This document shows, one piece after another, positions 1-64,000 of a stretch of DNA of 64,000 nucleotides (position 1 is the stretch's first letter; every line of letters begins with the position of its first letter). This DNA comes from Acidimicrobium ferrooxidans (GTDB lineage: Bacteria > Actinomycetota > Geothermincolia > Fen-727 > Anoxymicrobiaceae): NCBI GenBank assembly GCA_020723485.1, contig DYIU01000001.1, positions 186,001 to 250,000 on the forward strand, read 5' to 3'. Position numbers and translations under genes: made by a program. The notes under the pieces were generated by a model. That model was given only the letters and a program-made list of their open reading frames with translations, was not told where the DNA came from and made no database searches.

Positions 1-1566
1 CCGGGTTTCGAAACCTACCTGTCCATCCAGAACCCCGAGGAGCGGGGAGCGAACGTCCGCGTGACCTTCATGAAGGGCAACGGGGACCAGCAGGTCAAGG
101 AAATCTACGTGCCGCCGAAGGCCAGGTACACGCTGGGCGTAGGAGACTCCTACGAGGGCTCGACGCTCACCGACGCGTATGAGCGCTACCTGGAGCGCTT
201 CTTCGAGGAGTGCCTCTACTACCAGGTGATCGGCGCGATAACCCAGAGCAACGCGCTCGATTACCTCTACCCGGACGACCCCCTGGCCAACAGCACGAAC
301 TGGCTGAACAACAGGTACCTCGCCGTGTACATGCAGGAAGAGACGGACCTGTTCTGGCAGTGCGTCGAGCAGCTGGTCATGTCGCAGGCCGATGCGACCC
401 AATCCTCCTGGAGCACTTCGAAAGACTATCTCAAGCTGCCGGGGGCGTCCGGGGAAGTGGCTGATATCTTCTCCAGGGCCGACCTCCTGCGGAAGACAGC
501 CTTCGGGCAGATAAAGCTGCCCGACACAGGGACGACGGTGAACGGGGGTATCTGCGGGCACATGATAGCCGCGCAGGACGCGGTGCCGGCCAACACGGTG
601 CCGGCGATCAAGCTGAAGTCGGGCGCCTCCGAGTGGTCTCCCACCTGGAGCGAGAAGGGCAACACCCAGTGGATCAACACCACTAAGGGCGTTCAGAAGT
701 ATGACTGCTGGGCGGCTGCGGCGGGGACCGATAAGACGGTCTCCATAAGCGACCACTGGTCCACCCCCAGGTTCGACTTCCGCCTGTCGTCGGCGTTCGC
801 TGACGGTAACTACACGGTGGTCAATTCGAGCGGGGCAACGATAGGGACCGCCACCGTATCGAAGACCGAGTTCCCGGACCCGAGGGACAACACCAAGTTG
901 TTATACCTCTCCTACGGTAGCTTCCTGTCGCAGCTCCGGAACAACAGACTGCCGTGTGACCCGGCGCAGTGGACGACCTCGAGCACCGTCACCGATTCCT
1001 GCAACCCGGACCCGACGATGTCATTCACCCAGACACTGTCGAGCGGCATCCAGGGCATCTTCATGAAGATCAGCAACGCAAACGGCGACCAGTACACAAA
1101 GGCGCTCTATTTCGAGAGCAACAACTTCAGCTCGCCGGTGGACCTCACCTGCAGGGTCGGGGCCCAGGTGAACATGGGGACCGCATCGTCCAGCGGGCAG
1201 CAGAAGTCCAGTTACGGCTATGTCTACGGTGACATCGACTGGTACACGGACGACGCGCAGGCTAAAACCCACTACCAGGTCTACCTCAAGGACATGACGG
1301 CCAACACGATCCAGAACACGGTCCTGGAGGAGACCATCTCCGTTAACACCACGTCGGGCAACTACAACATGAGCTCCAACTTCGGGCACTCGAGCAAGAG
1401 CAACACGATCTCGGTCACGCTCAAGGCCAACCACAAGTACCACCTGCTCTTCAAGCTGGACGGCTGGATCCTGGGCGATGAGGGTGGCGCGGTAGGCGGA
1501 GGCGGAGGCGATGCCGAGGTCAACCAGAAGGCCGTTATCGCCGGGCTGGGGGTGATGGGGCCATGA
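1..1566 (+). CDS. Secreted AEGT-repeat surface protein, 5' end outside window
   Basis: The reading frame is open from base 1, so this gene starts upstream of the window; the first in-frame ATG at 70 is internal to a repeat. The visible N-terminus is the second half of a QNP-type repeat (GFETYLSIQNP, then VTFMKGNGD), the same module found four times in the next gene. From about residue 55 a unique C-terminal region of about 460 residues follows, with a helical segment and then beta-rich sequence that includes a conserved YDCW motif. This region aligns by eye with the C-terminal half of the next protein, so the two are tandem paralogs. Its stop overlaps the next ATG (ATGA). An envelope or extracellular role is inferred; no enzymatic motif was seen. 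Confidence 0.85.
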   Translation, partial: PGFETYLSIQNPEERGANVRVTFMKGNGDQQVKEIYVPPKARYTLGVGDSYEGSTLTDAYERYLERFFEECLYYQVIGAITQSNALDYLYPDDPLANSTNWLNNRYLAVYMQEETDLFWQCVEQLVMSQADATQSSWSTSKDYLKLPGASGEVADIFSRADLLRKTAFGQIKLPDTGTTVNGGICGHMIAAQDAVPANTVPAIKLKSGASEWSPTWSEKGNTQWINTTKGVQKYDCWAAAAGTDKTVSISDHWSTPRFDFRLSSAFADGNYTVVNSSGATIGTATVSKTEFPDPRDNTKLLYLSYGSFLSQLRNNRLPCDPAQWTTSSTVTDSCNPDPTMSFTQTLSSGIQGIFMKISNANGDQYTKALYFESNNFSSPVDLTCRVGAQVNMGTASSSGQQKSSYGYVYGDIDWYTDDAQAKTHYQVYLKDMTANTIQNTVLEETISVNTTSGNYNMSSNFGHSSKSNTISVTLKANHKYHLLFKLDGWILGDEGGAVGGGGGDAEVNQKAVIAGLGVMGP

Positions 1567-4500
1567 GGAAGGACTCTGGAATGGATAGCCTACGGGCACA
1601 AGGGAGCAGCGAGATGCTCGCATCGATGATGACACCGAAGAGGATCGTCTGCACGGCGGTAATCGTCTGCCTGCTCGCCGGGCTGTGCGTGATCGGGGCA
1701 ATGCCGGGCGCGGTGAAGCCGGCAAAGGCCCAGTTCGGAGAGGTGATCCTCGCGATACAGATAACGCTCGGCGCCATGAAGCTGGTCGGCGACCTCTTCT
1801 CGCTGGCGAAGTACTTCCTGGGGCCCAACCCCTCAGCGGAGGCCCTCGAGCTCCTCGAGGACCAGATGGAGGAGCTGGAGGCGATAATCGACCAGGAAGC
1901 TGCTATCCAGCAGGACATCCAGCTCATCACCGACAAGCTCACCCAGAACGCCCTGCTTCAGACGGCGAACGACGGCATAACTCACATAAACGAGCGGTAC
2001 GCAGAGCTGCAGCAGATGGCATCGTTGGGTTACGGCAACGTGACGCCGGCGATGATGGCTAACTTCGCCGACCGGGTCATGAAGCCTATCAACTCCATCG
2101 AGAGGTGCGTGGAGGCGTTCTACCAGGCCCTGGTAGTCCATCCCCCGGGCTCGCCGAACTGCGCGCTCGAGCAGGAGAGGGACATCGGGCTTGACATGCT
2201 GGCCGGCGCCACCGCCGACAGCGACTTCTCGACCACGGTCGAGTCGACGAACGGCGTCAACATCGTGGCCGAGCGTCCGATGTACTTCGACTTCGAGGGG
2301 GCGTGGGACGGCGGGTCATGCCAGGCTGGCATCCCCGGTCCGGCGCCCCGATACTACTTCGCCGAGGGAACGGTCAGGCCGTACTTCAGGTCATTCCTCT
2401 GCATTCAGAATCCCAGTTCGACCAGTTCGTCTGTGAAGATCACTTACATGAAGGGCGATGGCTCCACGGAGGTCCAGGAGCTGCGGGTCCCGGCCAGGTC
2501 CCGGTCGACTGTCAATGTCCACGACTTCCTCGGCGTCATCGACGGGCCGGGCGGAGACTTCTCCGCCCTCGTCGAGACGACGAACGGGGTGAACATCGTC
2601 GCCGAGCGACCGATGTTCTTCATCTACAACGGACATTGGACCGGCGGGCACGTCAACGCCGGAATGACGAAGCCGCTCGTGAAGCAGTACTTCGCCGAGG
2701 GAACGACGCGACCGGGCTTCGACAGTTTCATGAGCCTGCAGAACCCGTCCGAGACCCCGGCTGACGTCCTCATCACGTATCTGAGGGGCGACGGCACGAA
2801 CAACCAGCAGAGGTTGACGGTACCTCCCATGACCCGCTCGACCGTCAGGGTCAGCGACGTGCTGGGGCAGGTGGACAGCGACGCTTGCGACTTCTCAGCT
2901 GTGGTCGAGTCCATGAACGGCGTGGGGCTCATCGCTGAGCGCCCCGTTTACTTCAACTACGAGGGTAAGTGGAACGGCGGCCACGTGCAGAACGGGACTG
3001 AGCAGCCCGAGGCGAAGCAGTTCTTCGCGGAAGGGACCACCAGGCCCGGGTTCGACAGTTTCCTCAGCCTCCAGAACCCCGGGGATTCCGACTCGAACCT
3101 CCTTATCAGGTACATGAGGGGCGACGGGTCCAACAAGGACCAGGCGCTGACGATACCGCCGAGGACCAGGAGGACCGTCCGGGTCAGCGACGTCCTCGGG
3201 CAGGTGGACAGCGATGCCAGCGACTTCTCGGCGTTCATCGGAGTGGAGAGCGGGCCCGGCATACTGGCCGAGCGCCCGACCTATTTCCAGAACCGGAGCG
3301 GCTGGAGCGGAGGTCACGACGAGGCAGCCATCTCTTCGGCCGGGAGCAAGTTCTACTTCGCCGAGGGCACCAGGCGACCCAACTTCCAGACCTACATCTG
3401 CATACAGAACCCCGGCGACCGCGCGGCCGAAGTCCGGCTCACCTTCAACAAGGGCAATGGGCTGCAGCAGGTCGAGAACCTCACCGTGGCCCCGCGCAGC
3501 AGGAAGACGATAGGCTGCGGGGAGACCGTCGAGGCGCCGTCCCTCCAGTACGTCTACCAGCAGACTATGGAGACGCTGTTCGCGAACTGCTACGTACAGC
3601 AGCTAATGGGTTCGCAGTCCATCGTGTTCGCGCGCGACTCCAACCCGACAAAGTACGGCACCAGCGACGAGTACAGGAACAAGTATTACGCCCGGTACAT
3701 GAAGGACGAGGTCGATATGTTCCTCGCCTGCACGGAGCAGCTCGTGATGAGCCAGGTCGATACCAGCAAGACCGACAAGAGCCAGGCAGGCATATTCAAC
3801 CTTCCTGCCGGAGGCAAAGAGGTCCTCGCGTCGGCCGACTCGCTCGCCCAGATAGCGCTGGGCGAGGGGGCGAGCGAGAAGAACGCCGACGGGACCTACA
3901 CGAAAGCGAACCTCGGCCTGAACGGGCGCATCATAGCGAGCAGTGACATCCTGCCGGCCGGGGGTACGCCGGTCGCGCTGCGGGCGCGTCTGAAAGGGAC
4001 CTCGAACGTGACCGCGGCCGGCAAGACCCAGTACGTGAACCTGCCGTGGTTGAACGACAAGAAGGAGCTGTGGAAGTACGACTGCTGGACGGGCGCGGCG
4101 CCTTACAACACCCTCACGCTCGACGATGAGTGGAGCCTTGTGAGGTACAGGTTCGACAACCTGCCGGACGGGACGTACGAGATACTCGATCCGGGCAACA
4201 ACGTGCTGACGGAGGCGACGGTCTCCACGCAGCAGGAAACCAATCCGACCAGCCCGGCCGACACCTATGAGCTGACGTTCGGCTCGTTCGGTCCCATCCT
4301 GCAGACCCGCGGCGGGCCGGCCATCCTGCTCAACTCCTCGCAGTGGTCCGCGCCTGCTCCGAGCAAATCGGGTGCGCTCCGGAACATGTCGGACCCGTCG
4401 TACTACCACTCGACGCAGGACACCGCCAACCTCAATACAGGCCTCTGGATGTACAGCAACGGCGGCAGCCACGCCACGACTTTCAACATGGAGCAGACCA

Positions 4501-4961
4501 ACACCCTGACGCGGACGATAACCGCGGGAGAGGACCTCGACATCTACCCGCATTACGCCCTGACACCGACCCGGTGCAAGACCGATACGGGCGGGGCTTC
4601 CCAGGGGTTCGCGCAGGGCAACCTGACGATATTACCGTGTCATTACATAGCAGCAGCCAGCTTCGAGCTGTCCATAACGGACGTCACGGGAGGCAACACC
4701 AAGACGGTGATAGCCTCGGACAGCATCAAGGCGCAGGACGAGCTGACCAAGTACGACGACGAAGACCACCTGGGCTACACGTCCAGGAGCGATGTGTCTG
4801 ACGGGTACTACGTTCCCTATCACATGGTCTCAGGGCACAATTACAAGTTCACGCTTCAGATATATGCGAGGAACTACACCGAGATACACGATAACTCGAA
4901 CATGTGGGCCAAGGTCAACCAGGCGATAGTGCTGAACGGGCTGCGCCTGCTCGGCTACTAA
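1563..4961 (+). CDS. Large secreted AEGT-repeat protein with coiled-coil N-terminus
   Basis: This is a 1132-residue exported protein. The hydrophobic stretch at about residues 25-45 followed by AKA/QFG looks like a Sec signal peptide with a long n-region. The ATG at 1563 overlaps the upstream stop and follows a G-rich ribosome site; ATGs at 1614 and 1626 are alternatives. Residues 95-150 are charged and heptad-like (coiled coil). Four FAEGT repeats start near residues 262, 373, 484 and 595, a period of about 111 residues; each has an SxQNP segment, a Y(M/L)(R/K)GDG strand and an AERPxYF strand. The C-terminal 470 residues match the upstream paralog, including VMSQ and YDCW motifs. The function is unknown; surface adhesion or an S-layer-like role is a guess. 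Confidence 0.9.
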   Translation: MRKDSGMDSLRAQGSSEMLASMMTPKRIVCTAVIVCLLAGLCVIGAMPGAVKPAKAQFGEVILAIQITLGAMKLVGDLFSLAKYFLGPNPSAEALELLEDQMEELEAIIDQEAAIQQDIQLITDKLTQNALLQTANDGITHINERYAELQQMASLGYGNVTPAMMANFADRVMKPINSIERCVEAFYQALVVHPPGSPNCALEQERDIGLDMLAGATADSDFSTTVESTNGVNIVAERPMYFDFEGAWDGGSCQAGIPGPAPRYYFAEGTVRPYFRSFLCIQNPSSTSSSVKITYMKGDGSTEVQELRVPARSRSTVNVHDFLGVIDGPGGDFSALVETTNGVNIVAERPMFFIYNGHWTGGHVNAGMTKPLVKQYFAEGTTRPGFDSFMSLQNPSETPADVLITYLRGDGTNNQQRLTVPPMTRSTVRVSDVLGQVDSDACDFSAVVESMNGVGLIAERPVYFNYEGKWNGGHVQNGTEQPEAKQFFAEGTTRPGFDSFLSLQNPGDSDSNLLIRYMRGDGSNKDQALTIPPRTRRTVRVSDVLGQVDSDASDFSAFIGVESGPGILAERPTYFQNRSGWSGGHDEAAISSAGSKFYFAEGTRRPNFQTYICIQNPGDRAAEVRLTFNKGNGLQQVENLTVAPRSRKTIGCGETVEAPSLQYVYQQTMETLFANCYVQQLMGSQSIVFARDSNPTKYGTSDEYRNKYYARYMKDEVDMFLACTEQLVMSQVDTSKTDKSQAGIFNLPAGGKEVLASADSLAQIALGEGASEKNADGTYTKANLGLNGRIIASSDILPAGGTPVALRARLKGTSNVTAAGKTQYVNLPWLNDKKELWKYDCWTGAAPYNTLTLDDEWSLVRYRFDNLPDGTYEILDPGNNVLTEATVSTQQETNPTSPADTYELTFGSFGPILQTRGGPAILLNSSQWSAPAPSKSGALRNMSDPSYYHSTQDTANLNTGLWMYSNGGSHATTFNMEQTNTLTRTITAGEDLDIYPHYALTPTRCKTDTGGASQGFAQGNLTILPCHYIAAASFELSITDVTGGNTKTVIASDSIKAQDELTKYDDEDHLGYTSRSDVSDGYYVPYHMVSGHNYKFTLQIYARNYTEIHDNSNMWAKVNQAIVLNGLRLLGY

Positions 4962-4974
4962 TAGAGTGACAGCT

Positions 4975-5015
4975 GGGCCAGGCGCTCTTGCCAGTGCCTG
5001 GCCCTCTTTGTTCTT
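4975..5015 (+). terminator. Intrinsic terminator after the surface-protein pair
   Basis: GGGCCAGGC and GCCTGGCCC form a 9-bp stem with a 12-nt loop, followed by the U-rich run TCTTTGTTCTT. It lies just after the 4961 stop. Confidence 0.85.
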
Positions 5016-5018
5016 CGC

Positions 5019-5639
5019 TTATGACGGGGCATTCCCGCCTTTCCCCGGTTTCCAGGCCATTTTCATGTAGACGTTGCCGCGCTCGAGCTCCTCGAGCATC
5101 TGCTCCAGCCGCCTCAGGCGCGTGGCCTCCTGCTTCGCCTGGGTTATCCAGCCGATATAGTCGTTCTGCTGGTAAGGGGGGCGTTCACGGTACGCCTCCA
5201 TCAGCCCTCTGCTCTCGAGCTCACGCTCGATGTAGTCGGGCACCGGGTGCCTGGGCCTCCTGGTAGAGCGGCCGTAAGCGAGCTTCTCGCGGGACCGCCT
5301 GTTCTCCTCAACACCCTCCTTCACCAGCTTCTTGACGAGGGCGGCGGGCAGCGGCCTTTCCGCCTTGAACTGGATGGTCCCTTTCGAGTTCTTGTAGGCT
5401 GCGAGCTCGTCCTGGTGGGCCGCTATCACGGCCGGGCTCATGAACAGGCTGAGGTGGTCCTTGAACGCGGCATAACCCGCAAGCATCCCGTTGAGCTTGA
5501 ACATGGGCATCTGGTAGCTGATGACCTCCTCGGCCCCGGGCGCGGCCGACCTTATCTGCCTGCGAAGCTTCTCGAGCGCCGCCCGGTCCTTCTCTGGGAC
5601 TCCCTCGAGGTACTCGTCGACCGTTGTGAACTGCTTCAT
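5019..5639 (-). CDS. DUF1801 plus YdeI-type C-terminal domain protein
   Basis: A soluble protein of 206 residues. The N-terminal part (MKQFTTVDEYLEG, EVISYQMPMFKL, SLFMSP) is a DUF1801/YdhG-like fold. The C-terminal part (GWITQAKQEATRLRRLEQMLEELERG) resembles the tail of YdeI/OmdA-type proteins. I chose the ATG at 5639 because GGAAAGG lies about nine bases upstream and family homology begins there; the frame stays open to 5720. The cellular role of the family is poorly defined. A second YdeI-like protein is encoded at 15909-16355. The gene converges on the repeat-protein operon and shares its terminator region. Confidence 0.8.
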   Translation of the reverse strand: MKQFTTVDEYLEGVPEKDRAALEKLRRQIRSAAPGAEEVISYQMPMFKLNGMLAGYAAFKDHLSLFMSPAVIAAHQDELAAYKNSKGTIQFKAERPLPAALVKKLVKEGVEENRRSREKLAYGRSTRRPRHPVPDYIERELESRGLMEAYRERPPYQQNDYIGWITQAKQEATRLRRLEQMLEELERGNVYMKMAWKPGKGGNAPS

Positions 5640-5750
5640 CTGACCCAGCCTTTCCACCGGAGCACTCTGCGCGGCTCGTCGAACGCCGCCTTTCAGGGAG
5701 CGCGTTTCCCGGGTGTTCATTTCGCCCGGGCGGGCTTCAAACCTCTGCCT

Positions 5751-6176
5751 TCACTCAGCCTTGTCCCGGGAGGCGTCCAGGCGCCTGGCCAGGTGCAGCA
5801 GGAATGCCCCGGAACCGAGGTTGAAGAGCGGCGCTGTCGCGATCCCGGCCTTGCCGAACCACCCGAACCCCCTACCGGCGGACAGCCATACAGAGTCGGC
5901 GGTCACTTCCTGCAGCCTGAGGACCGCCACGGCCCTTAGCGCCCGGGGGTCATCGGCCCGCAGTGCCGCCCATGCCTGGACCGGGGCGAAGAACAGCCAC
6001 AGCGCTCCGGTCCTCCTGACCAGTGCGAGGTCCTCGGTCTCCCTTTCGGGAGCGAAAAGCCGCATTAAGGTCTTAGGAGCGAAGAGCGCCCCCACACCGA
6101 GAGCGACATCGAGCGCGAACAGCCACGCGCACACCACTCTCGCGGCCTTGAGCTGGGTTTCCATCGGCATCCTCAT
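5751..6176 (-). CDS. Small integral membrane protein coupled to the MFS gene
   Basis: This gene encodes 141 residues with hydrophobic segments near residues 13-33, 55-72 and 105-128 and a charged C-terminus. I do not recognise a family with certainty; the layout resembles small DUF4267/DoxX-like membrane proteins. The ATG at 6176 overlaps the stop of the upstream MFS gene as ATGA, so the two are translationally coupled and transcribed together. An open frame continues upstream to 6287, but that part only re-reads the end of the MFS gene. Confidence 0.7.
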   Translation of the reverse strand: MRMPMETQLKAARVVCAWLFALDVALGVGALFAPKTLMRLFAPERETEDLALVRRTGALWLFFAPVQAWAALRADDPRALRAVAVLRLQEVTADSVWLSAGRGFGWFGKAGIATAPLFNLGSGAFLLHLARRLDASRDKAE

Positions 6177-7486
6177 CCTTTCGTGTTGCAGGTGTTGCTG
6201 ATGTTCCTTATGCAACGAAAATGGTCTGACCCCGTCTGTTCCGTCAGGCCCGGAAAGACGAGCAGGAACAGCGCGAGCGCTGTGCATGCGATACCGTCAA
6301 TAAGCAATGCCGTCGGAGTGGAGGTGAGGTCGGAGACAAAGCCAAGCACCTGCCCGCCGATCGGGAACACCCCGACGAACATCATTATGTACAGGCTCAT
6401 GACCCTTCCCCGCAACTCCCGTTCGACATCTCCCTGCAGGAGGGTGTTGATGGTCGAGGTCGTCATGAGAAAGCTCATGCCCACGCCGAAAAGGATGAGA
6501 CAGGACAGCCAGTAGGTCCTCGAAAAGGCCAGCGCCGCCAGGCAGAGCCCGAGGGCGAGAGTGGAGGCTTTCACGACCGCCCTCTCCCCGAACCTCTCTC
6601 CAAGGGTAGTCACAAGGGGCGCGCTCGCGAACGCGCCGAGCCCCAGGATGCCCAGCAGGAGGCCGTACCCACCCGAGCCCCGGCCCAGTACGTCGCGGGC
6701 CAGCGAAGGCACCAGCACTATGAGCGAGAAGCCGAAGAAAGAGATGATCGCGATGGCGACGAGCAGGGTGACCATCCACCTCCGCCTGCCGGCGAAGAGC
6801 AGCCCCTCCTTTATGTGCGGACCCATCCCCTCCGCGGGCCGCGGGTACCCGGGGGTCTCCGTTCGGATAAGGAGCAGCGCCCCGATCACGAAGAGGAAGC
6901 TCAGGGCATTGAAGTAGAACGCGGCGGCGACTGACCACATGACGACGATGCCGCCGACGGCGGGGCCGATGAAGCGCGCCAGGTTGAACTGCGCGGCACT
7001 CAGGGCGATTGCGTTCAGCAGGTCCTCCCTCGGCACAAGGTCGGGGAGGACGGACTGCCACGCCGGGAAGTTCATCGCGAAAGCGACGCCCATGACCCCC
7101 GTGATGACCATGATCGACGGGAGGGAGGTGAGCCCGAGTGTGGAGAGCACACCCAGCAGGAGCGCGCCGAGCATCATCACCACCTGGCCCCAGAGGATGA
7201 GCTTCTTGCGGTCCAGGTAGTCGGCCAGCGAGCCCGCCGGGAGCACGAAGAACAGGACGGGCAGGTAGCTCGCCATGTTGACCGCTCCCACCCAGGCGTT
7301 CGACCCCGTCATCTCCTTCACCAGCCAGAGCAGGACCGCGGTGTGGACCCAGGTCCCTATGTTCGAGACGAACGCACCCGACCAGAGTACGCGGTAGTCG
7401 CGCCTGCCGAGCGCGGAGAGCGCGCCGCCGTGGAAGAGCGACCTTCCTCTTATCTCGTCCTTGCGCATTTTTCCAAGGGTTCTCAT
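6173..7486 (-). CDS. MFS exporter (EntS/DHA3-like)
   Basis: A 437-residue major facilitator superfamily transporter with about 12 hydrophobic segments. It carries the A-like loop motif GSLADYLDRKKLI near residues 85-97 and the start RDYRVLWSGAFVSNIGTWVHTAVLLWLV, typical of the DHA3/enterobactin-exporter branch. It is probably a proton-driven efflux pump; its substrate cannot be read from sequence. The last 14 or so residues after LTEQ are unlike the family and are encoded by a REP-like element (6212-6234), so the native C-terminus seems to have been replaced. An ATG at 7468 is an alternative start; neither has a strong ribosome site. It is divergent from the kinase at 7535. Confidence 0.9.
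   Translation of the reverse strand: MRTLGKMRKDEIRGRSLFHGGALSALGRRDYRVLWSGAFVSNIGTWVHTAVLLWLVKEMTGSNAWVGAVNMASYLPVLFFVLPAGSLADYLDRKKLILWGQVVMMLGALLLGVLSTLGLTSLPSIMVITGVMGVAFAMNFPAWQSVLPDLVPREDLLNAIALSAAQFNLARFIGPAVGGIVVMWSVAAAFYFNALSFLFVIGALLLIRTETPGYPRPAEGMGPHIKEGLLFAGRRRWMVTLLVAIAIISFFGFSLIVLVPSLARDVLGRGSGGYGLLLGILGLGAFASAPLVTTLGERFGERAVVKASTLALGLCLAALAFSRTYWLSCLILFGVGMSFLMTTSTINTLLQGDVERELRGRVMSLYIMMFVGVFPIGGQVLGFVSDLTSTPTALLIDGIACTALALFLLVFPGLTEQTGSDHFRCIRNISNTCNTKG
6212..6234. repeat. REP-like half element inside the MFS 3' end
   Basis: The sequence matches the complement of the window's repeated core GGGGTCAGGTCACTTTGTTG with a few substitutions, including GCAAC at one end and CTGACCCCG at the other. 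It is the only copy lying in a coding frame. Confidence 0.55.
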
Positions 7487-7534
7487 ACTGTTGGTTGAAT
7501 AGGTACAGCAACGAGATTATCCGGTACTCTGCAC

Positions 7535-9379
7535 ATGAAAATCAAAACCAAGCTCACGCTGGCACTACTGGTGATAGCGCTGGTCCCCCTGCTGGGGGCC
7601 AGCGTAGCTTCCTACCTCGTCGCCCGGAGTTCACTGAAAAAGCAGGAGCTCAACCAGCTTGAATCGCTGGCATCCATCCAGAAGAGCAGGCTCGAGAGCC
7701 TGATGGCACAGGACCGGGAGAGGCTCGCCCTGCTCCAGAGCCGGACCGCGCTCCGCAGTAGCCTGCGGGCGTTCGTTCAGTCACCTGACCCGGCGCTCCG
7801 GGCGTCGCTGGAACAGATACTGGTCGATGCCCGCGCCTCTTCCGCCTCCTTCAAGAAGATTCACCTGCTGGGCATGGACGGGACCGTCATCGCTTCGACC
7901 GAACCCACAATGGTCGGGACCAGCCAGGCCGGCAAGGATTTCTTCGAGGAGGGCAAGTCGGGCGACTCAGTTGACATCTTCTTCAAGGACGAGGACGGCG
8001 GCCTCATGCACTACCTCTCCGGTCCTCTGAGCATCGACAACCAGGCGATGGGAGTCCTCGTCGTGGAGTCCGACGCTGGCGACCTGGTCGCCCTCGCGGG
8101 TGATTACACCGGGCTCGGCAGGACCGGCGAAACGGTCCTTGCAAAGACCACTCCACAGGGCGACGCGCTCTACCTGACCCCCCTCCGCTTCAACAGGGAT
8201 GCCGCGCTCGAGCTCATCGTCCCGCGCGAGAGGCAGAACGTGCCCATTAACAACGCGCTTGCCGGCCGGGAACAGCTTATGACAGAGGCGGAGGACTACC
8301 GCGGGGTTCCGGTACTGGCGGCCACCAGGTACGTCGAGGACCCCGGTTGGGGGCTGGTGGTCAAGTTGGACGCGTCCGAGGCGTTCAGCCCGGTCAACAA
8401 CCTCGGGGTGTTCCTGCTGGTGCTCCTCGTTCTGGTGGTTCTTCTCGTCGTTGCATCTTCGCTGATGATAAGCCGGGCCATCACCCGGCCGATAGCCGTA
8501 CTCACCGACGCGGCCCTCTCGGTGTCGGCGGGAGACCTGTCCAGAAGGGCCGAGGTCTCCACTTCGGACGAGATAGGCGCCCTTGCGTCCGCCTTCAACC
8601 GGATGACGGACGACCTGGTGGAAGCGAGGGCGGACCTGGAGAGGAAGGTCGAGGAGAGGACCGCCGAACTCGAGCTCGCGAACGCCGAGCTGGAGGGGTA
8701 TGCCCATACCGTGTCACACGACATAAAAGGACCGCTAACGGCGGTGAACCTGGCCGCGGCGATGCTCCACGACCATATCCAGGCCTGCGAGGTGGGCTCT
8801 AAACACCCGGAGCTGGTCGAATCGATCGAGGTGGTGCTGAAGAATACTGAGAAGTCCTTCGACCTCATTGACGACCTGCTGGCGCTCGCCGAGGCCGGCC
8901 AGGTCCCGGCCGACGTCTCAGTCGTAGAGGTCTCTCAGGTGATGGAAAGGATTCTCGAGGAACGGTCCAGGGTGCTCGAAACGAAGGGCGTCGCAGTTGT
9001 CACCGACCCCGACCTGGGGCGAGTCAGGGCAAATCCGACCCAGGTCTACCAGCTCTTCTCGAACCTGGTGGGGAACGCCGTCAAGCACAACACGAACCCC
9101 GACCCCCGGGTCGAGGTTTCATATCTCGGCGACGACGAGGACGGCGCCCACCGCTACCTGGTCCGCGACAACGGCCCGGGCATACGGCACGAGGACATGG
9201 ACAGGCTGTTCATCCCGTTCTTCAAGGGCACGACCGGCGAGACAGGCGTGGGCCTGGCGACCGTCGACAAGATAGTGAAGGTCTACAGGGGCACCATCCG
9301 GGTCTACAACGACGGCGGCGCCTGCTTCGAGTTCACACTGTACGACCTCGAGGGTGGCGGCCCGCCACGCCAGGACTGA
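7535..9379 (+). CDS. Membrane sensor histidine kinase (Cache-HAMP-HisKA-HATPase)
   Basis: A 614-residue transmembrane kinase. TM1 spans about residues 7-29. A periplasmic dCache-like sensor follows (IHLLGMDGTVIAST, GTSQAGKDFF, GPLSIDNQAMGVLVVE). TM2 spans about residues 288-311, then a HAMP domain (ITRPIAVLTDAA) and a coiled coil to about 385. The phosphoacceptor is His395 in VSHDIKGPL. The catalytic domain has an N box (NLVGNAVKHN, near 510), a DNGPGI motif and GVGLATV. No response regulator gene adjoins it, so it is an orphan. The stand-alone receivers at 28643 and 44791 are possible but unproven partners. It starts at the ATG at 7535. Confidence 0.92.
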   Translation: MKIKTKLTLALLVIALVPLLGASVASYLVARSSLKKQELNQLESLASIQKSRLESLMAQDRERLALLQSRTALRSSLRAFVQSPDPALRASLEQILVDARASSASFKKIHLLGMDGTVIASTEPTMVGTSQAGKDFFEEGKSGDSVDIFFKDEDGGLMHYLSGPLSIDNQAMGVLVVESDAGDLVALAGDYTGLGRTGETVLAKTTPQGDALYLTPLRFNRDAALELIVPRERQNVPINNALAGREQLMTEAEDYRGVPVLAATRYVEDPGWGLVVKLDASEAFSPVNNLGVFLLVLLVLVVLLVVASSLMISRAITRPIAVLTDAALSVSAGDLSRRAEVSTSDEIGALASAFNRMTDDLVEARADLERKVEERTAELELANAELEGYAHTVSHDIKGPLTAVNLAAAMLHDHIQACEVGSKHPELVESIEVVLKNTEKSFDLIDDLLALAEAGQVPADVSVVEVSQVMERILEERSRVLETKGVAVVTDPDLGRVRANPTQVYQLFSNLVGNAVKHNTNPDPRVEVSYLGDDEDGAHRYLVRDNGPGIRHEDMDRLFIPFFKGTTGETGVGLATVDKIVKVYRGTIRVYNDGGACFEFTLYDLEGGGPPRQD

Positions 9380-9419
9380 CGGGCAGTGCAAGGTCCGCGT
9401 TGAAGGTCTGGTAGCACGG

Positions 9420-10268
9420 CTACACGCCCATCCTCACTATCCTCATCATGGCCGGCCTGAGCCACCCGCGGCGGTTCGCCGATGACAGGGCCCTGGTGTA
9501 AGCGCGGGGGGCCAGCCGCTTGAGCGCCCAGGAGGCACGACCGGTCACCTGCGGGAGCACGTACAGCTTCCCTCTCATCATGCCCTCCACCGCCCTCGCT
9601 GCGACCGCTTCCGGGCTGTCGCCCGAATACTCGAGTGCGGTCCTGAGTATCTCCCTGTGCCACTCCTCGGTGCACCCCATCGTTTCCTCGATGTTGGTCC
9701 TGACGAATGAGGGGTAGACCACCGTGACACCGACGTTGAAAGGCGCGAGCTCGGGGGCCATCGTCTCGGTCAGGGCCACCACCCCCGCTTTGGAGACCGC
9801 GTAAGGAGCGGTCTCCGGGATCGTCAGGAAAGCGCCCGTCGATGCGACGTTCATTATCCAGCCGGCGCCCTGGGCCTTCATGCGAGGGATGAAGCAGTGG
9901 CAACCGTAGATCACGCCCCACAGGTCGGTGTCCACCACCCTCTTCCACTCCTCGACGGTCACCTCGCCGACCTTGCCCCCGGTGCCGACTCCGGCGTTGT
10001 TCACGAGCAGGCCGACCCTGCCCCACAGCCCGAAGAAGCGGTCGGCCGCGGCCTGCACTTCCTCGAGGTCCCTCACGTCGCACCGGAACGCCTCGCACGT
10101 GCCTCCCTCGAGCCTGACCATATCCGCCGTCTCGTCGGCGGCGGCCGTGTTGACGTCCAGGGCGCCGACCTTCCACCCCCTCCGGGCCAGCTCCAGGCAG
10201 AGCGCCCTCCCTATGCCCGAGGCCGCCCCCGTTACGACCGCGCTGCGGTCCAAGCTACAGCCCTTCAT
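9420..10268 (-). CDS. Short-chain dehydrogenase/reductase
   Basis: A classical SDR of 282 residues with a Rossmann TGAASGIGRA nucleotide site near residue 13, NNAGVG near residue 90 and the catalytic Y-x3-K in YAVSK. The acidic residue after beta-2 (ALDVNTA) suggests NAD(H). The ATG at 10268 is chosen because GGAGG lies just upstream and family homology begins there; the open frame continues upstream to 10547 without homology. The C-terminal extension (RRGWLRPAMMRIVRMGV) is basic and typical of SDRs acting on lipophilic alcohols or ketones. The substrate is unknown. The gene is convergent with the kinase. Confidence 0.88.
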   Translation of the reverse strand: MKGCSLDRSAVVTGAASGIGRALCLELARRGWKVGALDVNTAAADETADMVRLEGGTCEAFRCDVRDLEEVQAAADRFFGLWGRVGLLVNNAGVGTGGKVGEVTVEEWKRVVDTDLWGVIYGCHCFIPRMKAQGAGWIMNVASTGAFLTIPETAPYAVSKAGVVALTETMAPELAPFNVGVTVVYPSFVRTNIEETMGCTEEWHREILRTALEYSGDSPEAVAARAVEGMMRGKLYVLPQVTGRASWALKRLAPRAYTRALSSANRRGWLRPAMMRIVRMGV

Positions 10269-10440
10269 CCTGAACCTCCATGTAGTGCCGGCGGCCGGGC
10301 GTGGCCGCCCGCAAAGGAACCTCGTATCTTCACCGTTCTTCCCGTAATGATAGAATCGGCGCTGAGGGGAGACTCTTAAGCGGCGGCCGGGCACCGGAAG
10401 CCCGGTCACGACGACAACTTCGAAACGTGGGGTGATTGGA

Positions 10441-11079
10441 TTGGCGTTCTGTGCGAACTGCGGGAAAGACATGAAGGAAGCGAAGTTCTGTCCCAACTGC
10501 GGCGCGCCGGCGGCGCAGGCGCCGGGCCCGCAGGCCCCGCAGCCCACCCAGGCTGCCCCTCCCGTCCCGCCTCCCCCAGCCGCCTACCAGCAGGCCGCTC
10601 CGCCCCCTCCGCCAGGGGCGCCCATCCAGCCCGGCCCCGGGATGCCTCCGCCCGCTGCGCCCGCCAGGGCGGTGAAGGCGAAAGTGCAGAGCACGGGTGC
10701 GATGGTCTTCGGCGCGGTCGGGGCCCTGGCAATGATCGTTGTGGCGATAGGCTCGGCGCTGCCGTGGGTCACGGCCGACTTCGAGATAGTCTCCGTCAGT
10801 AAGAACGGCCTCAGCGGAGACGGGGTGATAACGATAGTCCTCGGTTTCCTCGGCCTGGCGTTCTTCGCCGTCGGTATCGCAGGCAAGGCGAGGTGGCCTT
10901 TTGCGGTGGCTCTCGCGATGAGCTTACTCGCGACTGCCATAGCGGCCTGGGACACGATCGACGTCTCGGGAGGAGTCGGGGTGTCCGTGGGCATAGGCCT
11001 CATACTGTGCCTGGTCGCCGGCATCATCGGCGTCGTGGCCGCCATCGGAGGGGTCGCCTCGCCGAGGACGCCGGCCTAG
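10441..11079 (+). CDS. Zinc-ribbon, proline-rich membrane protein
   Basis: A 212-residue protein with an N-terminal zinc ribbon of two CxxC pairs (FCANCG, FCPNCG), a proline/alanine/glutamine-rich linker (residues 22-75), and four hydrophobic helices to the end. The TTG at 10441 is preferred because GGGGTGATT sits five bases upstream; a GTG at 10432 is in frame but lies within that site. The same GGGGTGAT spacing decides the start at 33884. Proteins of this layout (zinc_ribbon_2 plus membrane helices) are common, and their function is unknown. The last bases overlap the convergent padR-type gene. Confidence 0.8.
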   Translation: MAFCANCGKDMKEAKFCPNCGAPAAQAPGPQAPQPTQAAPPVPPPPAAYQQAAPPPPPGAPIQPGPGMPPPAAPARAVKAKVQSTGAMVFGAVGALAMIVVAIGSALPWVTADFEIVSVSKNGLSGDGVITIVLGFLGLAFFAVGIAGKARWPFAVALAMSLLATAIAAWDTIDVSGGVGVSVGIGLILCLVAGIIGVVAAIGGVASPRTPA

Positions 11080-11492
11080 CCGGGGAGTTTCCCGTAACGC
11101 TCCTTGAACTCGCCGAGGAACGTGGTAATGCCCTCGATGCTGGCGGCCCAGATGTCGAGCACCTCGCGGCCCTCGGGGGTCAGGGTGTAGACCTTCCTGG
11201 CAGGCCCGGAGCCGCTGTCGTTGAGCGAGCTTTCGGCCAGGCCCTCCCGCTCTATGTTGCGGAGCAGCCTGTATAGCACGGAAGGGTCCATGTTCGTGTG
11301 GTCGATTCCGAACTCCTTGAGCTTTCCCATCAGCTCGTAGCCGTGTATCGGGCTCTCGGCCAATAGCAACAGCACCACCGGGCGCAGAAACCTCCTGGTG
11401 ATACCGCCTCCCATGCCGCCCTCGAAGAAGGCGCCCCACTGGCCGGGCCCCCCGCACGGGCCTGCATGTCCGCTGTGATGGTGTGAATGCAT
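11076..11492 (-). CDS. PadR-family transcriptional regulator
   Basis: A 138-residue PadR-type repressor. The winged-helix segment is RPVVLLLLAESPIHGYELMGKL followed by DPSVLYRLLRNIEREGL and the wing RKVYTLTPEGREVL. The N-terminus is rich in His, Gly and Cys (MHSHHHSGH...GPCGGPG), which is unusual and could bind metal. The ATG at 11492 follows GGAGGAAGG. Its own promoter (11536-11564) is overlapped by a near-perfect palindrome, which indicates autoregulation. It may also act on the Fe-S operon that ends just upstream at 11600, although the site lies downstream of that operon. Confidence 0.88.
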   Translation of the reverse strand: MHSHHHSGHAGPCGGPGQWGAFFEGGMGGGITRRFLRPVVLLLLAESPIHGYELMGKLKEFGIDHTNMDPSVLYRLLRNIEREGLAESSLNDSGSGPARKVYTLTPEGREVLDIWAASIEGITTFLGEFKERYGKLPG

Positions 11493-11524
11493 TTTCCTTC
11501 CTCCCTGTGTCACTACTTGCGTTA

Positions 11525-11564
11525 TGATATTAGTGAAGATACACCACTAATGTCATTATGTCAA
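11525..11564 (-). promoter_or_regulatory. padR-type promoter with overlapping palindromic operator
   Basis: On the minus strand TTGACA (11559-11564) and TATCTT (11536-11541) are separated by 17 bases. Two half-sites, TGATATTAGTG (11525-11535) and CACTAATGTCA (11545-11555), form an inverted repeat with one mismatched pair and a 9-bp centre that contains the -10. A dimer bound here would block RNA polymerase. Confidence 0.75.
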
Positions 11565-11599
11565 TACTGATTGTCACGGCAGGTCGCCGCTGGCGCGAA

Positions 11600-12703
11600 T
11601 CAGATTATTCCGATTCTGCGGTAGAAGCGCGTAAGGAGCGAATCGTGGAGCTCTATCGCCTGCTCGGAGCAGAGCTCCATGCAGCAGTAGCAGGAAAGAC
11701 AGCTGGAATAGTCGTACGCCGGGTGGCCGTCCTTCATAGTTATCGCGGTCCCCGGGCAAATCTCGCCGCACTGGCCGCAGCCGCTGCAGGCGTCGTTATC
11801 GACATCGAAGCGAGGACGGTCGACGTGCGGGTAGAAGGTCTCCATCACCCAGTGCGGCACCCTCTGTGGGATGCCCGAGCTCGGCCGCCGGAACTTCTCG
11901 AGAGGTCCGGCTTCACCGACGACCTCTATCCTCGAGAGGTCTGTCTCTCCGAGCTCGAGGGAGGCAGCGTATTCGAGCATGTCGACCCTGCCTGGCTCCA
12001 TGCCCATCATCGCGGCCATCACGGTGTCGAGCGCGACTCCGTCGTATGAGGCCAGCACCTTGCCTACCGGGTAGAGGCTCGTCCCGGAGGGGCCGTTCCC
12101 TTCCATCCCCGTTATACCGTCCATGATGACCAGGTCGGGAAGACGCAGGCGGTACAGGTCGACGAGCATCTCGGAGAACGCCCTGCTGTCAGGCAGGTGG
12201 CGGTGCAGCCCTGTCTTCTGGCCCCCTACCACGAAACCGAAGCTGTTCTTTATGGCGCCTGTAATCCGGGTGAGCACGTGCGTCTTGAACTTGGGGGCCG
12301 AGATGAGCACCTCGGTCTCCAGCACCTCCCGCGATACGCTCACCTTTATCCCTGAGCCGGGAAGCGTCTTCTCGACCGAGTCGGTGGAGATATTCCTGTA
12401 GGCGCCCATCGACGCCTCCAGTATGCCCGATACCTCCGCGCTCTTCTCCACCATGCCGTAGCCCCGCGCCCCGGGGTTGTCCCCCACCGTCACCGTTGCT
12501 CCCATCGCCCTCAGGCGCTCGACCAGGGCGCGGACGACCTCGGGAGCGGTGTTAACGTGCCGCTCGGGAGGGTACGGACCCAGGATGTTGGGCTTGAGCA
12601 GCACCCGCCTGCCGTCCAGGTCCAGCGGGAACGCCGCGAATACCCTGTCCAGCGCGGCAGGCACCTCTTCATAGGTCGCGTCGAGCACCAGGACCCTGGA
12701 CAT
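11600..12703 (-). CDS. DUF362 protein with C-terminal 2x[4Fe-4S] ferredoxin domain
   Basis: A 367-residue protein. The DUF362 core starts MSRVLVLDATYEE, with VLLKPNILGP and APKFKTHVLTRITGAIKN as typical conserved segments. The C-terminus carries a bacterial ferredoxin pair: CSGCGQCGEICP, then CLSCYCCMELC. DUF362 proteins are thought to act in redox steps with unknown substrates. The ATG at 12703 follows GGGAGGGTAGG and lies one base after the stop of the upstream Fe-S gene (TAGGATG), so it is the third gene of a tightly coupled operon. Electron transfer to or from the preceding Fe-S protein is inferred. Confidence 0.88.
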   Translation of the reverse strand: MSRVLVLDATYEEVPAALDRVFAAFPLDLDGRRVLLKPNILGPYPPERHVNTAPEVVRALVERLRAMGATVTVGDNPGARGYGMVEKSAEVSGILEASMGAYRNISTDSVEKTLPGSGIKVSVSREVLETEVLISAPKFKTHVLTRITGAIKNSFGFVVGGQKTGLHRHLPDSRAFSEMLVDLYRLRLPDLVIMDGITGMEGNGPSGTSLYPVGKVLASYDGVALDTVMAAMMGMEPGRVDMLEYAASLELGETDLSRIEVVGEAGPLEKFRRPSSGIPQRVPHWVMETFYPHVDRPRFDVDNDACSGCGQCGEICPGTAITMKDGHPAYDYSSCLSCYCCMELCSEQAIELHDSLLTRFYRRIGII

Positions 12704-12704
12704 C

Positions 12705-13790
12705 CTACCCTCCCCCGGGGTCACACCCCTGTCGCCTTCTGTGCTTTCCCTCGAGTATCGCCAGCCCCATGGTCATCACCCTGTCGAACGGCTCCTCCAT
12801 GTCGCCGCGCGGCATTATGCTGATCGCCTCCTCGGCGCATGCCCCGGCGCATAACCCGCACCCGAGGCACTCGCCCCGGTCGACCCGGGCCGCCGCCTCG
12901 AGCTCGATGGCCCCTACCGGGCAGCGGTCCGCGCACTCCCCGCAGCCCGTGCAGGCATCCCCGTCCACCACCGCCTCGAACAGGGAGTTCAGGTACCCGT
13001 GCTTGTCGAGCCCTCTCTGGGTGATGCCCTTCATCGACGCGCAGCAGCACGGGCAGCAGTTACAGAGGTTGGAGAGGTGCATCGTGTTGGTCCCGGCGTG
13101 GACCAGCCCCGAGCGGTCCGCCTCGCGGAGTATCTCGACGGCCTCATCGGCAGTGACCTCCCTGCCGATGCCGTTCTCGATGTAGTACTCGGCGGCAGCC
13201 CCGAAGCTCATGCAGGTCTCCATCGGGTGGTCGCAGCCCTTTCCGAGCAGGCGCGACTCCTTGCGGCATATGCACTCGGCGACGGATATCTTCCTGGCCG
13301 CCCTGACCTGTTCGACGAGGTCCAGAAACGGGTAGAGGACCATGTCTGCCTCCACGTGCTCGTTTATCGGGAGTACCTTGAAACCCGGGACGTCGCTCGC
13401 CCCGATCTCTTCGAGGTACGCGGCATCGTAGTACTCGCTGTAGAGCGCGGCCAGGTCCTCGTCTATCGTCCCGACCGAGTACTCGTACAGACCTATCATG
13501 AACGGCGCGGAGTTGTAGAGCGTCTTCCCCTCGCGGCGCACGCGGAACACCAGGCCTTTCTCTGACATAGATCTGAGTATTGCCTCCATCCGCGGCTCGG
13601 GAACGCCCGCGCGCGCGGCGACGGCGTGGGCCTCCTCAGGCACCGGGGTGAGGTGCATCGCCGCCCGGGCCTCCTCCTCAGTGAACAGGCGCCTCAGTAT
13701 ACGGAGCTCGACCCCCGACTCCGTAGCGGGAAATCCGATCGGGAACCTGTCCAGGAACTCGCGCAGGCCGGCGAACGGGTCGTCTCTCAA
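12705..13790 (-). CDS. Winged-helix Fe-S protein with ferredoxin domain
   Basis: A 361-residue protein. Residues 1-110 look like a winged-helix region (LFTEEEARAAMHL, MEAILRSMSEKGLV). A cysteine-rich middle follows, with CICRKESRLLGKGC and NLCNCCPCCC, then a 2x[4Fe-4S] ferredoxin (CTGCGECADRCP, CLGCGLCAGAC). The TTG at 13790 overlaps the upstream stop as TTGA and has GGAAGG eight bases before it; starting farther upstream would only re-read the upstream gene in another frame. It is the middle gene of the operon with the LOR/SDH protein and the DUF362 protein. A redox partner role is inferred; the winged helix could also sense the cluster state. Confidence 0.82.
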   Translation of the reverse strand: MRDDPFAGLREFLDRFPIGFPATESGVELRILRRLFTEEEARAAMHLTPVPEEAHAVAARAGVPEPRMEAILRSMSEKGLVFRVRREGKTLYNSAPFMIGLYEYSVGTIDEDLAALYSEYYDAAYLEEIGASDVPGFKVLPINEHVEADMVLYPFLDLVEQVRAARKISVAECICRKESRLLGKGCDHPMETCMSFGAAAEYYIENGIGREVTADEAVEILREADRSGLVHAGTNTMHLSNLCNCCPCCCASMKGITQRGLDKHGYLNSLFEAVVDGDACTGCGECADRCPVGAIELEAAARVDRGECLGCGLCAGACAEEAISIMPRGDMEEPFDRVMTMGLAILEGKHRRRQGCDPGGG

Positions 13791-14869
13791 AGCAGTTTCC
13801 TTCCCAGGTTGACGAGGAAGTCCTGCACGTTCGTGACTATGGAGATGACCTCCAGGGTCCCCCTGTCCCGGAGTTTGTTCACCGCGAACTCGGAGACGTC
13901 CACTATGTAGATGAAGACGGGCCGTACCTCCCCGTCCTCGACCTGGTAGCAGGGGGTCATATTCCCTGCGGCAATGGAGTGGAGCTGGGTCGCCAGCCCG
14001 ATGACGGTGGTCGCCTGCCTGGCATGGCGCCGCATCACGTCCTGGGCGGCGTATGCGTCGGCCACCGCCGACGGGACAGGTCCGTCGTCCCTGATGGAGC
14101 CGGCTATGACCAGCGGCACCCCCTGCTTGACGCAGGCGTGCACTATCCCGTCGCTCACCTGCCCGCTCTCTATCAGCGCCTCTATGGAGCCGGCGGCCCT
14201 GGCCCTGTTGATGACCTCGAGGTGGTTGTAGTGCCCGTTGGGGGCGCACTCCTGTGAGTAGATGTCCTGGCCGAGCGCCGTCCGGAAGACCGATGCCTCC
14301 ATGTCGTGCGCGGCCAGTGCGTTGCCAGCCAGTACGGCATGGACGAAACCGTTGTTCACGAGCCCGACCATGGCCTCGCGTGAGTCGAAGTCGAAGACCA
14401 CCGCGGGTCCCAGGACCCAGACCACGTAGCCGTTGACCCTCTCGTACTCGAGCAGGTCGTAGAGCCTGTCGTAGTCCATCGAGTACGAGGTCTCCCTGGT
14501 CCGTCCGGTTCTGAACACGAACGGCTCGTCGGGGCCGTCGGGAACCTCGAATCCTCCCGAGTGGACCAGCACGCCCTCGCTTCCGTCCTCGGTCCTCCCC
14601 ATTACCACGCGGTCCCCGGGCTCGAGCCTCCTGAACTCCTTGACCTCGGGCTTTCCGCTGCTGACCACCACGACCGAGTCCATGCGGCTCTCCTCGAGCA
14701 GCGCCCACTCGCCCCCTGTCTTTACGTACTCCGGGTATATGGTTGTGGCGTGGAAGCCCTCCGGAGCGACGCCGCTCTTCACCACCGGGGCGAGGGCAGC
14801 GTCGGGGCATGATGAGTAAGGTTCCCTGTCAAGCTCGGGGGCACGGTAACGCGGCATCTGAAAAGCCAT
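13787..14869 (-). CDS. LOR/SDH-domain protein (TIGR00300-like, ornithine cyclodeaminase candidate)
   Basis: A 360-residue protein with the LOR/SDH conserved region: GFHATTIYPEYVK, ECAPNGHYNHLEVINRAR, DGIVHACVKQGVPLVIAGSIRDDGP and TQLHSIAAGNMTP. In archaea and in the C-terminal half of cyanobacterial AgrE/ArgZ this fold converts ornithine to proline and ammonia using NAD. The arginine dihydrolase half of AgrE/ArgZ is absent here. The ATG at 14869 follows AAGAAGG with eight-base spacing; the frame is open to 14938. Two Fe-S genes follow with overlapping stop and start codons. Why a cyclodeaminase-type protein is coupled to Fe-S proteins is not explained by known pathways. Confidence 0.82.
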   Translation of the reverse strand: MAFQMPRYRAPELDREPYSSCPDAALAPVVKSGVAPEGFHATTIYPEYVKTGGEWALLEESRMDSVVVVSSGKPEVKEFRRLEPGDRVVMGRTEDGSEGVLVHSGGFEVPDGPDEPFVFRTGRTRETSYSMDYDRLYDLLEYERVNGYVVWVLGPAVVFDFDSREAMVGLVNNGFVHAVLAGNALAAHDMEASVFRTALGQDIYSQECAPNGHYNHLEVINRARAAGSIEALIESGQVSDGIVHACVKQGVPLVIAGSIRDDGPVPSAVADAYAAQDVMRRHARQATTVIGLATQLHSIAAGNMTPCYQVEDGEVRPVFIYIVDVSEFAVNKLRDRGTLEVISIVTNVQDFLVNLGRKLL

Positions 14870-15026
14870 GTCCACAGCCTTCTTCCGGTACGTGGTCCGC
14901 TTCAGGAGTTTTATCTCACAGAGCAGGCCGGGAGGCAACTTCCAGGCGGCACCGGAACGGCAACGGCCCGATGGATCCGCGGTCAGAAACCGGCCCCATT
15001 TGAAATAAAGGTGGTTGTGTTGGAGA

Positions 15027-15902
15027 ATGTCCTACCAGCCGGAATCCACAGGCGATTACCACCTGTGCGAACAGAAAGGCAAAGGCATCACAAGCGCGGC
15101 CGAAGTCAAGGAGATGGTCAGGCGGGAGGGCGTCGAACTCGTGGGGATAGCCGACGCCGGGGCGCTCATCCTCTCCTACCCGCCCAGGCCCGCGACCGCC
15201 ATCCTTCCAACGGCGAAGAGCGTCGTGGTGATGGCGGTGCCGCACCTCCTGGGCGCGGCGCGCGCGCCCGACATAAAGCTCTGGACCCGCAACAAGATGC
15301 AGTCCTCGAGGCTGCTCGACCAGACCGCGGAGAAGGTCGCGCGCTTGCTGGAGAGCCGCGGGTTCCTCTCACTGCCTGTTTCAGCGGACAAGCCGGTCGA
15401 GATATTCAAGCGTGACCCCGATTCTGGGCGGCGCTTCAGGTTCCCGAGGGTCTGCGGCCACCTCTCTCTTAAGCATGCCGCCGTAACCGCCGGACTGGGC
15501 CAGATGGGCAGGTCGAACCTGCTGCTGACCCCGGAATTCGGGCCCCACCAGCGTCTGGGAGGTCTTGTCACCGAGGCGCCGCTTGAACCCGACGAGCGCG
15601 TGGAGCTCGAGCTCTGCGTGGCCGGCTGCACGAGGTGCGAGGACGCGTGCCCCGTGGGCGCCCTTTCAGGCGGCCGGTACGACGTCGACCCCTGCTTCAA
15701 CTTCTGGTCTCTCGGCCTGGAGCACCTGGCGCCGCGCAAACCCGGCGAGGTCGTCCCCTATCTCGCAATGATCCGCAGGAACCTGAAGACCCGGTCCCTG
15801 CTCATCGAGGTCGGGCAGAACTTCATCACAGACGTGGACTACTGCATTGAGTGCATGAAGGCCTGCCCCGTCGGCTCGCGGTGGCAGCAGCTTGGCCCCT
15901 GA
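15027..15902 (+). CDS. QueG-like 4Fe-4S protein
   Basis: A 291-residue protein related to the epoxyqueuosine-reductase family. The N-terminal alpha/beta part (VELVGIADAGAL, AKSVVVMAVPHLL) is followed by GHLSLKHAAVTAGLGQMGRSNLLLTPEFG, a hallmark segment, then CTRCEDACPVGAL and CIECMKACPVGS. It is shorter than true QueG (about 340-380) and lacks its C-terminal HEAT part, so it may be one of the many QueG-like reductases of unknown substrate. The ATG at 15027 is chosen although its ribosome site is weak; a TTG at 15015 is in frame. It is divergent from the LOR/SDH operon. Confidence 0.82.
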   Translation: MSYQPESTGDYHLCEQKGKGITSAAEVKEMVRREGVELVGIADAGALILSYPPRPATAILPTAKSVVVMAVPHLLGAARAPDIKLWTRNKMQSSRLLDQTAEKVARLLESRGFLSLPVSADKPVEIFKRDPDSGRRFRFPRVCGHLSLKHAAVTAGLGQMGRSNLLLTPEFGPHQRLGGLVTEAPLEPDERVELELCVAGCTRCEDACPVGALSGGRYDVDPCFNFWSLGLEHLAPRKPGEVVPYLAMIRRNLKTRSLLIEVGQNFITDVDYCIECMKACPVGSRWQQLGP

Positions 15903-15908
15903 CGCCGC

Positions 15909-16355
15909 TCAGCTTCGTTTCTTCAGGTTCCGGATCACCTTTGCGATATTCCGTTCGAGCGATTCGGGGGTCTTGAGAGAGTTCAGGTAACGGAGTATCT
16001 CTTTCCGCCTCGAGGGCAGGAGCCCGTCGAAAGCTGCACTTGCCCGGTCATCCGCATCCAGAGCTGCTGCGAGTGCCGGAGGGACCGGGACCCGGCGCGG
16101 CTCATCATCGTACTCGAGCGCGAACCGGACCTCGTCCCCCACGTCGACACCGGCGCTCGCGCGCATCTCCCCGTTGACATACAGACGGTGGCGCATCCCC
16201 CCGGTCGGGACCAGCGTCGAATGGAAATCGACGCCGTCCAACGTGCCGCGAACGGGCACGTTGCCCCGGATGCCGAATGTCTCGCTCACTCGTGAGGGCA
16301 CATCAACATACGGGTTGAAACCTACCTTGCCTATGCGTGCCCTGAAGGTTTCCAC
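15909..16355 (-). CDS. DUF1905/YdeI-type protein
   Basis: A 148-residue soluble protein. The N-terminal DUF1905 barrel (ARIGKVGFNPYVDVPSRV, RGTLDGVDFHSTLVP) is followed by a YdeI/OmdA-like C-terminal helix pair (AFDGLLPSRRKEILRYLNSLKTPESLERNIAKVIRNL). Members are described as bacteriocin-protection or general stress proteins, with no proven activity. The GTG at 16355 follows AGGGAGG. It converges on the QueG-like gene with a six-base gap. Confidence 0.85.
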   Translation of the reverse strand: METFRARIGKVGFNPYVDVPSRVSETFGIRGNVPVRGTLDGVDFHSTLVPTGGMRHRLYVNGEMRASAGVDVGDEVRFALEYDDEPRRVPVPPALAAALDADDRASAAFDGLLPSRRKEILRYLNSLKTPESLERNIAKVIRNLKKRS

Positions 16356-16520
16356 AGCGGCCTCCCTAAGCCCAATGCTCCAGTATATGAAGGCGCGCTG
16401 CCGTCCGCCAGTCCTGCTTGACCCTCCCCACGCCCGCGGAGCAGAATCTAATCAGGCGACTTTTTCTCACACCGGGGGTGGTGCAATTATCCGTCGGTCC
16501 GCCACGGGAGGTGAGGCGGA

Positions 16521-16835
16521 ATGTACGCGCGCATCTTCAGGATAACGGCTGACACCGACAGGATCGATGAGGGGATCGAGATCTACGAGGACGGCTACAT
16601 ACCCGCGGCCCAGCAACAGAAAGGTTTCGTCGAGGCGATGCTCCTCGGGGACCGCTCGACCGGCAGAGGCCTGGCCATCAGCATCTGGGAGAGCAAGGAG
16701 GACGCCAGGGCCACCGAGCAGAGCGGGTTCGTCCAGCAGGTCATCGGCAAGTTCACGGGAATCCTGGCCGAAACCCCGGCGATGGAGAGCTACGAGATAA
16801 TGGCGCGGGCCGCGACTCCGGCCCGGGCCGGTTGA
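16521..16835 (+). CDS. Dimeric alpha-beta barrel (ABM-like) protein
   Basis: A 104-residue protein. YARIFRITADTDRIDEGIEIY, then GFVEAMLLGDRSTGRGLAISIWESKEDARATEQS, fits the ferredoxin-like fold of antibiotic-biosynthesis-monooxygenase/EthD proteins: a beta-strand, a helix, and the central GLAISIWES strand. The usual catalytic residues of monooxygenases are not evident, so it may be a binding protein. A strong GGGAGG site precedes the ATG. The gene stands alone between a convergent and a co-directional neighbour. Confidence 0.75.
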   Translation: MYARIFRITADTDRIDEGIEIYEDGYIPAAQQQKGFVEAMLLGDRSTGRGLAISIWESKEDARATEQSGFVQQVIGKFTGILAETPAMESYEIMARAATPARAG

Positions 16836-16966
16836 ACCGGACCGGCGCACCACCCCTTCCCCAAATACCGGCGCCTACCCTGGGCCCGCGCTCGAAGCAG
16901 GGTATAGAATCAGCGCCAGGCGTCTGGTGACGCGTGGCGCCATTGAAACCGGGAGGTGCTTCGGCG

Positions 16967-17521
16967 GTGGATGACATCGAGATGGAAAAGGCTGAGGGTT
17001 TCTCCTGGGAATACCTCGGAGACGTGCCCCAGGCAAAGCAGGAGGCGGGAGACAGGTACCAGACGCCGGGCTTCGGCCTGGCGGCGCAGCTGTTCGCCAG
17101 CGTGGCGAAGTCCGTTATGGAAAGGCTGGGTCCCGAGGAAGGCGCGGCCCTGTTGAGGGAGGCCGTGGACTATTTCGGTGAGCAGAGAGGCAGGCGTATA
17201 GCCGAGAGGGTAAAGGCCGAAGGTAGGCCCCTCACGTTCAAGAACTGGCTCATCCACACCGACATCGACACGAACGCGAACTTCCAGAACGTACCGGACA
17301 TCGACGGGGGCGACCTCGTGGCGAGGGTATCGGACTGCACTTTCTTCAACGCCGCCGAGGAATGGGGGCTGGGCGAGTATGCCCGCATCTACTGCGAGCA
17401 CGCCGACTTCGCCATCCTCCGTGGATACAATCCGGACATCAAGCTGGTGCTCGGCACCCGCCAGGAGACCGGGTCGGGAGAGTGCGTCTTCCGCTATGTC
17501 ATGAAGGAGAGCAACAAGTAG
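16967..17521 (+). CDS. L-2-amino-thiazoline-4-carboxylate hydrolase-like protein
   Basis: A 184-residue protein matching the ATC-hydrolase family layout: an N-terminal helical half (LFASVAKSVMERLGPEEGAALLREAVDYFGEQRG) and a C-terminal half with DCTFFNAAEEWGLGEYARIYCEHADFAILRGYNPDIKL. In Pseudomonas the family founder opens the thiazoline ring on the way to cysteine, but most members in anaerobes have no assigned substrate. The GTG at 16967 is preferred over 16934 because GGGAGGTG lies eight bases upstream. The gene is followed 35 bases later by a membrane protein gene, probably on the same transcript. Confidence 0.8.
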   Translation: MDDIEMEKAEGFSWEYLGDVPQAKQEAGDRYQTPGFGLAAQLFASVAKSVMERLGPEEGAALLREAVDYFGEQRGRRIAERVKAEGRPLTFKNWLIHTDIDTNANFQNVPDIDGGDLVARVSDCTFFNAAEEWGLGEYARIYCEHADFAILRGYNPDIKLVLGTRQETGSGECVFRYVMKESNK

Positions 17522-17556
17522 GACCGGGGCGTTTCACCGGCAACGGAGGAGTGCGG

Positions 17557-18402
17557 ATGGCAAGGACTCAGGTCGGAGAGATGGTGGGGCTCTTCAAGAA
17601 GCCCTGGAGGACTCTCATCTATGTCGGACTGGTCGCAGGCGTTCTCGGGATGCTGGTCGGCTCCATAGCGGTGATAATGGGCGCCGTTGTCGCCGGGGCG
17701 CCCGCGTTCGTCGTGGCCCTTCTGGCCGTTGTCACACTGGGATTTTTCATCGGGATACCGGTCTTTATCTTCTTCGTCTTCCGCTCGTTCCTCGGGCCGG
17801 AAGTGGCCAGGCGGAACCTGCTCGCAAACGGGGAGCCGGCCGAGGCGACCGTCATCAGCCTCGCCGAGACCGGTTTCACGGTGAACAGGATATACCCGAT
17901 GGTCGACCTCGAGCTCGAGGTGCGGCGCACTGGACAGCAACCGTACCGGGTCAAGTCGCGGTTCATGGTCAGCAGGCTCGACGTCCCACAGATACAGCCG
18001 GGGTCGGTGATCGGGGTGACCGTCAACAGGGATGACCCGAGCGAGGTCGCCATCGGGGCGGGGCCCGCCGCGGCAGCGCAGGTATCGCTCAGCCCCGAGC
18101 AGGAGCGCGAGACCGGGGAGTGGCTCAAGAAGCTCGACGACGCCAACCAGGAGTTGATCGCCCGGGGGGTCGGGTCGGCTGCGACCATACTCGCGGCGAC
18201 CCCTCTCGGGATACTCGTGAACGGCGAAAACCCGGCGATGAAGTTCCTGCTGGAAGTGCTTCCCGGTGACCGCCCGTCATTCAAAGCGGAGGCGACTGCG
18301 TTTGTCGCAGAAGCGTCAGTCTCAAAGTACCAGCCCGGCCAGACCATCTACGTCAAGTTCGATCCAGATGATCTCACCAGGGTTGCCGTAGAGCACTCAT
18401 GA
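17557..18402 (+). CDS. Membrane protein with duplicated DUF3592-like domain
   Basis: A 281-residue protein with two N-terminal transmembrane helices (about 19-45 and 48-74) and two similar soluble modules. Module 1 starts NGEPAEATVISLAETGFTVN and ends VTVNRDDPSEVAI. Module 2 starts GVGSAATILAATPLGILVNG and ends VKFDPDDLTRVAV. The repeated pattern (ATxL, VNG, a PG turn, DPxDLxxVA) indicates an internal duplication of a DUF3592-like beta domain. A short acidic linker (SPEQERETGEWLKKLDD) separates the copies. The ATG at 17557 follows GGAGGAG. The function is unknown. Confidence 0.75.
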   Translation: MARTQVGEMVGLFKKPWRTLIYVGLVAGVLGMLVGSIAVIMGAVVAGAPAFVVALLAVVTLGFFIGIPVFIFFVFRSFLGPEVARRNLLANGEPAEATVISLAETGFTVNRIYPMVDLELEVRRTGQQPYRVKSRFMVSRLDVPQIQPGSVIGVTVNRDDPSEVAIGAGPAAAAQVSLSPEQERETGEWLKKLDDANQELIARGVGSAATILAATPLGILVNGENPAMKFLLEVLPGDRPSFKAEATAFVAEASVSKYQPGQTIYVKFDPDDLTRVAVEHS

Positions 18403-18405
18403 CAC

Positions 18406-18861
18406 TCAGTGTTCCGAGTCGACGTCTCCCGGCTCCTGCGATTCCTCGCCGGCGGCAGGCTCCGCGGGGTATCGCCTATAGGAATCCTTCTTGGCCTCGG
18501 CAAGTTCCTCGTATCCCTTGAAGTCCACCAGGAACTCGATCATGCCCAGGTACCTGCCGGTTTTGTCGCGCACTGCAAGGAACCTGTTAAGGAGGGGCCG
18601 GTCGGGTATCATCAGCCAGAACTCGTCCTCGTCCTTCGCCCCGCTCTTGAAGTCGGAGACCATCTGCTCGAGGCGAGGCATGCTGGATTCCACGTGACAA
18701 TCCCGGATGTCTTTGCCGGCCATGTCCGGCGCGCCTTCCACCCGCCGGGCCTCCGCCCTGTTCCTGTAGACGAGCCTCTCGTTCTCGTCGACGAAGATGA
18801 AGTTCATCGGGAGAGAGTCGAGTATCGCGTCCAGCTGCTCCATGCTCAGGTTCTCGATCAC
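18406..18861 (-). CDS. PAS-domain protein
   Basis: A 151-residue single-domain PAS protein. MEQLDAILDSLPMNFIFVDENERLVYRN is followed by GKDIRDCHVESSMPRLEQMVSDFKSG and FLAVRDKTGRYLGMIEFLVDF. This matches the PAS unit found at the C-terminus of DUF438 proteins, which senses small ligands or heme, but no output domain is attached. The GTG at 18861 follows GGAGGAGG. The frame is open far upstream, but that part is antisense to the peptidase gene. The C-terminal 25 residues are acidic and low-complexity. Confidence 0.78.
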   Translation of the reverse strand: MIENLSMEQLDAILDSLPMNFIFVDENERLVYRNRAEARRVEGAPDMAGKDIRDCHVESSMPRLEQMVSDFKSGAKDEDEFWLMIPDRPLLNRFLAVRDKTGRYLGMIEFLVDFKGYEELAEAKKDSYRRYPAEPAAGEESQEPGDVDSEH

Positions 18862-18966
18862 GGCGCCTCCTCCGGTAGGGTCGTCTCGCCAGCCCGCATT
18901 GCCTGGTGTAATAATACAGTCATCGACGCGCTCCGGTAGGATGTTATCCGATTCGGGAGGCTGAAT

Positions 18967-20172
18967 ATGATTGCTGAACGCTACACCGATTACATGTACG
19001 GCCTCATCGACCGGGTCATGAAAGAGATAGGGCCGAGGGAGTCGTGCGGTGACGAGGAGAAGGAGCTGGGCAGGCTGTACGCCGCCGAGATAGGGCCGGC
19101 GTGCGAGAAGGTCGAGACCGAGCCCTTCACCTGCAGCCCGACCGCTTTCCTCGGGTTCTTCCCTTACCTGGTGCTCCTCTACCTCGCCGGGGTCGTCCTG
19201 TACTTCTTCCTGCCGGCGGCCTCCGTGGCGCTCGCCGCCCTGGGCGGCGCGGTCCTCTTCTTCGAGGTAGTGCGCTACAAGGAGCTGATAGACCCCGTCT
19301 ACCCGAAAAGGGAGGGCGAGAACGTCGCCGGTTTCGTTCGCCCGAGCGGCGAGGTGAAGAGGAGAGTCTATGTCTCCGCCCACTTCGACTCGGCTTACGA
19401 GTTCAAGATATGGTACTGGTTCAAAGGTTTCTCGACTGTGCTGATGGGGATCGGCTTTCTCTCCGTGGTCCTGCTCTTCGGCTTCGGCCTGGCGCGGACC
19501 ATCGTCGAGCCGGTCGGGACGCCCGGCTCGACCGCGTTCTGGGTCCTGGGGATAATACTGGCGGCCCTTTCCCCGGTAATCGCCATCTTCGTGTTCTTCC
19601 ACACAAAGGACGTGGTCCCCGGCGCGATGGACGACATGGCCGGCATCGCGGTGGTCGCCGGCCTTGCGAAATACCTGGCGGAGGCAGAGGAGCATGGCGA
19701 GTTCTACCCGGAATCGACAGAGGTCGTCCTGCTCGGGCTCTCGAGCGAGGAGGCGGGCCTGAGGGGCGCCAAGAGGTACGCGGCGGCGCACCGCGAAGAG
19801 GCCGGGGCTCTGCCGACCTCCGCCATATTCCTGGACGGCATCTACGACGAGGAGTACTTCACCGTGTTCCGCAAGGAGGTCTGGCCGGGCGGGAAGATGG
19901 ACCCCGGGCTGGTAGAGCTGGCGGTGAAGGCTGCCGGGGACAGCGGGTTCAAGGTGAAGTCCGCGCCCCTGCCGCTCGGGGCGACGGACGCCACGGCGTT
20001 CGCGCAGGAGGGCATCCCGTCGGTCAGCATGTGCCTGTGGGACGCGACCAGGCTGGTGCCCCACTACCACACACGGTACGACACCATCGAGCACATCAGG
20101 CCCGAGTCGCTCACGGTCTGCCTGCAGACTGTCATCGAGATGCTCGAGCGCCTGGACAGCGACAGGGCCTGA
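18967..20172 (+). CDS. Membrane-embedded M28 family metallopeptidase
   Basis: A 401-residue peptidase. Two helices at about residues 63-108 precede the catalytic domain. M28 zinc ligands are visible: HxD in AHFDS (His139, Asp141), Asp222 in PGAMDDMAG, the Glu pair in SSEEAGL (about 261-262), Asp near 289 in FLDG and the final His in PHYHTRYD (about 366-368). Unusually, two further transmembrane helices (about 153-210) are inserted between the first and second zinc ligands. Membrane M28 peptidases usually keep the catalytic core soluble. The ATG at 18967 follows GGGAGG. Its substrates are unknown. Confidence 0.85.
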   Translation: MIAERYTDYMYGLIDRVMKEIGPRESCGDEEKELGRLYAAEIGPACEKVETEPFTCSPTAFLGFFPYLVLLYLAGVVLYFFLPAASVALAALGGAVLFFEVVRYKELIDPVYPKREGENVAGFVRPSGEVKRRVYVSAHFDSAYEFKIWYWFKGFSTVLMGIGFLSVVLLFGFGLARTIVEPVGTPGSTAFWVLGIILAALSPVIAIFVFFHTKDVVPGAMDDMAGIAVVAGLAKYLAEAEEHGEFYPESTEVVLLGLSSEEAGLRGAKRYAAAHREEAGALPTSAIFLDGIYDEEYFTVFRKEVWPGGKMDPGLVELAVKAAGDSGFKVKSAPLPLGATDATAFAQEGIPSVSMCLWDATRLVPHYHTRYDTIEHIRPESLTVCLQTVIEMLERLDSDRA

Positions 20173-20212
20173 ACCGCCGTATCGAGCCGCGCCGCAGGGC
20201 TCCGGACGTGAA

Positions 20213-20239
20213 GAGACCGGCCCACACGGGGCCGGTCTC
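20213..20239. terminator. Hairpin between convergent genes
   Basis: GAGACCGGCCC and GGGCCGGTCTC make an 11-bp perfect stem with a 5-nt loop. There is no U-tract on either side. It lies between the convergent M28 peptidase and acyl-CoA ligase genes. Confidence 0.6.
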
Positions 20240-20265
20240 AGGTATCATGAGCGTCCCGGCGGACT

Positions 20266-21957
20266 CTACGCGGGGCCGCCCTTCATCATCTCGCGGAGGT
20301 CTTTCTTCAGTATCTTGCCGACGCCGCTGGTGGGCAGCTCGTCCATGAACTCGATGGTCTTGGGCACCTTGTAGGGAGCGACCTGCTCCTTCAGGTATTC
20401 GAGTATCTTCTGCTTCTCGGCGTCGCTCTTCTCAACTCCCGGCTTCAGTACTATCGCCGCGGCCACGCGCTCAGAGCCGGGCCGCTCCGGGTCCGGATAA
20501 CCGATAGTCGCCGCGAGGTCGACGTCCGGGTGCTGGACCAGCACGTCGTCGAGCTCTCGGGTGAAAACCTTGAACCCGGAGACGATGACCATGTCCTTGA
20601 CGCGGTCAACGATATAGAGGTACCCGTCCTCGTCCATCTTCGCCACGTCGCCGGTGAACATCCAGCCGTCCCGGACAGCATTGGCGGTCTCCTCCGGCTG
20701 GCCGAAGTAGCCCTTCATAACCTGGGGCCCGCGTATGGCCATCTCTCCAGGCTCCCCGATGGGGACAAGTTCCCCCGTGGCCGGGTCGACCAGCTTCAAT
20801 TCGGTGTCAGGCAGCGGCATCCCAATGGAAGCCGGCTTGTGCTTTCCGTAGCGCGGGTTGCAGACCGTTACCGGAGAGGTCTCGGTCATTCCGTAGAGCT
20901 CGATGAAATTCGGACCTATGACACTCTCGAGCTCTGCGATGTTCTCGGGCGGGAACGGCGCCGCGGCCGAGAGGCAGAAGTCGAGGTTGCTCTTGTCGAG
21001 CGCCTTGAAATCCGGCGTCTTCATGAGCTCGAAGAAGACCGTCGGCACGTTCACCACGATGTTCGGCTTGTACTTCTCCAGGGCCTCGATTATGAAGTGG
21101 GTGTCCCTCGGGTTGGGAACGCAGATCTGGGTGGCGCCGTTCGTCATGCAGAACCCGCCGAACGCGAGGCCCGCGATGTGGAACATCGGGAAGGCGGAAA
21201 GGGCCACGATATCAGCCTTGAGGTCGAGGTACGTGAGGGTCTGGTTCCGGTTGCTCATGTAGCTGCGGTGGGTGAGTATGGCACCCTTCGCCGGGCCGGT
21301 GGTCCCACCGGTGTACATCAGGAATATCGTGTCATCCATCGTCCGCGGGACGTTGACGAGAGCCTCGGGCATGCCCTTCAGGGCGTCCGTGAACTTCATG
21401 ACGGTCTTACCCTTGAGCGCGGTCACCTCCGCGGTCGGGATCTTCTTGAGCAGCTTCCCGAGGACGCGCTTTATCCCCGGCAGGTAGTCGGCGATCTCGG
21501 TCACCAGCACTGTCGAGAAATCGACCTTGTCGGCGACCTCGGCTATCTTCTCGAAAAGGATGTCGATGGAGATTATCATCTTGGCCTGGGAGTCCCTTAT
21601 CTGGTGCTCCATCTCCACGGGAGTGAGGAGAGGGCTGAGGCCGGTGGACACGCAGCCGGCCTTCTGCACGCCGATAACAGATATGTAGTGCGCGGGGACG
21701 TTGGGCAGGTGAATTCCCACGACGTCTCCGGGCTTGAGACCGCTCTTGATGAGGAACGCCGCGAGCTGGTTCGACGCGAGGTCCAGGTCGCGGTAAGATA
21801 TCGCCTTGCCCATGTAGTGCAGGGCGGTCTTGTTCGGGTATTTACCCACGATCTCGCGGAACTTCTCCGTGAATGTCTTGTCCTCGTACTCGAGATTAGC
21901 GGGGACGTTCGGGTCGTAGTTCTTCAACCACGGTTTCTCCGAATAGACATCGCTCAT
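20266..21957 (-). CDS. Long-chain acyl-CoA ligase (AMP-binding)
   Basis: A 563-residue adenylate-forming enzyme activating a carboxylic acid to acyl-CoA via acyl-AMP. Visible motifs are the P-loop FLMYTGGTTGPAKGA, ELYGMTETSPVT (A5 motif), the A7 segment GWMFTGDVAKMDEDGYLYIVDRVKDM and a C-terminal lysine in TSGVGKILKKDLR. The ATG at 21957 has AAAGGAGA seven bases upstream; the open frame to 22242 is non-homologous. It fits the FadD/medium-long-chain class. It is divergent from an HSL-type esterase gene and near an SCP2 thiolase gene, which suggests a fatty-acid or sterol-like degradation locus. Confidence 0.92.
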   Translation of the reverse strand: MSDVYSEKPWLKNYDPNVPANLEYEDKTFTEKFREIVGKYPNKTALHYMGKAISYRDLDLASNQLAAFLIKSGLKPGDVVGIHLPNVPAHYISVIGVQKAGCVSTGLSPLLTPVEMEHQIRDSQAKMIISIDILFEKIAEVADKVDFSTVLVTEIADYLPGIKRVLGKLLKKIPTAEVTALKGKTVMKFTDALKGMPEALVNVPRTMDDTIFLMYTGGTTGPAKGAILTHRSYMSNRNQTLTYLDLKADIVALSAFPMFHIAGLAFGGFCMTNGATQICVPNPRDTHFIIEALEKYKPNIVVNVPTVFFELMKTPDFKALDKSNLDFCLSAAAPFPPENIAELESVIGPNFIELYGMTETSPVTVCNPRYGKHKPASIGMPLPDTELKLVDPATGELVPIGEPGEMAIRGPQVMKGYFGQPEETANAVRDGWMFTGDVAKMDEDGYLYIVDRVKDMVIVSGFKVFTRELDDVLVQHPDVDLAATIGYPDPERPGSERVAAAIVLKPGVEKSDAEKQKILEYLKEQVAPYKVPKTIEFMDELPTSGVGKILKKDLREMMKGGPA

Positions 21958-22105
21958 GGTAGGTCTCCTTTCCCGGTCGCCGCCGACTGTCAGTCTCTGC
22001 TGGCCGCCGTACCTCACCCGTGAATTCCCGTATATCGCAACCGCGCACAGCGCGAAGTGCCTCGATCGGTGGTGAGAAAGTACCCTTCTCCAGTGACCAA
22101 CGGTA

Positions 22106-22135
22106 ATACTATCCCACTTATCGACGGCGAAACAA
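22106..22135 (-). promoter_or_regulatory. Predicted promoter for the acyl-CoA ligase
   Basis: On the minus strand TTGTTT (22130-22135) and TAGTAT (22106-22111) are 18 bases apart, 149 bases before the ligase ATG. Confidence 0.45.
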
Positions 22136-22172
22136 TACTTATTGCTCTGCGCTGGTCGGCCTGAATCAAGTG

Positions 22173-22201
22173 TTAAGTTATCGCGCTTATCGTTGTACAA
22201 T
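22173..22201 (+). promoter_or_regulatory. Predicted promoter for the esterase
   Basis: TTAAGT (22173-22178) and TACAAT (22196-22201) are 17 bases apart, 40 bases before the esterase ATG. The -35 is weak. Confidence 0.45.
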
Positions 22202-22240
22202 CTCCATGCACGGCAGCATTCCCCCGAAAGGAGCGGTCTC

Positions 22241-23152
22241 ATGCCGAGTCTTCAGGCCCGTTTCGCGGTCCTAGTCGCACACCTGGACCATCTACTCGGG
22301 TCCGCGTACTACCCGGTGGCATACCAGAGGTTCATGCTCTCGGAGGTGGCGCCGCTTTTCGCAAGCGACGTGTCGACGTGCAGCCGGAGCATGGATGAGG
22401 ACTGCTGCGTGAAAGCCGCGTGGCTGCGGCCCTCAGACGCCTCTGGCGAGAACGCCATCCTATACCTTCACGGCGGCGGTTACGTCATCGGCTCCATAAA
22501 GAGCCACCGCAAGATGGTGGCGCAGATAGCCGATGCCGCCGGCTGCCCTGTCCTCATGGCAGAGTACAGCCTGGCGCCGGAGTGCGAGTTCCCGGCGGCG
22601 GTGGAGGACGCGGCGGACACGTACAGGTGGCTGCTGTCGCGAGGGTACGGGCCCGAAAACATCATAATAGCCGGCGACTCGGCCGGGGGCGGGCTGACAG
22701 CTTCGACCCTTGTCTCACTGCGCGACTCCGGTGACCCAATGCCCGCCGCCGGCGTGCTCATCTCTCCCTGGACCGACCTCGGGGTCACCGGCACAAGCTC
22801 GATGAGCAGGGCGGGCACCGACCCGATGCTCAGGGTGCGCGACCTCAAGAAATGGGCCGAGATGTACCTCGGGGGCGCAGACGCGAGGGCGCCGCTCGCC
22901 TCACCCATATACGCGGACCTCCAGGGGCTCCCCCCGATGCTCATCCAGGTCGGGACCCGTGAGGTCCTGCTGGACGACGCCGAGCGCCTGGCTGCCGCCA
23001 CGAGGCGGGACGGGGTGCCGGTCGAGCTCGAGGTATGGGACGGCATGTGGCACGTCTGGCAGTTCTTCTCACCGACCGTACCGGAAAGCAGGGCTGCCAT
23101 AGAGAAGATAGGCAGGTTCTGCAGGGAGCGGTTCGAACAGGCCGGCGGCTAG
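22241..23152 (+). CDS. HSL-family alpha/beta hydrolase (esterase)
   Basis: A 303-residue hormone-sensitive-lipase-type esterase. The oxyanion motif HGGG is at residues 77-80, the nucleophile Ser147 is in GDSAGG, and the acid and His lie in EVLLDDAERL and DGMWHVWQ. It hydrolyses short- to medium-chain esters; cellular substrates are unknown. The ATG at 22241 follows AAAGGAG; a long in-frame extension to 22142 is non-homologous. It shares a 283-bp divergent promoter region with the acyl-CoA ligase, so the pair may release and then activate the same acid. Confidence 0.9.
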   Translation: MPSLQARFAVLVAHLDHLLGSAYYPVAYQRFMLSEVAPLFASDVSTCSRSMDEDCCVKAAWLRPSDASGENAILYLHGGGYVIGSIKSHRKMVAQIADAAGCPVLMAEYSLAPECEFPAAVEDAADTYRWLLSRGYGPENIIIAGDSAGGGLTASTLVSLRDSGDPMPAAGVLISPWTDLGVTGTSSMSRAGTDPMLRVRDLKKWAEMYLGGADARAPLASPIYADLQGLPPMLIQVGTREVLLDDAERLAAATRRDGVPVELEVWDGMWHVWQFFSPTVPESRAAIEKIGRFCRERFEQAGG

Positions 23153-23161
23153 CGCCGGCCT
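23139..23161. terminator. Hairpin over the esterase stop codon
   Basis: AGGCCGGCG and CGCCGGCCT pair around GCTAG, which contains the TAG stop. It lies between the convergent esterase and thiolase genes; no U-tract follows. Confidence 0.45.
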
Positions 23162-23181
23162 GCCAGTGCGCGCTTCATCCT

Positions 23182-24363
23182 TCAGGCGTTGCTGTACATG
23201 CCGACCACGACACAGCCCCCGAGGCCTATGTTGTGCTGGAGCGCTATCCTCGCGCCCTCGACCTGGCGCACGCCCGCCTCGCCCCTGAGCTGCCATGTGA
23301 GCTCGGCGCACTGAGCGAGGCCCGTGGCCCCCAGCGGGTGACCCTTGGAGAGCAGGCCGCCCGAAGGGTTCGTGACGTACTTGCCGCCGTAGGTGTTGTC
23401 GCCGTCCTCGATGAACTTCTCCGCGGTGCCTTCGGGCGTGAGCCCGAGGCCCTCGTAGGTGATGAGCTCGTTGGCCGTGAAGCAGTCGTGGAGCTCGACC
23501 ACGTCGACGTCCTCGGGGCCGATGCCGGCCTTCTCGTAGACCTCCTTAGCGGCGGCGGCGGTAATGTCGTACCCGACTATCCGCATCGGGCTCTGCCCCT
23601 CGAAGGTGCTGGAGAAATCGGTCCGCATCGACTGCGCCAGGATGCGTATCGGCTTGCCGACGTTATGCTTCTCGGCGAACTCGTCGGAGCACACCACCGC
23701 TGCCGCCGCGCCGCAGGTCGGCGGGCAGCACTGCAGGCGGGTCAGCGGCGGGGCCTGCGGCGGGGAAGCAAGGACCTCCTCCACTGTGACCTGGTCCCTG
23801 AAGATTGCGCGTTCGTTGTGCTGTGCGTGCTTCCTGGCCTTGACAGAGATCTTGGCGAAAGTCTCGTCCTTCGTGCCGTACTTCTGCTGGTGCTCGAGGC
23901 CGGCCCCCGCGAACAGCTGCCCGGCCGGCGCGGCGCCGGGCACCGGGGGTGCGAACTCGTAGAGCTTCTCGAAGAACGTGTACATAGGTATCGGGCGGTC
24001 GGTGAAGACCACGTTGAGCGCGCCCGGGGTCATCTGCTCGAACCCCAGCGCGAGCGCGCATTCGACCACGCCGTACTCCACGGCCTGCCTCGCCAGGTAG
24101 AGCGCGTTGGAGCCGGTCGAGCAGTTGTTGTTCACATTGAACATGGGGATGCCGGTCATGCCGAGGTCGTAGAGGACCTTCTGGCCGGCACAGCTGTCCG
24201 CGAACACCCACCCGACGTACGCGTGTTCGATCTCTGAGTAGTCGACACCGGCGTCCTTCAAGGCGTCGCGCGCGGCCTCCTGCCCCATGTCCGTGTAAGG
24301 CCTGAGCTCTTTCGGTGACGAGAACCTGGTCATTCCCACACCGATTACGTTCACATTCCGCAT
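23182..24363 (-). CDS. SCP2-type thiolase (lipid-transfer protein)
   Basis: A 393-residue thiolase-fold enzyme of the SCP-x branch. The reactive Cys81 is in FNVNNNCSTGSNALYLA, ELHDCFTANELITYEGLGL is a second conserved block, and the C-terminal NPSGGLLSKGHPLGATG supplies the active-site His. It would carry out thiolytic cleavage or condensation of an acyl-CoA. In actinobacteria such proteins commonly act on sterol side chains or branched acyl chains. The ATG at 24363 has GAGGGG five bases upstream. It converges with the esterase, and two membrane proteins lie upstream on the same strand. Confidence 0.9.
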   Translation of the reverse strand: MRNVNVIGVGMTRFSSPKELRPYTDMGQEAARDALKDAGVDYSEIEHAYVGWVFADSCAGQKVLYDLGMTGIPMFNVNNNCSTGSNALYLARQAVEYGVVECALALGFEQMTPGALNVVFTDRPIPMYTFFEKLYEFAPPVPGAAPAGQLFAGAGLEHQQKYGTKDETFAKISVKARKHAQHNERAIFRDQVTVEEVLASPPQAPPLTRLQCCPPTCGAAAAVVCSDEFAEKHNVGKPIRILAQSMRTDFSSTFEGQSPMRIVGYDITAAAAKEVYEKAGIGPEDVDVVELHDCFTANELITYEGLGLTPEGTAEKFIEDGDNTYGGKYVTNPSGGLLSKGHPLGATGLAQCAELTWQLRGEAGVRQVEGARIALQHNIGLGGCVVVGMYSNA

Positions 24364-24490
24364 GTTGCCCCTCGCTTTCACCCGCAGGTCTATTCGAGAT
24401 TCCGCTTCACGGCAGGGCGCTTGGCCCGGCCCCGATGAGTCTATCAGACACTGGTGTCTAGTGGCTATCCGGGCAGGTCCCAGCCGGCCT

Positions 24491-24865
24491 TCAGAGCAGC
24501 GCCCCCAGGAGGAGGAGCACCGCGACGGTCGTGAGCAGGAACGGGCATATCTTGAACGGTACGACCGGCGTCCGCGCACCCGTGAGCGCCGTCAGCACAG
24601 CCACCACCAGCAGGAACCCCGCCGTCGTCTTGTAGACGACAAGGGAAGCATTGCTGCTCCACCCGGCAAGGGCCGTGACCAGGACCACGAGTATGCCCGC
24701 GAAGCAGATCGCCACCCCCTCAGCTATCCATTCCTGGAGAATATACAGCCTGTTGTCCCGCGAGATGTCCCCGAAGCCGTTCACCACCGGCATCGTCGCC
24801 GCCAGGTGCGATATGCCCCACGCCACTGACAGCCCTCCCGCGATATACAGCAGCACCTCGTTCAT
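24491..24865 (-). CDS. Four-helix membrane protein
   Basis: A 124-residue integral membrane protein with hydrophobic segments near residues 3-24, 51-70, 77-96 and 104-123. The loop HLAATMPVVNGFGDISRDNRLYILQEWIAEG is polar and conserved-looking. I cannot name the family. GGAGGGG precedes the ATG. It lies 42 bases after the isoprenylcysteine-methyltransferase-like gene and is probably co-transcribed with it. Confidence 0.65.
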   Translation of the reverse strand: MNEVLLYIAGGLSVAWGISHLAATMPVVNGFGDISRDNRLYILQEWIAEGVAICFAGILVVLVTALAGWSSNASLVVYKTTAGFLLVVAVLTALTGARTPVVPFKICPFLLTTVAVLLLLGALL

Positions 24866-24907
24866 GACCGCCCCTCCTCTTCGTACCGGCGGTACCGCTT
24901 TCGGCCG

Positions 24908-25417
24908 CTACGCCCTTGAGCCAGGCTCCCGCCAGGGCTTGAACCTTGGAAGCCACATCGGGACGTTCCTCTTGTACTCCGCGTATTCGGAGCCGAATCT
25001 CTTTTCCAGGCCCGGCTCTTCCACAAAGTGGAAGTAGAGCGTATTGCCCGTGAAGAAGACTGCGGCCCAGATGAGTATGCCGGGCGAGCCGAACAACATG
25101 GATATCCCCAGCATCACCACGAGGACACCAGATATCATCGGGTTCCTGACGTGCCCGTAGATGCCCCCGGTGACGAGACGCCGGGTCGGGTCCCACGGCG
25201 CGAGCGTCCCCCTGCCTATTATCGCGAACATCCTTATCGTTACCGCCATCAGCGAGAGCCCCGCCGCGCACAGGAGCGCCCCGATGGCTATCTGCACCGC
25301 CGGCAGGAACATGTTGACACCGAACGGCGTCGACCAGGTTGCGGCGAGGATGATGGTCGGCACCACCACCAGGGTCGAGAACGGCAGTACGAGCGTCTTC
25401 AACTGCCTCATGTGCAT
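24908..25417 (-). CDS. Isoprenylcysteine methyltransferase-family protein
   Basis: A 169-residue membrane protein with about four helices. The motif GIYGHVRNPMISG and the C-terminal HFVEEPGLEKRFGSEYAEYKRNVPMWLPR identify the ICMT/phospholipid methyltransferase-like superfamily, which uses S-adenosylmethionine. In bacteria the substrates are mostly unknown, probably lipids or isoprenoids. The ATG at 25417 has GAGAGG upstream; 25411 is an alternative. The position beside acyl-CoA and thiolase genes is compatible with lipid modification. Confidence 0.82.
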   Translation of the reverse strand: MHMRQLKTLVLPFSTLVVVPTIILAATWSTPFGVNMFLPAVQIAIGALLCAAGLSLMAVTIRMFAIIGRGTLAPWDPTRRLVTGGIYGHVRNPMISGVLVVMLGISMLFGSPGILIWAAVFFTGNTLYFHFVEEPGLEKRFGSEYAEYKRNVPMWLPRFKPWREPGSRA

Positions 25418-25488
25418 CGTGCCTCTCGGTCTTCGGTTCCCGACTATTCTTTCACAATCGGCCCCTGACGGCCGTCCCACTTAACAAC

Positions 25489-25508
25489 CGGGGTCAGGCC
25501 TGATTTTT
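25489..25508. repeat. Possible REP-like half element
   Basis: CGGGGTCAGGCCTGATTTTT shares the CGGGGTCAGG start of the dispersed palindrome family but diverges afterwards. It sits in the divergent gap between 25417 and 25623. Confidence 0.35.
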
Positions 25509-25622
25509 GAGCGCAGGCCCGACGTGTGCCGTGTTAATGTTCCGCGGCGGAAGCGCCGATGAGCAAGGCAGAAACATGTGCCCGGTGCCCGGGTGCATCG
25601 GCCTGCAGGAGGAGGGGTCGTC

Positions 25623-26981
25623 ATGCTCAGAAGAAGCGCTTCACTGTTCCTTGTCACCGTGCTTACGCTCGCCCTGTGCGCCCTGGCGGCAGCGGCGCCG
25701 GCTGCTGAGCGAGAGGCCTCGGCGTTCGAACCGGACTGGTACCTCGCCGAGGGGAGCACCGACTGGGGCTTCGATACCTGGATCGCGCTCCTGAACGTGA
25801 ACGACGCGCAGGTCACCGTCGAGATCACCTACATGACCAGGAACGGCCCGGTGAGCGGCAGCGACGTGGTGATGCCCGCAAACTCGCGCGCCACCATCCA
25901 TCCGAAGGACGAGATAGGCACCACCGACTTCTCGACCTACGTGCACTGCGTCCAGGGCTGGACCGTGGCGGCGGACCGCACCATGGCGTGGGGCCCCTAC
26001 GGACACCACGCGTCCGTCGGGGTTACAGGGGCAGCGACCGACTGGTACCTCCCGGAGGGGTCGTCCATGTGGGGCTTCGAGTGCTGGATCCCGATACAGA
26101 ACCCCAACGACCAGGTTGCACACGTCGACCTGACCTACATGATCGAAGGCGAAGGGCCGGTGACGGTGCCTCATGAGGTGCCGGCCAACACGCGCTCGAC
26201 ATTCAACATGGAGAACGACATCGGCCAGAAGGACGCGAGCATACTTGTCGAGTCGGACGTCAACGTTATCCCTGAGAGGACGATGTACCGCAACAGCAGG
26301 CGGGAAGGACATGACTCGATAGGCACCACCACGCCTTCGCTCAACTACTACCTGGCGGAGGGTACGACCAACTGGGGCTTCACGACATACCTGACCATAC
26401 AGAACCCGCAGTCCAGCGCAACCGACGTCACCGTGACCTACATGACCCCATCGGGCCCGATCCCGCACCCGGAGAATCCCATCCCCATGCCCCCCCGGTC
26501 GCGCGAGACGATAAGGGTCAACGATTTCCTGCCGAGCAGCGACTTCTCCACCCGGGTGACGGGCACCCGGCCGATAATCGCCGAGCGCTCGATGTACTGG
26601 AACAACGGGACCGGGGAGGCCATGCACGACTCCATCGGAATGAGCTCGCCACTCATCGGAGTCTTCCTTCCGGACGGAAGGGCAGCGAGCGGTGTCGAGA
26701 CCTGGACGGTGGTGCAGAACCCCAACGACGTACCCGTGGACGTCCGTATCGTCTATTTCCGGGAGGATTATCCGAACCAGCCGGTCTGGGAGGACGTCGC
26801 GATGTCCGCGAACTCTCGCCAGTCGTTCAACATGGCCGACAGCGGGATAAGCGGCAGCGCCGGTATAGCCGTCATGTGCATGACCGGCGGGCGTTACATC
26901 ATGGCCGAGCGGGCGATGTACTGGAACAACAGGGGTGGAGGGACTGACACGATTGGCGGCCTCGGCGACTTCGAGGACTGA
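25623..26981 (+). CDS. Secreted four-repeat AEG surface protein
   Basis: A 452-residue exported protein. Residues 1-29 form a signal peptide (basic start, hydrophobic core, AAAAPA cleavage region). Four repeats of about 105 residues follow; the first three begin WYLAEGSTDWGF, WYLPEGSSMWGF and YYLAEGTTNWGF, and the fourth is divergent (VFLPDGRAASGVETW). Each has a QNPN-type turn, a VTYM strand and an ERxMYW ending. This is the same module as in the proteins at 1-4961, without their extra domains. There is no LPXTG or transmembrane tail, so it is probably secreted or held non-covalently. The ATG at 25623 has AGGAGGAGG upstream. Confidence 0.88.
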   Translation: MLRRSASLFLVTVLTLALCALAAAAPAAEREASAFEPDWYLAEGSTDWGFDTWIALLNVNDAQVTVEITYMTRNGPVSGSDVVMPANSRATIHPKDEIGTTDFSTYVHCVQGWTVAADRTMAWGPYGHHASVGVTGAATDWYLPEGSSMWGFECWIPIQNPNDQVAHVDLTYMIEGEGPVTVPHEVPANTRSTFNMENDIGQKDASILVESDVNVIPERTMYRNSRREGHDSIGTTTPSLNYYLAEGTTNWGFTTYLTIQNPQSSATDVTVTYMTPSGPIPHPENPIPMPPRSRETIRVNDFLPSSDFSTRVTGTRPIIAERSMYWNNGTGEAMHDSIGMSSPLIGVFLPDGRAASGVETWTVVQNPNDVPVDVRIVYFREDYPNQPVWEDVAMSANSRQSFNMADSGISGSAGIAVMCMTGGRYIMAERAMYWNNRGGGTDTIGGLGDFED

Positions 26982-26987
26982 GCCCGT

Positions 26988-28538
26988 CTATTCGTAGGGG
27001 TAAGGGACGTCCTCGTCGCCGTGGACCTCTCTTATCCACCGGGTATACAGCGCGTCGACGCCCGCGGGGGCCTGGCTGTTGTCTCTGAAAGCCGAGAGGA
27101 CCTCGGCCGCGGTCGCGTTCCCGAACACGTTCTTCCGGTAGTACTCGCCCAGGCTCTCGTCGAACGCCGCCTCACCCAGGAGGTCCCTCAACTCGTCGTA
27201 GAAGAGGGCGCCTTTTCCATAGACCACCGCAGTGTACTGGTCGCCGTCCTCGAACGCCGCGTCGGCCTGCTCCACCACAGCGTCGGGTACGTCCTCTTCC
27301 CGGGCCGAGACATAAAGGTCGGTCAGTTCCTCGAGGGTCTCCTGGGCGCTCTCCTCGCCGTTCTGCCACAGCGAATAAAGGTACTCGCAGTAGCTCGTAA
27401 GCGACTCGTCGAGCCACGGCATGCCCACTGAGTCGCTGCCAACGCCCAGCGCCCACCACTGGTGGCAGACTTCGTGCGCGACGGTGAGCTCGAGGTCCTC
27501 CGCGTACTCCGGGTCGTCGTACACGAACGAAGCAATGAGCACCTGGCCGGGGTATTCCATCCCGTACTCCTCCAGGGGGGCCTCGCAGATGTTGAGACGC
27601 CTGTACGGGTAGGGGCCGAAGTGCTCGGAGTACAGGCTGAGCGCCCTGCATCCCGCGTCGAGCGCCTCGGCGCCCCCCTCAGAGTCCCCCTCGAGATAGA
27701 AGGAGGTCACCTTCGTGGCGCCCACCCGGCGCTCGACGGAGCCGTAGCGCCTGCTCGCCTGCACCTCGAAGTCCCTCACCGGTCCCGCAGCGAAACGCCT
27801 CGCCCCGTCCCGCGTGCCGAGGTCAACGCCGGTCGCCGCCACCACGTATCCTCCTGGGGCCCTGAACGATACGAGGTAATACGAGCAGTCGAAGTAGCTC
27901 ATGTCCCCGTTCTCGGGGCTGGGCCTGGTGTCCCAGGTCCCGCCGTCGCACCTGGCTACCGTCGGGAGAAAGTTCCCCAGGTCGAAGGTGCCGTCTTCAT
28001 ACGCGTAGATACCCCCGGTGTTGTCACGCCCGGAGGGGGGCACGGGCTCGACGAACTCGAACGAGACGAGCGCTCTCTCACCAGGGTCGATACCGCCACT
28101 GGCGCTGACTGTGAGGATGTCGCCGTCCAGCCGTGAGTCGGCGGGGCGCCCATCCACCTCGGCCCGGCTGATGGCGGCCGGGCCCGCGCCTGTGTCGTTC
28201 GCGTAGACCCTGAAGACCACCTCCCCGAGGGAGCCGGTGGTCCTGTTGGTGAAGAGGACGCGCTCCTTGCCCCTCACGGTCTTTCCCGCGACGTCCAGTG
28301 TCACATCCACGGAGTACACGCTCGCCCCGTCGGTCTTTCCCGCCGCGAGCTCGGTCCCCGACCCGGTCAGGTACGCCTCGGCACTCGTCCTCGCGCCCTC
28401 CAGCTCCGCGCTGCTCTTCGGGAGACCCTCCTGCGCGCCGCCGCAGCCCGCTGGAGGCCCTGTCAACGCGAAAGCCAGGATGAGCATGAGCGTCGCGCAC
28501 AGGGTACGGCGCCTTGCGGCGGGTTGCCTCATTAACAC
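26988..28538 (-). CDS. M1-family metallopeptidase lipoprotein
   Basis: A 516-residue exported aminopeptidase-like protein. A signal peptide ends in a lipobox (GPPAGC), so it is probably lipid-anchored outside the membrane. An N-terminal beta domain precedes the catalytic region with EYGMEYPGQVLIAS (GxMEN-like exopeptidase motif) and the zinc site HEVCH plus an 18-residue spacer to Glu (WLDESLTSY), near residue 350. The GTG at 28538 has GAGAAGG at good spacing; the ATG at 28532 would work equally with the signal peptide. It is divergent from a receiver gene. Peptide trimming outside the cell is inferred. Confidence 0.9.
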   Translation of the reverse strand: MLMRQPAARRRTLCATLMLILAFALTGPPAGCGGAQEGLPKSSAELEGARTSAEAYLTGSGTELAAGKTDGASVYSVDVTLDVAGKTVRGKERVLFTNRTTGSLGEVVFRVYANDTGAGPAAISRAEVDGRPADSRLDGDILTVSASGGIDPGERALVSFEFVEPVPPSGRDNTGGIYAYEDGTFDLGNFLPTVARCDGGTWDTRPSPENGDMSYFDCSYYLVSFRAPGGYVVAATGVDLGTRDGARRFAAGPVRDFEVQASRRYGSVERRVGATKVTSFYLEGDSEGGAEALDAGCRALSLYSEHFGPYPYRRLNICEAPLEEYGMEYPGQVLIASFVYDDPEYAEDLELTVAHEVCHQWWALGVGSDSVGMPWLDESLTSYCEYLYSLWQNGEESAQETLEELTDLYVSAREEDVPDAVVEQADAAFEDGDQYTAVVYGKGALFYDELRDLLGEAAFDESLGEYYRKNVFGNATAAEVLSAFRDNSQAPAGVDALYTRWIREVHGDEDVPYPYE

Positions 28539-28642
28539 AGGCACTGCCTTCTCTCCATCGGTCCCTCCCGTCGGTAACAGAACGAGCCGCCGGAACGTTT
28601 CAATCAACAGGACAATGCTACAGCAAGTACGGGGGCTGGATC

Positions 28643-29044
28643 GTGAAAACGGCCAAGAAGATACTGCTGGTCGATGACGACAGGCTGGTGGTCAAGATGA
28701 TGGCGGCCGAGCTCGAGGCGCGGCAGTATGAGGTCCTCGAGGCTTACGACGGCAGGGAAGGCCTCGAGTCAGCGACCCTCAACCAGCCCGACCTCATCAT
28801 CCTGGACATCCTGACTCCCGTCATGAACGGGCTGGAGATGCTCGCCGAACTGAGGACCCACTCACGGACGCCCGTCATCATCATCTCGGCCTACGGCGAC
28901 GCCGAGAACGTGGAGAAAGCGCGCGCGCTGGGCATAGAGTGCTTCCTGAACAAACCTTTCCAGGCGGAGACCCTCGCCGAGATGGTCGACATAGTCTTCG
29001 AGCTCGGCGCCCTCTCCGACCTCAGCGCACCCATCCCCGAGTAA
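28643..29044 (+). CDS. Stand-alone response-regulator receiver
   Basis: A 133-residue single receiver domain: acidic pair in LLVDDDR, phosphoacceptor Asp55 in LIILDIL, Ser/Ala switch in VIIISAYGD, and Lys in CFLNKPFQ. No DNA-binding output domain is present; the last 20 residues are an acidic helix. The GTG at 28643 gives a protein of exactly the same length as the paralog at 44791-45192, with which it shares long stretches such as KARALGIECFLNKPFQ. It may be a phosphorelay intermediate or a CheY-like output protein. The gene ends inside a 31-bp inverted repeat. Confidence 0.9.
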   Translation: MKTAKKILLVDDDRLVVKMMAAELEARQYEVLEAYDGREGLESATLNQPDLIILDILTPVMNGLEMLAELRTHSRTPVIIISAYGDAENVEKARALGIECFLNKPFQAETLAEMVDIVFELGALSDLSAPIPE

Positions 29045-29137
29045 TAAAGTGGGGTCACGTCTGATTCTATGACGCGATGCGGCTACTGGCTGCATTCGTG
29101 TTACCGGTCATAGAATCAGACGTGACCCCACTTTATT
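29043..29137. terminator. 31-bp perfect inverted repeat, bidirectional terminator
   Basis: Arms 29043-29073 and 29107-29137 are exact complements with a 33-nt loop. Both arm tips contain the TAA stops of the convergent receiver and flavoprotein genes. The arms contain AAAGTGGGGTCACGTCTGAT, related to but distinct from the other dispersed palindromes. On either strand the stem ends in TTTATT, which would serve as a U-rich tail. Confidence 0.75.
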
Positions 29138-29888
29138 CCAGGTCGGCGAGGACGGTCTCGAAGTAAGTGTTGGCCATCTTGATCGCCGATTCTTCATCCA
29201 GGTTCATGTAGGTGAAAAGCGGCTCGGCCAGCTTCTCGCTGGTGGCAGGTGACAGCCCACCTGTCTCCACCAGCTCGCGGCCCGCGCCCCGCAGTTGCTC
29301 GAAGAACGGCTCGAAGAAGTGCAGGAAAGGCTCCGTCTGCATTATCTCTCCGAACCCGACGAGTATGTTTCCCACGAAACGCATATGCTCGTGACCCTCT
29401 TCGTCGACCCCCGCCTGGCGGCACCTCTCCAGGGTATGCAGGAGCGGCGAGAACACGTCCTCCCCCCAGAAGCCCGCGTTGGCCACGAGCAGGATGTCCA
29501 GCGTCTTGTCGGGGAACCTGGTCGGGTGACCGAACACGCCGTTAGCCTGGGTCAGGAACGGCAGAGCGGTAGGCATTATCGCCCGCTCCATTAGGTTCTT
29601 CATGTAGGAGGTCATGTTGAAGAAATAGACGGGCGTAGCCAGCACAATGAGGTCCGCTTCCATCATCTTCTCTCGGACCAACACGGCGTCGTCATCCTGC
29701 AGGCACACGCCCGGCGTCTTGAGCCAGCAGGTCATGCAGCCGGTACACGGCGCTATCTTTAGCTTCCTCGCATAGAATTCCTCGACCTCGGCCCCGGCCT
29801 CCCGGGCCCCCTCCAGTAGCGGCTTTATGATCCTGTCGGTGTTACTGCTGCCCATCCTCGGGCTGCAGTTGAACGATACTATCTTCAT
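29133..29888 (-). CDS. Flavodoxin-fold NAD(P)H oxidoreductase
   Basis: A 251-residue FMN-dependent reductase-like protein. IVSFNCSPRMGSSNTDRI is the phosphate-binding start of the NADPH-dependent FMN-reductase/iron-sulfur flavoprotein family, and LIVLATPVYFFNMTSYMKNLMER is the second flavin loop. CTGCMTCWLKTPGVC gives three or four closely spaced Cys as in iron-sulfur flavoproteins, so a [4Fe-4S] cluster is likely. The ATG at 29888 has AAAGGA six bases upstream. It is divergent from the TetR-led redox operon, which suggests a functional link. Confidence 0.85.
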   Translation of the reverse strand: MKIVSFNCSPRMGSSNTDRIIKPLLEGAREAGAEVEEFYARKLKIAPCTGCMTCWLKTPGVCLQDDDAVLVREKMMEADLIVLATPVYFFNMTSYMKNLMERAIMPTALPFLTQANGVFGHPTRFPDKTLDILLVANAGFWGEDVFSPLLHTLERCRQAGVDEEGHEHMRFVGNILVGFGEIMQTEPFLHFFEPFFEQLRGAGRELVETGGLSPATSEKLAEPLFTYMNLDEESAIKMANTYFETVLADLE

Positions 29889-29998
29889 ATCGGTCCTTTC
29901 TTGAACCGGCCGGTCTAAGCCTTTGCGATTATATGGCAAAGCCGGTCCTGAGCTCTATCCCACACGCATCCTCGGAAAGTATGTGCGGACATTGGAAC

Positions 29999-30040
29999 TT
30001 GTCATGTTTAACTGACAGTAATATTATTACCGACGGTAAT
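29999..30040 (+). promoter_or_regulatory. Promoter and palindromic operator before the TetR gene
   Basis: TTGTCA (29999-30004) and TATTAT (30022-30027) are separated by 17 bases. ATTACCG-A-CGGTAAT (30026-30040) is a perfect palindrome starting on the -10, and a further TAATATT lies at 30019-30025. This placement fits autorepression by the TetR protein encoded 46 bases downstream. Confidence 0.7.
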
Positions 30041-30085
30041 ATTCAATCAAGGCCGCTCAGGCAAGCTAACGCACGGGTGGGGCGC

Positions 30086-30712
30086 ATGGGTATCAAAGAC
30101 CGCAGAGAGAGGGAGAAGCTCGACCGCCGAAACGCCATACTCCAGGCCGCCGAGGACCTCTTCTGGGAAAAGGGCTACGAGGCGACCATGGACGAGATCG
30201 CCGACAAAGCCGAGCTCAGCAAGCCCACGCTCTACCTCTATTTCAAGAACAAAGACGACCTGTATGCATCGATAGCCCTCGATGGATTCGAAGCCCTCAA
30301 AGAGTTGTTCAAGCTAGTAGTCGAGTCCGAAGCGGGCGCCGAGGACAAAGTGCGGTCGCTCTATCGGGCCTTCATCGATTTCAACATCGAACATAAGCAG
30401 GTAAGCAGGATCACGGAGTTCGTCCTTTCAGAGACAGGGCGGAAAAGGGTTTCCGGCGAGCTCTCGGAGAGGATAAACACGGATATCGCCGACCTGCTGG
30501 GATACGCTGCCGGTGTGGTAAGGCAGGGGATGGACGAGGGTGCCTTCTCGGAGGGTGACCCACTGATCATTTCCATCATCGTCTGGAGGTCGCTCCTCGG
30601 CCTGTTGAGCCTGGCGGTAGAGGATGCACTCCCTGACCAGGGGCCGGATTACTATGACCGGTTGTTCGAATCGGCGCTTGCAGTGCTGACCGAGGGCATA
30701 CGAAAGAGGTAA
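30086..30712 (+). CDS. TetR-family transcriptional regulator
   Basis: A 208-residue repressor. The N-terminal helix-turn-helix is ILQAAEDLFWEKGYEATMDEIADKAELSKPTLYLYFKNKDDL, the TetR signature; the C-terminal ligand domain is helical (TetR_C-like). The ATG at 30086 has GGTGGGG upstream. The gene leads a run of five co-directional genes (to 36439). The palindrome over its promoter indicates autoregulation, and the operon products suggest the ligand is a substrate or acyl compound handled by the FAD oxidases. Confidence 0.92.
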   Translation: MGIKDRREREKLDRRNAILQAAEDLFWEKGYEATMDEIADKAELSKPTLYLYFKNKDDLYASIALDGFEALKELFKLVVESEAGAEDKVRSLYRAFIDFNIEHKQVSRITEFVLSETGRKRVSGELSERINTDIADLLGYAAGVVRQGMDEGAFSEGDPLIISIIVWRSLLGLLSLAVEDALPDQGPDYYDRLFESALAVLTEGIRKR

Positions 30713-30738
30713 CCGACGGAAACTTGAGGAGGTTGAAG

Positions 30739-31086
30739 ATGGCGTTCGATCCCGATGACGCGTTCGAGTTCATGCGGTGCATGTACCGCAGCGGATTGCT
30801 GGACAGGTTCTCCGCTATCCAGGGTCAGGTGATGGCCGAGGTGATGGCGGAGGCGGGCTTGAACATGGGGGACATGTCAAACAACCTGGACAACGCGAGT
30901 GAGCAGTCGGTCGCCAAGATAGACCGGATGCTCGGCATGATGGGACCGGCGTTCAGGTATCTGGCCGATGACAGGCTCATGAGGCTCATCGCGCGTTTGC
31001 TCGATGTGCCATTTGTTCGTCGTCAACTCCTGAGAAACATGAAAAAGTCCATGCTCGCGTCGATGACGACGGAGGCCGGCGCTTAG
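30739..31086 (+). CDS. Small methionine-rich helical protein of unknown function
   Basis: A 115-residue protein predicted to be almost entirely helical, rich in Met (about 13) and Arg near the C-terminus. There is no signal peptide, long hydrophobic segment or Cys motif. GAGGAGG precedes the ATG at 30739. It lies between the TetR gene and the first FAD oxidase with short gaps, so it is probably a small subunit or chaperone of the oxidase complex. I do not recognise the family. Confidence 0.7.
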   Translation: MAFDPDDAFEFMRCMYRSGLLDRFSAIQGQVMAEVMAEAGLNMGDMSNNLDNASEQSVAKIDRMLGMMGPAFRYLADDRLMRLIARLLDVPFVRRQLLRNMKKSMLASMTTEAGA

Positions 31087-31105
31087 GCGCGAGAGGAGGT
31101 CACTG

Positions 31106-32590
31106 ATGCAGACGAAGTCGACCGACCCAAAGGTGTTCAGGCGGGCAGTTGGGCCTGAGAACGTCTCAACGGAAGAGTCCGAACTCGAGCACTTCCGTAC
31201 AGCCGGGCTGTCTTCGCGGGGTGAACCGGCGGCCGTCGTTAGGCCGCAGGGCACGGCGCAGCTCAGAGAAGTAATCCTCCTCGCACGTGAGACCGCGACA
31301 AACCTGGTGTTTACTTCCTCTGCTCCTCCGCGCTTTCGGGGAGACACCGTGCCCGCAGGAGAGGGCATAATCGTCGACCTCTCCGGGATGGATAGGATCC
31401 TTCGGATAGACAGGCGCAACAAGGTCGCCTACATCGAGCCGGGCGTCACTTTCAACAACCTTATCGAGCGCGCGGACGAAGCGGGCCTTAAGGTCCTGAT
31501 GCCGCTGCTTCCCAGGAAGAGTAAGTCGGTACTGGCATGCTTCCTCGAGCGCGAGCCCATCATCATACCGAAGTACCACTGGGATATGACCGATCCGCTG
31601 CTCTGCACTGAGATGGTGTTCGGTTCGGGTGACCTTTTCAGGACCGGCACAGCTGGAAGCCCCGGCGGCATCGACCGCCAGCTAAAGGCGGGGCTCGCGC
31701 ATAAAAACCCGCTCGGCCCGGGGGCCACCGATTTCCTCAGGATAGTCCAGGGCTCCCAGGGCACGCTGGCAGGCGTCACCTGGGCGACCATCAAATTGGA
31801 GGCAAAACCCACGGTCCACAAGATCTACTTCGCCTGCGACGACAGGCTGGAGAGGCTGGTGGCCTTTACGTACAGGGCCCTCCGCCCCAGGCTCGGTGAT
31901 GAATGGCTGATACTGGGAGCGCGCTCTCTCGCCACCATCATCGCCGAATCGCCGGGGTCAATAGACGAACTGGCGCGCCGGCAGGCCCCTTGGACGCTCG
32001 TCTACGGGGTATCGGGATACAGGTACTATCCCGAGGAGAGGCTCGCCGTCCAGGAGAACGAGCTCGCAAGAATAGCCCAGGCGGTTGGCGTGCGGCCGGT
32101 ACCTGAGGTACCGAGCTGCCCGGCGAAGAAAATGGAGGAGATTTTGGCGGGGCCGTCACCCTACCCATACTACAAGACGGTGCCCAGGGGCGCGTTCGCC
32201 GATGTCGCATTCCTGACCACTCTGGATAAGGCAGGCGCCATGGTCGAGGTGATGTCAACCGCCTGTGATGCGCACGGGTACCCTCCCTCGGAGCTCGGCA
32301 TCTACATACAGCCCATCCAGCAGGGAAGGACGGCTCACGTGGAGTTCACCGTCTACTACGACCCGGCTGACGAGGCAGACCGCGCGAGGGCCTGTGAGCT
32401 TGTCGAGGCCGCTTCATGGGAGCTCGACGAGGCCGGAGCCTTTTTCTCGCGCCCCTACGGCAGCCTTTCCAGGATCGCCTTCCGCAACTGCCCCGACTCG
32501 GTGGAGGCGCTCCGCAAGGTGAAACAGGTGATGGACCCTGACAATGTTCTGAACCGGGGCAAGCTCTGCTTCGGAGAGGAGGTGGTATAA
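31106..32590 (+). CDS. FAD-binding oxidoreductase (GlcD-like)
   Basis: A 494-residue protein of the PCMH-type FAD family. AAVVRPQGTAQLREVILLARE is the first FAD-binding strand-helix pair. The usual RGGGTS-type loop is degenerate (TSSAPPRFRGDTVPAGEG), followed by IVDLSGMDRILRIDRRNKVAYIEPGVTF. The C-terminal VMDPDNVLNRGKL is the conserved end of FAD-linked oxidase C-domains. AGGAGG precedes the ATG. Its stop abuts the GTG of the Fe-S gene. This gene, the CCG protein and a second FAD oxidase resemble a GlcDEF/lactate-type oxidase complex. Confidence 0.88.
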   Translation: MQTKSTDPKVFRRAVGPENVSTEESELEHFRTAGLSSRGEPAAVVRPQGTAQLREVILLARETATNLVFTSSAPPRFRGDTVPAGEGIIVDLSGMDRILRIDRRNKVAYIEPGVTFNNLIERADEAGLKVLMPLLPRKSKSVLACFLEREPIIIPKYHWDMTDPLLCTEMVFGSGDLFRTGTAGSPGGIDRQLKAGLAHKNPLGPGATDFLRIVQGSQGTLAGVTWATIKLEAKPTVHKIYFACDDRLERLVAFTYRALRPRLGDEWLILGARSLATIIAESPGSIDELARRQAPWTLVYGVSGYRYYPEERLAVQENELARIAQAVGVRPVPEVPSCPAKKMEEILAGPSPYPYYKTVPRGAFADVAFLTTLDKAGAMVEVMSTACDAHGYPPSELGIYIQPIQQGRTAHVEFTVYYDPADEADRARACELVEAASWELDEAGAFFSRPYGSLSRIAFRNCPDSVEALRKVKQVMDPDNVLNRGKLCFGEEVV

Positions 32591-33871
32591 GTGAGCCTCG
32601 AGGACTACAGGCGGGACATAGAAGGGTGCTCGCGCTGCTCGTCGTGCAAGTGGGTACCCTACAACCAGATCAAAAGCTGGAGGTTCTCCAAGAACTGCCC
32701 CTCCATCTATAGGCACAACTTCCACACATATTCGGGGTCGGGCCGGATGGTCATCGGGCTCTCGCTGATGGAGGGACGGGCCGAGCTCGACGAGACGGTC
32801 GCCGAGATGATCTTCCGCTGCCAGCTATGCGGGGCTTGCGACAGCGCCTGCAAGACCTACAGGGACGACATAGACATAAGTGAGGTGCTGCTCGAGCTCC
32901 GCTCTTACTGCGTCGAGTCCGGTGAACTGCTCGTGGAACATATGGCCGTAATCGACTCCCTGAAGCGCGAGGGGAATTCGCTGGGCGAGTTAAAAACTGC
33001 GCGCGGCGACTGGGCCAGGGGGCTCGACGTCAAGGACGTAAACTCCGAAACGTGCGACGTCCTGTTCCACGCCGGTTGCCGCTACTCCTATGACCCGGAC
33101 GCGAGGGAGACCGTGAGAGGGGACATACAACTGCTGAGGTCGGCCGGCCTGGACATCGGCGTGGCCGGTGTGGAGGAGGCCTGCTGCGGCGGGCGCGCCT
33201 ACGAGCTCGGCTACCGGGGGGAAGCGTCCAACTACGCCGACGACGTCCTGAATAGGGTGAAATCATCCGGAGCTGGCACACTAGTGACGGCGTGCTCGGA
33301 CTGCTACTCGCACTTCCAGTATATCTACCCGAAGATAGGCAAGGAACTGCCGGTCGAGGTGCTGCACGTATCGCAGGTTATGGATAGACTCATCGACAAT
33401 GGCCGATTGGATTTTAAGCATGAGCTGCCGCTATCGGTAACCTACCACGACCCATGCCATCTGGGGAGGAAGGGCGAACCATTCACCGGCGTCTGGACCG
33501 GGGACAAGCTCGACCGGCCCATGAGCCTCAAGAGGTCCGGTCGCAAGGGCATATACGACGCGCCCAGGAACCTCCTGTACGCGATGCCCGGGGTGGAGCT
33601 CGTCGAGATGGAGCGCATACGCGAGTACGCCTGGTGCTGCGGCGCAGGAGGAGGCGTCCTGGAAGCTTTCCCGGATTTCTCCGCATCGACCACGGTTGAG
33701 CGCATCGAGGAGGCCCTGGCTACGGGCGCGGAAGCGCTTGTCACCGCATGCCCGTGGTGCCTGCGCGTCTTCAAGGACGCAGTAGATCAGACCTCCGCCG
33801 ACCTCGAGGTATATGACCTGGCCGACCTGGCCCTGATTTCCGCTGGCGTCGCGCAGCCGGCGTCTGTATAA
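32591..33871 (+). CDS. CCG-domain Fe-S oxidoreductase subunit
   Basis: A 426-residue protein similar to GlpC/HdrD-type subunits. N-terminal cysteines (CSRCSSC near residue 11, then a CP, and CQLCGACDSAC near residue 77) would bind Fe-S clusters, although the first set is not a standard ferredoxin motif. Two cysteine-rich CCG modules follow (DVLFHAGCR...EEACCGG; TYHDPCHLGR...WCCGAGGG). Such subunits pass electrons from a flavoprotein to quinone or other Fe-S proteins. The GTG at 32591 directly follows the previous stop. It sits between two FAD oxidases, which is unusual. Confidence 0.9.
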   Translation: MSLEDYRRDIEGCSRCSSCKWVPYNQIKSWRFSKNCPSIYRHNFHTYSGSGRMVIGLSLMEGRAELDETVAEMIFRCQLCGACDSACKTYRDDIDISEVLLELRSYCVESGELLVEHMAVIDSLKREGNSLGELKTARGDWARGLDVKDVNSETCDVLFHAGCRYSYDPDARETVRGDIQLLRSAGLDIGVAGVEEACCGGRAYELGYRGEASNYADDVLNRVKSSGAGTLVTACSDCYSHFQYIYPKIGKELPVEVLHVSQVMDRLIDNGRLDFKHELPLSVTYHDPCHLGRKGEPFTGVWTGDKLDRPMSLKRSGRKGIYDAPRNLLYAMPGVELVEMERIREYAWCCGAGGGVLEAFPDFSASTTVERIEEALATGAEALVTACPWCLRVFKDAVDQTSADLEVYDLADLALISAGVAQPASV

Positions 33872-33883
33872 GGGGTGATTCGC

Positions 33884-35527
33884 GTGATAAGCGACGAAGC
33901 ATACAAAGAGCTGGAAGAGGCCGTCGGCGTTGACAACGTGTCGAGGCACCCCGCGGTCCTCGACTCCTATGCGTTTCAACCGTTCGAGAACCACGAGTCG
34001 ATGCCGTGGTGCCCGAGGCCGGTGGCAGTTGCCCTGCCCTCAACCACCCAGGAGGTGTCCGAGGTCATAAAGGCCTGCAACAGGCACAACTTGAAGCACA
34101 AGGCATTTTCGACCGGATGGGGACTGTGGTGCGGGCCGACGACCGACGACGTAGTACAGATAGACCTGCGGCGCATGAACCGCATCGTTGAGATCGACGA
34201 GAAGAACATGTTCGCGGTCATAGAGCCCTACGTATGCGGCGCGCAGCTCCAGGCCGAGGCGATGAAGGTCGGGCTCAACACGCACATCATCGGCGCGGGG
34301 CCTAACTGCTCGCCGCTTGCCAGTGCGACGTCGATGCACGGTGTAGGCCATGACAGCATCTACATGAGCTACAGCGCTCGGAACGTGCTCGGGCTGGAGT
34401 GGGTGATGCCCACCGGTGAGGTGACGAGGCTGGGAGCGCCCGGCTCGGGAAAGGGCTGGTTCTGCGGCGACGGCCCCGGGCCTTCCCTACGAGGCACCAT
34501 GCGCGGGTACACCGGGGCGCTGGGCGGAATGGGGGTGTTCACGCGCGTGGCCCTGAAGCTGTATAACTGGCCGGGGCCGCCGGAGATCGAGAGCACCGGA
34601 ACAGTCGTGGACGTGATGTCGGAGGTCCCCGATTGCCTGAGAATTTTCGGGTGTTTCTTTCCGGACAAGGACCGGCTTGCCGATGCCTACTACGACATCG
34701 GCGAGGCGGAGATCGGGTATAACTGCCTCAAAGTCGCGACCCCCGCTTTCATGATGATCCTGGCTCCACACCTCTTCAAGAAGCTCAAGGGGACGGAGAA
34801 CCTGAGACGTCTGCTGGGCGGTACTCTGGGGCAGATGTTCCTGATAATCCTGGCAGGCATCTCGAGGGAGGACCTCGACCACCAGGTAGATGTCCTCAAG
34901 GCCATAGTGGACGAGCACCTGGGATTCGTCCTCGATGCGAAGAACATCCCAACACTCGGCTCCAACCTGGCGATGAACTTCATCAGGGCGACGATGCCCG
35001 CACTCGTTTTCCGCATCGGCGGGTCCTTCTCCACGGCGCTCGGAAGGAACGACTCACTGGACACGCAGTTGGCCTGGGGCGAAGCGATAGCCGAGATAAA
35101 GAGGGGCTATGCGAAGAAAGAGATGATAATCGACGACATGGGGGACAATCCATACTTCGTACCATACGAGAACAACACCTGGGCTCACTGTGAGGTCGTG
35201 TACCCGTACGACCACAGGAGCGAGAAGCACCTCGCGGGGAGCAGTGCCATAAACATGGATTTCATAATAAACGCTATCGAGAGCTGCATGGAGCCGATGT
35301 TCGGGGTAGTGCCTTCCGCCCGCAAGGTGCTGAGTCCGCTGACCAGCAACTTCAACCGGTGGCAGCGGAAGCTGTCGGAGGCGCTCGACCCCGACCAGAC
35401 CTCCGACAAGGGTTTCTACACCGACGAGGCCGAGTTCGATTTCACAAACGTGCCACCGGAAAGGGTGGAGAGACTGCAGAAGCTCGTCGAGGACCTGACC
35501 TGGACCGAGCTGGGGCCCCCGGAGTAG
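33884..35527 (+). CDS. FAD-linked oxidase (vanillyl-alcohol oxidase/cresol dehydrogenase-like)
   Basis: A 547-residue PCMH-type flavoenzyme. AVALPSTTQEVSEVIKACNRH begins the FAD domain, FSTGWGLWCGP replaces the Gly-rich loop, and GAGPNCSPLASATSMHGVGHDSI followed by GLEWVMPTGEVTRLG is typical of VAO-like enzymes that oxidise phenols or alcohols. The GTG at 33884 is preferred because GGGGTGATT is five bases upstream; 33875 lies within that site. It is separated from the Fe-S gene by 12 bases. With two different FAD oxidases sharing one Fe-S subunit, the complex may accept two related substrates or split electrons. Confidence 0.85.
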   Translation: MISDEAYKELEEAVGVDNVSRHPAVLDSYAFQPFENHESMPWCPRPVAVALPSTTQEVSEVIKACNRHNLKHKAFSTGWGLWCGPTTDDVVQIDLRRMNRIVEIDEKNMFAVIEPYVCGAQLQAEAMKVGLNTHIIGAGPNCSPLASATSMHGVGHDSIYMSYSARNVLGLEWVMPTGEVTRLGAPGSGKGWFCGDGPGPSLRGTMRGYTGALGGMGVFTRVALKLYNWPGPPEIESTGTVVDVMSEVPDCLRIFGCFFPDKDRLADAYYDIGEAEIGYNCLKVATPAFMMILAPHLFKKLKGTENLRRLLGGTLGQMFLIILAGISREDLDHQVDVLKAIVDEHLGFVLDAKNIPTLGSNLAMNFIRATMPALVFRIGGSFSTALGRNDSLDTQLAWGEAIAEIKRGYAKKEMIIDDMGDNPYFVPYENNTWAHCEVVYPYDHRSEKHLAGSSAINMDFIINAIESCMEPMFGVVPSARKVLSPLTSNFNRWQRKLSEALDPDQTSDKGFYTDEAEFDFTNVPPERVERLQKLVEDLTWTELGPPE

Positions 35528-35662
35528 CGCCGCCGGCAGGGAAATCATACGCCCCTTTCGCCTTGACGCACGGAAAGAACGGGTCGATACTGTCCCCAGA
35601 CGCGGCAGACACGAGCGGAACTCCAGCAGGTTTTTTCCGGCTTTCTCGGGAAGGGGGCTCAC

Positions 35663-36439
35663 ATGTCAGTGAAAGGGACAGCGCTCATCACCGGCGCTTC
35701 CGAGGGCATCGGTTACGAGCTCACCAGGCTGTTCGCGCGTGACGGCTACGACCTGGTGCTGGTAGCAAGGAACGAGGCGAAGCTCAACGAGATCGCTGAC
35801 GACCTGTCGCGCGCCCACGGCATCGACGCCCGGGTCATCGCGAAGGACCTGTCCAAACCGGAAGCCCCGGAGGAGATCTACTCGGCGTTGAGCGGAGACG
35901 GCGTGGGCATAACGGCGCTGGTCAACAACGCGGGGTACGTCGTGTACGGGCCTTTCGCGGAGAACGACGTCTCGGACGAGCTCGATATGCTGCAGGTCCT
36001 CGTCACGGCGCCCACTCACCTGACCGGCCTGTTCCTCGATGACATGCTGAAAGGCCGCGGCGGGAAGATACTCAACATGGGCTCTATCGGCTCCTTCGCC
36101 CCCGGACCTCTGACCGCAGCGTACTGCGCCGCCAAGGCTTACGTCCTGTCGTTCTCACACGCCCTGGCAGAGGAGCTGAGGGGGAGCAACGTCTCAGTGA
36201 CCGCGGTCTGCCCGGGGGCCACAAGGACACAGTTCGCCTCGCGAGGCAAGGTCGAGGGTGTCCTCGGAAACCAGTTCGGCACGATGAGCGCGCGAAAGGT
36301 GGCCGAAATCGCCTACAAGGCGTTGATGAAAAACAAGCGACACGTGGTTCCGGGCGCGCACAACAAGGCCCTCATCACGTCAGGCCGCCTCTTGCCGATA
36401 GCGTTCCAGGCAAGGGTCTCCAGGATCTTCATGTCCTGA
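35663..36439 (+). CDS. Short-chain dehydrogenase/reductase
   Basis: A 258-residue SDR with the TGASEGIGYEL nucleotide site, NNAGYV, and the catalytic triad in GSIGSFAPGPLTAAYCAAKAY (Ser, Tyr, Lys). ARNEAKL after beta-2 suggests NADP(H). It belongs to the DltE/YqjQ-like group. GGAAGGGGG precedes the ATG. It follows the FAD oxidase after 135 bases and could be part of the same regulon, acting on the aldehyde or ketone product, but an own promoter cannot be excluded. Confidence 0.88.
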   Translation: MSVKGTALITGASEGIGYELTRLFARDGYDLVLVARNEAKLNEIADDLSRAHGIDARVIAKDLSKPEAPEEIYSALSGDGVGITALVNNAGYVVYGPFAENDVSDELDMLQVLVTAPTHLTGLFLDDMLKGRGGKILNMGSIGSFAPGPLTAAYCAAKAYVLSFSHALAEELRGSNVSVTAVCPGATRTQFASRGKVEGVLGNQFGTMSARKVAEIAYKALMKNKRHVVPGAHNKALITSGRLLPIAFQARVSRIFMS

Positions 36440-36465
36440 ACGAACCGGTCGAGCCGGTTGTGCGA

Positions 36466-36885
36466 TTACTTCTCGCCGCGCCCCAGCAGGTACTTCCAGG
36501 GCACGGCAACAAGGTCGGCGGCTACGAACGGCGCGAAGCCGAGCATGAAGCCCTTCGCGTTGTCCAGGTCGAACTCGCCGCGCGCAGGCATGAGGCCGAG
36601 CACCATGGTGAACCAGATCACCTTGTACATGAATTGGAGCAAGAGTAATGGGGACCATCTGAGCGGGTCTTGCATCCCGCGCGTCGCGAGCAGGCCGATG
36701 GCCAGCCACACGGCTCCGCAAATCCCGAAGACCGTCTGGTCCTGTTCCTTGACCTTCATAGCCTTCGTGAACTGCTTCGGGAAGAGGATTATTGCCAGAC
36801 CAAGCGGAATGGTGACCAACGCCGTATGCCAGTACTGGAACTTCAACGCTTTCATCTTGAAGTCACTGACCGTGTAATCTTCCAC
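36466..36885 (-). CDS. Four-helix membrane protein
   Basis: A 139-residue membrane protein with helices near residues 20-37, 55-72, 80-98 and 115-133; ends in a basic tail (KYLLGRGEK). The GTG at 36885 has GGGGGTG seven bases upstream; the frame is open to 36927 without support. The family is not recognised. It converges on the SDR gene. Confidence 0.65.
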   Translation of the reverse strand: MEDYTVSDFKMKALKFQYWHTALVTIPLGLAIILFPKQFTKAMKVKEQDQTVFGICGAVWLAIGLLATRGMQDPLRWSPLLLLQFMYKVIWFTMVLGLMPARGEFDLDNAKGFMLGFAPFVAADLVAVPWKYLLGRGEK

Positions 36886-36991
36886 TGCGCGCACCCCCGG
36901 GTCTTTGCCGCTGTGAAGACTATGCACCTTGTGATGCCTTCCGCAAAGCGGGGTTCGGGCGTGAAGCTCCTCATCTCAATACCTCAAAGCA

Positions 36992-37019
36992 AGAGCCGGG
37001 GCCCGCGAGCCCCGGCTCT
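36992..37019. terminator. Hairpin terminator of the zinc-ribbon gene
   Basis: AGAGCCGGGGC and GCCCCGGCTCT form an 11-bp stem with a 6-nt loop. On the plus side it is followed by CTTTCGCTT; on the minus side by TGCTTTGAGG. Confidence 0.6.
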
Positions 37020-37055
37020 CTTTCGCTTACCAGCAACTGCTGGTTACTGGGGATA

Positions 37056-38018
37056 TCATATCGGGCAGTTCGGGTCACCGCAGGTCCACGGGGCCTCTTC
37101 TGCTTCCTCCTCCGCAGCGGCCGCAGCCGCAGCTGCCGCAGCCTCCGCCTGCCTCTGTGCCTCGGCCGCCGCGGCAGCCGCCGCCGCCTGCTCGGCCTGT
37201 ATCCTTGCGGCCTCGGCCGCCTGCGCCTCGGCCACCTTCTGTTCCACCTGGGGAGTGATCTCCTTCGCGAACATCAGGACCGGGGGATTGAAGTCATCGA
37301 CTATTATCTTCCCGTTGTCCTTCAGGAACTTGTCTGAGAGGTCCTTAACGCTCTTGGCGAGCTTCTGCAGCTCGGCGAGTATGCCGTTCAGGTTGTTGAC
37401 CACGGCGGGGTTGAAGAGCTGGTTGCCGGTGATGGCGCCTACCAGGACACCTATGAACGTATCCACCATCTTGACGTACTCCTGATACGCTGCAAGGGCG
37501 GCCGCCATCTGCTCGGCCTTTATGTCCCGTGTATTGGCTGGATTGGCATTTGGGTTCTGGCGCCTCTGCTCCGTCCCGCCGCTCTTCGCGAGGACCTTCT
37601 CGAGGGCGGCCACGCGCTCCTGTGTCTTCTTGAGCTCCTCCTGGTCCTTGGTGAGCGCGTTGGGGTCCATGTTTATCTGGGCCAGGTCGGTGCCGTCATC
37701 CTCGAGTATCTGCTCGTACTCGTCCCAGACGTCCACGGTGGCCGCGTCGACGCTGTTGTTCCCTCCCATCTTGACGAGGAAGATGACCCCGAGCGTAATG
37801 CCCGCGATCACCGCCAGCCCTAATATCACCACCAGGGCTATCCCCGCGCCCGAGGACCAGAAGCCCCCGCCCTTCTTCTTCCCGGATTCCTGCTGCTGGG
37901 CCTGGGCGTTGACCGGGGGCAGGTACGCCGGGTCGACGGCAACGGGAAGGGGGTTGCCGCAGCTGGGGCAGAACTTGGTGGTTCCGGTTACTGATGCGCC
38001 GCACTTGTCGCAGAACAT
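37056..38018 (-). CDS. Zinc-ribbon, single-pass, alanine-rich coiled-coil protein
   Basis: A 320-residue protein. The N-terminal zinc ribbon (FCDKCG...FCPSCG) is followed by a Lys/Gly stretch and one transmembrane helix near residues 58-82. The outside region is helical: a QEELKKTQERVAALEKVLAK coiled coil and, near the C-terminus, an Ala/Glu-rich helix (QAAEAARIQAEQAAAAAAAA) that ends in PWTCGDPNCPI. The two terminal cysteines are unusual and could form a disulfide. GGGGTGATGTGA precedes the ATG. It shares its N-terminal plan with the 10441 gene. The function is unknown. Confidence 0.78.
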   Translation of the reverse strand: MFCDKCGASVTGTTKFCPSCGNPLPVAVDPAYLPPVNAQAQQQESGKKKGGGFWSSGAGIALVVILGLAVIAGITLGVIFLVKMGGNNSVDAATVDVWDEYEQILEDDGTDLAQINMDPNALTKDQEELKKTQERVAALEKVLAKSGGTEQRRQNPNANPANTRDIKAEQMAAALAAYQEYVKMVDTFIGVLVGAITGNQLFNPAVVNNLNGILAELQKLAKSVKDLSDKFLKDNGKIIVDDFNPPVLMFAKEITPQVEQKVAEAQAAEAARIQAEQAAAAAAAAEAQRQAEAAAAAAAAAAEEEAEEAPWTCGDPNCPI

Positions 38019-38070
38019 TCACATCACCCCTTGTAAGCCTTACATCGCGGGTGCGAACCGCTGACGGCTT

Positions 38071-38076
38071 ATTATA
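38071..38076 (-). promoter_or_regulatory. Predicted -10 box for the zinc-ribbon gene
   Basis: Minus-strand TATAAT lies 53 bases before the 38018 start. No good -35 is visible (TTCTGA at 18 bases). The gap 38019-38325 otherwise holds only this and the plus-strand promoter below. Confidence 0.4.
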
Positions 38077-38205
38077 ACCGCTCAACTGCAGGTATCAGAA
38101 GGGATTTCCCTTGATTTGCATGAGAATCCCGTTTCGCGCAGTCAAGGCTACTGGTGTTATCGGGGCATTCCGGGCCAGGCTTGACGGGGGCCCGGACCCG
38201 GGGCG

Positions 38206-38234
38206 TTGAACGACACCTCGTTCATTGACATAAT
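38206..38234 (+). promoter_or_regulatory. Predicted promoter for the lipoprotein hydrolase
   Basis: TTGAAC (38206-38211), 17-bp spacer, CATAAT (38229-38234); 91 bases before the ATG at 38326. Confidence 0.5.
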
Positions 38235-38325
38235 ATGGTCCATCTATGGGGTCTGACGGGGGAATCTTGCGTGGCGCGTCGCCGCATCTCCCCCGCTGTC
38301 CGTGGCGGAAAGGGGATGGGCAGGC

Positions 38326-40203
38326 ATGCGGAAAACTCTTGGGATTATCGCGGTTCTCGGCCTTGCTTCAATGGTCCTGGTCTCGGGGTGCTACCAGCCG
38401 GGCGGGCCCGTCCCCGAGGCGGCTCACCCACCTGTCGCGCGCGCCTGGACTGAGGCCCAGGTCGACCAGGCCGTCGTCATGGAGGAGCGGGTCATAAGCG
38501 CTCCACTGCCGGACGCATGGGGAGCGCCGGACGTGTGCGACGAGATCCATTTCCTGCGCTTCAGGCCCGCCGACGGTTCCACGCTGGACCCCGGCGACCC
38601 GCTCGGGGTCGATGCGGCGAACACCGACGCGATGCTGGTCATGCTGCCCGGGATACTGGAAGGCGCCAACGGGTTCGAGTACACCGGCAGACAGATGGTG
38701 TACATGGCGAAGACGCAGGACGACATGAACATCGAGATATGGGCGGTCGAGCGCCGCAACAACCGCCTCGAGGACGTGTCCGCAGCAAACTACCTTGAAG
38801 GTGAGCTCGCGGCGGGCAGGCTGACGGGGCAGGAGGCCGCGCAGAAGGCGATCGACTATTACTACCTCGGCAAGGAGCTCAACGGGCGCACGTTCGACGG
38901 CTGGTATACCGACCCCGACCTTCCCTGCCTGTCAGAGTTCGGCCTCGAGCTGGACACGGAAGACGTCTTCACGGTGATAAACACCATGGTGCCCGACGGC
39001 GCCGTTCGCAAGCAGAAGGTCTTCGTGGGGGGCCACTCCCTGGGCGGGTTCATGACCACGATGTTCGCGGGCTGGGACCTCGACGGGGACCCCGAGACCC
39101 TCGACGACGCCGGATACAACAACTGCGCAGGGCTCTTCGGCTTTGACACCACGGTGTCCTCCGTGAGGGGCTTCACCGAGCTGTTCCTCGGCTCACTCCC
39201 TGAAAGCCTGCGGGGATTGATACCCGATGACGTGATACCGCGGGACGCCTACACCACTCTCTTGAACAGCCTTCGCACTGACCCGAATTCGAACCGCATC
39301 CTTCCGTTCCCGATGATAAACGCCGAATCGATGGGACTCCTCGAGATGCTGGCGATGCTGGCTCGCGCGGAGCCCGACGCCGAGTGCACGGTCCTGAGGG
39401 AGGTCCCGTTCTCGGGCAGTGTGCACATCCTCCTGCGTTTCCTCTTCTCGAGGGACCTCATGACGTTCAACGACGGGACGCCCCAGCTCAAGGACTTCCG
39501 GGTCACAAACGAGGCCATGCTCGGGTTGATATTCGACGACTCCTTCGCGCCGGTCGGCATGATCCAGAACAGCATGGGGTTCCTGGGCGGCGGAAACGTG
39601 GTCAGTAAGGACTTCCCGCTGTCTGAATCCCTGAAGAGCATCCCGGTCCTGGGTGACACGCTGGGAGGCTTCCTCGGCACCGGGCCCTATTTCATCCCGA
39701 ACGACGCCGGGCCATCGGTCCTCCAGCTCGGCAAAGGCCCGCTCTATCACTGGGTCAACTTCGACGAGGTCGGGGACGCGGCCGACCCTGACTTCAAGGA
39801 CACCAGGGGTACGGTGACCTACACCACCGCCACGAACGAGGTGGCGGACATCCAGGACGTCGCCCGCGTGATATACAGGGGACCGATGAACCTGACGGAG
39901 TGGTACTTCTCGACCCGCCTGATGGTGGACCTGATAGCCGCGCTCGCCCCCTACGGGAGGGATTACGGCCTGAACTACATGCACGGCGACATGCTGGAGA
40001 CCCTGCCCAAGATAGAGTTCGTGGCCGGGCAGGGCGTGATGGGCGATGCGTTCGGCGAAGAGGAGCCGCCCCCCAACACCCTGAGGCTGCTCCTCGAGGG
40101 TTACAACCACCTGGACGTGCTCACCGCCTCGGCGAACACCCCTGCCCGCCGGGAGAACGGGGTCATCAGGCCGCTGATAGAGTTCGTCAGGGAAAACCTC
40201 TAG
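38326..40203 (+). CDS. Lipoprotein alpha/beta-hydrolase
   Basis: A 625-residue secreted lipoprotein. The signal peptide ends in LVSGC (Cys22), predicting lipidation. The alpha/beta-hydrolase core shows the nucleophile elbow GGHSLGGF (Ser near 238) after an N-terminal region with AMLVMLPGILEGANGFEY. A C-terminal LLLEGYNHLDVL may hold the active-site His. It is large for a hydrolase, with a long helical insertion between residues about 280 and 480. The ATG at 38326 is chosen over 38302 because the signal peptide begins there. The substrate is unknown; an extracellular lipase or esterase is likely. Confidence 0.8.
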   Translation: MRKTLGIIAVLGLASMVLVSGCYQPGGPVPEAAHPPVARAWTEAQVDQAVVMEERVISAPLPDAWGAPDVCDEIHFLRFRPADGSTLDPGDPLGVDAANTDAMLVMLPGILEGANGFEYTGRQMVYMAKTQDDMNIEIWAVERRNNRLEDVSAANYLEGELAAGRLTGQEAAQKAIDYYYLGKELNGRTFDGWYTDPDLPCLSEFGLELDTEDVFTVINTMVPDGAVRKQKVFVGGHSLGGFMTTMFAGWDLDGDPETLDDAGYNNCAGLFGFDTTVSSVRGFTELFLGSLPESLRGLIPDDVIPRDAYTTLLNSLRTDPNSNRILPFPMINAESMGLLEMLAMLARAEPDAECTVLREVPFSGSVHILLRFLFSRDLMTFNDGTPQLKDFRVTNEAMLGLIFDDSFAPVGMIQNSMGFLGGGNVVSKDFPLSESLKSIPVLGDTLGGFLGTGPYFIPNDAGPSVLQLGKGPLYHWVNFDEVGDAADPDFKDTRGTVTYTTATNEVADIQDVARVIYRGPMNLTEWYFSTRLMVDLIAALAPYGRDYGLNYMHGDMLETLPKIEFVAGQGVMGDAFGEEEPPPNTLRLLLEGYNHLDVLTASANTPARRENGVIRPLIEFVRENL

Positions 40204-40359
40204 AGAGGGCTGTCACCACCGGTGGTCAGATTCCGGCGCCTGAGGACGAGTCCCCGCGCGCGGACGTCACCGCAGTGCCGGGTCGCCTCAAGATAACCGG
40301 GCCGATTTCGATAATAACGGTAGGACAGACCCGTGCTCGATGCGGACATGAAAGGGTAG

Positions 40360-41577
40360 GTGTTGGCAGCGTTGCGCTTGCTCGTCGTAAACCACGCCGT
40401 TGAGATAGGCGGGGCGGAGCACGTGCTGCTCAGGCTGTTCGACGCCCTCGACCCGGGCCTGTTCGATTTCTCCCTTGCCTGCCCTTTCGACGGGCCGCTC
40501 ACCGGTGAGGCCCGGCGCAGGTCGATACCGGTCTTCCTCGGCCACCCTTCACGCCGGCTGCTCAGCATAAGGCAGAGGTCGCTCGGGGATGACCCTCTCC
40601 AGGTCCCGCTCTACCCGTACGACATGGCCGTATCCGTTGCAAGGCTCGCGCGGCTGATACGGGGGGGTGGTTTCGACCTCGTGCTCACGAACAGCGCGAA
40701 AGCGGACATCTACGGCAGCCTTGCCGCCAGGCTGGCCGGGCGTCCCGTCGTGTGGAAGCTGAACGACATTGTGGACCCCGAGATGTTCAGCTGGTTGAAC
40801 ATCATGCTCTTGAAGGCGAGCGCACGGCATCTCGCCCATACGGTGATCACCGACTCGCGCGCTGCCGAAGAGGCGATGGCTTCACTGGGGGTCCCCCGGA
40901 GTAAGCTGGTCACCATATACAACGGGATGGACACGGAGGATGCCGGGGGGCCGGGCGACAGGGAATCTGTGCGCACGGAGTTCGGCATCGAAAAAGGAGT
41001 GCCTGTCGCGGGCTTCGTGGGGCGGCTCGTGGCCTGGAAGGGCCCGGACTACTTCATCAAGGCCGCCGCGAAGGTCGCGGAGCGGATACCCGACTCGATG
41101 TTCATCCTGGTCGGCGACCCGGTCTTCGGAGAGGAGGGTTATGTCGAAGAGCTCAAGAGGCTGGTGGGCTCTTCAGGCCTCGAACGTCGCGTCGTGTTCA
41201 CCGGGTTCAGGGACGATACCGCGAGGATCATCGGTGCGCTCGACGTACTGGTGCACGCGTCGATACTGCCCGACGCGCTGCCGACAGTCCTGATCGAGGC
41301 CATGGCGGCTTCGTGCCCGGTCGTAGCCCCCGCCGCGGGAGGCGTCCCGGAGATGGTCATCGACGGCGTCACCGGGGTACTGGTACCCTCGAAAGACGTG
41401 GAAGCCATGGCCCGGGCGATGGTGGAGATAATGTCCGACCGCGGTTGCCGCGAGAGGCTCGGCAAAGCCGCCCATGCGCGCTTCGAGGAGCACTTCACCC
41501 TGGCCGAATGCGCCCGCGCAACCGAGCAGACGCTGCTTGGCGCTCTCGGGCGTGGGACCACCGGCGGGACGGGGTAG
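40360..41577 (+). CDS. GT4-family glycosyltransferase
   Basis: A 405-residue GT-B fold glycosyltransferase. HAVEIGGAEHVLLRLFDAL is the N-terminal acceptor-domain loop. The C-terminal donor domain has VGRLVAWKGPDYFIKAA and the EX7E-type motif in PTVLIEAMAASCPVVAPAAGG. It probably adds a sugar to a lipid or polysaccharide precursor using a nucleotide-sugar donor. The GTG at 40360 follows AAAGGG closely; the TTG at 40363 is equally possible. It converges with the DegT gene (21 bases apart); both fit cell-surface glycan work. Confidence 0.9.
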   Translation: MLAALRLLVVNHAVEIGGAEHVLLRLFDALDPGLFDFSLACPFDGPLTGEARRRSIPVFLGHPSRRLLSIRQRSLGDDPLQVPLYPYDMAVSVARLARLIRGGGFDLVLTNSAKADIYGSLAARLAGRPVVWKLNDIVDPEMFSWLNIMLLKASARHLAHTVITDSRAAEEAMASLGVPRSKLVTIYNGMDTEDAGGPGDRESVRTEFGIEKGVPVAGFVGRLVAWKGPDYFIKAAAKVAERIPDSMFILVGDPVFGEEGYVEELKRLVGSSGLERRVVFTGFRDDTARIIGALDVLVHASILPDALPTVLIEAMAASCPVVAPAAGGVPEMVIDGVTGVLVPSKDVEAMARAMVEIMSDRGCRERLGKAAHARFEEHFTLAECARATEQTLLGALGRGTTGGTG

Positions 41578-41598
41578 TACGACTGCGGGACGCCTTCT

Positions 41599-42822
41599 TC
41601 AGTCCTTTCTCCGCGACTGAGAGCCGGCCCGGCTGAAGACCGCGCGCGCTTTCCGGTTCGTCTTTCTCGCAGAACGGCTCAGGACATCCGTTGCCGCTTC
41701 GAGGACATCGGCGACGTCACGGTCGGTGAGCTTCGATGAGAACGGCACGCTCGCCGTGCGCTCCGATATCCATTCAGCGACGGGGAAATCGCCGCGCTTA
41801 TACCCGTACCGCCCCTGGTAGAAGGGGTGAAGGTGAAGCGGGATATAGTGTATCCCTACCCCGATGTTCTTCTCCTTCATCGAGTTCACGAAGCGGTCCC
41901 TGGTGATGGAGAGCCTGTCGATGTCGAGCAGCAGGGTATAAAGGTGGCGGGCATGCCTCGTATCGGGCTCCTCCGGGGAGGGCGTGAAGACCGGCAGCCC
42001 CTTGAAGCCGTCATCGTACATCTCCCATATCCTCTTACGCGTCAGCGCATTGGTCTCGACCCTTGCCAGCTGGTGTATCCCGAGTGATGCCTGGATATCG
42101 GTCATGTTGTACTTGTACCCGCAGGATATGACCTGGGCGCGCGGGTTCCCCTTGCTGGAGAAACGGTTCCAGGCGCCCTGGCTCAAGCCCTGCATGGCAA
42201 GAAGCCTCGACTTCTCGGCGTAGGACCCGTCTTCGGTTACGAGCATCCCGCCCTCACCGGTTATCACGTTCTTGGTGGCGTAGAAGCTGAAGCACCCGAG
42301 GGCACCCATCATCCCTGCCTTCTTCCCGTGGTATTCGGTCTCGATCGCGTGAGCGCAGTCCTCAACGATGCTGATGTTCCTCTCCGCCGCTATCTCCCCG
42401 ATTGCATCCATGTCGCAGCTGCGGCCCGCGAAGTGCACCGGGATTATCGCTTTGGTCCTGGGGGAGAGCTTCCTCTCGATGTCACGCGGGTCAACGTTCA
42501 TGGATTCCCTCTGGCAGTCCGCGAAGACCGGGCGTCCCCCCGCCTTGATGACCGCGTTGGCCGTGGCTGTCCAGGTCAGCGTAGGGAGTATCACTTCGTC
42601 CCCCTCCTGGACACCGACGACGATCATCGCGAGGTGAAGGGCGGCTGTGCACGAACTGACCGCCAGCGCGTGCCCGCAGCCCTTGTAAAGGCGAAACGCG
42701 TCCTCGAAACGGCGCACCTTCGGGCCGGTGCCGATCCAGCCCGACCGCAGGGTATCTACGACCTCGTCGATCTCCGCCTGCTCGATGTGAGGGCTTCCGA
42801 ATACCAGGAACTCTTCACGCAT
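41599..42822 (-). CDS. DegT/DnrJ/EryC1 aminotransferase
   Basis: A 407-residue PLP-dependent sugar aminotransferase. The PLP lysine is Lys184 in CFSFYATKNVITGEGG. VSSCTAALHLAM and ILPTLTWTATANAVIKAGG are the usual cofactor and substrate segments, and the C-terminal GIHYIPLHLHPFY is characteristic. It would transaminate a keto-sugar nucleotide, for instance towards an amino-deoxysugar for surface glycan. About 30 basic residues at the C-terminus (SARKTNRKARAVFSRAG) extend past the family norm. Confidence 0.92.
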   Translation of the reverse strand: MREEFLVFGSPHIEQAEIDEVVDTLRSGWIGTGPKVRRFEDAFRLYKGCGHALAVSSCTAALHLAMIVVGVQEGDEVILPTLTWTATANAVIKAGGRPVFADCQRESMNVDPRDIERKLSPRTKAIIPVHFAGRSCDMDAIGEIAAERNISIVEDCAHAIETEYHGKKAGMMGALGCFSFYATKNVITGEGGMLVTEDGSYAEKSRLLAMQGLSQGAWNRFSSKGNPRAQVISCGYKYNMTDIQASLGIHQLARVETNALTRKRIWEMYDDGFKGLPVFTPSPEEPDTRHARHLYTLLLDIDRLSITRDRFVNSMKEKNIGVGIHYIPLHLHPFYQGRYGYKRGDFPVAEWISERTASVPFSSKLTDRDVADVLEAATDVLSRSARKTNRKARAVFSRAGSQSRRKD

Positions 42823-43034
42823 GGCGTTCTTTCCGTTTTCCCTCTTATCTTAGAGAGACACGTGCTGATAGGAGTTGCCGTGCCGCCCATTGTACCTCAT
42901 CTTCTGCATCGGCCTGAAGGCGGGCCTGCTTGACCCCCGCGGCGCGGCCCCGAGCCCGTGTGGGCCGGTATAATACGGGTAAAGCCCGTCCGATGGTGGA
43001 AGAGCGCGGCCGGTGAGGTGAAACGGAGGTAGTC

Positions 43035-43388
43035 ATGTCGAGGAGAACCTGCGCGTCTGTGGTGCTGCTGTGCCTGGTCCTGGCCGTGAGCGTCCTCGCG
43101 GGCTGCGGTGGTGGGGGAAAGCCCACCATCAACTCGATATCGCCGGCAAGCGGCCCCCCTATGACCCAGATACTCATCTACGGGAGCGGGTTCGGAGAGG
43201 GCGGAGGCATGAACAAGGTCGAGTTCGACGGAAACGCCATCGGCATCAAGACGTGGTCCGATACCGACATAGTCGCGACCGTCCCCGCCGATATGAAACC
43301 CGGCACATACGACGTTACCGTGGTCACCGGGGACGCGACCAGCGGAGCCCTGCCGTTCGAGGTCACCGAAGCCTCCTCCACACCCTGA
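43035..43388 (+). CDS. Small IPT/TIG-domain lipoprotein
   Basis: A 117-residue lipoprotein: lipobox VLAGC, a Gly-rich linker, then one IPT/TIG immunoglobulin-like domain (PTINSISPASGPPMTQILIYGSGFG ... DIVATVPADMKPGTYDVTVVTGDA). Such domains bind sugars or proteins at the surface. GGAGGT precedes the ATG. A -10-like TATAAT at 42969-42974 lies upstream without a convincing -35. The 212-bp gap before it otherwise holds nothing I can name. Confidence 0.85.
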   Translation: MSRRTCASVVLLCLVLAVSVLAGCGGGGKPTINSISPASGPPMTQILIYGSGFGEGGGMNKVEFDGNAIGIKTWSDTDIVATVPADMKPGTYDVTVVTGDATSGALPFEVTEASSTP

Positions 43389-43401
43389 CCAAGCGCAAAA
43401 T

Positions 43402-43423
43402 CGGGGTCAGGTCACTTTGTTGC
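43402..43423. repeat. REP-like half element
   Basis: An exact copy of the dispersed core GGGGTCAGGTCACTTTGTTG with flanking C and C, in the convergent gap between the TIG lipoprotein and the hydrolase. Confidence 0.75.
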
Positions 43424-43453
43424 TTTCTGGTCGAAGGCTGCAACCGAAACCGG

Positions 43454-44251
43454 TCAGTCCAGGTATTGTGAAAGAAACCTACGCACTTCAGCGTTGAACG
43501 CTTCAGGTGCTTCAATGTTGCACTCATGGCCCGCGCCCGGGATTACCACCAGCTTCGACGTCCGGATCTTCGAATCCAGCTCCCTGGCCACTTTCGGGGG
43601 AGAGCGCCGGTCGAGCTCGCCGTAGAGCAGCAGGGTCGGCACTTCGATGGTCGGCAGTACGTCGCGGAGGTCGGCCTCGGCGAAAGCGTTCAGCATCGCA
43701 CGCATGCCCGCCGGGTGAAACTCCGATATCATCGCCACGGTCTCGTCGACCACCTCTTGTGGCACGGCGCCCGAGAACAGCGTCGGGAGCCATTCGGCAA
43801 CTACTTCCTGCGGGGGCATATGAGATTGCCGTCGCGCATTTTCGACGCGAGCCTCGACCTCTTCGGGGGGAAGTGAGCCTGCCCAACCGGCGTACGCCGA
43901 AGCGAGCAGGAGCGTCCTTGGGACTGTGGGGTACCTGCGGTAGAACTCCAGAGCGAGGCCGCTTCCGAACGAATGGCCCAGAAGGTGGGGTCGCTCGATG
44001 CCGACCTTCCTGATGAACTCCGCCAGGCAGTCCGCAAAGTCGGACAGCCGGAAATTCTCTGGTGGGTCCGATGATGCGCCGCAACCGGGGGCATCCCAGG
44101 CCACGACGGTGAACGCGTCTGACAGCCCCTCCAACTGCCTGCGCCACGAACGGCTGTCGCTCATGGCGCCGTGAAGCAGCACCAGGGGCGGACCCGCGCC
44201 CCTGCGTTCGAATCCTATCCGGAAATCACCTACGTAGCTGACATCCATCAT
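43454..44251 (-). CDS. Alpha/beta-hydrolase
   Basis: A 265-residue soluble alpha/beta-hydrolase. LLHGAM is the oxyanion loop, Ser94 is in LGHSFGSG, the Asp follows LLLYGELD and the His is in GAGHECN. It belongs to the broad MhpC/BPHA-like group (C-C bond hydrolases, esterases, haloperoxidase-like). The substrate cannot be told. The start is ATG 44251 or the adjacent ATG 44248; the ribosome site is weak (GAGAG). Confidence 0.88.
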   Translation of the reverse strand: MMDVSYVGDFRIGFERRGAGPPLVLLHGAMSDSRSWRRQLEGLSDAFTVVAWDAPGCGASSDPPENFRLSDFADCLAEFIRKVGIERPHLLGHSFGSGLALEFYRRYPTVPRTLLLASAYAGWAGSLPPEEVEARVENARRQSHMPPQEVVAEWLPTLFSGAVPQEVVDETVAMISEFHPAGMRAMLNAFAEADLRDVLPTIEVPTLLLYGELDRRSPPKVARELDSKIRTSKLVVIPGAGHECNIEAPEAFNAEVRRFLSQYLD

Positions 44252-44336
44252 CTCTCAGGTCTTCAGCCAGTCCGAGTCAGAACACATCATGTCTGTTGCG
44301 CTTCCACGCCTCACCCTTTAACCCTTCACAAGGCAC

Positions 44337-44359
44337 GGGTGGGATTCGAACCCGTCGCT
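44337..44359 (-). other. tRNA T-arm-like fragment
   Basis: The plus-strand sequence begins GGGTGGGATTCGAACC, identical to the T-arm region of the nearby tRNA-Ser genes, and continues CGTCGCT. The T-stem does not pair properly and no tRNA body follows. It matches the fragment at 57295-57317 with one mismatch. It is part of the gene-free stretch 44252-44568. Confidence 0.6.
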
Positions 44360-44418
44360 CGGGAGACGGCCGTCGGTACAGGCGCTGGATTGGGGTGGCG
44401 GCTCCCTCGCTCCCCGAA

Positions 44419-44485
44419 GGGGGACTCTGAGTCCCCCCTCGGAGCTCCCCCCTGATGTTGGATTGCGGGGGGATGCTCCCCCCGC
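44419..44485. repeat. Pair of strong GC hairpins
   Basis: GGGGGACT-CTG-AGTCCCCC (44419-44437) and GCGGGGGGA-TGC-TCCCCCCGC (44465-44485) are perfect hairpins with 3-nt loops. The first can also be drawn as an anticodon-like stem with loop CTCTGAG, but no other tRNA arm is present. Confidence 0.6.
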
Positions 44486-44502
44486 AAAAGAAGACCCCCC
44501 TG

Positions 44503-44527
44503 TGTGTTCGAATCCCACCCTCCAATT
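44503..44527 (+). other. Inverted tRNA T-arm-like fragment
   Basis: GTGTG-TTCGAAT-CCCAC followed by CCTCC looks like the 3' end of a tRNA on the plus strand with one T-stem mismatch. The rest of a tRNA is missing. It is opposite in direction to tRNA-Ser(CGA). Confidence 0.5.
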
Positions 44528-44565
44528 GAATGGGCTACAGGAGGAGATGTTTCGTGAGTATTGTG

Positions 44566-44655
<90 letters not shown>

Positions 44656-44790
44656 GCCGAATATATTATCCGATTCACCGCCCGTGTGCGCCGTTCGGGG
44701 TAGGAATATGCCCTAAAAGCGGAGTCCGGCTTCAGGGAGGCGTGGATTCAGTCGAATCAGACATTGAAGGGAAGCCTTTTCTCAGGAACG

Positions 44791-45192
44791 GTGAGGTCGT
44801 TGAAGAAGGTACTCGTCGTCGATGACGACAAGCTGATTGTCAAGATCATTACTATCGAGCTGGAAGCGCGCGGCTACGAGGTCCAGTGCGCCTACAACGG
44901 CAAGGAAGGCCTCGAGTCCGCCCTCGCGAACGAGCCGGGCCTCATACTCCTCGACATCATGATGCCGGTGATGGGTGGGCTCGAGATGCTCGAAGAGCTC
45001 CGCAAGGTCTCGCAGATACCCGTGATAATCATCTCGGCTTACGGGAACGAAGAGACCGTGGAGAAGGCGCGCGCTCTTGGCATTGAGTGCTTCCTGAACA
45101 AGCCGTTCCAGATGGAGGCCATGGCCGAGATGGTCGAGATCGTCTTTGACATGAACGTGCTCGACGACTTCGGCGAGATAGGCGCCGGCTGA
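44791..45192 (+). CDS. Stand-alone response-regulator receiver (paralog)
   Basis: A 133-residue single receiver domain: VVDDDK acidic pocket, Asp55 in LILLDIM, VIIISAYGN, and Lys in CFLNKPFQ. It has no output domain. The GTG at 44791 makes it the same length as the paralog at 28643-29044 and the two align without gaps; a TTG at 44800 is an alternative. Orphan receivers of this type can act as phosphorelay shuttles. No kinase gene is adjacent; the orphan kinase at 7535 is the only candidate in the window. Confidence 0.9.
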   Translation: MRSLKKVLVVDDDKLIVKIITIELEARGYEVQCAYNGKEGLESALANEPGLILLDIMMPVMGGLEMLEELRKVSQIPVIIISAYGNEETVEKARALGIECFLNKPFQMEAMAEMVEIVFDMNVLDDFGEIGAG

Positions 45193-45204
45193 GCACTCAG
45201 CAGA

Positions 45205-45230
45205 GAGGGCGGCCGGTAGAGGCCGCCCTC
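45205..45230. terminator. Hairpin between convergent genes
   Basis: GAGGGCGGCC and GGCCGCCCTC form a 10-bp stem with a 6-nt loop between the receiver and the nitronate monooxygenase gene. No U-tract follows. Confidence 0.55.
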
Positions 45231-45249
45231 GAATCCAGTCTGTCCAGCC

Positions 45250-46401
45250 TTACTTCGCCTTGACGCTATCGGGGAGCTTCTTCGTCAGGATGTCGGCCGC
45301 CTGCTCCACCATGTCGCCCAGCACCTCTCCAGCGGGCTTTATCTCGTTGATCATGCCCGATGCCTGCCCTGCAAAGCCCCCTATGTAGTCCTCGACGTTC
45401 TGGTCGATGAACGCGCGGAGCAGGGCGCTCGATATCATTATCTGCATCGGGAAGGGCAGCGGCGTCAGCCCGGACGCGTCCCAGGCGTCGTGGAACCGCG
45501 AGTAGATGGAGCGCAGGGTCTTGCCGGTGAACATGGTGCTCACGCGGGTGTCCTCGTCGTTGGCCTCCACTATGTGCTGCTTGATGATGTCCGGGGCACC
45601 GCCCTCCGTGGTGGCGAGGAAACGCGTCCCCACCCAGACGCCGACGCACCCCATCGCGAGCGCCCCCGCGAGGCCCCGGCCGTCCGCTATGCCACCCGCT
45701 GCCAACACGGGAACCGGGTAGGCCGCGTCGATGCAGGGGGGGACGAGCGCCATGGTGCCTATCCTCCCCGTGTGCCCGCCGGCCTCGTGGCCCTGGGCGA
45801 CCAGGAGGTCAATGCCCGAGTCAGCCATTCGCTTGGCATTCTTCGTGTTGCCGGTGATGGCGAGCACCTTCACGCCCGCGGCGTGCGCGTCGTCCACCAT
45901 CCAGCCGGGGTTTCCCAGGCCGGCGCAGAAGAGCGGTATCTTCTCATCGATGCAGACCTGCACTGCCTCCTGCGGACGCATGGTTGTGGTGTTGCTCTGC
46001 ACCACTATCTCGACCTCTGTGACCCCCAGGTCGCTGCGCATCTTGTCTATCCAGTCCTGGTACTCCTGCGGCAGGGTCTTGATGATGTCGCCGAGCGGTA
46101 TCTCGCTCGGGCCCGCCGCCAGCTCGTCTGCGCCCGCCAGGTTCTTGGGTAGGAGCAGGTCCACTCCGTAGGGCCGGTTGGTTCTGGACTTGATCTCGCG
46201 GATGGCGTCCCGCAGCTCGTCGATGGAGTAGCCGCTTCCACCCAGCACGCCCATGCCGCCCGCCTCCGAGACGGCTACCACGAGGTCGACCGGGGCGCCG
46301 GTCTCCTCGCCCAGCAGGTTGGGCCCCATCCCGGCGCTCATTATCGGGTACTCGATGTCGAGCATGTCGCAGAGACTGGTCCGTAGCACTCTCTTGCCCA
46401 T
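45250..46401 (-). CDS. Nitronate monooxygenase/FabK-like flavoprotein
   Basis: A 383-residue TIM-barrel FMN enzyme. YPIMSAGMGP opens the barrel, VDLLLPKNLAG follows, the catalytic-type His sits in LVAQGHEAGGHTGRIGT, and PVLAAGGIADGRGLAGALAMGCVGVWVGTRFL is the phosphate-binding region. Members oxidise alkyl nitronates or reduce enoyl thioesters; sequence alone does not decide. AAAGGGG precedes the ATG. Confidence 0.88.
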   Translation of the reverse strand: MGKRVLRTSLCDMLDIEYPIMSAGMGPNLLGEETGAPVDLVVAVSEAGGMGVLGGSGYSIDELRDAIREIKSRTNRPYGVDLLLPKNLAGADELAAGPSEIPLGDIIKTLPQEYQDWIDKMRSDLGVTEVEIVVQSNTTTMRPQEAVQVCIDEKIPLFCAGLGNPGWMVDDAHAAGVKVLAITGNTKNAKRMADSGIDLLVAQGHEAGGHTGRIGTMALVPPCIDAAYPVPVLAAGGIADGRGLAGALAMGCVGVWVGTRFLATTEGGAPDIIKQHIVEANDEDTRVSTMFTGKTLRSIYSRFHDAWDASGLTPLPFPMQIMISSALLRAFIDQNVEDYIGGFAGQASGMINEIKPAGEVLGDMVEQAADILTKKLPDSVKAK

Positions 46402-46504
46402 TTGGTCGCCCCTTTCATCCGGAATACCGCTGCTTGGCGGCAGTTAAGGACAGTGCCGGGACTATCTTATTCCTTTGGGGGAGCTATGCAAGTGGGGATT
46501 CTGC

Positions 46505-46954
46505 TTACCGACGGTCAGTAAAGAAATCCCTGAGGAGAGCCGAGCATTCCTCCTCGAGCACGCCGGCTATGACTGACGCGGCGTGTCCCAGCCTCCCGTC
46601 CTCGAGGATGTCGTAGACGGACCCGCCCGCCCCGGCGGCCGGGTCGCTCGCGCCGAACACCACGGCCCCCACGCGCGCCAGTACGACCGCGCCCGCGCAC
46701 ATGGCGCAGGGCTCGAGGGTCACGTAGAGGGTGGCGCCGGGCAGACGCCAGTCACCCAGCTTCGCGCAGGCGGCGCGGAGGGCCAGGATCTCGGCGTGGC
46801 CGCTGGGGTCGGCCGTGGTCTCGCGCCGGTTGTGGTCGCGCGAGAGCACCAGCCCGTCCTGGACAACGACCGCTCCGACCGGCACCTCGCCCAGGTCCCG
46901 AGCCTTTTCCGCCTCGTCGAGCGCTATTCTCATGTAGTCGGCATGTGAGGCCAA
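46505..46954 (-). CDS. tadA: tRNA-adenosine deaminase
   Basis: A 149-residue zinc deaminase. HAE (53-55) and PCAMC (82-86) bind zinc and supply the proton-shuttle Glu. The N-terminal MRIALDEAEKARDLGEVPVGAVVV is typical of TadA, which makes inosine-34 in tRNA-Arg(ACG). The window also carries a tRNA-Arg(ACG) gene. The TTG at 46954 retains the usual H-x3-M start region; the ATG at 46933 is the alternative. A canonical terminator (46966-46990) just upstream on the same strand separates it from the coiled-coil operon. Confidence 0.9.
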   Translation of the reverse strand: MASHADYMRIALDEAEKARDLGEVPVGAVVVQDGLVLSRDHNRRETTADPSGHAEILALRAACAKLGDWRLPGATLYVTLEPCAMCAGAVVLARVGAVVFGASDPAAGAGGSVYDILEDGRLGHAASVIAGVLEEECSALLRDFFTDRR

Positions 46955-46965
46955 CCGAACCCCCG

Positions 46966-46990
46966 AAAAAAGAGCCGGCCGGAGGCCGGC
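46966..46990 (-). terminator. Intrinsic terminator of the coiled-coil operon
   Basis: On the minus strand GCCGGCC-TCC-GGCCGGC is followed by TCTTTTTTC, a textbook stem and U-tract. It ends transcription coming from 50346-47158 before tadA. A second hairpin (47044-47069, 10-bp stem) lies upstream of it. Confidence 0.85.
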
Positions 46991-47043
46991 GCTACAGATG
47001 ATACCCCTTGTGGCGTCGCCGCGCGACAACGACGCAAAGGGGA

Positions 47044-47069
47044 GAGCCGGGCCCGTATAGGCCCGGCTC
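47044..47069. terminator. Second hairpin before tadA
   Basis: GAGCCGGGCC and GGCCCGGCTC form a 10-bp stem with loop CGTATA. There is no clear U-tract; it may back up the terminator at 46966. Confidence 0.5.
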
Positions 47070-47123
47070 ATGTGGGGTTCAAGGGGAGGGGATATCTCTC
47101 CTGAATATGTCCTCCGCGCAACG

Positions 47124-47144
47124 CGGGGTCAGGTCACCTGTTGC
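47124..47144. repeat. REP-like half element
   Basis: CGGGGTCAGGTCACCTGTTGC, one substitution and one base shorter than the dispersed core. It lies 13 bases after the stop of the 59-aa gene. Confidence 0.65.
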
Positions 47145-47157
47145 ATTTATCGAGTCC

Positions 47158-47337
47158 TCACAGGTTGGCAAACGAGAACGCGAGGGCGGCGAGCGCCATC
47201 ACTGCATAGAGCCCGGTTATGGCGATCACGAGCTTCCTCTCGAGCCCGGGCTTGCGCGACGCGATGGCCTTGACCAGCCACGCCCCCAGCCCGACTGTCA
47301 CCACAGCCGCGGCCAGCGAAAGCGTCATGAAGAACAT
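47158..47337 (-). CDS. 59-aa two-helix membrane protein
   Basis: A short gene encoding MFFMTLSLAAAVVTVGLGAW, then a basic loop (KAIASRKPGLERK), then a second hydrophobic helix (LVIAITGLYAVMALAALAF). Two transmembrane helices with the basic loop inside are predicted. The ATG at 47337 lies 11 bases after the stop of the previous gene, with AGGGG upstream, so it is the last gene of the coiled-coil operon. The frame, spacing and composition support a real gene. The family is not recognised; a holdfast or assembly subunit is possible. Confidence 0.65.
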   Translation of the reverse strand: MFFMTLSLAAAVVTVGLGAWLVKAIASRKPGLERKLVIAITGLYAVMALAALAFSFANL

Positions 47338-47348
47338 CTCATCGCCCC

Positions 47349-47861
47349 CTAGTACCTTCCCTGCATCATATTGGCTATGTCGGCCGCCGCCCCGTTCGTA
47401 CTTGCCAGACCGCCGGCCATGGCCCCGAGGGCGCCTACAGTGCGGTTTATGAAGCTGAGGGTGACGGACGTGCGCTCCGCCACGACGGACAGCGGGCCCT
47501 TGGCATCGGCGACCGCACCCTTGAGGCCGGTGATACCCGCGTTGCTCCGGTCCAGGTATTCGGCCGTTATGCCCTGAAGCGCGTTCGCGTTATCCACCAG
47601 CACGTTCATCTGCTCGACTACGGTCACCAGGGACTTCAGGTCCTCCAGCATCTTGCGCGTCTTGCCGGTCATCTCCTCGGTTGGCGTGAAGGCGCCGGTT
47701 ATGTCCTCAATGGAGCTGTTCTGTTCCTCGACTCCCTCGAGGAGCGCGGCCTGCTTCTTACCCATCTTTCCCTGGACCTCAATGACCTTGACCAGCGACA
47801 ATCCCGTTACCACGAGGCTTCCCGCTATCACCAGGTACAGGAACAGCTTGACGGCCTTCAT
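47349..47861 (-). CDS. Single-anchor helical ectodomain protein (coiled-coil operon gene 5)
   Basis: A 170-residue protein with one N-terminal transmembrane helix (about residues 5-26) and an all-helical outside region. It contains NSSIEDITGAFTPTEEMTGKTRKMLEDL; the PTEE motif recurs in the gene at 48711 and SIED in the gene at 49292, which indicates paralogy. It lacks Cys and has no known domain. GAGGTG precedes the ATG. Ten bases separate it from the previous stop. Confidence 0.8.
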   Translation of the reverse strand: MKAVKLFLYLVIAGSLVVTGLSLVKVIEVQGKMGKKQAALLEGVEEQNSSIEDITGAFTPTEEMTGKTRKMLEDLKSLVTVVEQMNVLVDNANALQGITAEYLDRSNAGITGLKGAVADAKGPLSVVAERTSVTLSFINRTVGALGAMAGGLASTNGAAADIANMMQGRY

Positions 47862-47871
47862 CGCTTACACC

Positions 47872-48693
47872 TCACTTCAACAGGTTCTTGAGCGGGTCGA
47901 GCAGCGGCGAGAGTATGTTGTTCGTCAACCCGTTGACCGTGTCGACAGTCCCATCGAGCACCTGGTCGACCCCTGTCACCAGCTCCTGCGTCAGGGTCTG
48001 GACGGGTCCGGGCGCCGACGGCGTGCTCTTGCGCGCGCCCTGCGTGGAGGACGCGGCAACCGCCGCGGCGGCCGGTTTCGGCATGAAGTCTCCCAGGCGG
48101 GAGAGTATGTCGCCCTTCATGTACGCCTTGGCCTTGAGGCTGTAAGGCTGTATCGCCGCCAGGTACCCCAGCGTCGAGTCGAACAGCCCCGAGATGTTCG
48201 ACGCGATCCCGACCATGTCGGACGTCCCCGCCACGACGGCACCGGTGAGGTCGAGCGCGGAGCCCATCGAAGCGAGCAGCTCTCCCATGACAGGGTCGAG
48301 TCCCTGCACGCCGGACAGGGTCGTGAGCAGCTTGCCGTTCAGGACAGAGATGGACTGGTTGGTCTGCGTCAGCAGCGGCTTCTGCCCGCCCATCAACTCG
48401 TTCAGCCGGTCGACCACCACGAGCTGCTCCTCGAGCAGCCCGTTCGTCTCGGCAAGCAGGTCGAGCTTCTTGTCGAGGACCGAGACGTTTGACCCGACCT
48501 CTCCCATTATGTCGTTCATGTCCTTCATGGTGCCCAGGCTTTCGTCAACCATGTTGAAGATGTTGTACTTCTTGTTGAGTTTGCCGACGGCCCCGCTGGT
48601 GGCCAGGCCGTGAGCGATGACGAAGACCCCTGCGAGCACCACGCCCATCGCGACAACCAGTGAGAACTTCTTGCCCATCGAGTATTTCCTCAT
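47872..48693 (-). CDS. Single-anchor helical ectodomain protein (coiled-coil operon gene 4)
   Basis: A 273-residue protein, the longest of the operon. A transmembrane helix (about 10-31) is followed by a helical region with repeated Leu/Asn-rich heptads (VLDKKLDLLAETNGLLEEQL, VVVDRLNELM) up to residue 200. An Ala/Ser/Pro linker (PKPAAAAVAASSTQGARKSTPSAP) follows, then a second helical part ending in a Leu/Asn/Pro-rich tail (NNILSPLLDPLKNLLK). The linker suggests it spans cell wall. GAGGAGAAG precedes the ATG. No known domain is recognised. Confidence 0.8.
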   Translation of the reverse strand: MRKYSMGKKFSLVVAMGVVLAGVFVIAHGLATSGAVGKLNKKYNIFNMVDESLGTMKDMNDIMGEVGSNVSVLDKKLDLLAETNGLLEEQLVVVDRLNELMGGQKPLLTQTNQSISVLNGKLLTTLSGVQGLDPVMGELLASMGSALDLTGAVVAGTSDMVGIASNISGLFDSTLGYLAAIQPYSLKAKAYMKGDILSRLGDFMPKPAAAAVAASSTQGARKSTPSAPGPVQTLTQELVTGVDQVLDGTVDTVNGLTNNILSPLLDPLKNLLK

Positions 48694-48710
48694 CTTCTCC
48701 TCACCTCTCC

Positions 48711-49280
48711 TCAGGGAAGGACCGGCAGCGCGAAAGTGAACAGCACGCGGTACGTCGCAGAGTTGGCCAGCTTGCTCCTCATCTGTGCCATCTCGGCGGC
48801 TATGGCGCCGTTCAGCCGGTTTATCTCGTCCAGGGTCCCCAGCGAGGCCTCGGAGGCCAGGTTGCTGCTCTCCACCGCGCTGGCAAGCTGGTTGATATAG
48901 GGTATGAGCTCGTTCAGGGATGCGGTGAGCTCATCGGTGTCAGACCTCACGGACAGGAGCACGCCGTTCGTCTCGCCGATGGTCGCCACCATCGCGGCAA
49001 GGCCGTCGCGCATCCCGCTCATACCCTCGAGGATCTCGCTTATGTAATTGCCGACAGTCCCCGCCTTGTCGTTGAGCTCCTCGGTGGGTTTGAGGGCTCC
49101 CTTCATCCCCTTGTTGAGCCCGGTCGACTCGGCGATCTGACTGTCGACCTTCACTATCTTCCTGTCCACGTTCTTCGCCACGCCGAGCGTCGCGACGGTC
49201 CCGATGGCGGTTATGAGCGCAACCGCGGCAGCCGTGGCGAGCACTCCCGTGCCCAGGACCTTTTTCATGAAAGCCTTCAT
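48711..49280 (-). CDS. Single-anchor helical ectodomain protein (coiled-coil operon gene 3)
   Basis: A 189-residue protein with one N-terminal helix (MKKVLGTGVLATAAAVALITAIGT) and a helical ectodomain. KGALKPTEELNDKAGTVGNYISEILEGM carries the PTEE motif shared with the gene at 47349. The ATG at 49280 is preferred to 49286 because AAGGAG is then seven bases upstream. The C-terminus ends FTFALPVLP; it is hydrophobic but too short for a second membrane helix. Confidence 0.8.
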   Translation of the reverse strand: MKAFMKKVLGTGVLATAAAVALITAIGTVATLGVAKNVDRKIVKVDSQIAESTGLNKGMKGALKPTEELNDKAGTVGNYISEILEGMSGMRDGLAAMVATIGETNGVLLSVRSDTDELTASLNELIPYINQLASAVESSNLASEASLGTLDEINRLNGAIAAEMAQMRSKLANSATYRVLFTFALPVLP

Positions 49281-49291
49281 CCTCATACTCC

Positions 49292-49807
49292 TTATGGAAG
49301 CGCCGGCACGGAGTTGTTGTTTGCGGCGGCCAGGTCCCTCATCTGTGCGACTTTGCCAAGCTGCTCCTTGGCGGCGGCGCCTATCTCAGCGAGGAGGCCC
49401 CCCGCGTTGCCCATGATGCTCACGACGTCCCCCATCCTGGCAGTCATCGCGCCCGCCATCTCGATGTTCGCCACGATGACGGCGTCGATGGCCTGGTTGA
49501 CAGAGAGCAGGGAGTCGTTCATCGCCTTGATCTGGTCGGCGTTCCCCACTATCTCTCCGGCGGTGCCGTGGACGGACTTCATCTTGGCCATGATCGCGTC
49601 GAACTCGGTGACCATGTCCTCGATGCTCTCGCTCTTCTGGCCCATGGCGTTCTCGTACGCGATGGCCTTGCCGAGGAGCTTGCTGTTCTGCGAAAGCTGC
49701 GAGTCCAGCTTCTTCAGCTCCCCGAGCATCATCAGCGTGTTGAACATGAAGGCGACGAGCGCAACTACCCCGGCTATCTTTCCGTACTTGATGAGCTTCT
49801 GCTTCAT
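49292..49807 (-). CDS. Single-anchor helical ectodomain protein (coiled-coil operon gene 2)
   Basis: A 171-residue protein: basic start, transmembrane helix (about 11-29), then LKKLDSQLSQNSKLLGKAIAYENAMGQKSESIEDMVTEFD and further heptads rich in Met, Ala and Asn. It shares SIED and overall plan with its neighbours. The ATG at 49807 has AGAGGTG seven bases upstream; the frame start at 49816 does not. It ends NNNSVPALP. Confidence 0.8.
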   Translation of the reverse strand: MKQKLIKYGKIAGVVALVAFMFNTLMMLGELKKLDSQLSQNSKLLGKAIAYENAMGQKSESIEDMVTEFDAIMAKMKSVHGTAGEIVGNADQIKAMNDSLLSVNQAIDAVIVANIEMAGAMTARMGDVVSIMGNAGGLLAEIGAAAKEQLGKVAQMRDLAAANNNSVPALP

Positions 49808-49818
49808 GTCACACACCT

Positions 49819-50346
49819 CTACATGTTGCTCATTATCTCGAGCGCCCGGTCCATCTTGTTGTTTATTGTCTGGTTGACCGACTTGAACGCGTTCAGATTG
49901 GCGAACAGCGCCCGGACCAGGTCGAGGGTCTGCCCGGTCATGCCGAGCTGCGTCTCCGTGTCAGACTTGAGGCCTCCCTCGACGGCGAGGACCTGCTGGG
50001 CTATGCCGAGGACCCCGGCGACCTTGCCCTTCTGCGTCTCGACGATGCCCGCAAGCTCCTTGGTCGTCGCCATCTGCTTGCCGGCCCCCTCGTTGACCTG
50101 CTTGAGAAGGACAACCGAACCGGCCAGCTGCTCCTCTTTCTTATCCAGCGCCTCGATGACATCCACCAGGTTCTCGGTCTTCTCGTTGAGGTCCGTGACC
50201 TGCTTGTTGATGTTCTTGAGCTGGCCGGTGAGGTTCATCTTGACGACGCTCTCGGGTTGCGAGCAACCCCCGAGCAGGACCGCGCCGAGCGCGGCGGCCA
50301 GCAGCGTGAGCGCCGCGATTGCTCTTTTTACGGTGGTCACTTTCAT
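49819..50346 (-). CDS. Coiled-coil lipoprotein (coiled-coil operon gene 1)
   Basis: A 175-residue protein that opens the operon. The signal peptide ends with lipobox VLLGGC, predicting lipidation at Cys28. The rest is helical with clear heptads (QLKNINKQVTDLNEKTENLVDVIEALDKKEEQL). A predicted ECF-type promoter lies 56 bases upstream. GGAGGT precedes the ATG. It may anchor the assembly in the outer leaflet while the paralogs are held by uncleaved helices. Confidence 0.82.
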   Translation of the reverse strand: MKVTTVKRAIAALTLLAAALGAVLLGGCSQPESVVKMNLTGQLKNINKQVTDLNEKTENLVDVIEALDKKEEQLAGSVVLLKQVNEGAGKQMATTKELAGIVETQKGKVAGVLGIAQQVLAVEGGLKSDTETQLGMTGQTLDLVRALFANLNAFKSVNQTINNKMDRALEIMSNM

Positions 50347-50401
50347 CGTTGCCGTACCTCCGTTGACCGCGAGGCTTTTCCGTTTCCGGCCATCAATACG
50401 G

Positions 50402-50430
50402 GCGACCCGGTTTTTTCATGCGGGGGTTCC
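50402..50430 (-). promoter_or_regulatory. Candidate ECF-type promoter of the coiled-coil operon
   Basis: On the minus strand GGAACC (50425-50430) and GGTCGC (50402-50407) are 17 bases apart, resembling ECF -35 GGAAC and -10 CGTC boxes, 56 bases before the 50346 ATG. CGGACGA/TCGTCCG (50430-50457) forms an inverted repeat just beyond. No housekeeping promoter is clear in this divergent gap. Confidence 0.35.
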
Positions 50431-50539
50431 GGACGAATGATTGCCGGCGCTCGTCCGTATGCATCTTCCGTAAGGCGGATATGTCACTCGAGGGGATTCG
50501 AGGCAAGGCCCGGGTCCCGGACACAGAAGGAGGGCGAAA

Positions 50540-51448
50540 ATGTCGAAGTTGCGCAACAGGTCGAGGCTGTGCGTCAGCCTGGCGGTTGTGGGCACGCTGG
50601 TGCTGGCGATGTCGGGCATCGCCATCGCCGAAGGCATCACCATCCCCGGCACCGAGATTCAGCTGCCGGACGTGCTGCCGCCCGGCGTGACGCAGGTCGT
50701 CGAGAACGTGACCGACTCCATCCCGGTACCCGAGCTACCGCTGCCGGGGACCGAGGCTGTGGAGGGGCTCGTCAACGAAGTGACGGGCGCGCTCGAGGTC
50801 CTGCCCGTCGACGACATCACCGGCCAGCTACCCGGCCTGAACAGCCTGCCGGTTCCGGTATCCGGTGATGCCTTGAGCAGCGTCCCAGCCGGCGCCGACT
50901 CGCTGAACCTGCTGGACCCGTCCCTGCTGGACCCGTCGAACCTGCCGTCGCCCGACGCGCTGACGGACCTGCTGGACCCGTCTCAGCTCCCGCTTCCCGC
51001 GTTCCCGACTCTGGGAGACCTGCCGATCATCAGCACTCTGCTAAACATCCTGGATCCCGCGAACCTGCCCGGGCTGGACGAGCTCCCGGTGATCAGCACC
51101 ATCCTCCCGATAATCGATTCAATCCTCGACAAGCTCGCCGAGATACCTATTCTGAAGCCCATCATAGAGCTGGTGGAGAAGCTGCTGGTCATACTGCGGC
51201 CGGTGAACCCGACACCGACACCGACGCCCGAGACACCTGAAGCGCCGACCGTGCCTTCAGCGAACGTCCCCGCGGCGGTAGCGGCGGCCGAGAGCCCGGC
51301 GGGCGAGTCGTTCGACCACCTCCCATACACGGGCGCCGATTTTACGGGTGTGCTCTTCCTGATTATGTGCCTGCTCGCGAGCGTGCTGCTCATGCACAAG
51401 GTTGAGGGCTCCGTGAAGAGGACCGGATTCAAGAAGAGCAGGATATAA
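50540..51448 (+). CDS. LPXTG cell-wall-anchored Leu/Pro/Asp-rich protein
   Basis: A 302-residue exported protein. Residues 1-30 form a signal peptide (VVGTLVLAMSGIAIAEG). Low-complexity repeats follow: LLDPSLLDPSNLPSPDALTD, LLDPSQLPLP and ILDPANLPGLDELP, plus two PVISTI/PIISTL units. A Pro/Thr linker (NPTPTPTPETPEAP) leads to the sorting signal: LPYTG at about 261-265, a hydrophobic helix and a basic tail (VKRTGFKKSRI). A sortase would cut between T and G and attach the protein to peptidoglycan or to another subunit. AGGAGGG precedes the ATG. It is divergent from the coiled-coil operon. Confidence 0.9.
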   Translation: MSKLRNRSRLCVSLAVVGTLVLAMSGIAIAEGITIPGTEIQLPDVLPPGVTQVVENVTDSIPVPELPLPGTEAVEGLVNEVTGALEVLPVDDITGQLPGLNSLPVPVSGDALSSVPAGADSLNLLDPSLLDPSNLPSPDALTDLLDPSQLPLPAFPTLGDLPIISTLLNILDPANLPGLDELPVISTILPIIDSILDKLAEIPILKPIIELVEKLLVILRPVNPTPTPTPETPEAPTVPSANVPAAVAAAESPAGESFDHLPYTGADFTGVLFLIMCLLASVLLMHKVEGSVKRTGFKKSRI

Positions 51449-51530
51449 GAAGTAAAGCTTCCACGACGGAGGGGTGGTGAGTCTGCCCAGCGTTACCGAC
51501 CCCGCTGCTCCTCCGTCACCTTCCTTTGCA

Positions 51531-51587
51531 CACCGGGGGCAGGTCACTTTGTTGCATCCAACGCAACAAAGTGACCTGACCCCGGTG
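51531..51587. terminator. REP-like full palindrome between convergent genes
   Basis: Arms 51531-51555 and 51563-51587 are complementary over 25 bases with one mismatch, around a 7-nt loop; each arm contains the dispersed core. It separates the LPXTG gene from the convergent sigma gene and can act as a terminator in both directions. Confidence 0.8.
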
Positions 51588-51596
51588 TTGCGTTCT

Positions 51597-53063
51597 CTAG
51601 AACGGCAGGAGGGTTTCCTGCAGGAACTCCACCAGGTCTCCCACGATGTTGCCCTGCTGCTCCGCCGGTTCGGCCGGCGCGCTCGGCTGCGTCTGGGCCG
51701 CCGGGGCCTGCGCGGGCGGCGTTTCCTGCTCGCCAGGCACGTCCTCGCTGACGCCCGCATCGGACGCCGCGGCGCTTTCCTGGGCGACGGGTTGACCCTG
51801 TTCGGCAGGCACGTCCGGCGGGGCCCCGGCGGTGAGAACGGGAGCCACCAGGGTATTGACCACGCCGTCGACGATATAGGTGCTGCTCACCCCCGAGTCC
51901 ACGATGACCGCTGCCAGCTGGCGCGCAGCACCCAGGCTGCAGACGCCCTGGAGCGCGCTCACCATGCCGGGCGGGAGCCCGATGGGAGAAAGAATCATGA
52001 ACACAGGGTCCGTTAGCGTGGTCAGGATGCCCCCGAGCTGAGCGATGGAGGAGTCCAGCAGCTGCCCGGTGGTAGTGAGCAGCCCGCGGGCCGTGTCACC
52101 CGGCTGGGCAAGAAGGCCCCACACGGGTCCCATCTCCTTGTCCGATGGAAGCTGCCCGGTCACATCCGCCACCGGCTTCGCCCCCGGCGACTCCTCCTCG
52201 CCGGTGGCGTTCACCGCCTCGGTCACAGCCTCCTGCCTGACGGTGGCAGCGCCGGATACGCGCTCAGCCCCGCGCGAGGGCTGCCTTGCCGTACCTGCGC
52301 TCACCACTCCCACGCAGACGAGCGACCCGACGAGCAGCAGCACCACGGCGATGTTGAGAGCGGTGCCGCCGAAGCCGACGCTCCCAGCCCCCGTGGCGAA
52401 CCCGGCCGCTCTCTTGAGCGCGGCCCTGGAAAGCGCCGATATCCTGCGTGCGAAGCTCCTGGCAAGTGCAGTAGGCAGCATCGGGAACGCCGACCACCAG
52501 CCGCCCCGCCTCTCACCCGCTTCCGCCAGGCCGCACTTGAGTTGCATCCTGGCCCGGTGCAGAAGGCTCTCCGCCGCCTTCTCCGATATGCCCATCGTCT
52601 CGGCCATCTCCCGGTAGGACATACCCTGCAGCTCGCGCAGTACGATGGCCTGCGCGTGGCGGTCGGGGAGCTTCGAGAGCACAGTCAAAACGTCGGTGCT
52701 GGTCTCCGAGGAGATGAAAACGTCCTCGGGGGAGGTCGGGCAGACGAGCATCGGGTGGGACTTCTCGGCGATGTCATCGTCGGCGCCCGCCCGCTCCTGA
52801 ATGGGCCCGTTGTTCTTGCGGAAATGGTCTATAGCCAGGTTCTGTGCGATGCGGAATATCAGGTTGTGCGTGTAATCCTCGTCGGCCAGGGGCTTTCCGC
52901 TGCGCAGGAGGCGGAAGAACACCTCCTGGGCCAGGTCCTCAGCGGCGTCACGCTGCAGGCCTTTGCTCATAAAAAAGCGCAGCACCTGCATGCGGTACTG
53001 CTCGTAGATCGTCTCGATGGATGGCGCGCCAGGCCCGCCGTCCGTGCTGCCTCGGACGTTCAC
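51597..53063 (-). CDS. ECF sigma factor fused to a membrane anchor and ectodomain
   Basis: A 488-residue protein. Region 2 is at residues 20-95 (YEQYRMQVLRFFMSKGLQRDAAEDLAQEVFFRLL) and region 4 at about 130-180 (LPDRHAQAIVLRELQGMSYREMAETMGISEKAAESLLHRARMQL). A basic linker follows, then a transmembrane helix (about 237-259, ALNIAVVLLLVGSLVCVGVV) and a 225-residue outside part, helical at first, then Pro/Ala/Gln-rich, ending EFLQETLLPF. Typical ECF factors are about 180-200 residues and are held by a separate anti-sigma protein; none adjoins here. The GTG at 53063 follows AGGGAGG. Release by proteolysis is inferred. Confidence 0.9.
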   Translation of the reverse strand: MNVRGSTDGGPGAPSIETIYEQYRMQVLRFFMSKGLQRDAAEDLAQEVFFRLLRSGKPLADEDYTHNLIFRIAQNLAIDHFRKNNGPIQERAGADDDIAEKSHPMLVCPTSPEDVFISSETSTDVLTVLSKLPDRHAQAIVLRELQGMSYREMAETMGISEKAAESLLHRARMQLKCGLAEAGERRGGWWSAFPMLPTALARSFARRISALSRAALKRAAGFATGAGSVGFGGTALNIAVVLLLVGSLVCVGVVSAGTARQPSRGAERVSGAATVRQEAVTEAVNATGEEESPGAKPVADVTGQLPSDKEMGPVWGLLAQPGDTARGLLTTTGQLLDSSIAQLGGILTTLTDPVFMILSPIGLPPGMVSALQGVCSLGAARQLAAVIVDSGVSSTYIVDGVVNTLVAPVLTAGAPPDVPAEQGQPVAQESAAASDAGVSEDVPGEQETPPAQAPAAQTQPSAPAEPAEQQGNIVGDLVEFLQETLLPF

Positions 53064-53211
53064 TCGAATCCTCCCTGTGCGACAAACCTTTATGCGACGT
53101 GCCCAGCGTCTCCTCTTTCATACCAGAAAACCGCCGGAAAGCACAATCCCGCATGTGGTCAATCTCATGGGGGGTGCCCAAAATGGCCCATTCGGGTGAT
53201 AAAACCGCCTT

Positions 53212-53853
53212 CTACCGCTCTGAGACCTCGTCCGGTCCCCGGACGGTCCCCTTGACGACAAGCCGGGAACGGGCGGAGAAGCGGGGGTGGCATGCAATGA
53301 GAGTGACCCCCGGCTCCGGGGTCGGGTCCATCACGCTCGTGTCGTCAGGGTCCACGATCAGCACCTGGTCTACGGTGTACGTGTGCCGACCACCCGCCAG
53401 GTCCACAAGGATGATTTCGTCTCCGGGACCCAGTACGTCAAGGCTCCAGAACGGCCTGGAATGCGTCGTGCGGTGGCCGGCGATGACACAGTTCCCGCGG
53501 GTGCCGGGCATCGCCGTGCCCTTGATATGCGAAGGCCCCTTATCGAGGTTGGTCTTGTCATCGACGTTTGCCATCTCTATGAGGGCCGAGTCGAGTTGGA
53601 GTTCGGGGACGATTATCCTGCCGGCCAACTCACCGGGCTGCACCTCCAGGGGAACAGCGGTCGTCACGGGCCGCATCTCCCATTTGCGGTCCAGGTCTCT
53701 GCCCGTGCGGCGCCCCTCCAGGACCTGCGAGGCGAACCAGACCGCGCCCGCTACCATGGCTGCGGCCAGGATTCCCGTCAGCAGCCACCGGAACATCCGC
53801 ATGGAGAAGGAGAGCCCTCGCAGGGCCTTTTCCCGGGCCCGCCCGCCGCTCAT
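53212..53853 (-). CDS. Class E-like sortase
   Basis: A 213-residue membrane transpeptidase. An N-terminal helix (about 20-41) anchors it. Catalytic His (about 126) is in VIAGHRTTHSRPFWSLD, Cys (about 187) in TLIACHPR and Arg (about 195) in SARSRL. The TLxxCHPxFSAxxR pattern fits actinobacterial class E sortases. It would link the LPYTG protein at 50540 to the wall. The ATG at 53853 overlaps the stop of the upstream gene (ATGA); the open frame further upstream only re-reads that gene. Regulation by the neighbouring sigma factor is inferred. Confidence 0.92.
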   Translation of the reverse strand: MSGGRAREKALRGLSFSMRMFRWLLTGILAAAMVAGAVWFASQVLEGRRTGRDLDRKWEMRPVTTAVPLEVQPGELAGRIIVPELQLDSALIEMANVDDKTNLDKGPSHIKGTAMPGTRGNCVIAGHRTTHSRPFWSLDVLGPGDEIILVDLAGGRHTYTVDQVLIVDPDDTSVMDPTPEPGVTLIACHPRFSARSRLVVKGTVRGPDEVSER

Positions 53854-54422
53854 TCGAGGCGCCTCCTGTCCCTCATTCCCAGGGATAACACGGTCAGGTA
53901 ATCCCTTACACCATCGGCCCCGCCGTCGTCCCAGCCCTGCTTGAGCTCGGGCATGTGCTCCACCACCAGGTACACGCCCTCCGCCGGCATGGACAGCCCT
54001 TCCCTGGCGAGGTCGAGGAACGTGTTGCCGGGAAGCGCGAGGTCGAGCTGGTACCGCTCCTTCAGGAGGGTCCTTATCTTTATCCATTCCCTCCTGATGC
54101 GATAGGCCTCCGCCTTGTCTGATGAAAGGAGCATCGTGAGGGAGAGGCCGGACATCACCGCCAGGAGCTGGCGGTGGTCTTCCAGCTGGTCATACGTCCG
54201 GATATCGTCCGCGGAGAGCGCCTCGAGGATTGTCCACTGCGCGAGGTCCTGGTCGAGGTCCTCGTCGTAGATCACCCCACGTTCGCCCCGGCAGAACCGC
54301 CTGTGCACGGACCGCGCCCAGCTCGCTATGAGGCAGGCGGCCTTGTACGAATCAAGGACTATCTGCTTGTTGATGATGAGGGCATCCGGGCCGGTGCCCG
54401 GGACGGAGCTCTTGTCCCCCAT
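53850..54422 (-). CDS. Helical protein coupled to the sortase
   Basis: A 190-residue soluble, mainly helical protein of unknown family: IINKQIVLDSYKAACLIASWARSVHRRF, an acidic patch (IYDEDLDQDLAQW), and a hydrophobic middle helix (LLAVMSGLSLTMLLSS) too polar at its ends to be clearly transmembrane. No signal peptide or known motif. The ATG at 54422 has AAGGGGG ten bases upstream; the TTG at 54431 is the alternative. Its stop overlaps the sortase start, so the two are made together. A role in sortase control or substrate delivery is only a guess. Confidence 0.75.
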   Translation of the reverse strand: MGDKSSVPGTGPDALIINKQIVLDSYKAACLIASWARSVHRRFCRGERGVIYDEDLDQDLAQWTILEALSADDIRTYDQLEDHRQLLAVMSGLSLTMLLSSDKAEAYRIRREWIKIRTLLKERYQLDLALPGNTFLDLAREGLSMPAEGVYLVVEHMPELKQGWDDGGADGVRDYLTVLSLGMRDRRRLE

Positions 54423-54540
54423 TGCCCGCAAGCCCCCTTTGGAGTTCTTCTAAACAGCGTGCATGTCCAGACACCAGGGAATACGGGTGTTGCGCACAAT
54501 TCATTCTCGGGAGCCGCTGCGGGAACGCCGGCGCCGGTAC

Positions 54541-55590
54541 TTAGTACCTGGCGAGATGGTGCTCTACGACACCGAAGTAGTCAGCTATCTCGTGCTTCTC
54601 CCCACCGGAGCCGACCGCGAAGCCCCGGAAGGTGCCGTACGGCTGGTGGAAATCCGACATGACCACCCCTACGTTGACCTTGCCCCACCGTTCCCCCGCC
54701 GGGGTGAAATCGAGCGAGCAGGCGCCGCCCGCCGTCTCGATGTGCCACGGCTCGAGAACTGCGTTCTCGTTGAGCATGAAGGTCGCCGTCCCAAGGAATC
54801 TCAGGTCTCCATCGACCCAGAGAGCGTTGTCGTTCAGCTCCTCCTCACGGAGGTTTATGCCCTTGCTCAAGTTCAGCGCGACCATGCGGCCTTTGTCGTC
54901 GTGGCCGCCGCAGGTCGCCCAGTTCCAGAAGCTCGTGTAGGGGAAGAACGTCTTCTGTACGTCGATAAGCGCGATGCCCCTGTCCTCGGCGAACGAGTAC
55001 GTCTTCCCCCCGACGGTCACTTCTCCGCGTGCGGGACAGGCGACCTTGTGGGTGTAGGCAGGGCGCTCTCCCCTCAGGAGACCGATGTACTCAAGCGGCT
55101 GAACCCGGTCGAGGTCCTCGATGACCTCTATCTCCGCTTTCAAGGCAGGCTTGCTCTTGGACTCGGCGATCTCCACCCGTCCCCTGTGGAGGCTATAGTT
55201 GAGCCGGTTCTCAATCGTGATGTCGTACCCGCTGAAACTGAAGCCGCACTCGCCGTCCCAGATATTCCGAGCCACCTTCGCCACCCACGGAGGCGCCAGC
55301 CTGTCGTACTCCACCATCGTGCCGGCCGAGCGGTCAAGGAAGTAGCAGAAGGAGTTGGCCAGGAACTTGGCGTTGACTATCGCGAAGCCGAAGTAGAACT
55401 CATCCGCTATCACCCCGATGTGCTGCCACTCCTTGAGCCTGAACCTGGAGTAGAAGCCCGGCATCCGCCTGCCTGCGACGGCGATGCGTGCGTCGGATAT
55501 GTTCACATCCCTGAACGGCGACTTGAACGCGCCGAACTCGACGACACTCTGGTTCTCGACCATCTTTCGGGGTGTGTCTTTGAGCTCCAT
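54541..55590 (-). CDS. DUF2804-family protein
   Basis: A 349-residue protein matching DUF2804: RFRLKEWQHIGVIADEFYFGFAIVN, GTMVEYDRLAPPW, ECGFSFSGYDITIENRLN and FFPYTSFWNWATCGGHDDKG are characteristic. The fold resembles lipocalin-like hydroxyneurosporene-synthase (CrtC/AttH) proteins; its reaction is unknown. The ATG at 55590 follows GGAGGACGG. It is bracketed by the sortase operon and tRNA-Arg. Confidence 0.88.
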   Translation of the reverse strand: MELKDTPRKMVENQSVVEFGAFKSPFRDVNISDARIAVAGRRMPGFYSRFRLKEWQHIGVIADEFYFGFAIVNAKFLANSFCYFLDRSAGTMVEYDRLAPPWVAKVARNIWDGECGFSFSGYDITIENRLNYSLHRGRVEIAESKSKPALKAEIEVIEDLDRVQPLEYIGLLRGERPAYTHKVACPARGEVTVGGKTYSFAEDRGIALIDVQKTFFPYTSFWNWATCGGHDDKGRMVALNLSKGINLREEELNDNALWVDGDLRFLGTATFMLNENAVLEPWHIETAGGACSLDFTPAGERWGKVNVGVVMSDFHQPYGTFRGFAVGSGGEKHEIADYFGVVEHHLARY

Positions 55591-55644
55591 CGCCGTCCTC
55601 CAGTGCGTTCCGGAAGAGTCCTCGACTGCAACCGGGAAGGGTGG

Positions 55645-55718
55645 CACGCCCGCAGGGACTCGAACCCCGAACCTCCCGGTCCGTAGCCGGACGCTCTATC
55701 CAATTGAGCTACGGGCGC
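55645..55718 (-). tRNA. tRNA-Arg (ACG)
   Basis: 74 nt with acceptor GCGCCCG/CGGGCGT, D-arm AGCTCAATTGGATAGAGC, anticodon loop CTACGGA (ACG), T-arm GGGG-TTCGAGT-CCC, and encoded CCA (to 55642). The A34 would be edited to inosine by TadA (46505-46954). Confidence 0.95.
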
Positions 55719-55808
55719 TTTAGAACGGATTTGAGTGTAGCAAATGCGTTGACGGGTGGCAAAAACCAGCCGGGACCTTTCCCCCGTATCCTTTTCCTGG
55801 GGATTGTC

Positions 55809-56270
55809 CTATCTCAGCCCTGACAGGTTACGGTACTGCCAAGCCCGTTCCGCGGCGACGGCTACATCGGCATCAGATGGATTCGCCGCTCTGTGTACGG
55901 CCTGCAGCGCGTAATTTGCGGCGGCGATGGAATGGGTGGGCACGTGAGCGGTCGCGACCGCCTGACCGGCGGCGCGCGCGGCGGAGCGAGCCGGCGTATC
56001 TCCCCCGACGTCGCGCGCTGCGGCGTGAGCATCGAGCGAGGCTTTTCGTATCTCCTCCATCTTGAACACCCCGGTATCAATCCACGACCGGAGTACCTCC
56101 AGGGCTTTTCGGGGTCTCTCGTCCGCCGGGTACTTCTCCTCGAAAAACGGAAGGACGCGCTCCACACAGTCGACAGCCCAGGCGGCAAGTACTACGTGAT
56201 CGGTCTTTGCCACGAGATCATCGAGTGCATCGTCCTTGTAGTTGAGTGAGAATCCTCTAGTGTCGGACAT
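55809..56270 (-). CDS. Putative immunity protein (Imm5-like)
   Basis: A 153-residue helical protein. WAVDCVERVLPFFEEKYPADERPRKALEVLRSWI and the Ala/His repeats (DAHAAARDVGG, AARAAGQAVATAHVPTHSIAAANYALQAV) match the 'putative immunity protein' family linked to toxin immunity. No toxin gene adjoins it, so it is an orphan. The ATG at 56270 is chosen; 56279 is a GTG in frame, and neither has a good ribosome site. The region up to 57280 has lower GC than the rest of the window, which suggests acquisition. Confidence 0.75.
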   Translation of the reverse strand: MSDTRGFSLNYKDDALDDLVAKTDHVVLAAWAVDCVERVLPFFEEKYPADERPRKALEVLRSWIDTGVFKMEEIRKASLDAHAAARDVGGDTPARSAARAAGQAVATAHVPTHSIAAANYALQAVHRAANPSDADVAVAAERAWQYRNLSGLR

Positions 56271-56385
56271 TTGCATCACAATGGTAATCTCACGATTAAA
56301 TATGTAACACTAGCATCTCTAATAACGCTCATCGAGACCTCACAAACGGCATCCAAGCAATTTCTGTGGTCTATTAGTTGCAGGA

Positions 56386-57189
56386 TCAACTCCTGTTGAT
56401 TTTGTTATGCAAACGTCCGACACGTGATATCGTCGATTGACTCAATCCTACGTGCTCGCCGATCTCCTTGAGCGTATACCCGAAGACCATAAAGGCATTG
56501 CCAATCGCGCGATTTCGGGCTTCGATCGAATCGCACCCGTCGAACAGCTCGGCGAGCGTAGGTCGCAACCGCTCTCTAACCTTGCAGGTTGTCACCGCCC
56601 TGCCTGCATAGTATCTGGACTTCACCTCACGCTCCACCTCGAGGGAGCATCCGCTCACGAAGTCCACATAAGTATTGCGGGCCCTTCGCTCATCCTGCGA
56701 AATCAGATTGAGAACGGGCTTTACACTCAGGAAGGTTGGAGCGGGTATCATTCCGGCAATCGCGTTGTAACTGCTCCACTTCCATTCCCCCGGGTGGTTA
56801 CAGATCCCCGCTTCCACCGGATTCCTGGCAATGTATTTTAGTGCGTTCAGAAACCTGTAGTCATCTTCGATGTGCTCAGACATGAAGTGCTCGCGGACAA
56901 GTCGGCCGCTACGCCTGTGGCGCGCATTGAACCTCCGCGAGTACACGCTGTTCAGGACATGCATGCCGCCTGTCAGATCCTTTGCGCTCGTATCGACTAT
57001 CAGGTGAAAGTGATTGGTCATGAGGCAGTAGGAGCAGCATATCCACCTGAACCGGTATACGACGGAACCGAGTTGTCTGAGGAAGCAGACCCTGTCGTAT
57101 TCATCGAGAAAAATACCTCCGTCGCCTACGCCGTGTGAGGCAACGTGGAATACACCCGGAATCAGCGCGCCTCGAGCAGTCCTTGCCAT
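56386..57189 (-). CDS. REP-associated Y1 transposase (RAYT) with C-terminal helix-turn-helix
   Basis: A 267-residue IS200-like single-strand transposase. The HUH motif is H60-F-H62 in MTNHFHLIVD and the catalytic tyrosine is Tyr119 in ALKYIARNPVEAG. These enzymes nick single-stranded hairpins and mobilise REP palindromes. The C-terminal KEIGEHVGLSQSTISRVGRL is a DnaA/ParB-like helix-turn-helix found in one RAYT branch. The ATG at 57189 has GGAGGAGAGG upstream; longer frames to 57249 lack it. No IS200-type end hairpins were found beside it. GC content is lower than in the surroundings. The gap 56271-56385 before it holds nothing recognisable. Confidence 0.92.
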   Translation of the reverse strand: MARTARGALIPGVFHVASHGVGDGGIFLDEYDRVCFLRQLGSVVYRFRWICCSYCLMTNHFHLIVDTSAKDLTGGMHVLNSVYSRRFNARHRRSGRLVREHFMSEHIEDDYRFLNALKYIARNPVEAGICNHPGEWKWSSYNAIAGMIPAPTFLSVKPVLNLISQDERRARNTYVDFVSGCSLEVEREVKSRYYAGRAVTTCKVRERLRPTLAELFDGCDSIEARNRAIGNAFMVFGYTLKEIGEHVGLSQSTISRVGRLHNKINRS

Positions 57190-57285
57190 CTCCCGGTTCC
57201 TCTCCTCCATATCAGACCTAAGGAAGCCAAGCATTGGTAAGCATAACAAGCAATTTCGTTCTTGTTAAGGGGATTGTTCGGATTT

Positions 57286-57310
57286 TGGCGGAGGGGGTGG
57301 GATTCGAACC
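57286..57310 (-). other. Duplicated 3' end of tRNA-Ser(GCT)
   Basis: The 25 bases are identical to 57339-57363, i.e. CCA, discriminator, acceptor 3' strand and half the T-arm of tRNA-Ser(GCT). It is a direct repeat 53 bases downstream of the tRNA 3' end, with no other tRNA part beside it. Confidence 0.8.
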
Positions 57311-57341
57311 TGTCGCTGCCAGCCTCGGTTCGTTTGGCTGG

Positions 57342-57430
57342 CGGAGGGGGTGGGATTCGAACCCACGTGCCAGTTCACCCGGCAAAACGCTTAGCAGGCG
57401 TCTCCCTTACGGCCACTCGGGCACCCCTCC
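57342..57430 (-). tRNA. tRNA-Ser (GCT)
   Basis: A class II tRNA of 89 nt: acceptor GGAGGGG/CCCCTCC, D-arm with GAGTGGCCGTAAGGG, anticodon loop CTGCTAA (GCT), long variable arm, T-arm GTGGG-TTCGAAT-CCCAC, discriminator G and encoded CCA (to 57339). Confidence 0.95.
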
Positions 57431-57459
57431 GCACTGTAATTATAACGCGTCCCGGGTAT

Positions 57460-58095
57460 TTAGCCCTCGCTTTCGGTTTCCCCGTACATCAGGTGCTGGA
57501 AAGCGTAGACGACTGCCATCAACGCGCAAGGAAGGGCGAGGAACAGCCCAACCCCGCAGAAGAGGAATCCTATCGCGCACGTAAACGCGCAGCCTATCCC
57601 CAGCATGAGGAGATGCCAGAAAGCATACCGTGTTATTCTCCAGCTCTCCTTGATGCACTCGATCGGCCCGGCGTCCGTCTCCACCATCACAAAGCCGTAG
57701 AACAAGAAGCGTATCGAGAGGATTACACCGGGAGCGATGAACAGGAGGTAACCCAGGAATATGAAGATGCCTACCACGAACGATGACAGGAGGTACTTGG
57801 GATAGATGCGGATCATCGAGACGAGGTCCAGGAGACGTGGCTTCTCTCCCCTGCCGACTTTAAGGATGACGTTTGTGAAACCCAGGGCGAAGAGACCGCC
57901 GGTGAAGATATACATGACGATGAGGACGATTCCAAGCGGAAGGTACTTGATCCCGAAGTAGGCTAGGGCCAGCGGTATGGTCTGGACGATGCCGGCCAGC
58001 AGCAATGCCTTGAAGAAGAAGCCGAAATGGTCCGTCGCCTTGTCCCAGCCCCACTCAAGCGCGTCGGCCGGGACGAATCTCCACCCGTCGTCCAA
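57460..58095 (-). CDS. DUF975-like multipass membrane protein
   Basis: A 211-residue protein with about five hydrophobic segments. WGWDKATDHFGFFFKALLLAGI at the start and IKESWRITRYAFWHLLMLGIG near residue 150 are typical of glycerophosphoryl diester phosphodiesterase-membrane-domain/DUF975 proteins. The function is unknown. The TTG at 58095 has GGAG eight bases upstream. The gene is bracketed by tRNA-Ser(GCT) on one side and a partial tRNA-Ser relic on the other. Confidence 0.75.
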   Translation of the reverse strand: MDDGWRFVPADALEWGWDKATDHFGFFFKALLLAGIVQTIPLALAYFGIKYLPLGIVLIVMYIFTGGLFALGFTNVILKVGRGEKPRLLDLVSMIRIYPKYLLSSFVVGIFIFLGYLLFIAPGVILSIRFLFYGFVMVETDAGPIECIKESWRITRYAFWHLLMLGIGCAFTCAIGFLFCGVGLFLALPCALMAVVYAFQHLMYGETESEG

Positions 58096-58127
58096 GAGAC
58101 CGCTCCATTCAGGAATTCAGTACATCG

Positions 58128-58175
58128 GTTCACCTGGCAAAACGCTCAGCAGGTGCCCCCATCGGCCGCTCGGGC
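58128..58175 (-). pseudogene. Partial tRNA-Ser(GCT) relic
   Basis: Forty-eight bases align with the D-arm, anticodon arm and variable-arm start of tRNA-Ser(GCT) at 57342-57430; a 26-base stretch has two mismatches and keeps the GCT anticodon. The acceptor and T-arm are missing. It lies in the gene-free stretch 58096-58443, which also contains a REP-like element and a TATAAT at 58391-58396 without a clear -35. Confidence 0.7.
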
Positions 58176-58192
58176 CCGCCGCGCCGCAGAAC

Positions 58193-58214
58193 GCAACAAG
58201 GTGACCTGACCCCG
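58193..58214. repeat. REP-like half element
   Basis: GCAACAAGGTGACCTGACCC then CG, the complement of the dispersed core with one substitution, next to the tRNA-Ser relic. Confidence 0.7.
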
Positions 58215-58443
58215 ATGTTGCGTTTTGGGGGAGTTGATTATAGCAGACGACCGGCACGCTCAGAACGGCATGGGCGCGGGGTACCGCCGGGAGGGCCGTA
58301 ATGGATACAGGGCAGGGCATCGTATTCAATTCCGCCGCGGCCCCGGAAGGATTCATGCGATTGCAGGAGGCCGTGAAGCCCGCGTTCATATATAATTCAG
58401 TAGGCCACCGGTCAGTAAACCGAGAGAAGAAGGGGTGGTGCAG

Positions 58444-58818
58444 TTGCTCCCGTACGACAGTTTCCTCATCGACGGACCATGGCTGCTCAGCATCGGGTGG
58501 ATACTGGGCAAGATAGTCAACAAGGTCGCCTCGGACGAGGACCAGAACAAGAAGGCCAAGCTGCTCCTCAGCGTGGCGACGATCGCCATCTTCTACATCA
58601 CCAGCGTATCGCTCTACTTCAACCTGGAGTGGACCCGCTGGATATGGGAGATGTGCGGAGCCGAATCCGGCCGCGACTGGATGATAAACAGCGGCGTGTT
58701 CAACTTCGACCACGAGAACGTCAGCGCCAAGGGACACGCGATCGCGGCGTTCATGTTCCTGACCTACCCGGTCTGGTTGAAGGCTGGTTTCGCCGCAGCT
58801 GACAGGAAGAAGGGCTGA
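58444..58818 (+). CDS. Small membrane protein
   Basis: A 124-residue protein with hydrophobic helices near residues 10-25, 42-62 and 98-116 and a WTRWIWEMCGAESGRDWM loop between. The TTG at 58444 is preferred because AGAAGGGG lies eight bases upstream; the GTGs at 58435 and 58438 lie too close to it. The family is unknown. It lies upstream of purC, separated by a strong hairpin. Confidence 0.65.
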   Translation: MLPYDSFLIDGPWLLSIGWILGKIVNKVASDEDQNKKAKLLLSVATIAIFYITSVSLYFNLEWTRWIWEMCGAESGRDWMINSGVFNFDHENVSAKGHAIAAFMFLTYPVWLKAGFAAADRKKG

Positions 58819-58859
58819 TCCGGGCAACGCAGAAAAGCTCATTCGACAGCCGGGCGTAA

Positions 58860-58889
58860 TTACCCGGGGCAGCGCGCTGTCCCGGGTAA
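58860..58889. terminator. Palindromic hairpin before purC
   Basis: TTACCCGGGGCAGC pairs with GCTGTCCCGGGTAA over 14 positions (one G-T) around a 2-nt centre. It lies between the membrane protein and purC and is followed by ATCTTC, so it could terminate the first or control the second. Confidence 0.5.
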
Positions 58890-58906
58890 ATCTTCAAGGG
58901 GGCGGA

Positions 58907-59788
58907 ATGGAAGTCATAACCGAAACCGGGTTCCTGGGGATGCCTCTGTTCAGGCAGGGGAAAGTCCGCGACATCTACGAGGTGGGTGACGACCTCCTTA
59001 TCATCAGCACCGACCGCATCTCGGCGTTCGACGTCATCATGGAGCAGGGGATCCCGGGCAAGGGCGCTGTGCTCAACCGCCTGGCGGAGTTCTGGTTCAA
59101 CCGGACCGCGGACATCGTGGATAACCACATGATAACGACGGACGTGGACGAGCTGCCGGCGGAGTTCCGAAGGCACGCGGAACTGCTGAGGGACCGCTCG
59201 ATGCTGGTTCGCCGCGCCGAGCCGCTGCCCGTCGAGTGCGTGGTAAGGGGATACCTTGCGGGGAGCGGTTGGAAGGACTACATGTCGACCGGCGCGATAT
59301 GCGGCATCGACCTCCCTGAAGGGATGAAGCAGGCCGACCGGCTCCCGGAGCCGATATTCACGCCTGCGACGAAGGCGGAGCTGGGGGACCACGACGAGAA
59401 CATACCTTTCGACGAGGTCGCCCGGCAGCTCGGCGAAGGGATGGGGGAGCGTCTCAAAGAGCTCAGCCTGGAGCTTTACTCGCGCGGCAGCGAGGTCGCC
59501 GAATCGCGCCACGTTATCCTGGCGGATACGAAATTCGAGTTCGGCGATCGAAGCGGCGGGCTCCTGCTGATAGACGAGATACTCACGCCGGACTCATCGA
59601 GGTTCTGGCCCAGGGACTCATGGGAGCCGGGACATGACCAGGTCAACCTTGACAAGCAGGTCCTCAGGGACTGGCTGGAGACGCTCGACTGGGACAAGAG
59701 GCCGCCGCCGCCCGAGCTTCCGCCCGAGATAATCGAGCAGACGGCAGAGCGCTACCAGTACATCCGAAAGGTCCTGCTCGAAGCTTAG
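58907..59788 (+). CDS. purC: SAICAR synthase
   Basis: A 293-residue enzyme of purine synthesis that joins aspartate to CAIR with ATP, giving SAICAR. GKVRDIYEVGDDLLIISTDRISAFD is the N-terminal ATP-binding signature, VECVVRGYLAGSGW the CAIR region, and ADTKFEFG plus LIDEILTPDSSRFW the metal and nucleotide segments. The length fits the longer bacterial type. AAGGGGG precedes the ATG. No other purine gene adjoins it. It converges with a lipoprotein gene (4-bp gap). Confidence 0.96.
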   Translation: MEVITETGFLGMPLFRQGKVRDIYEVGDDLLIISTDRISAFDVIMEQGIPGKGAVLNRLAEFWFNRTADIVDNHMITTDVDELPAEFRRHAELLRDRSMLVRRAEPLPVECVVRGYLAGSGWKDYMSTGAICGIDLPEGMKQADRLPEPIFTPATKAELGDHDENIPFDEVARQLGEGMGERLKELSLELYSRGSEVAESRHVILADTKFEFGDRSGGLLLIDEILTPDSSRFWPRDSWEPGHDQVNLDKQVLRDWLETLDWDKRPPPPELPPEIIEQTAERYQYIRKVLLEA

Positions 59789-59792
59789 TCAC

Positions 59793-60275
59793 CTACTGCT
59801 GAGGGACGGTGCCGCCGCCGAGAGCGATCTTTGTCTTTCCGGGGTGGTCGTACTGGTCCACCCCGATCGTGACCATCTTTATCGTCGAGCCGTCCCGGTA
59901 AGTTATCATCACGGCCGGGTTCTCGCCCTCGGACATGGATATCTCGTTGTACTCCGGCTTGCCGGACAGTTCCTCCTTGTACCAGGCGATGACCTCGTCG
60001 GCGCCATCGTCGCTCCAGAGGACGGCCGCCGAAGTGGTCCCTCCCGACTCGGAGAGGTTGATCCGCCCCTCGGAGGTGGAGCCGGGGTACACGGGGATAC
60101 CGATCTCCTCCTCGGTGGGGGTCTCGGTATCGATGCTGAGGCTCCCCTTCTCCGTGTCGACCTCGACCTTCCCCTCGCCGGTCTCGACAGACACTTTCCC
60201 GTTGCCGCACCCGGAAAGCGCGGCCGTGCCGGCCACAAGCGCTATGGCAAGCGCCACGATCAGAAACCGTCTCAT
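59793..60275 (-). CDS. Small acidic lipoprotein
   Basis: A 160-residue lipoprotein with lipobox ALSGC (Cys22 by the ATG at 60275, which follows GGAGGAGG). A charged beta-rich repeat (KVSVETGEGKVEVDTEKGSLSIDT) precedes IPVYPGSTSEGRINLSES...DEVIAWYKEELSGKPEY, a segment typical of proteins that measure 'YPGA' type surface domains. The function is unknown. It is divergent from the DUF3068 gene. Confidence 0.78.
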   Translation of the reverse strand: MRRFLIVALAIALVAGTAALSGCGNGKVSVETGEGKVEVDTEKGSLSIDTETPTEEEIGIPVYPGSTSEGRINLSESGGTTSAAVLWSDDGADEVIAWYKEELSGKPEYNEISMSEGENPAVMITYRDGSTIKMVTIGVDQYDHPGKTKIALGGGTVPQQ

Positions 60276-60295
60276 CAGTCCTCCTCCAGTAGCCG

Positions 60296-60324
60296 GTGCC
60301 ATCGTCTTTCACCTGAATTATAAT
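60296..60324 (+). promoter_or_regulatory. Predicted promoter of the DUF3068/MMPL pair
   Basis: GTGCCA (60296-60301), 17-bp spacer, TATAAT (60319-60324), 28 bases before the ATG at 60352. Confidence 0.5.
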
Positions 60325-60351
60325 CTGGTTTCACGGAAAAAGCGGGCAAAG

Positions 60352-61557
60352 ATGGCGAAGGCGAGAAACGCGGTCGGGAATATCCTGGTGCTGGCAGGCG
60401 TAGGCATGGTTCTCTTCGCGCTCCTCTGGTGGGGCGTCGCCGTGCGGCGGATCGCCGTTTTCCCCTCAGGGTTCGACCTCGAGACCCCCAGCGAGGGCAC
60501 CGTGACCAGGCTCGCGGCAAAGCACGGGATGTTGATGCTGTCCCCGGGCCAGAAAGAGGAATTCGGACTCGGCAGGTCCCTTTCCTCGATGGACGGCGAC
60601 TACCGGTCGGACATCGCGGTCGTGCAGGAGACCATCAAGGCGGAAGGCCCCGCGCCCTTCGGCCTCGACCTGTCGCAGCAGAACGTCTACGTGATGAACC
60701 GCCGCTCCTGCGAGAACGTGGAGAGCAGCATGTCGACCACTGCCGGGGAGGTGGTCGACCGCTCGGGCAGCTGGTCCATCAACTTCCCGTTCGGCGCGAA
60801 GAAGGAGAGCCGCAACATCTTCGATAACTGCGTTGGCTCCTCGTTCTCGGTCCATTACGTGAGGCCGTCCAGCGCTGACGGCGTCGCCACCTACCTGTTC
60901 AGAGGCTCACACGGGTTCCGCCCGCTCCTGGGCTATGTCGCTGAATCGATGGGGCTGCCCCCGCAGACGACCTACGGGGAGTTGAAAGCCGAGCTCCTGG
61001 CGATGGGCCTGCCCGTAGACGAGCTGGTGAGGAACGCCTCTCCGGGGCTCACCGCCGAGGAGAGGGCGGCGTTCGAACAGTTCCCCGACTCGAGAACGGT
61101 GTCCTTGAACTACAGCGCCAAAACGGAATGGGAAGCGGAAGTCGAGCCGGTGACCGGGACTATAGTGAACTTGAGGAACAGCGTTACGCACATCTACGTC
61201 AATACCGACGTGCAGACGTTCCTGCCCCTGTTCGAGATACTGGCGAACCGCTCTGAGGACCCGGCGGTGCTGCAGTACCTCAGCCAGGTCGACCAGCAGA
61301 AGCTCACGGAGCCCAAAGAGCTGTACCGGGTCGAATACCGCTGGACGACCCGGGCGGTGCGAAACGCGACGGACTACGCCGGCCCCAGGGTCGCGCCGAT
61401 GCGTTTCGTGACCAGCTACCTGATGACGATGATGCTGCTGCTGGGCGCCGCATTCTTCGTGGGCGGATTCGTCGTTCGAAGGAAAGAGCACCGCTCGGCG
61501 GTGGAGACGGTCATTTTCGATGATGGAGCTGAGGCGGGTGAAGAGGAAGGGCCCTGA
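60352..61557 (+). CDS. DUF3068 (PorA-like) membrane protein
   Basis: A 401-residue protein with an N-terminal helix (about 8-30), a large outside domain and a C-terminal helix (about 358-380) followed by a charged tail. VYVMNRRSCENV, INFPFGAKKESRNIFD and VEYRWTTRAVRNATDYA match DUF3068, a family nearly restricted to Actinomycetota. The function is unknown, possibly envelope transport. It overlaps the MMPL gene by 38 bases, which indicates one transcript and a joint role. Confidence 0.88.
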   Translation: MAKARNAVGNILVLAGVGMVLFALLWWGVAVRRIAVFPSGFDLETPSEGTVTRLAAKHGMLMLSPGQKEEFGLGRSLSSMDGDYRSDIAVVQETIKAEGPAPFGLDLSQQNVYVMNRRSCENVESSMSTTAGEVVDRSGSWSINFPFGAKKESRNIFDNCVGSSFSVHYVRPSSADGVATYLFRGSHGFRPLLGYVAESMGLPPQTTYGELKAELLAMGLPVDELVRNASPGLTAEERAAFEQFPDSRTVSLNYSAKTEWEAEVEPVTGTIVNLRNSVTHIYVNTDVQTFLPLFEILANRSEDPAVLQYLSQVDQQKLTEPKELYRVEYRWTTRAVRNATDYAGPRVAPMRFVTSYLMTMMLLLGAAFFVGGFVVRRKEHRSAVETVIFDDGAEAGEEEGP

Positions 61558-63895
61558 CCTCAGGACCAGGGTCCTGAGCTGGACAGGCAAGGTCGGCACG
61601 CGGCACTGGAAGCTGGTGCTGCTTCTGGTGCTGCTCTCGCTCGTGGGCTGTATCTTCGCCATCAGCACGCTCCAGATCACCACCCGCTATGTCGACCTCC
61701 TCCCCCAGGACCACGACGCGGTCAAGAACTACTTCAAGGCGCTGGAGAAGTTCGGGGGCACTGACTACTTGACCGTGATGATCGACGCGAAAGACGCCGA
61801 GCAGGCGCGGTCCACCGCCGACGAGGTCGCGAAGAAGCTCGAGGAGACCGGCGACTTCAGGTACCTCCAGTACAGGGCCGACCTTCCCCAGTTCGAGCGC
61901 TACGGGCTGCTCTTCCTCGACAAGGAGACCCTCAATCAGATGGACGTCCTCCTCTCCGAGAGGAACTACGATGAGCTGTACAAACTCGCCCAGTCCTTCA
62001 TGAAGCTGCGCGAGGAGCTCTCGCAGACTTTCGGCGGCGGAATCAGCCTGGACGAGCAGGGCTACTTCACGAGCGAGGACGGCAGGTCAGCCCTGATAAT
62101 AGCGCGCCCGGACTTCAGCGCCGACGACGCGAAGAAGCTGTCCCCCTTCGGGAAGAAGATGGACGAGCTCGCGGCCTCCATCGAGAAGAAGAACCCGGGC
62201 ACGAGGATCCGGCTCTCCGGGAACTACACCTTCCAGTACGAGCAGAAAATCGTCGTCAATCGCGACGTACTGCTGGTCGGCCTCATCGCGCTGCTGGTCA
62301 TCATCATCGTGCTAGGTGTAGCGTTCAGGAGCGCCACTACGCCGTTTATAGCCGTAGCGTCGCTGGGGGTGGGCGTTGCCTGGACACTCGCTTTTACGCG
62401 CCTCACGGTCAAGTCACTCAACACGGTTTCGTCGGTCTTCGCCGCGGTGCTGATGGGCATTGGCATCGAGTACGGCATCGCCCTGCTCTCCCGCTACCAG
62501 GAGGAGCGGGAACGGGGACGCGGCATCGAGGAGGCGTTCGTAAACTCCCTGGCTAACACCGGCAAGGGCATAATCACGGGTGCGCTGACCACGGCGGGCG
62601 CCTTCTACGCCATCGTATTCTCCGAGTTCAAGGCCATGCAGGACATGGGGCTGGTGCTCGGGACAGGCGTCCTCTGCGTGCTGCTCTCGACGTTCTTCGT
62701 GATGCCGGCGCTCGTCACGATGAAGGAGCGCCTCCTGCCGTACAAGCCGAGGTCGCTCGACGAAGAGTCGGGCGTCATGCGCAGGGAAGGCAGGCTTGTG
62801 GCCAGGCGTCCGTGGTGGGTGATAGGGGCGGCGATGGCGCTCACCCTGGGCCTCGGGGTGAGCGCCGTCTTCATCAAGTACGAGAGCAACATCAAGAAGG
62901 TGCAGCCCCGCGGAATGAAGGTCACAGAGGCCGAGGAAAGGCTGCTCGACAAGTTCGGCATAGGTACTGATTTTGTGATGGTGCTCTCCAGCAACGAGGC
63001 GGCCATGAGGGAAGACACCGAGAAACTCTCGGAGCTCTCGAGCGTGCGCGCGGTGGAGTCACTGGCGACGATAATCCCCTCCGACCAGCTCAGCAAGCTG
63101 GTGCTTATGTCGCGCATCAAGACGAAGATCGAGGGGATAAACCCCCAGTGGCTCACCTTCGTGCCCGCCAACATGCTGGGCATCCTCACGGACATCGGCT
63201 CAGATACCCTGACCGTCGACAAGCTCCCCCGGGACGCGCTCGAGAAATACGTGTCCTCCGACGGCACCTATGCCACCTACGTGTACCCGAAGAAGAACAT
63301 GGCCGAGGAGAAGAACGTAACCGAGTTCCTGGACCAGGTTAGGTCGGTCTCGACGGACGCCATCGGATTCCCGGTGATAGTCCAGGACATCCTGGAATCC
63401 ACACGGAAGGGCCTGAGCGACACGACGCTCCTGTCGGCGGTGGTAGTGCTGCTGATGGTGGTCATCGATTTCCAGAAGCTGCTGCCCACCCTGCTTGCCG
63501 TGCTGCCCCTCCTGTTCGCGATGGTCTGGATGGTCGGCGCGTTCAACCTCTTAGGCATGAAGTTCAACATCGTTAACATCGCGGTCACCCCGATGATACT
63601 CGGTATCGGCGTCGACTTCGGCGTCTATGTCCTTCACCGGTATGAGGAGGAGCACGAGGCCGGAGGCGAGGCTGTCACCTCCACCCTTGCCCACACCGGC
63701 AAAGCGATAATCGTCTCGGGGATCACGGTCCTGTCCGCGTTCGCGGCCCTGATGCTGGCGCGGTACCAGGGCCTTTCGTCGCTGGGGCTCGCCGCGGTCC
63801 TGGGCATCGGCTCCGCGGTGATAATATCCGTCACGCTCCTTCCCGCGATACTGCGGGTGCTGGAGAGGAAACGCAAGAAGGGCCGCGCCTTCTAA
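61520..63895 (+). CDS. MMPL/RND-family exporter (HpnN-like)
   Basis: A 791-residue transporter with about 12 transmembrane helices arranged as two similar halves: TM1, a large outside loop, then five helices in each half. Repeated MMPL motifs are GIGIEYGIALLSRYQEERERG and GIGVDFGVYVLHRYEEEHEAG, which contain the proton-relay acidic residues. It resembles exporters of lipids such as mycolate-type MmpL or hopanoid HpnN. The ATG at 61520 overlaps the DUF3068 gene; a GTG at 61538 is an alternative. It probably works with the DUF3068 partner to move a lipid outward. Confidence 0.9.
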   Translation: MMELRRVKRKGPDLRTRVLSWTGKVGTRHWKLVLLLVLLSLVGCIFAISTLQITTRYVDLLPQDHDAVKNYFKALEKFGGTDYLTVMIDAKDAEQARSTADEVAKKLEETGDFRYLQYRADLPQFERYGLLFLDKETLNQMDVLLSERNYDELYKLAQSFMKLREELSQTFGGGISLDEQGYFTSEDGRSALIIARPDFSADDAKKLSPFGKKMDELAASIEKKNPGTRIRLSGNYTFQYEQKIVVNRDVLLVGLIALLVIIIVLGVAFRSATTPFIAVASLGVGVAWTLAFTRLTVKSLNTVSSVFAAVLMGIGIEYGIALLSRYQEERERGRGIEEAFVNSLANTGKGIITGALTTAGAFYAIVFSEFKAMQDMGLVLGTGVLCVLLSTFFVMPALVTMKERLLPYKPRSLDEESGVMRREGRLVARRPWWVIGAAMALTLGLGVSAVFIKYESNIKKVQPRGMKVTEAEERLLDKFGIGTDFVMVLSSNEAAMREDTEKLSELSSVRAVESLATIIPSDQLSKLVLMSRIKTKIEGINPQWLTFVPANMLGILTDIGSDTLTVDKLPRDALEKYVSSDGTYATYVYPKKNMAEEKNVTEFLDQVRSVSTDAIGFPVIVQDILESTRKGLSDTTLLSAVVVLLMVVIDFQKLLPTLLAVLPLLFAMVWMVGAFNLLGMKFNIVNIAVTPMILGIGVDFGVYVLHRYEEEHEAGGEAVTSTLAHTGKAIIVSGITVLSAFAALMLARYQGLSSLGLAAVLGIGSAVIISVTLLPAILRVLERKRKKGRAF

Positions 63896-63897
63896 AC

Positions 63898-63974
63898 TCG
63901 GGTCAGGTCATTTTGTTGGATGGTCCCTTAGTTGACTGACACCCGTCGAAATCCAATGAAATGACCTGACGCCG
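63898..63974. repeat. REP-like palindrome pair
   Basis: Arms 63898-63921 and 63951-63974 contain GTCAGGTCATTTTGTTGGAT and its near complement (a few mismatches) around a 29-nt loop. It follows the MMPL stop. The last bases of the window (AAAGAGCCGGGG) look like the start of another hairpin, cut by the edge. Confidence 0.65.
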
Positions 63975-64000
63975 ATGTAAATTCCATCAAAGAGCCGGGG

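What the first reader, a model, noticed from the sequence alone, without database searches (positions are those of the whole stretch)
47158..54422. Candidate novel envelope system: coiled-coil operon + LPXTG protein + tethered sigma factor + sortase
Ten neighbouring genes all point to one surface structure. Six encode short anchored helical proteins, one an LPXTG substrate, one a sigma factor with its own ectodomain, one a sortase and one a helical partner overlapping the sortase. Seen directly: signal peptides, lipobox, LPYTG tail, sortase catalytic motifs and operon spacing. Inferred: that they form one structure and one regulon. I know of no described sortase cluster with this composition.
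Basis: partly seen in the sequence, partly recalled or inferred. Interest (0 to 1): 0.88.

Follow-up and report, generated by a model that had tools for sequence, protein, structure and literature searches.

The report
Coiled-coil, sortase and tethered-sigma envelope module
A set of about ten neighbouring genes in an uncultured actinobacterium makes five membrane-anchored coiled-coil proteins, one cell-wall-attached protein, the enzyme that attaches it and a membrane-tethered transcription factor; the set recurs in six related genomes and shares one promoter sequence, so it is very probably a real, undescribed cell-surface system of unknown function.

Summary
Five coiled-coil proteins (cc1-cc5; cc5 is a lipoprotein here) and a 59-aa two-TM protein form a tight operon. 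Next to it lie an LPYTG protein, an ECF sigma factor with one TM helix and an ectodomain, a sortase, and a soluble helical protein overlapping the sortase. The five cc families match no Pfam, NCBIfam or PADLOC family above cut-off. They occur only in class Geothermincolia: 7 of 31 genomes, 3 families, always as cc5-cc4-cc3-cc2-cc1; 0 of about 365 other sampled phylum genomes. All 7 carry the sigma fusion, against 1 of 24 cc-negative genomes (Fisher p = 3e-6). One full ten-gene relative is syntenic; in three genomes the sigma/sortase unit is displaced.

New evidence: an ECF-like promoter motif ([AC]GAAKGAWW-N12-CCGTAT) lies before the cc operon, the LPXTG gene and the soluble-protein-sortase-sigma unit. 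A matrix trained on other genomes ranks these three sites 1-3 of about 128,000 window positions (24.9/24.2/23.6 bits; next 11.5), and it recurs before displaced units held out of training. 'One regulon' is therefore well supported. 'One structure' and sortase dependence remain inference; AlphaFold models were too poor to use.

The parts
47158..47337 (-). cc0: 59-aa two-TM membrane protein, last gene of the cc operon; conserved in G001, G023 and G017 only
47349..47861 (-). cc1: N-terminal TM anchor plus coiled-coil ectodomain (170 aa)
   Evidence: no Pfam above cut-off
47872..48693 (-). cc2: TM anchor, coiled coil, Pro/Ala-rich linker and amphipathic C-terminal tail (273 aa)
48711..49286 (-). 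cc3: TM anchor plus coiled coil, conserved C-terminal ...LP (191 aa)
49292..49816 (-). cc4: TM anchor plus coiled coil, conserved C-terminal PALP; ATG at 49807
49819..50346 (-). cc5: lipoprotein (LLGGC lipobox) with coiled-coil ectodomain; first gene of the operon
50395..50422 (-). ECF-like promoter site for the cc operon (CGCATGAAAAAACCGGGTCGCCCGTATT), -10 element 54 nt before cc5
   Evidence: 24.2 bits, rank 2 in window
50434..50461 (+). ECF-like promoter site for the LPXTG gene (CGAATGATTGCCGGCGCTCGTCCGTATG)
   Evidence: 23.6 bits, rank 3
50540..51448 (+). LPXTG (LPYTG) cell-wall sorting-signal protein, Pro-rich, 302 aa; four orthologues carry an extra ~130-aa domain
   Evidence: no Pfam
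51597..53063 (-). ECF sigma factor (residues ~15-176), TM helix 238-256, ~230-aa ectodomain; no zinc anti-sigma domain
53212..53853 (-). sortase (His in AGHRTT, Cys in TLIACHP, Arg in SRLVV); nearest class E but below that model's cut-off
53850..54422 (-). ovl: soluble protein overlapping the sortase by 4 bp, found only with this module (4 of 31 class genomes)
54480..54507 (-). ECF-like promoter site for the ovl-sortase-sigma unit (AGAATGAATTGTGCGCAACACCCGTATT)
   Evidence: 24.9 bits, rank 1 in window

Best explanation
This is a self-contained, self-regulated envelope module. (1) The membrane-tethered ECF sigma factor recognises the motif [AC]GAAKGAWW-N12-CCGTAT and switches on three transcription units: the cc operon (cc5-cc4-cc3-cc2-cc1-cc0), the LPXTG gene, and its own unit (ovl-sortase-sigma), a positive feedback loop. 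(2) The five anchored coiled-coil proteins, one of them lipid-anchored, assemble on the outer face of the membrane into a hetero-oligomeric rod or bundle. (3) The dedicated sortase couples the Pro-rich LPYTG protein to the wall, where it links the wall to the coiled-coil assembly. (4) The sigma ectodomain senses the state of that assembly or of the wall; the sigma domain acts while tethered or after proteolytic release; the soluble ovl protein may restrain or assist it. Shown by sequence: conserved co-occurrence, operons, anchors, coiled coils, shared promoters. Inferred: which sigma reads the motif (about 0.8), the joint assembly (about 0.5), sortase-substrate pairing (about 0.75), sensing mode (about 0.3).
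For: Synteny: the cc5-cc1 order is identical in 7 genomes of 3 families, and all ten genes are in the same order in G001. The sigma fusion is long-matched in 7/7 cc-positive against 1/24 cc-negative genomes, Fisher p = 3e-6. ovl-sortase-sigma stays together even when displaced: G023 about 10 kb away with a DDE transposase between, G017 on another contig. ovl occurs in 4 genomes, all cc-positive. Promoters: leave-one-genome-out matrices recover the sites before cc5 (6 of 7), LPXTG (4 of 6) and ovl/sortase (3 of 4, G001 weaker at 6.8 bits); in the window these are the top three positions of ~128,000. Three units not used for training also carry the site: G017 ovl 24.9, G023 ovl 14.9, and the lone sigma fusion of G013 19.9 bits. 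The exact pattern occurs four times in the 3.36-Mb genome, three of them here. The 21-nt distance from GAA to CGTA equals that of sigma-W-type ECF promoters (own knowledge).
Against: No experiment, and no usable structure: AlphaFold pLDDT 51 for cc3 and 37 for an orthologous LPXTG protein. LPXTG promoters of G016 and G026 and all G018 promoters match weakly or not at all. A loose version of the motif does not separate cc-positive from cc-negative genomes genome-wide. Most of the genomes have several ECF sigmas and 1-4 sortases, so another sigma or sortase could serve. G001 has lost the lipobox Cys and has LPSAG.
Confidence: 0.6

Rival explanations
1. An envelope-stress regulon rather than one structure: the tethered sigma switches on several independent wall- and membrane-protecting proteins (coiled-coil membrane stabilisers, a wall protein, a sortase) that need not touch each other.
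For: ECF sigmas typically run such regulons (own knowledge); the shared motif shows co-regulation only; ovl-sortase-sigma can move away from the cc operon; a fourth exact genomic site lies downstream of a greA-like gene, before a GMC-oxidoreductase gene.
Against: The regulon looks very small and the five cc genes are never found apart or in part; a stress regulon would be expected to hold more unlinked targets.
Confidence: 0.25
2. A sensory array: the coiled-coil proteins are the sensor or clamp of the tethered sigma, holding it inactive, and the LPXTG protein is a wall-position reporter; the purpose is signalling, not building.
For: The sigma fusion lacks a zinc anti-sigma domain, so some other protein may control it; it is nearly always found with the cc operon; histidine kinases flank several of the loci.
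Against: G013 has the sigma fusion without the cc operon; five different coiled-coil proteins are many for one sensor.
Confidence: 0.15
3. An MCE-like lipid or solute conduit: a hetero-oligomer of helical proteins, one of them a lipoprotein, forming a channel through the wall.
For: About six co-encoded anchored helical proteins including one lipoprotein recalls MceA-F (own knowledge); an ABC-2 transporter lies near the cc operon in G023 and G017 and beside the sigma fusion in G013, there with a 15.9-bit promoter site.
Against: No MCE domain, no YrbE-type permease; the only MCE hit is a coil-level match at E = 0.52; no transporter was found beside the window cluster or in G001 and G016.
Confidence: 0.07
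4. An ordinary sortase-assembled pilus locus misread.
For: Dedicated sortase next to an LPXTG substrate.
Against: Only one LPXTG protein; no pilin domain; the sortase scores highest with class E, and 67.8 bits with class C against a cut-off of 160.
Confidence: 0.04

Closest known systems
ECF52-type sigma factors (SCO4117 of Streptomyces coelicolor)
   Same: Single protein: ECF sigma, TM helix, Pro-rich periplasmic extension; in Actinobacteria; probable autoregulation; activation thought to involve proteolysis (PMC8999054, PMC5826349)
   Different: No zinc-finger anti-sigma domain, no carbohydrate-binding module, different promoter motif (SCO4117 putative motif CSGYN-17-SRHA), linked to sortase and LPXTG genes
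IutY of Pseudomonas putida (ECF243), sigma fused to its anti-sigma
   Same: Sigma tethered to the membrane in one chain, released by RIP (PMC8999054)
   Different: Iron/siderophore cell-surface signalling in a diderm; no sortase partner
Sortase-dependent pilus or surface-protein clusters
   Same: Dedicated sortase with an adjacent LPXTG substrate
   Different: One non-pilin substrate and five coiled-coil proteins that are not sortase substrates; sortase not class C
Class E sortases (SrtE1, PDB 5cuw)
   Same: Best NCBIfam subfamily (103 bits) and among the best PDB matches
   Different: Below the curated class E cut-off of 160 bits; LPXTG rather than LAXTG substrate (LAXTG for class E is own knowledge)
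DUF948 family
   Same: TM plus helical ectodomain; weak hit of cc1 (E 0.0064, 3 of 7 orthologues)
   Different: 17 bits against a cut-off of 37; other cc families have no curated hit either

Membership tests
ECF52 sigma factors | ECF sigma2/sigma4 domain | tested here: met
   Sigma70_r2 and r4_2 above cut-off
ECF52 sigma factors | zinc-finger (ZAS) domain between sigma and TM | tested here: not met
   No zinc-finger hit in Pfam at E <= 1; no Cys pair in the linker
ECF52 sigma factors | TM helix followed by Pro-rich extension | tested here: met
   TM 238-256; Pro/Ala-rich tail
ECF52 sigma factors | carbohydrate-binding domain in the ectodomain | tested here: not met
   No Pfam hit beyond the sigma part
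Sortase family | Pfam Sortase domain with His/Cys/Arg catalytic residues | tested here: met
   99-102 bits against 26.6; AGHRTT, TLIACHP, SRLVV
Class E sortase | score over the curated class E cut-off | tested here: not met
   103 against 160 bits, although the best-scoring class
Sortase-assembled pilus cluster | class C sortase and pilin-domain LPXTG subunits | tested here: not met
   Class C 67.8 against 160 bits; no pilin domains; a single LPXTG gene
Sortase substrate | signal peptide, LPXTG, hydrophobic stretch, basic tail | tested here: met
   Hydrophobic 11-29, LPYTG, hydrophobic 261-279, then basic residues
MCE transport system | MCE domain and YrbE permease | tested here: not met
   No MCE hit in Pfam; no permease gene in the window cluster
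Known anti-phage defence system | PADLOC family hit | tested here: not met
   None for any of nine proteins
Bacterial lipoprotein (cc5) | N-terminal lipobox with Cys | tested here: met
   LLGGC in window; Cys in 6 of 7 orthologues
ECF-dependent promoter | bipartite -35/-10 with fixed spacing and CGTA/CGTC-like -10 | tested here: met
   CCGTAT with GAA 21 nt upstream, fixed spacing at all strong sites; sigma identity not tested

The most novel reading that the evidence does not exclude
A new class of bacterial surface machine: a hetero-oligomer of five membrane- and lipid-anchored coiled-coil proteins, coupled to the cell wall through a sortase-attached partner, whose assembly state is read directly by the ectodomain of a sigma factor that is itself part of the module and switches on the whole set through one promoter sequence.
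Probability: 0.35. Interest if true: 0.88.

Novelty: new variant of a known kind. Interest (0 to 1): 0.68.

Why it matters
It would be a surface system with five protein families of no known relative, found so far only in an uncultured actinobacterial class, and a case where a sigma factor spans the membrane and appears to be wired to one small regulon that includes its own gene, a sortase and that sortase's probable substrate. Because the promoter motif and the genes are short and defined, the regulatory claim can be tested in a laboratory host without growing the native organism.

Tried and rejected
Common ancestry of the five cc proteins: profile comparisons link cc1-cc3 and cc2-cc5, but shuffles that keep the TM and the heptads reach the scores in 1/40 and 2/40 cases, so this is undecided. 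A shared segment between the sigma ectodomain, the cc2 tail and the LPXTG protein: scattered p-values, not consistent across genomes. Structure prediction of cc3 and of an orthologous LPXTG protein: pLDDT 51 and 37, so no fold search was run. Genome-wide motif counts over 31 genomes: the first pattern had the wrong spacing (it missed all cluster sites and so serves as a spacing control); the corrected loose pattern finds cluster sites but not a class-wide excess, with many hits to one recurring sequence that looks like 23S rRNA. The G003 hit of cc5 (E 3e-4) is an unrelated lipoprotein with no cc operon near it. Weak cc3 hits outside the class (E 1e-4 to 5e-3, partial) were taken as chance coil matches. 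Defence system: rejected. Literature: no paper found for this gene set.
Full report
What is there. The window lies in a 3.36-Mb actinobacterial genome. Relatives with the same genes include Candidatus Solincola tengchongensis, so the class is Candidatus Geothermincolia. Minus strand, 50346 to 47158: cc5, cc4, cc3, cc2, cc1, cc0, with 2-17 bp between genes. Plus strand: the LPYTG protein, 50540-51448. Minus strand again: ovl (54422-53850), sortase (ATG 53853) and the sigma fusion (53063-51597). cc1-cc5 have one N-terminal hydrophobic segment and ectodomains with a 3.5-residue period (p <= 0.004 each); cc0 is a small two-TM protein; ovl has no TM. The sigma protein has Sigma70 r2 and r4 domains, one TM helix at 238-256 and an ectodomain without any Pfam domain. 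The sortase has the usual catalytic motifs and scores best as class E, below that class's cut-off. cc0 was not scanned against family libraries. cc1-cc5, ovl and the LPXTG protein match nothing above cut-off in Pfam or NCBIfam, and none of the nine proteins tried matches PADLOC.

Distribution. A search of 59 relatives with cc5 and of 31 class genomes with a cc3 profile finds seven genomes in three families and five genera, one copy each. Profiles of cc3 and cc5 over 396 phylum genomes find no other convincing case. In all seven the order cc5-cc4-cc3-cc2-cc1 is kept. G001 (JAHJCO01) has all ten genes in the same arrangement. G016 has all but cc0 and ovl. G026 has cc1-cc5, LPXTG and sigma up to the contig end. 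G023 has cc0-cc5 and LPXTG, with ovl-sortase-sigma 10 kb further on the same contig and a DDE transposase in between. G017 has ovl-sortase-sigma on another contig. G018 has cc1-cc5 with a sortase, a sigma fusion on a second contig, and an LPXTG homologue next to a sortase and a short ECF sigma on a third. Distribution is patchy inside genera (present in two of three g15 genomes and two of four g14 genomes), which means loss, transfer or incomplete assemblies. The long sigma fusion occurs in 7/7 cc-positive and 1/24 cc-negative genomes (Fisher p = 3e-6). ovl occurs only in cc-positive genomes (4 of 7).

One regulon. Upstream regions share a bipartite element, [AC]GAAKGAWW-N12-CCGTAT, usually 30-100 nt before the start codons. 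With matrices trained without the genome under test, the site is recovered before cc5 in six of seven genomes, before LPXTG in four of six, and before ovl or the sortase in the window, G001 (weaker, 6.8 bits) and G016. In the 64-kb window the three sites are ranks 1-3 of about 128,000 positions, at 24.9, 24.2 and 23.6 bits, with the next at 11.5. Units found only afterwards, and so not in the training set, also carry it: G017 ovl (24.9), G023 ovl (14.9), and the sigma fusion of G013, which has no cc operon (19.9). In the own genome the exact form GMATGAWW-N13-CGTAT occurs four times, three of them here. The spacing (GAA to CGTA 21 nt) is that of sigma-W-type ECF promoters (own knowledge). Since the sigma fusion lies last in the ovl-sortase-sigma unit, and since G013 keeps the site before a lone sigma fusion, positive autoregulation by this sigma is the simplest reading. 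Caution: the motif was first seen by eye in these upstream regions, so the held-out tests carry the weight; and a loose form of the motif gives no class-wide excess in cc-positive genomes, so the regulon is small and the sigma assignment rests on locus evidence.

How it probably works. The tethered sigma turns on the coiled-coil proteins, the wall protein and its own unit. The five cc proteins, anchored by TM or lipid, probably bundle on the outer membrane face. The sortase attaches the LPYTG protein to peptidoglycan. The sigma ectodomain, having no anti-sigma zinc domain, probably reads the state of this assembly, with or without proteolytic release. The first part is supported by sequence. 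The assembly and sensing parts are inference.

Comparison. As a protein the sigma fusion resembles ECF52 factors, but it lacks their zinc finger and carbohydrate-binding module, so it is not filed there. The locus is not a class C pilus cluster and not an MCE system. It works like a dedicated sortase-substrate cluster under its own sigma, with five coiled-coil proteins not found elsewhere; hence 'new variant of a known kind', with a stated chance that the whole is categorically new.

Limits. Seven genomes, all taken to be metagenome-assembled (the five that could be named are), some fragmented; short alignments; no usable structure models; no experiment. The ancestry of the cc proteins among themselves is undecided.

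Noticed in passing
window 43403-43423, 51535-51583, 58193-58213, 63899-63919: Repeated 21-bp element GGGGTCAGGTCAC(T/C)TTGTTGC (5 matches, 0.01 expected), as a near-perfect inverted pair between the LPXTG and sigma genes at 51535-51583; looks like a REP-type element.
   Followed up: partly
window 56386-57249 (-): ORF with a Y1_Tnp match just below Pfam cut-off (22 against 23 bits), likely a REP-associated tyrosine transposase that could account for the repeats above.
   Followed up: partly
L094:3967-3994 (+), own genome C3:663967-663992: Fourth exact copy of the promoter motif (20.4 bits), between a greA-like gene and a GMC-oxidoreductase gene; possible further regulon member.
   Followed up: partly
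L088 (G013): site 7426-7453 (-), genes 7068-4991 (-): An ABC-2 transporter beside the lone sigma fusion has the motif (15.9 bits) in front of it; its relatives sit next to the cc operon in G023 and G017.
   Followed up: partly
L014:14406-15941, L015:3066-6254, L016:1-2060, L013:3920-5059, L089:10473-13376: Histidine kinases, several with PAS domains, lie next to the cc operon, ovl or the sigma fusion in five genomes; none seen beside the window cluster.
   Followed up: partly
L090:1-3675 (G018): A second arrangement: LPXTG protein, Yip1-domain protein, sortase and a short ECF sigma without an ectodomain.
   Followed up: partly
L088:14243-15415 and window 45250-46401: The same nitronate-monooxygenase-like gene lies near the lone sigma fusion of G013 and next to the window cluster, which suggests that G013 may keep a remnant of the same locus.
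   Followed up: no
LPXTG orthologues L012:10470-11555, L015:10211-11476, L016:6097-7350, L090:1-882: A ~130-aa conserved domain (LLVSLDDLLEARLxLGK...SFPGAGM) inserted in four LPXTG orthologues but absent from the window and G001 proteins; no Pfam or PDB relative.
   Followed up: partly

Follow-up and report, generated by a model that had tools for sequence, protein, structure and literature searches.

What do six short, tightly packed genes build when none of their products matches a known protein family and five of them share one simple plan? The question is raised by an operon on the minus strand (50346-47158) of the window, the 64,000-nucleotide stretch of DNA analysed here. Its genes, designated P1-P6, are separated by gaps of only 5-17 bp and encode one lipoprotein, four helical proteins with a single anchor and one 59-aa protein with two helices. 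A first-pass annotation of this DNA had read the products as duplicated subunits that could bundle into a periplasmic or wall-spanning filament. The system extends beyond the six-gene operon of that annotation, as a sortase, a wall protein and a membrane-fused ECF sigma factor are linked to it.

All six genes lie on the minus strand. P1 (50346-49819), found in seven genomes, encodes the lipoprotein, with the lipobox LLGGC and a coil at residues 36-172; the lipobox is present in six of the seven genomes, the cysteine being absent in G008. P2 (49807-49292) begins with ATG, an alternative GTG start at 49816 being possible, and has one N-terminal anchor, a coil at residues 28-167 and an invariant C-terminal PALP. 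P3 (49286-48711) combines one anchor with a coil at residues 33-179, a PTxE motif and a C-terminal PxLP (with one extra residue in one genome). P4 (48693-47872) also has one anchor, and its coil (residues 43-182) is followed by a Pro/Ala-rich linker and an amphipathic C-terminal tail. P5 (47861-47349) has one anchor, a coil at residues 26-166 and the motif PTEE. P6 (47337-47158) encodes the 59-aa protein with two hydrophobic helices. In each of P2-P5 the N-terminal hydrophobic helix follows a short basic segment with a net positive N-terminus, and a second strong hydrophobic stretch was not found in these four proteins. The cytoplasmic N-termini of the anchored proteins comprise only a few residues. 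The six genes noted by the first-pass annotation, with the lipoprotein in front and the two-helix protein at the end, were confirmed at their coordinates, and the operon is conserved in seven genomes.

When 31 genomes from its class were searched with profiles, seven proved to carry the complete operon, P6 included, with an identical gene order. P1-P5 always co-occur, and no partial operon was found among the seven. Because the complete operon is kept in seven genomes with its order unchanged, P1-P6 are all considered real genes. Across 396 sampled genomes of the phylum, the P5 profile gave no convincing match beyond the seven operon genomes, the single weak match outside them covering 86 residues (7e-4), and P3 as the query retrieved one relative in GTDB genome contigs. 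None of P1-P6 matched Pfam or NCBIfam above the cut-off or had a meaningful relative in the PDB; confident matches to unrelated known families, which the first-pass annotation had named as counting against its reading, were not obtained from these three databases. Weak PDB and Pfam matches to laminin, BLOC-1, chemoreceptors, designed coiled coils and a tape measure protein were not accepted as homology, since coiled coils commonly give matches of this sort. A phage link hinted at by weak matches of P1 was also rejected, as tblastn against phages gave no match.

The suggested duplication of the subunits was borne out by profile-profile comparison for two pairs and not for the other eight, P2 remaining unplaced. 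With the membrane helix included, P1 and P4 aligned with an hhalign probability of 92 (E 6e-7, score 49.6; heptad-preserving shuffles reached at most 26.8), and P3 and P5 with a probability of 89 (E 2.5e-6). Since the shuffle control for P3/P5, in which the membrane helix was retained, reaches 44.4, this pairing leans also on an ectodomain-only search, where the P5 profile matched P3 at E 2.3e-7 and the best reversed sequence at 0.41. The remaining eight pairs did not rise convincingly above shuffled or reversed controls. Only P1/P4 and P3/P5 exceeded their controls; therefore, at least two duplications are indicated, the origin of P2 is left unplaced, and a single common family for all five proteins was rejected. 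Of the two motifs said to recur, PTEE occurs at residues 67-70 of P3 and 60-63 of P5, and its PT is kept at equivalent positions in 7/7 P5 and 6/7 P3 proteins. SIED, noted in P2 and P5, is not conserved in the other species and is a chance coincidence of one genome.

Coiled coils homo-oligomerise readily. The five products could on this ground be independent homo-oligomeric coiled coils that share nothing but an operon, for example separate wall tethers or spacers, and the lack of detectable similarity between most family pairs agrees with this. We regard it as rather improbable in view of the near-equal coil lengths described below and of the constant co-occurrence with unchanged order, none of the seven genomes having a partial operon.

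The plan common to the five proteins, an N-terminal anchor followed by a helical ectodomain, gained support from their heptad patterns. Conservation in all five ectodomains has a period of 3.48-3.50 residues, with a power of 14.5-29.3 against a 95% shuffle level of about 5.7. Between the membrane and the coil end the heptad phase hardly changes, the windowed drift being less than about 110 degrees per coil. With boundaries placed by eye from the phase table, the coils of P1-P5 comprise 137, 140, 147, 140 and 141 residues, respectively, i.e., 19.6-21.0 heptads or about 21 nm at ~1.5 angstrom per residue, and across seven species not a single gapped column occurs in any of them. Random register breaks reduce the periodicity signal; if each protein contained one break, the joint chance of the observed power would be about 0.002, a product of five per-protein values taken as independent. 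All five families therefore show the one-register periodicity expected of a continuous coiled coil of two or more strands, over ~20 heptads. The most conserved heptad positions are a, d and e, more than a two-stranded coil requires, and this fits a higher-order bundle without proving it. Internal repeats within each protein did not exceed shuffled controls. As for the bundling into an envelope-spanning rod proposed earlier, the continuous register, the near-identical lengths and the gapless evolution speak for this idea, and the subunits may assemble into one bundle or filament.

The same helices can be read in another way. Conserved prolines (residues 67 and 129 in P3, 60 and 123 in P5, 106 and 134 in P4) could be turns of a helical bundle rather than parts of a continuous rod. 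AlphaFold2 with two-row alignments gave all-helix models of low confidence (pLDDT 56 and 48), and that of P3 has breaks at ~64, 104 and 143, i.e., four helices with breaks about 39 residues apart. With two sequences behind them and low confidence, the models leave room for a compact bundle. The five proteins would then be compact antiparallel bundles, sensor-like or adhesin, acting as envelope-stress sensors or receptors that feed the sigma factor. The conserved prolines fall at f/g positions, PTxE is a typical helix start, and P2 has weak, chance-level matches to chemoreceptor coils. However, the putative breaks do not interrupt the heptad phase in any of the five proteins, and the N-termini, with only a few residues in the cytoplasm, carry no signalling domain, so we consider this reading unlikely, though it deserves to be taken seriously.

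The surroundings of the operon bear on its role. Divergent from it lies a conserved neighbour (50540-51448, plus strand) encoding a secreted wall protein with an LPYTG sorting signal, a hydrophobic helix and a basic tail. A secretion signal, an LPxTG-type motif, a helix and a basic tail, as looked for in a sortase substrate, are thus all present. By inspection, LPYTG, LPSAG or LPFTG followed by a helix and a basic tail was found in the wall proteins of five genomes. The sequence of this protein is poorly conserved, and the G008 copy was recognised solely by its position and sorting signal. In G015, the most divergent operon genome, another secreted-looking frame (L030 7193-8205) occupies the place of the wall protein, and an LPxTG neighbour was not found at the operon locus. 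A small lipoprotein with a likeness to an IPT/TIG-type domain, judged by eye, is encoded at 43035-43388 of the window.

Further on, three genes form a unit on the minus strand. Gene X (53850-54431) is the first of them; it has no Pfam match and heads the sortase/sigma unit in four genomes (53850-54431 in the window, L009 12593-13168, L042 6040-6594 and L043 4454-5038), being conserved in G008, G020 and G022. The second gene encodes a class E-like sortase (53212-53802; the open frame reaches 54087, and the probable start, MRMFRWLL, is at 53802). Its best NCBIfam model is class E with 101.7 bits, below the cut-off of 160, so that it is not assigned to the class itself. Two further sortases are encoded in the same genome. 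The third gene (51597-53063) encodes an ECF sigma factor (PF08281/PF04542) fused to a transmembrane helix (residues 238-256) and an extracytoplasmic tail. Comparable neighbours were found in other operon genomes. The unit is ~10 kb from the operon in G020 and on another contig in G022. Transposase-like open frames, recognised by eye, lie between the operon and the unit in G020 (L042 1785-3128 and L026 16764-17769), and it is possible that they caused the separation.

When presence was counted only where the match extends well beyond the sigma domain, the fused sigma factor was found, among 31 genomes, in 7/7 operon genomes and in 1/24 others (Fisher p=3e-6 from raw counts that ignore phylogeny). 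Three further genomes have weaker matches confined, or nearly so, to the sigma domain. The exception, G016, carries the relative (L041 7957-9741) and lacks the six-gene operon; its fused sigma factor may control a different gene set. Neither an HxxxCxxC motif nor a Pfam zinc-finger was found between the sigma domain and the membrane helix of the fused sigma factor, and a search for a carbohydrate-binding domain in it gave no match. A mutual similarity of the P4 tail, the sigma tail and the wall protein was considered and found not convincing.

Promoter-like sites connect these genes. A bipartite element, GGAAA-N12-CCGTAT, lies upstream of P1 in six of the seven operon genomes and was not found at the G015 operon. 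In the window, the ECF-type site TGAAAAAACCGGGTCGCCCGTATTG (50394-50418, minus strand) precedes the operon; with a matrix built without the window's own site it is the best match in 64 kb (21.4 bits), followed by a site upstream of the gene X/sortase/sigma unit (54479-54503, minus strand; 17.2 bits). Third comes a weaker, divergent site upstream of the wall-protein gene (50438-50462, plus strand; 12.9 bits, leave-one-out), and as chance alone should yield one or two scores of this size in 64 kb, it is unremarkable by itself. Independent support is given by other genomes, where sites were found 33 bp before gene X (G022, 20.7 bits), directly before the sortase (G026, 16.2 bits), before the sigma gene (G016, 16.1 bits) and before the wall protein (G008, 17.3 bits). 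In two whole genomes, GAAAAN{11,12}CCGTAT occurs once per genome, each time at the six-gene operon. Other genome-wide copies of the promoter motif yielded no convincing extra target. An autoregulated ECF regulon would be expected to show such a pattern. We infer that the fused sigma factor binds these sites; the six-gene operon is apparently under its control.

Based on the above results, we suggest, at even chances, an autoregulated envelope system in which a parallel coiled-coil stalk, built of the five subunits, points from the membrane towards the wall. P1 through its lipid and P2-P5 through their N-terminal helices would each project one coil of ~20 heptads and ~21 nm outward. Most likely, the five coils would lie side by side in a parallel, hetero-oligomeric stalk, and P6 would be its partner in the membrane. 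Starting at the membrane, the stalk would cross the inner wall zone and reach the wall, to which the LPxTG protein would be fixed by the sortase; distal contacts would be made by the P4 linker and amphipathic tail and by the conserved PxLP termini of P2 and P3. With its extracytoplasmic tail the membrane-fused sigma factor would sense the condition of this layer, and after its release it would activate the operon, the wall-protein gene and the unit to which it belongs. Coils of equal length that share one orientation, are inherited together and have a sortase and a wall protein as neighbours are best accounted for by a stalk or spacer lying between the membrane and the wall. We infer co-assembly of the five subunits, indirectly, from equal lengths and strict co-occurrence, as well as the orientation of the tip, the tether or spacer role and the function. 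A stricter version, an obligate hetero-pentameric parallel stalk of fixed length, joined to the wall through a sortase and wall protein of its own and restrained by a membrane-fused sigma factor that senses assembly, would be a previously undescribed envelope apparatus; we put it forward tentatively and hold it to be somewhat doubtful.

Omp85 was not found in the genome; therefore, an outer membrane is unlikely. If the proposal is true, this bacterium without a sign of an outer membrane has a dedicated molecular ruler, or tether, that connects its membrane with its wall. The match between the coil length of ~21 nm and the 22 nm given for the periplasmic space of B. subtilis by one cryo-EM group is only suggestive, as that value is disputed by another group (PMC8141598). 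The locus adds five protein families without a Pfam match and a membrane-fused sigma factor for which a regulon can be predicted, which makes the function open to direct testing. Taken as a whole, the data suggest an undescribed structure bridging the membrane and the cell wall in an Actinomycetota lineage.

Among known systems, the gene plan resembles that of the mycobacterial mce operons: there, as here, one operon encodes several anchored subunits that are helical in their outer parts, one of them a lipoprotein. Such subunits could form a helical tunnel for lipids, an MCE-like conduit after the loss of the MCE domain. However, the MCE (MlaD) domain PF02470, present in 4/14 controls, is absent from the whole genome, and an MCE-type lipid conduit is therefore very improbable. 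In addition, the Pfam searches matched none of the helical regions of MCE proteins, and no permease gene lies in or beside the operon. A relation to MCE was rejected.

As in actinobacterial class E sortase systems (PMC5148588), the best model of the sortase is class E and a substrate-like protein is encoded nearby, but the sorting motif here is LPxTG-like rather than LAxTG, and the score of 101.7 remains under the cut-off. Membrane-fused ECF sigma factors, e.g., ECF52/ECF53, are already known, and autoregulation was proposed for SCO4117 (PMC8999054, PMC5826349). In our fused factor, as in these, the sigma domain is joined to a transmembrane helix and an outside tail rich in Pro; it differs in having neither the zinc-finger (ZAS) HxxxCxxC nor a carbohydrate-binding domain match. 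The nearest functional analogue of the proposed P1-P5 stalk is SlaB of Sulfolobus, a membrane-anchored coiled-coil stalk of the S-layer to which the roles of membrane anchor and distance ruler of the envelope have been ascribed (PMC6911244). No sequence relation of P1-P5 to SlaB was detectable, and the architectures differ: SlaB is one protein that forms trimers and carries beta-sandwich domains, whereas P1-P5 are five different subunits consisting of coils only.
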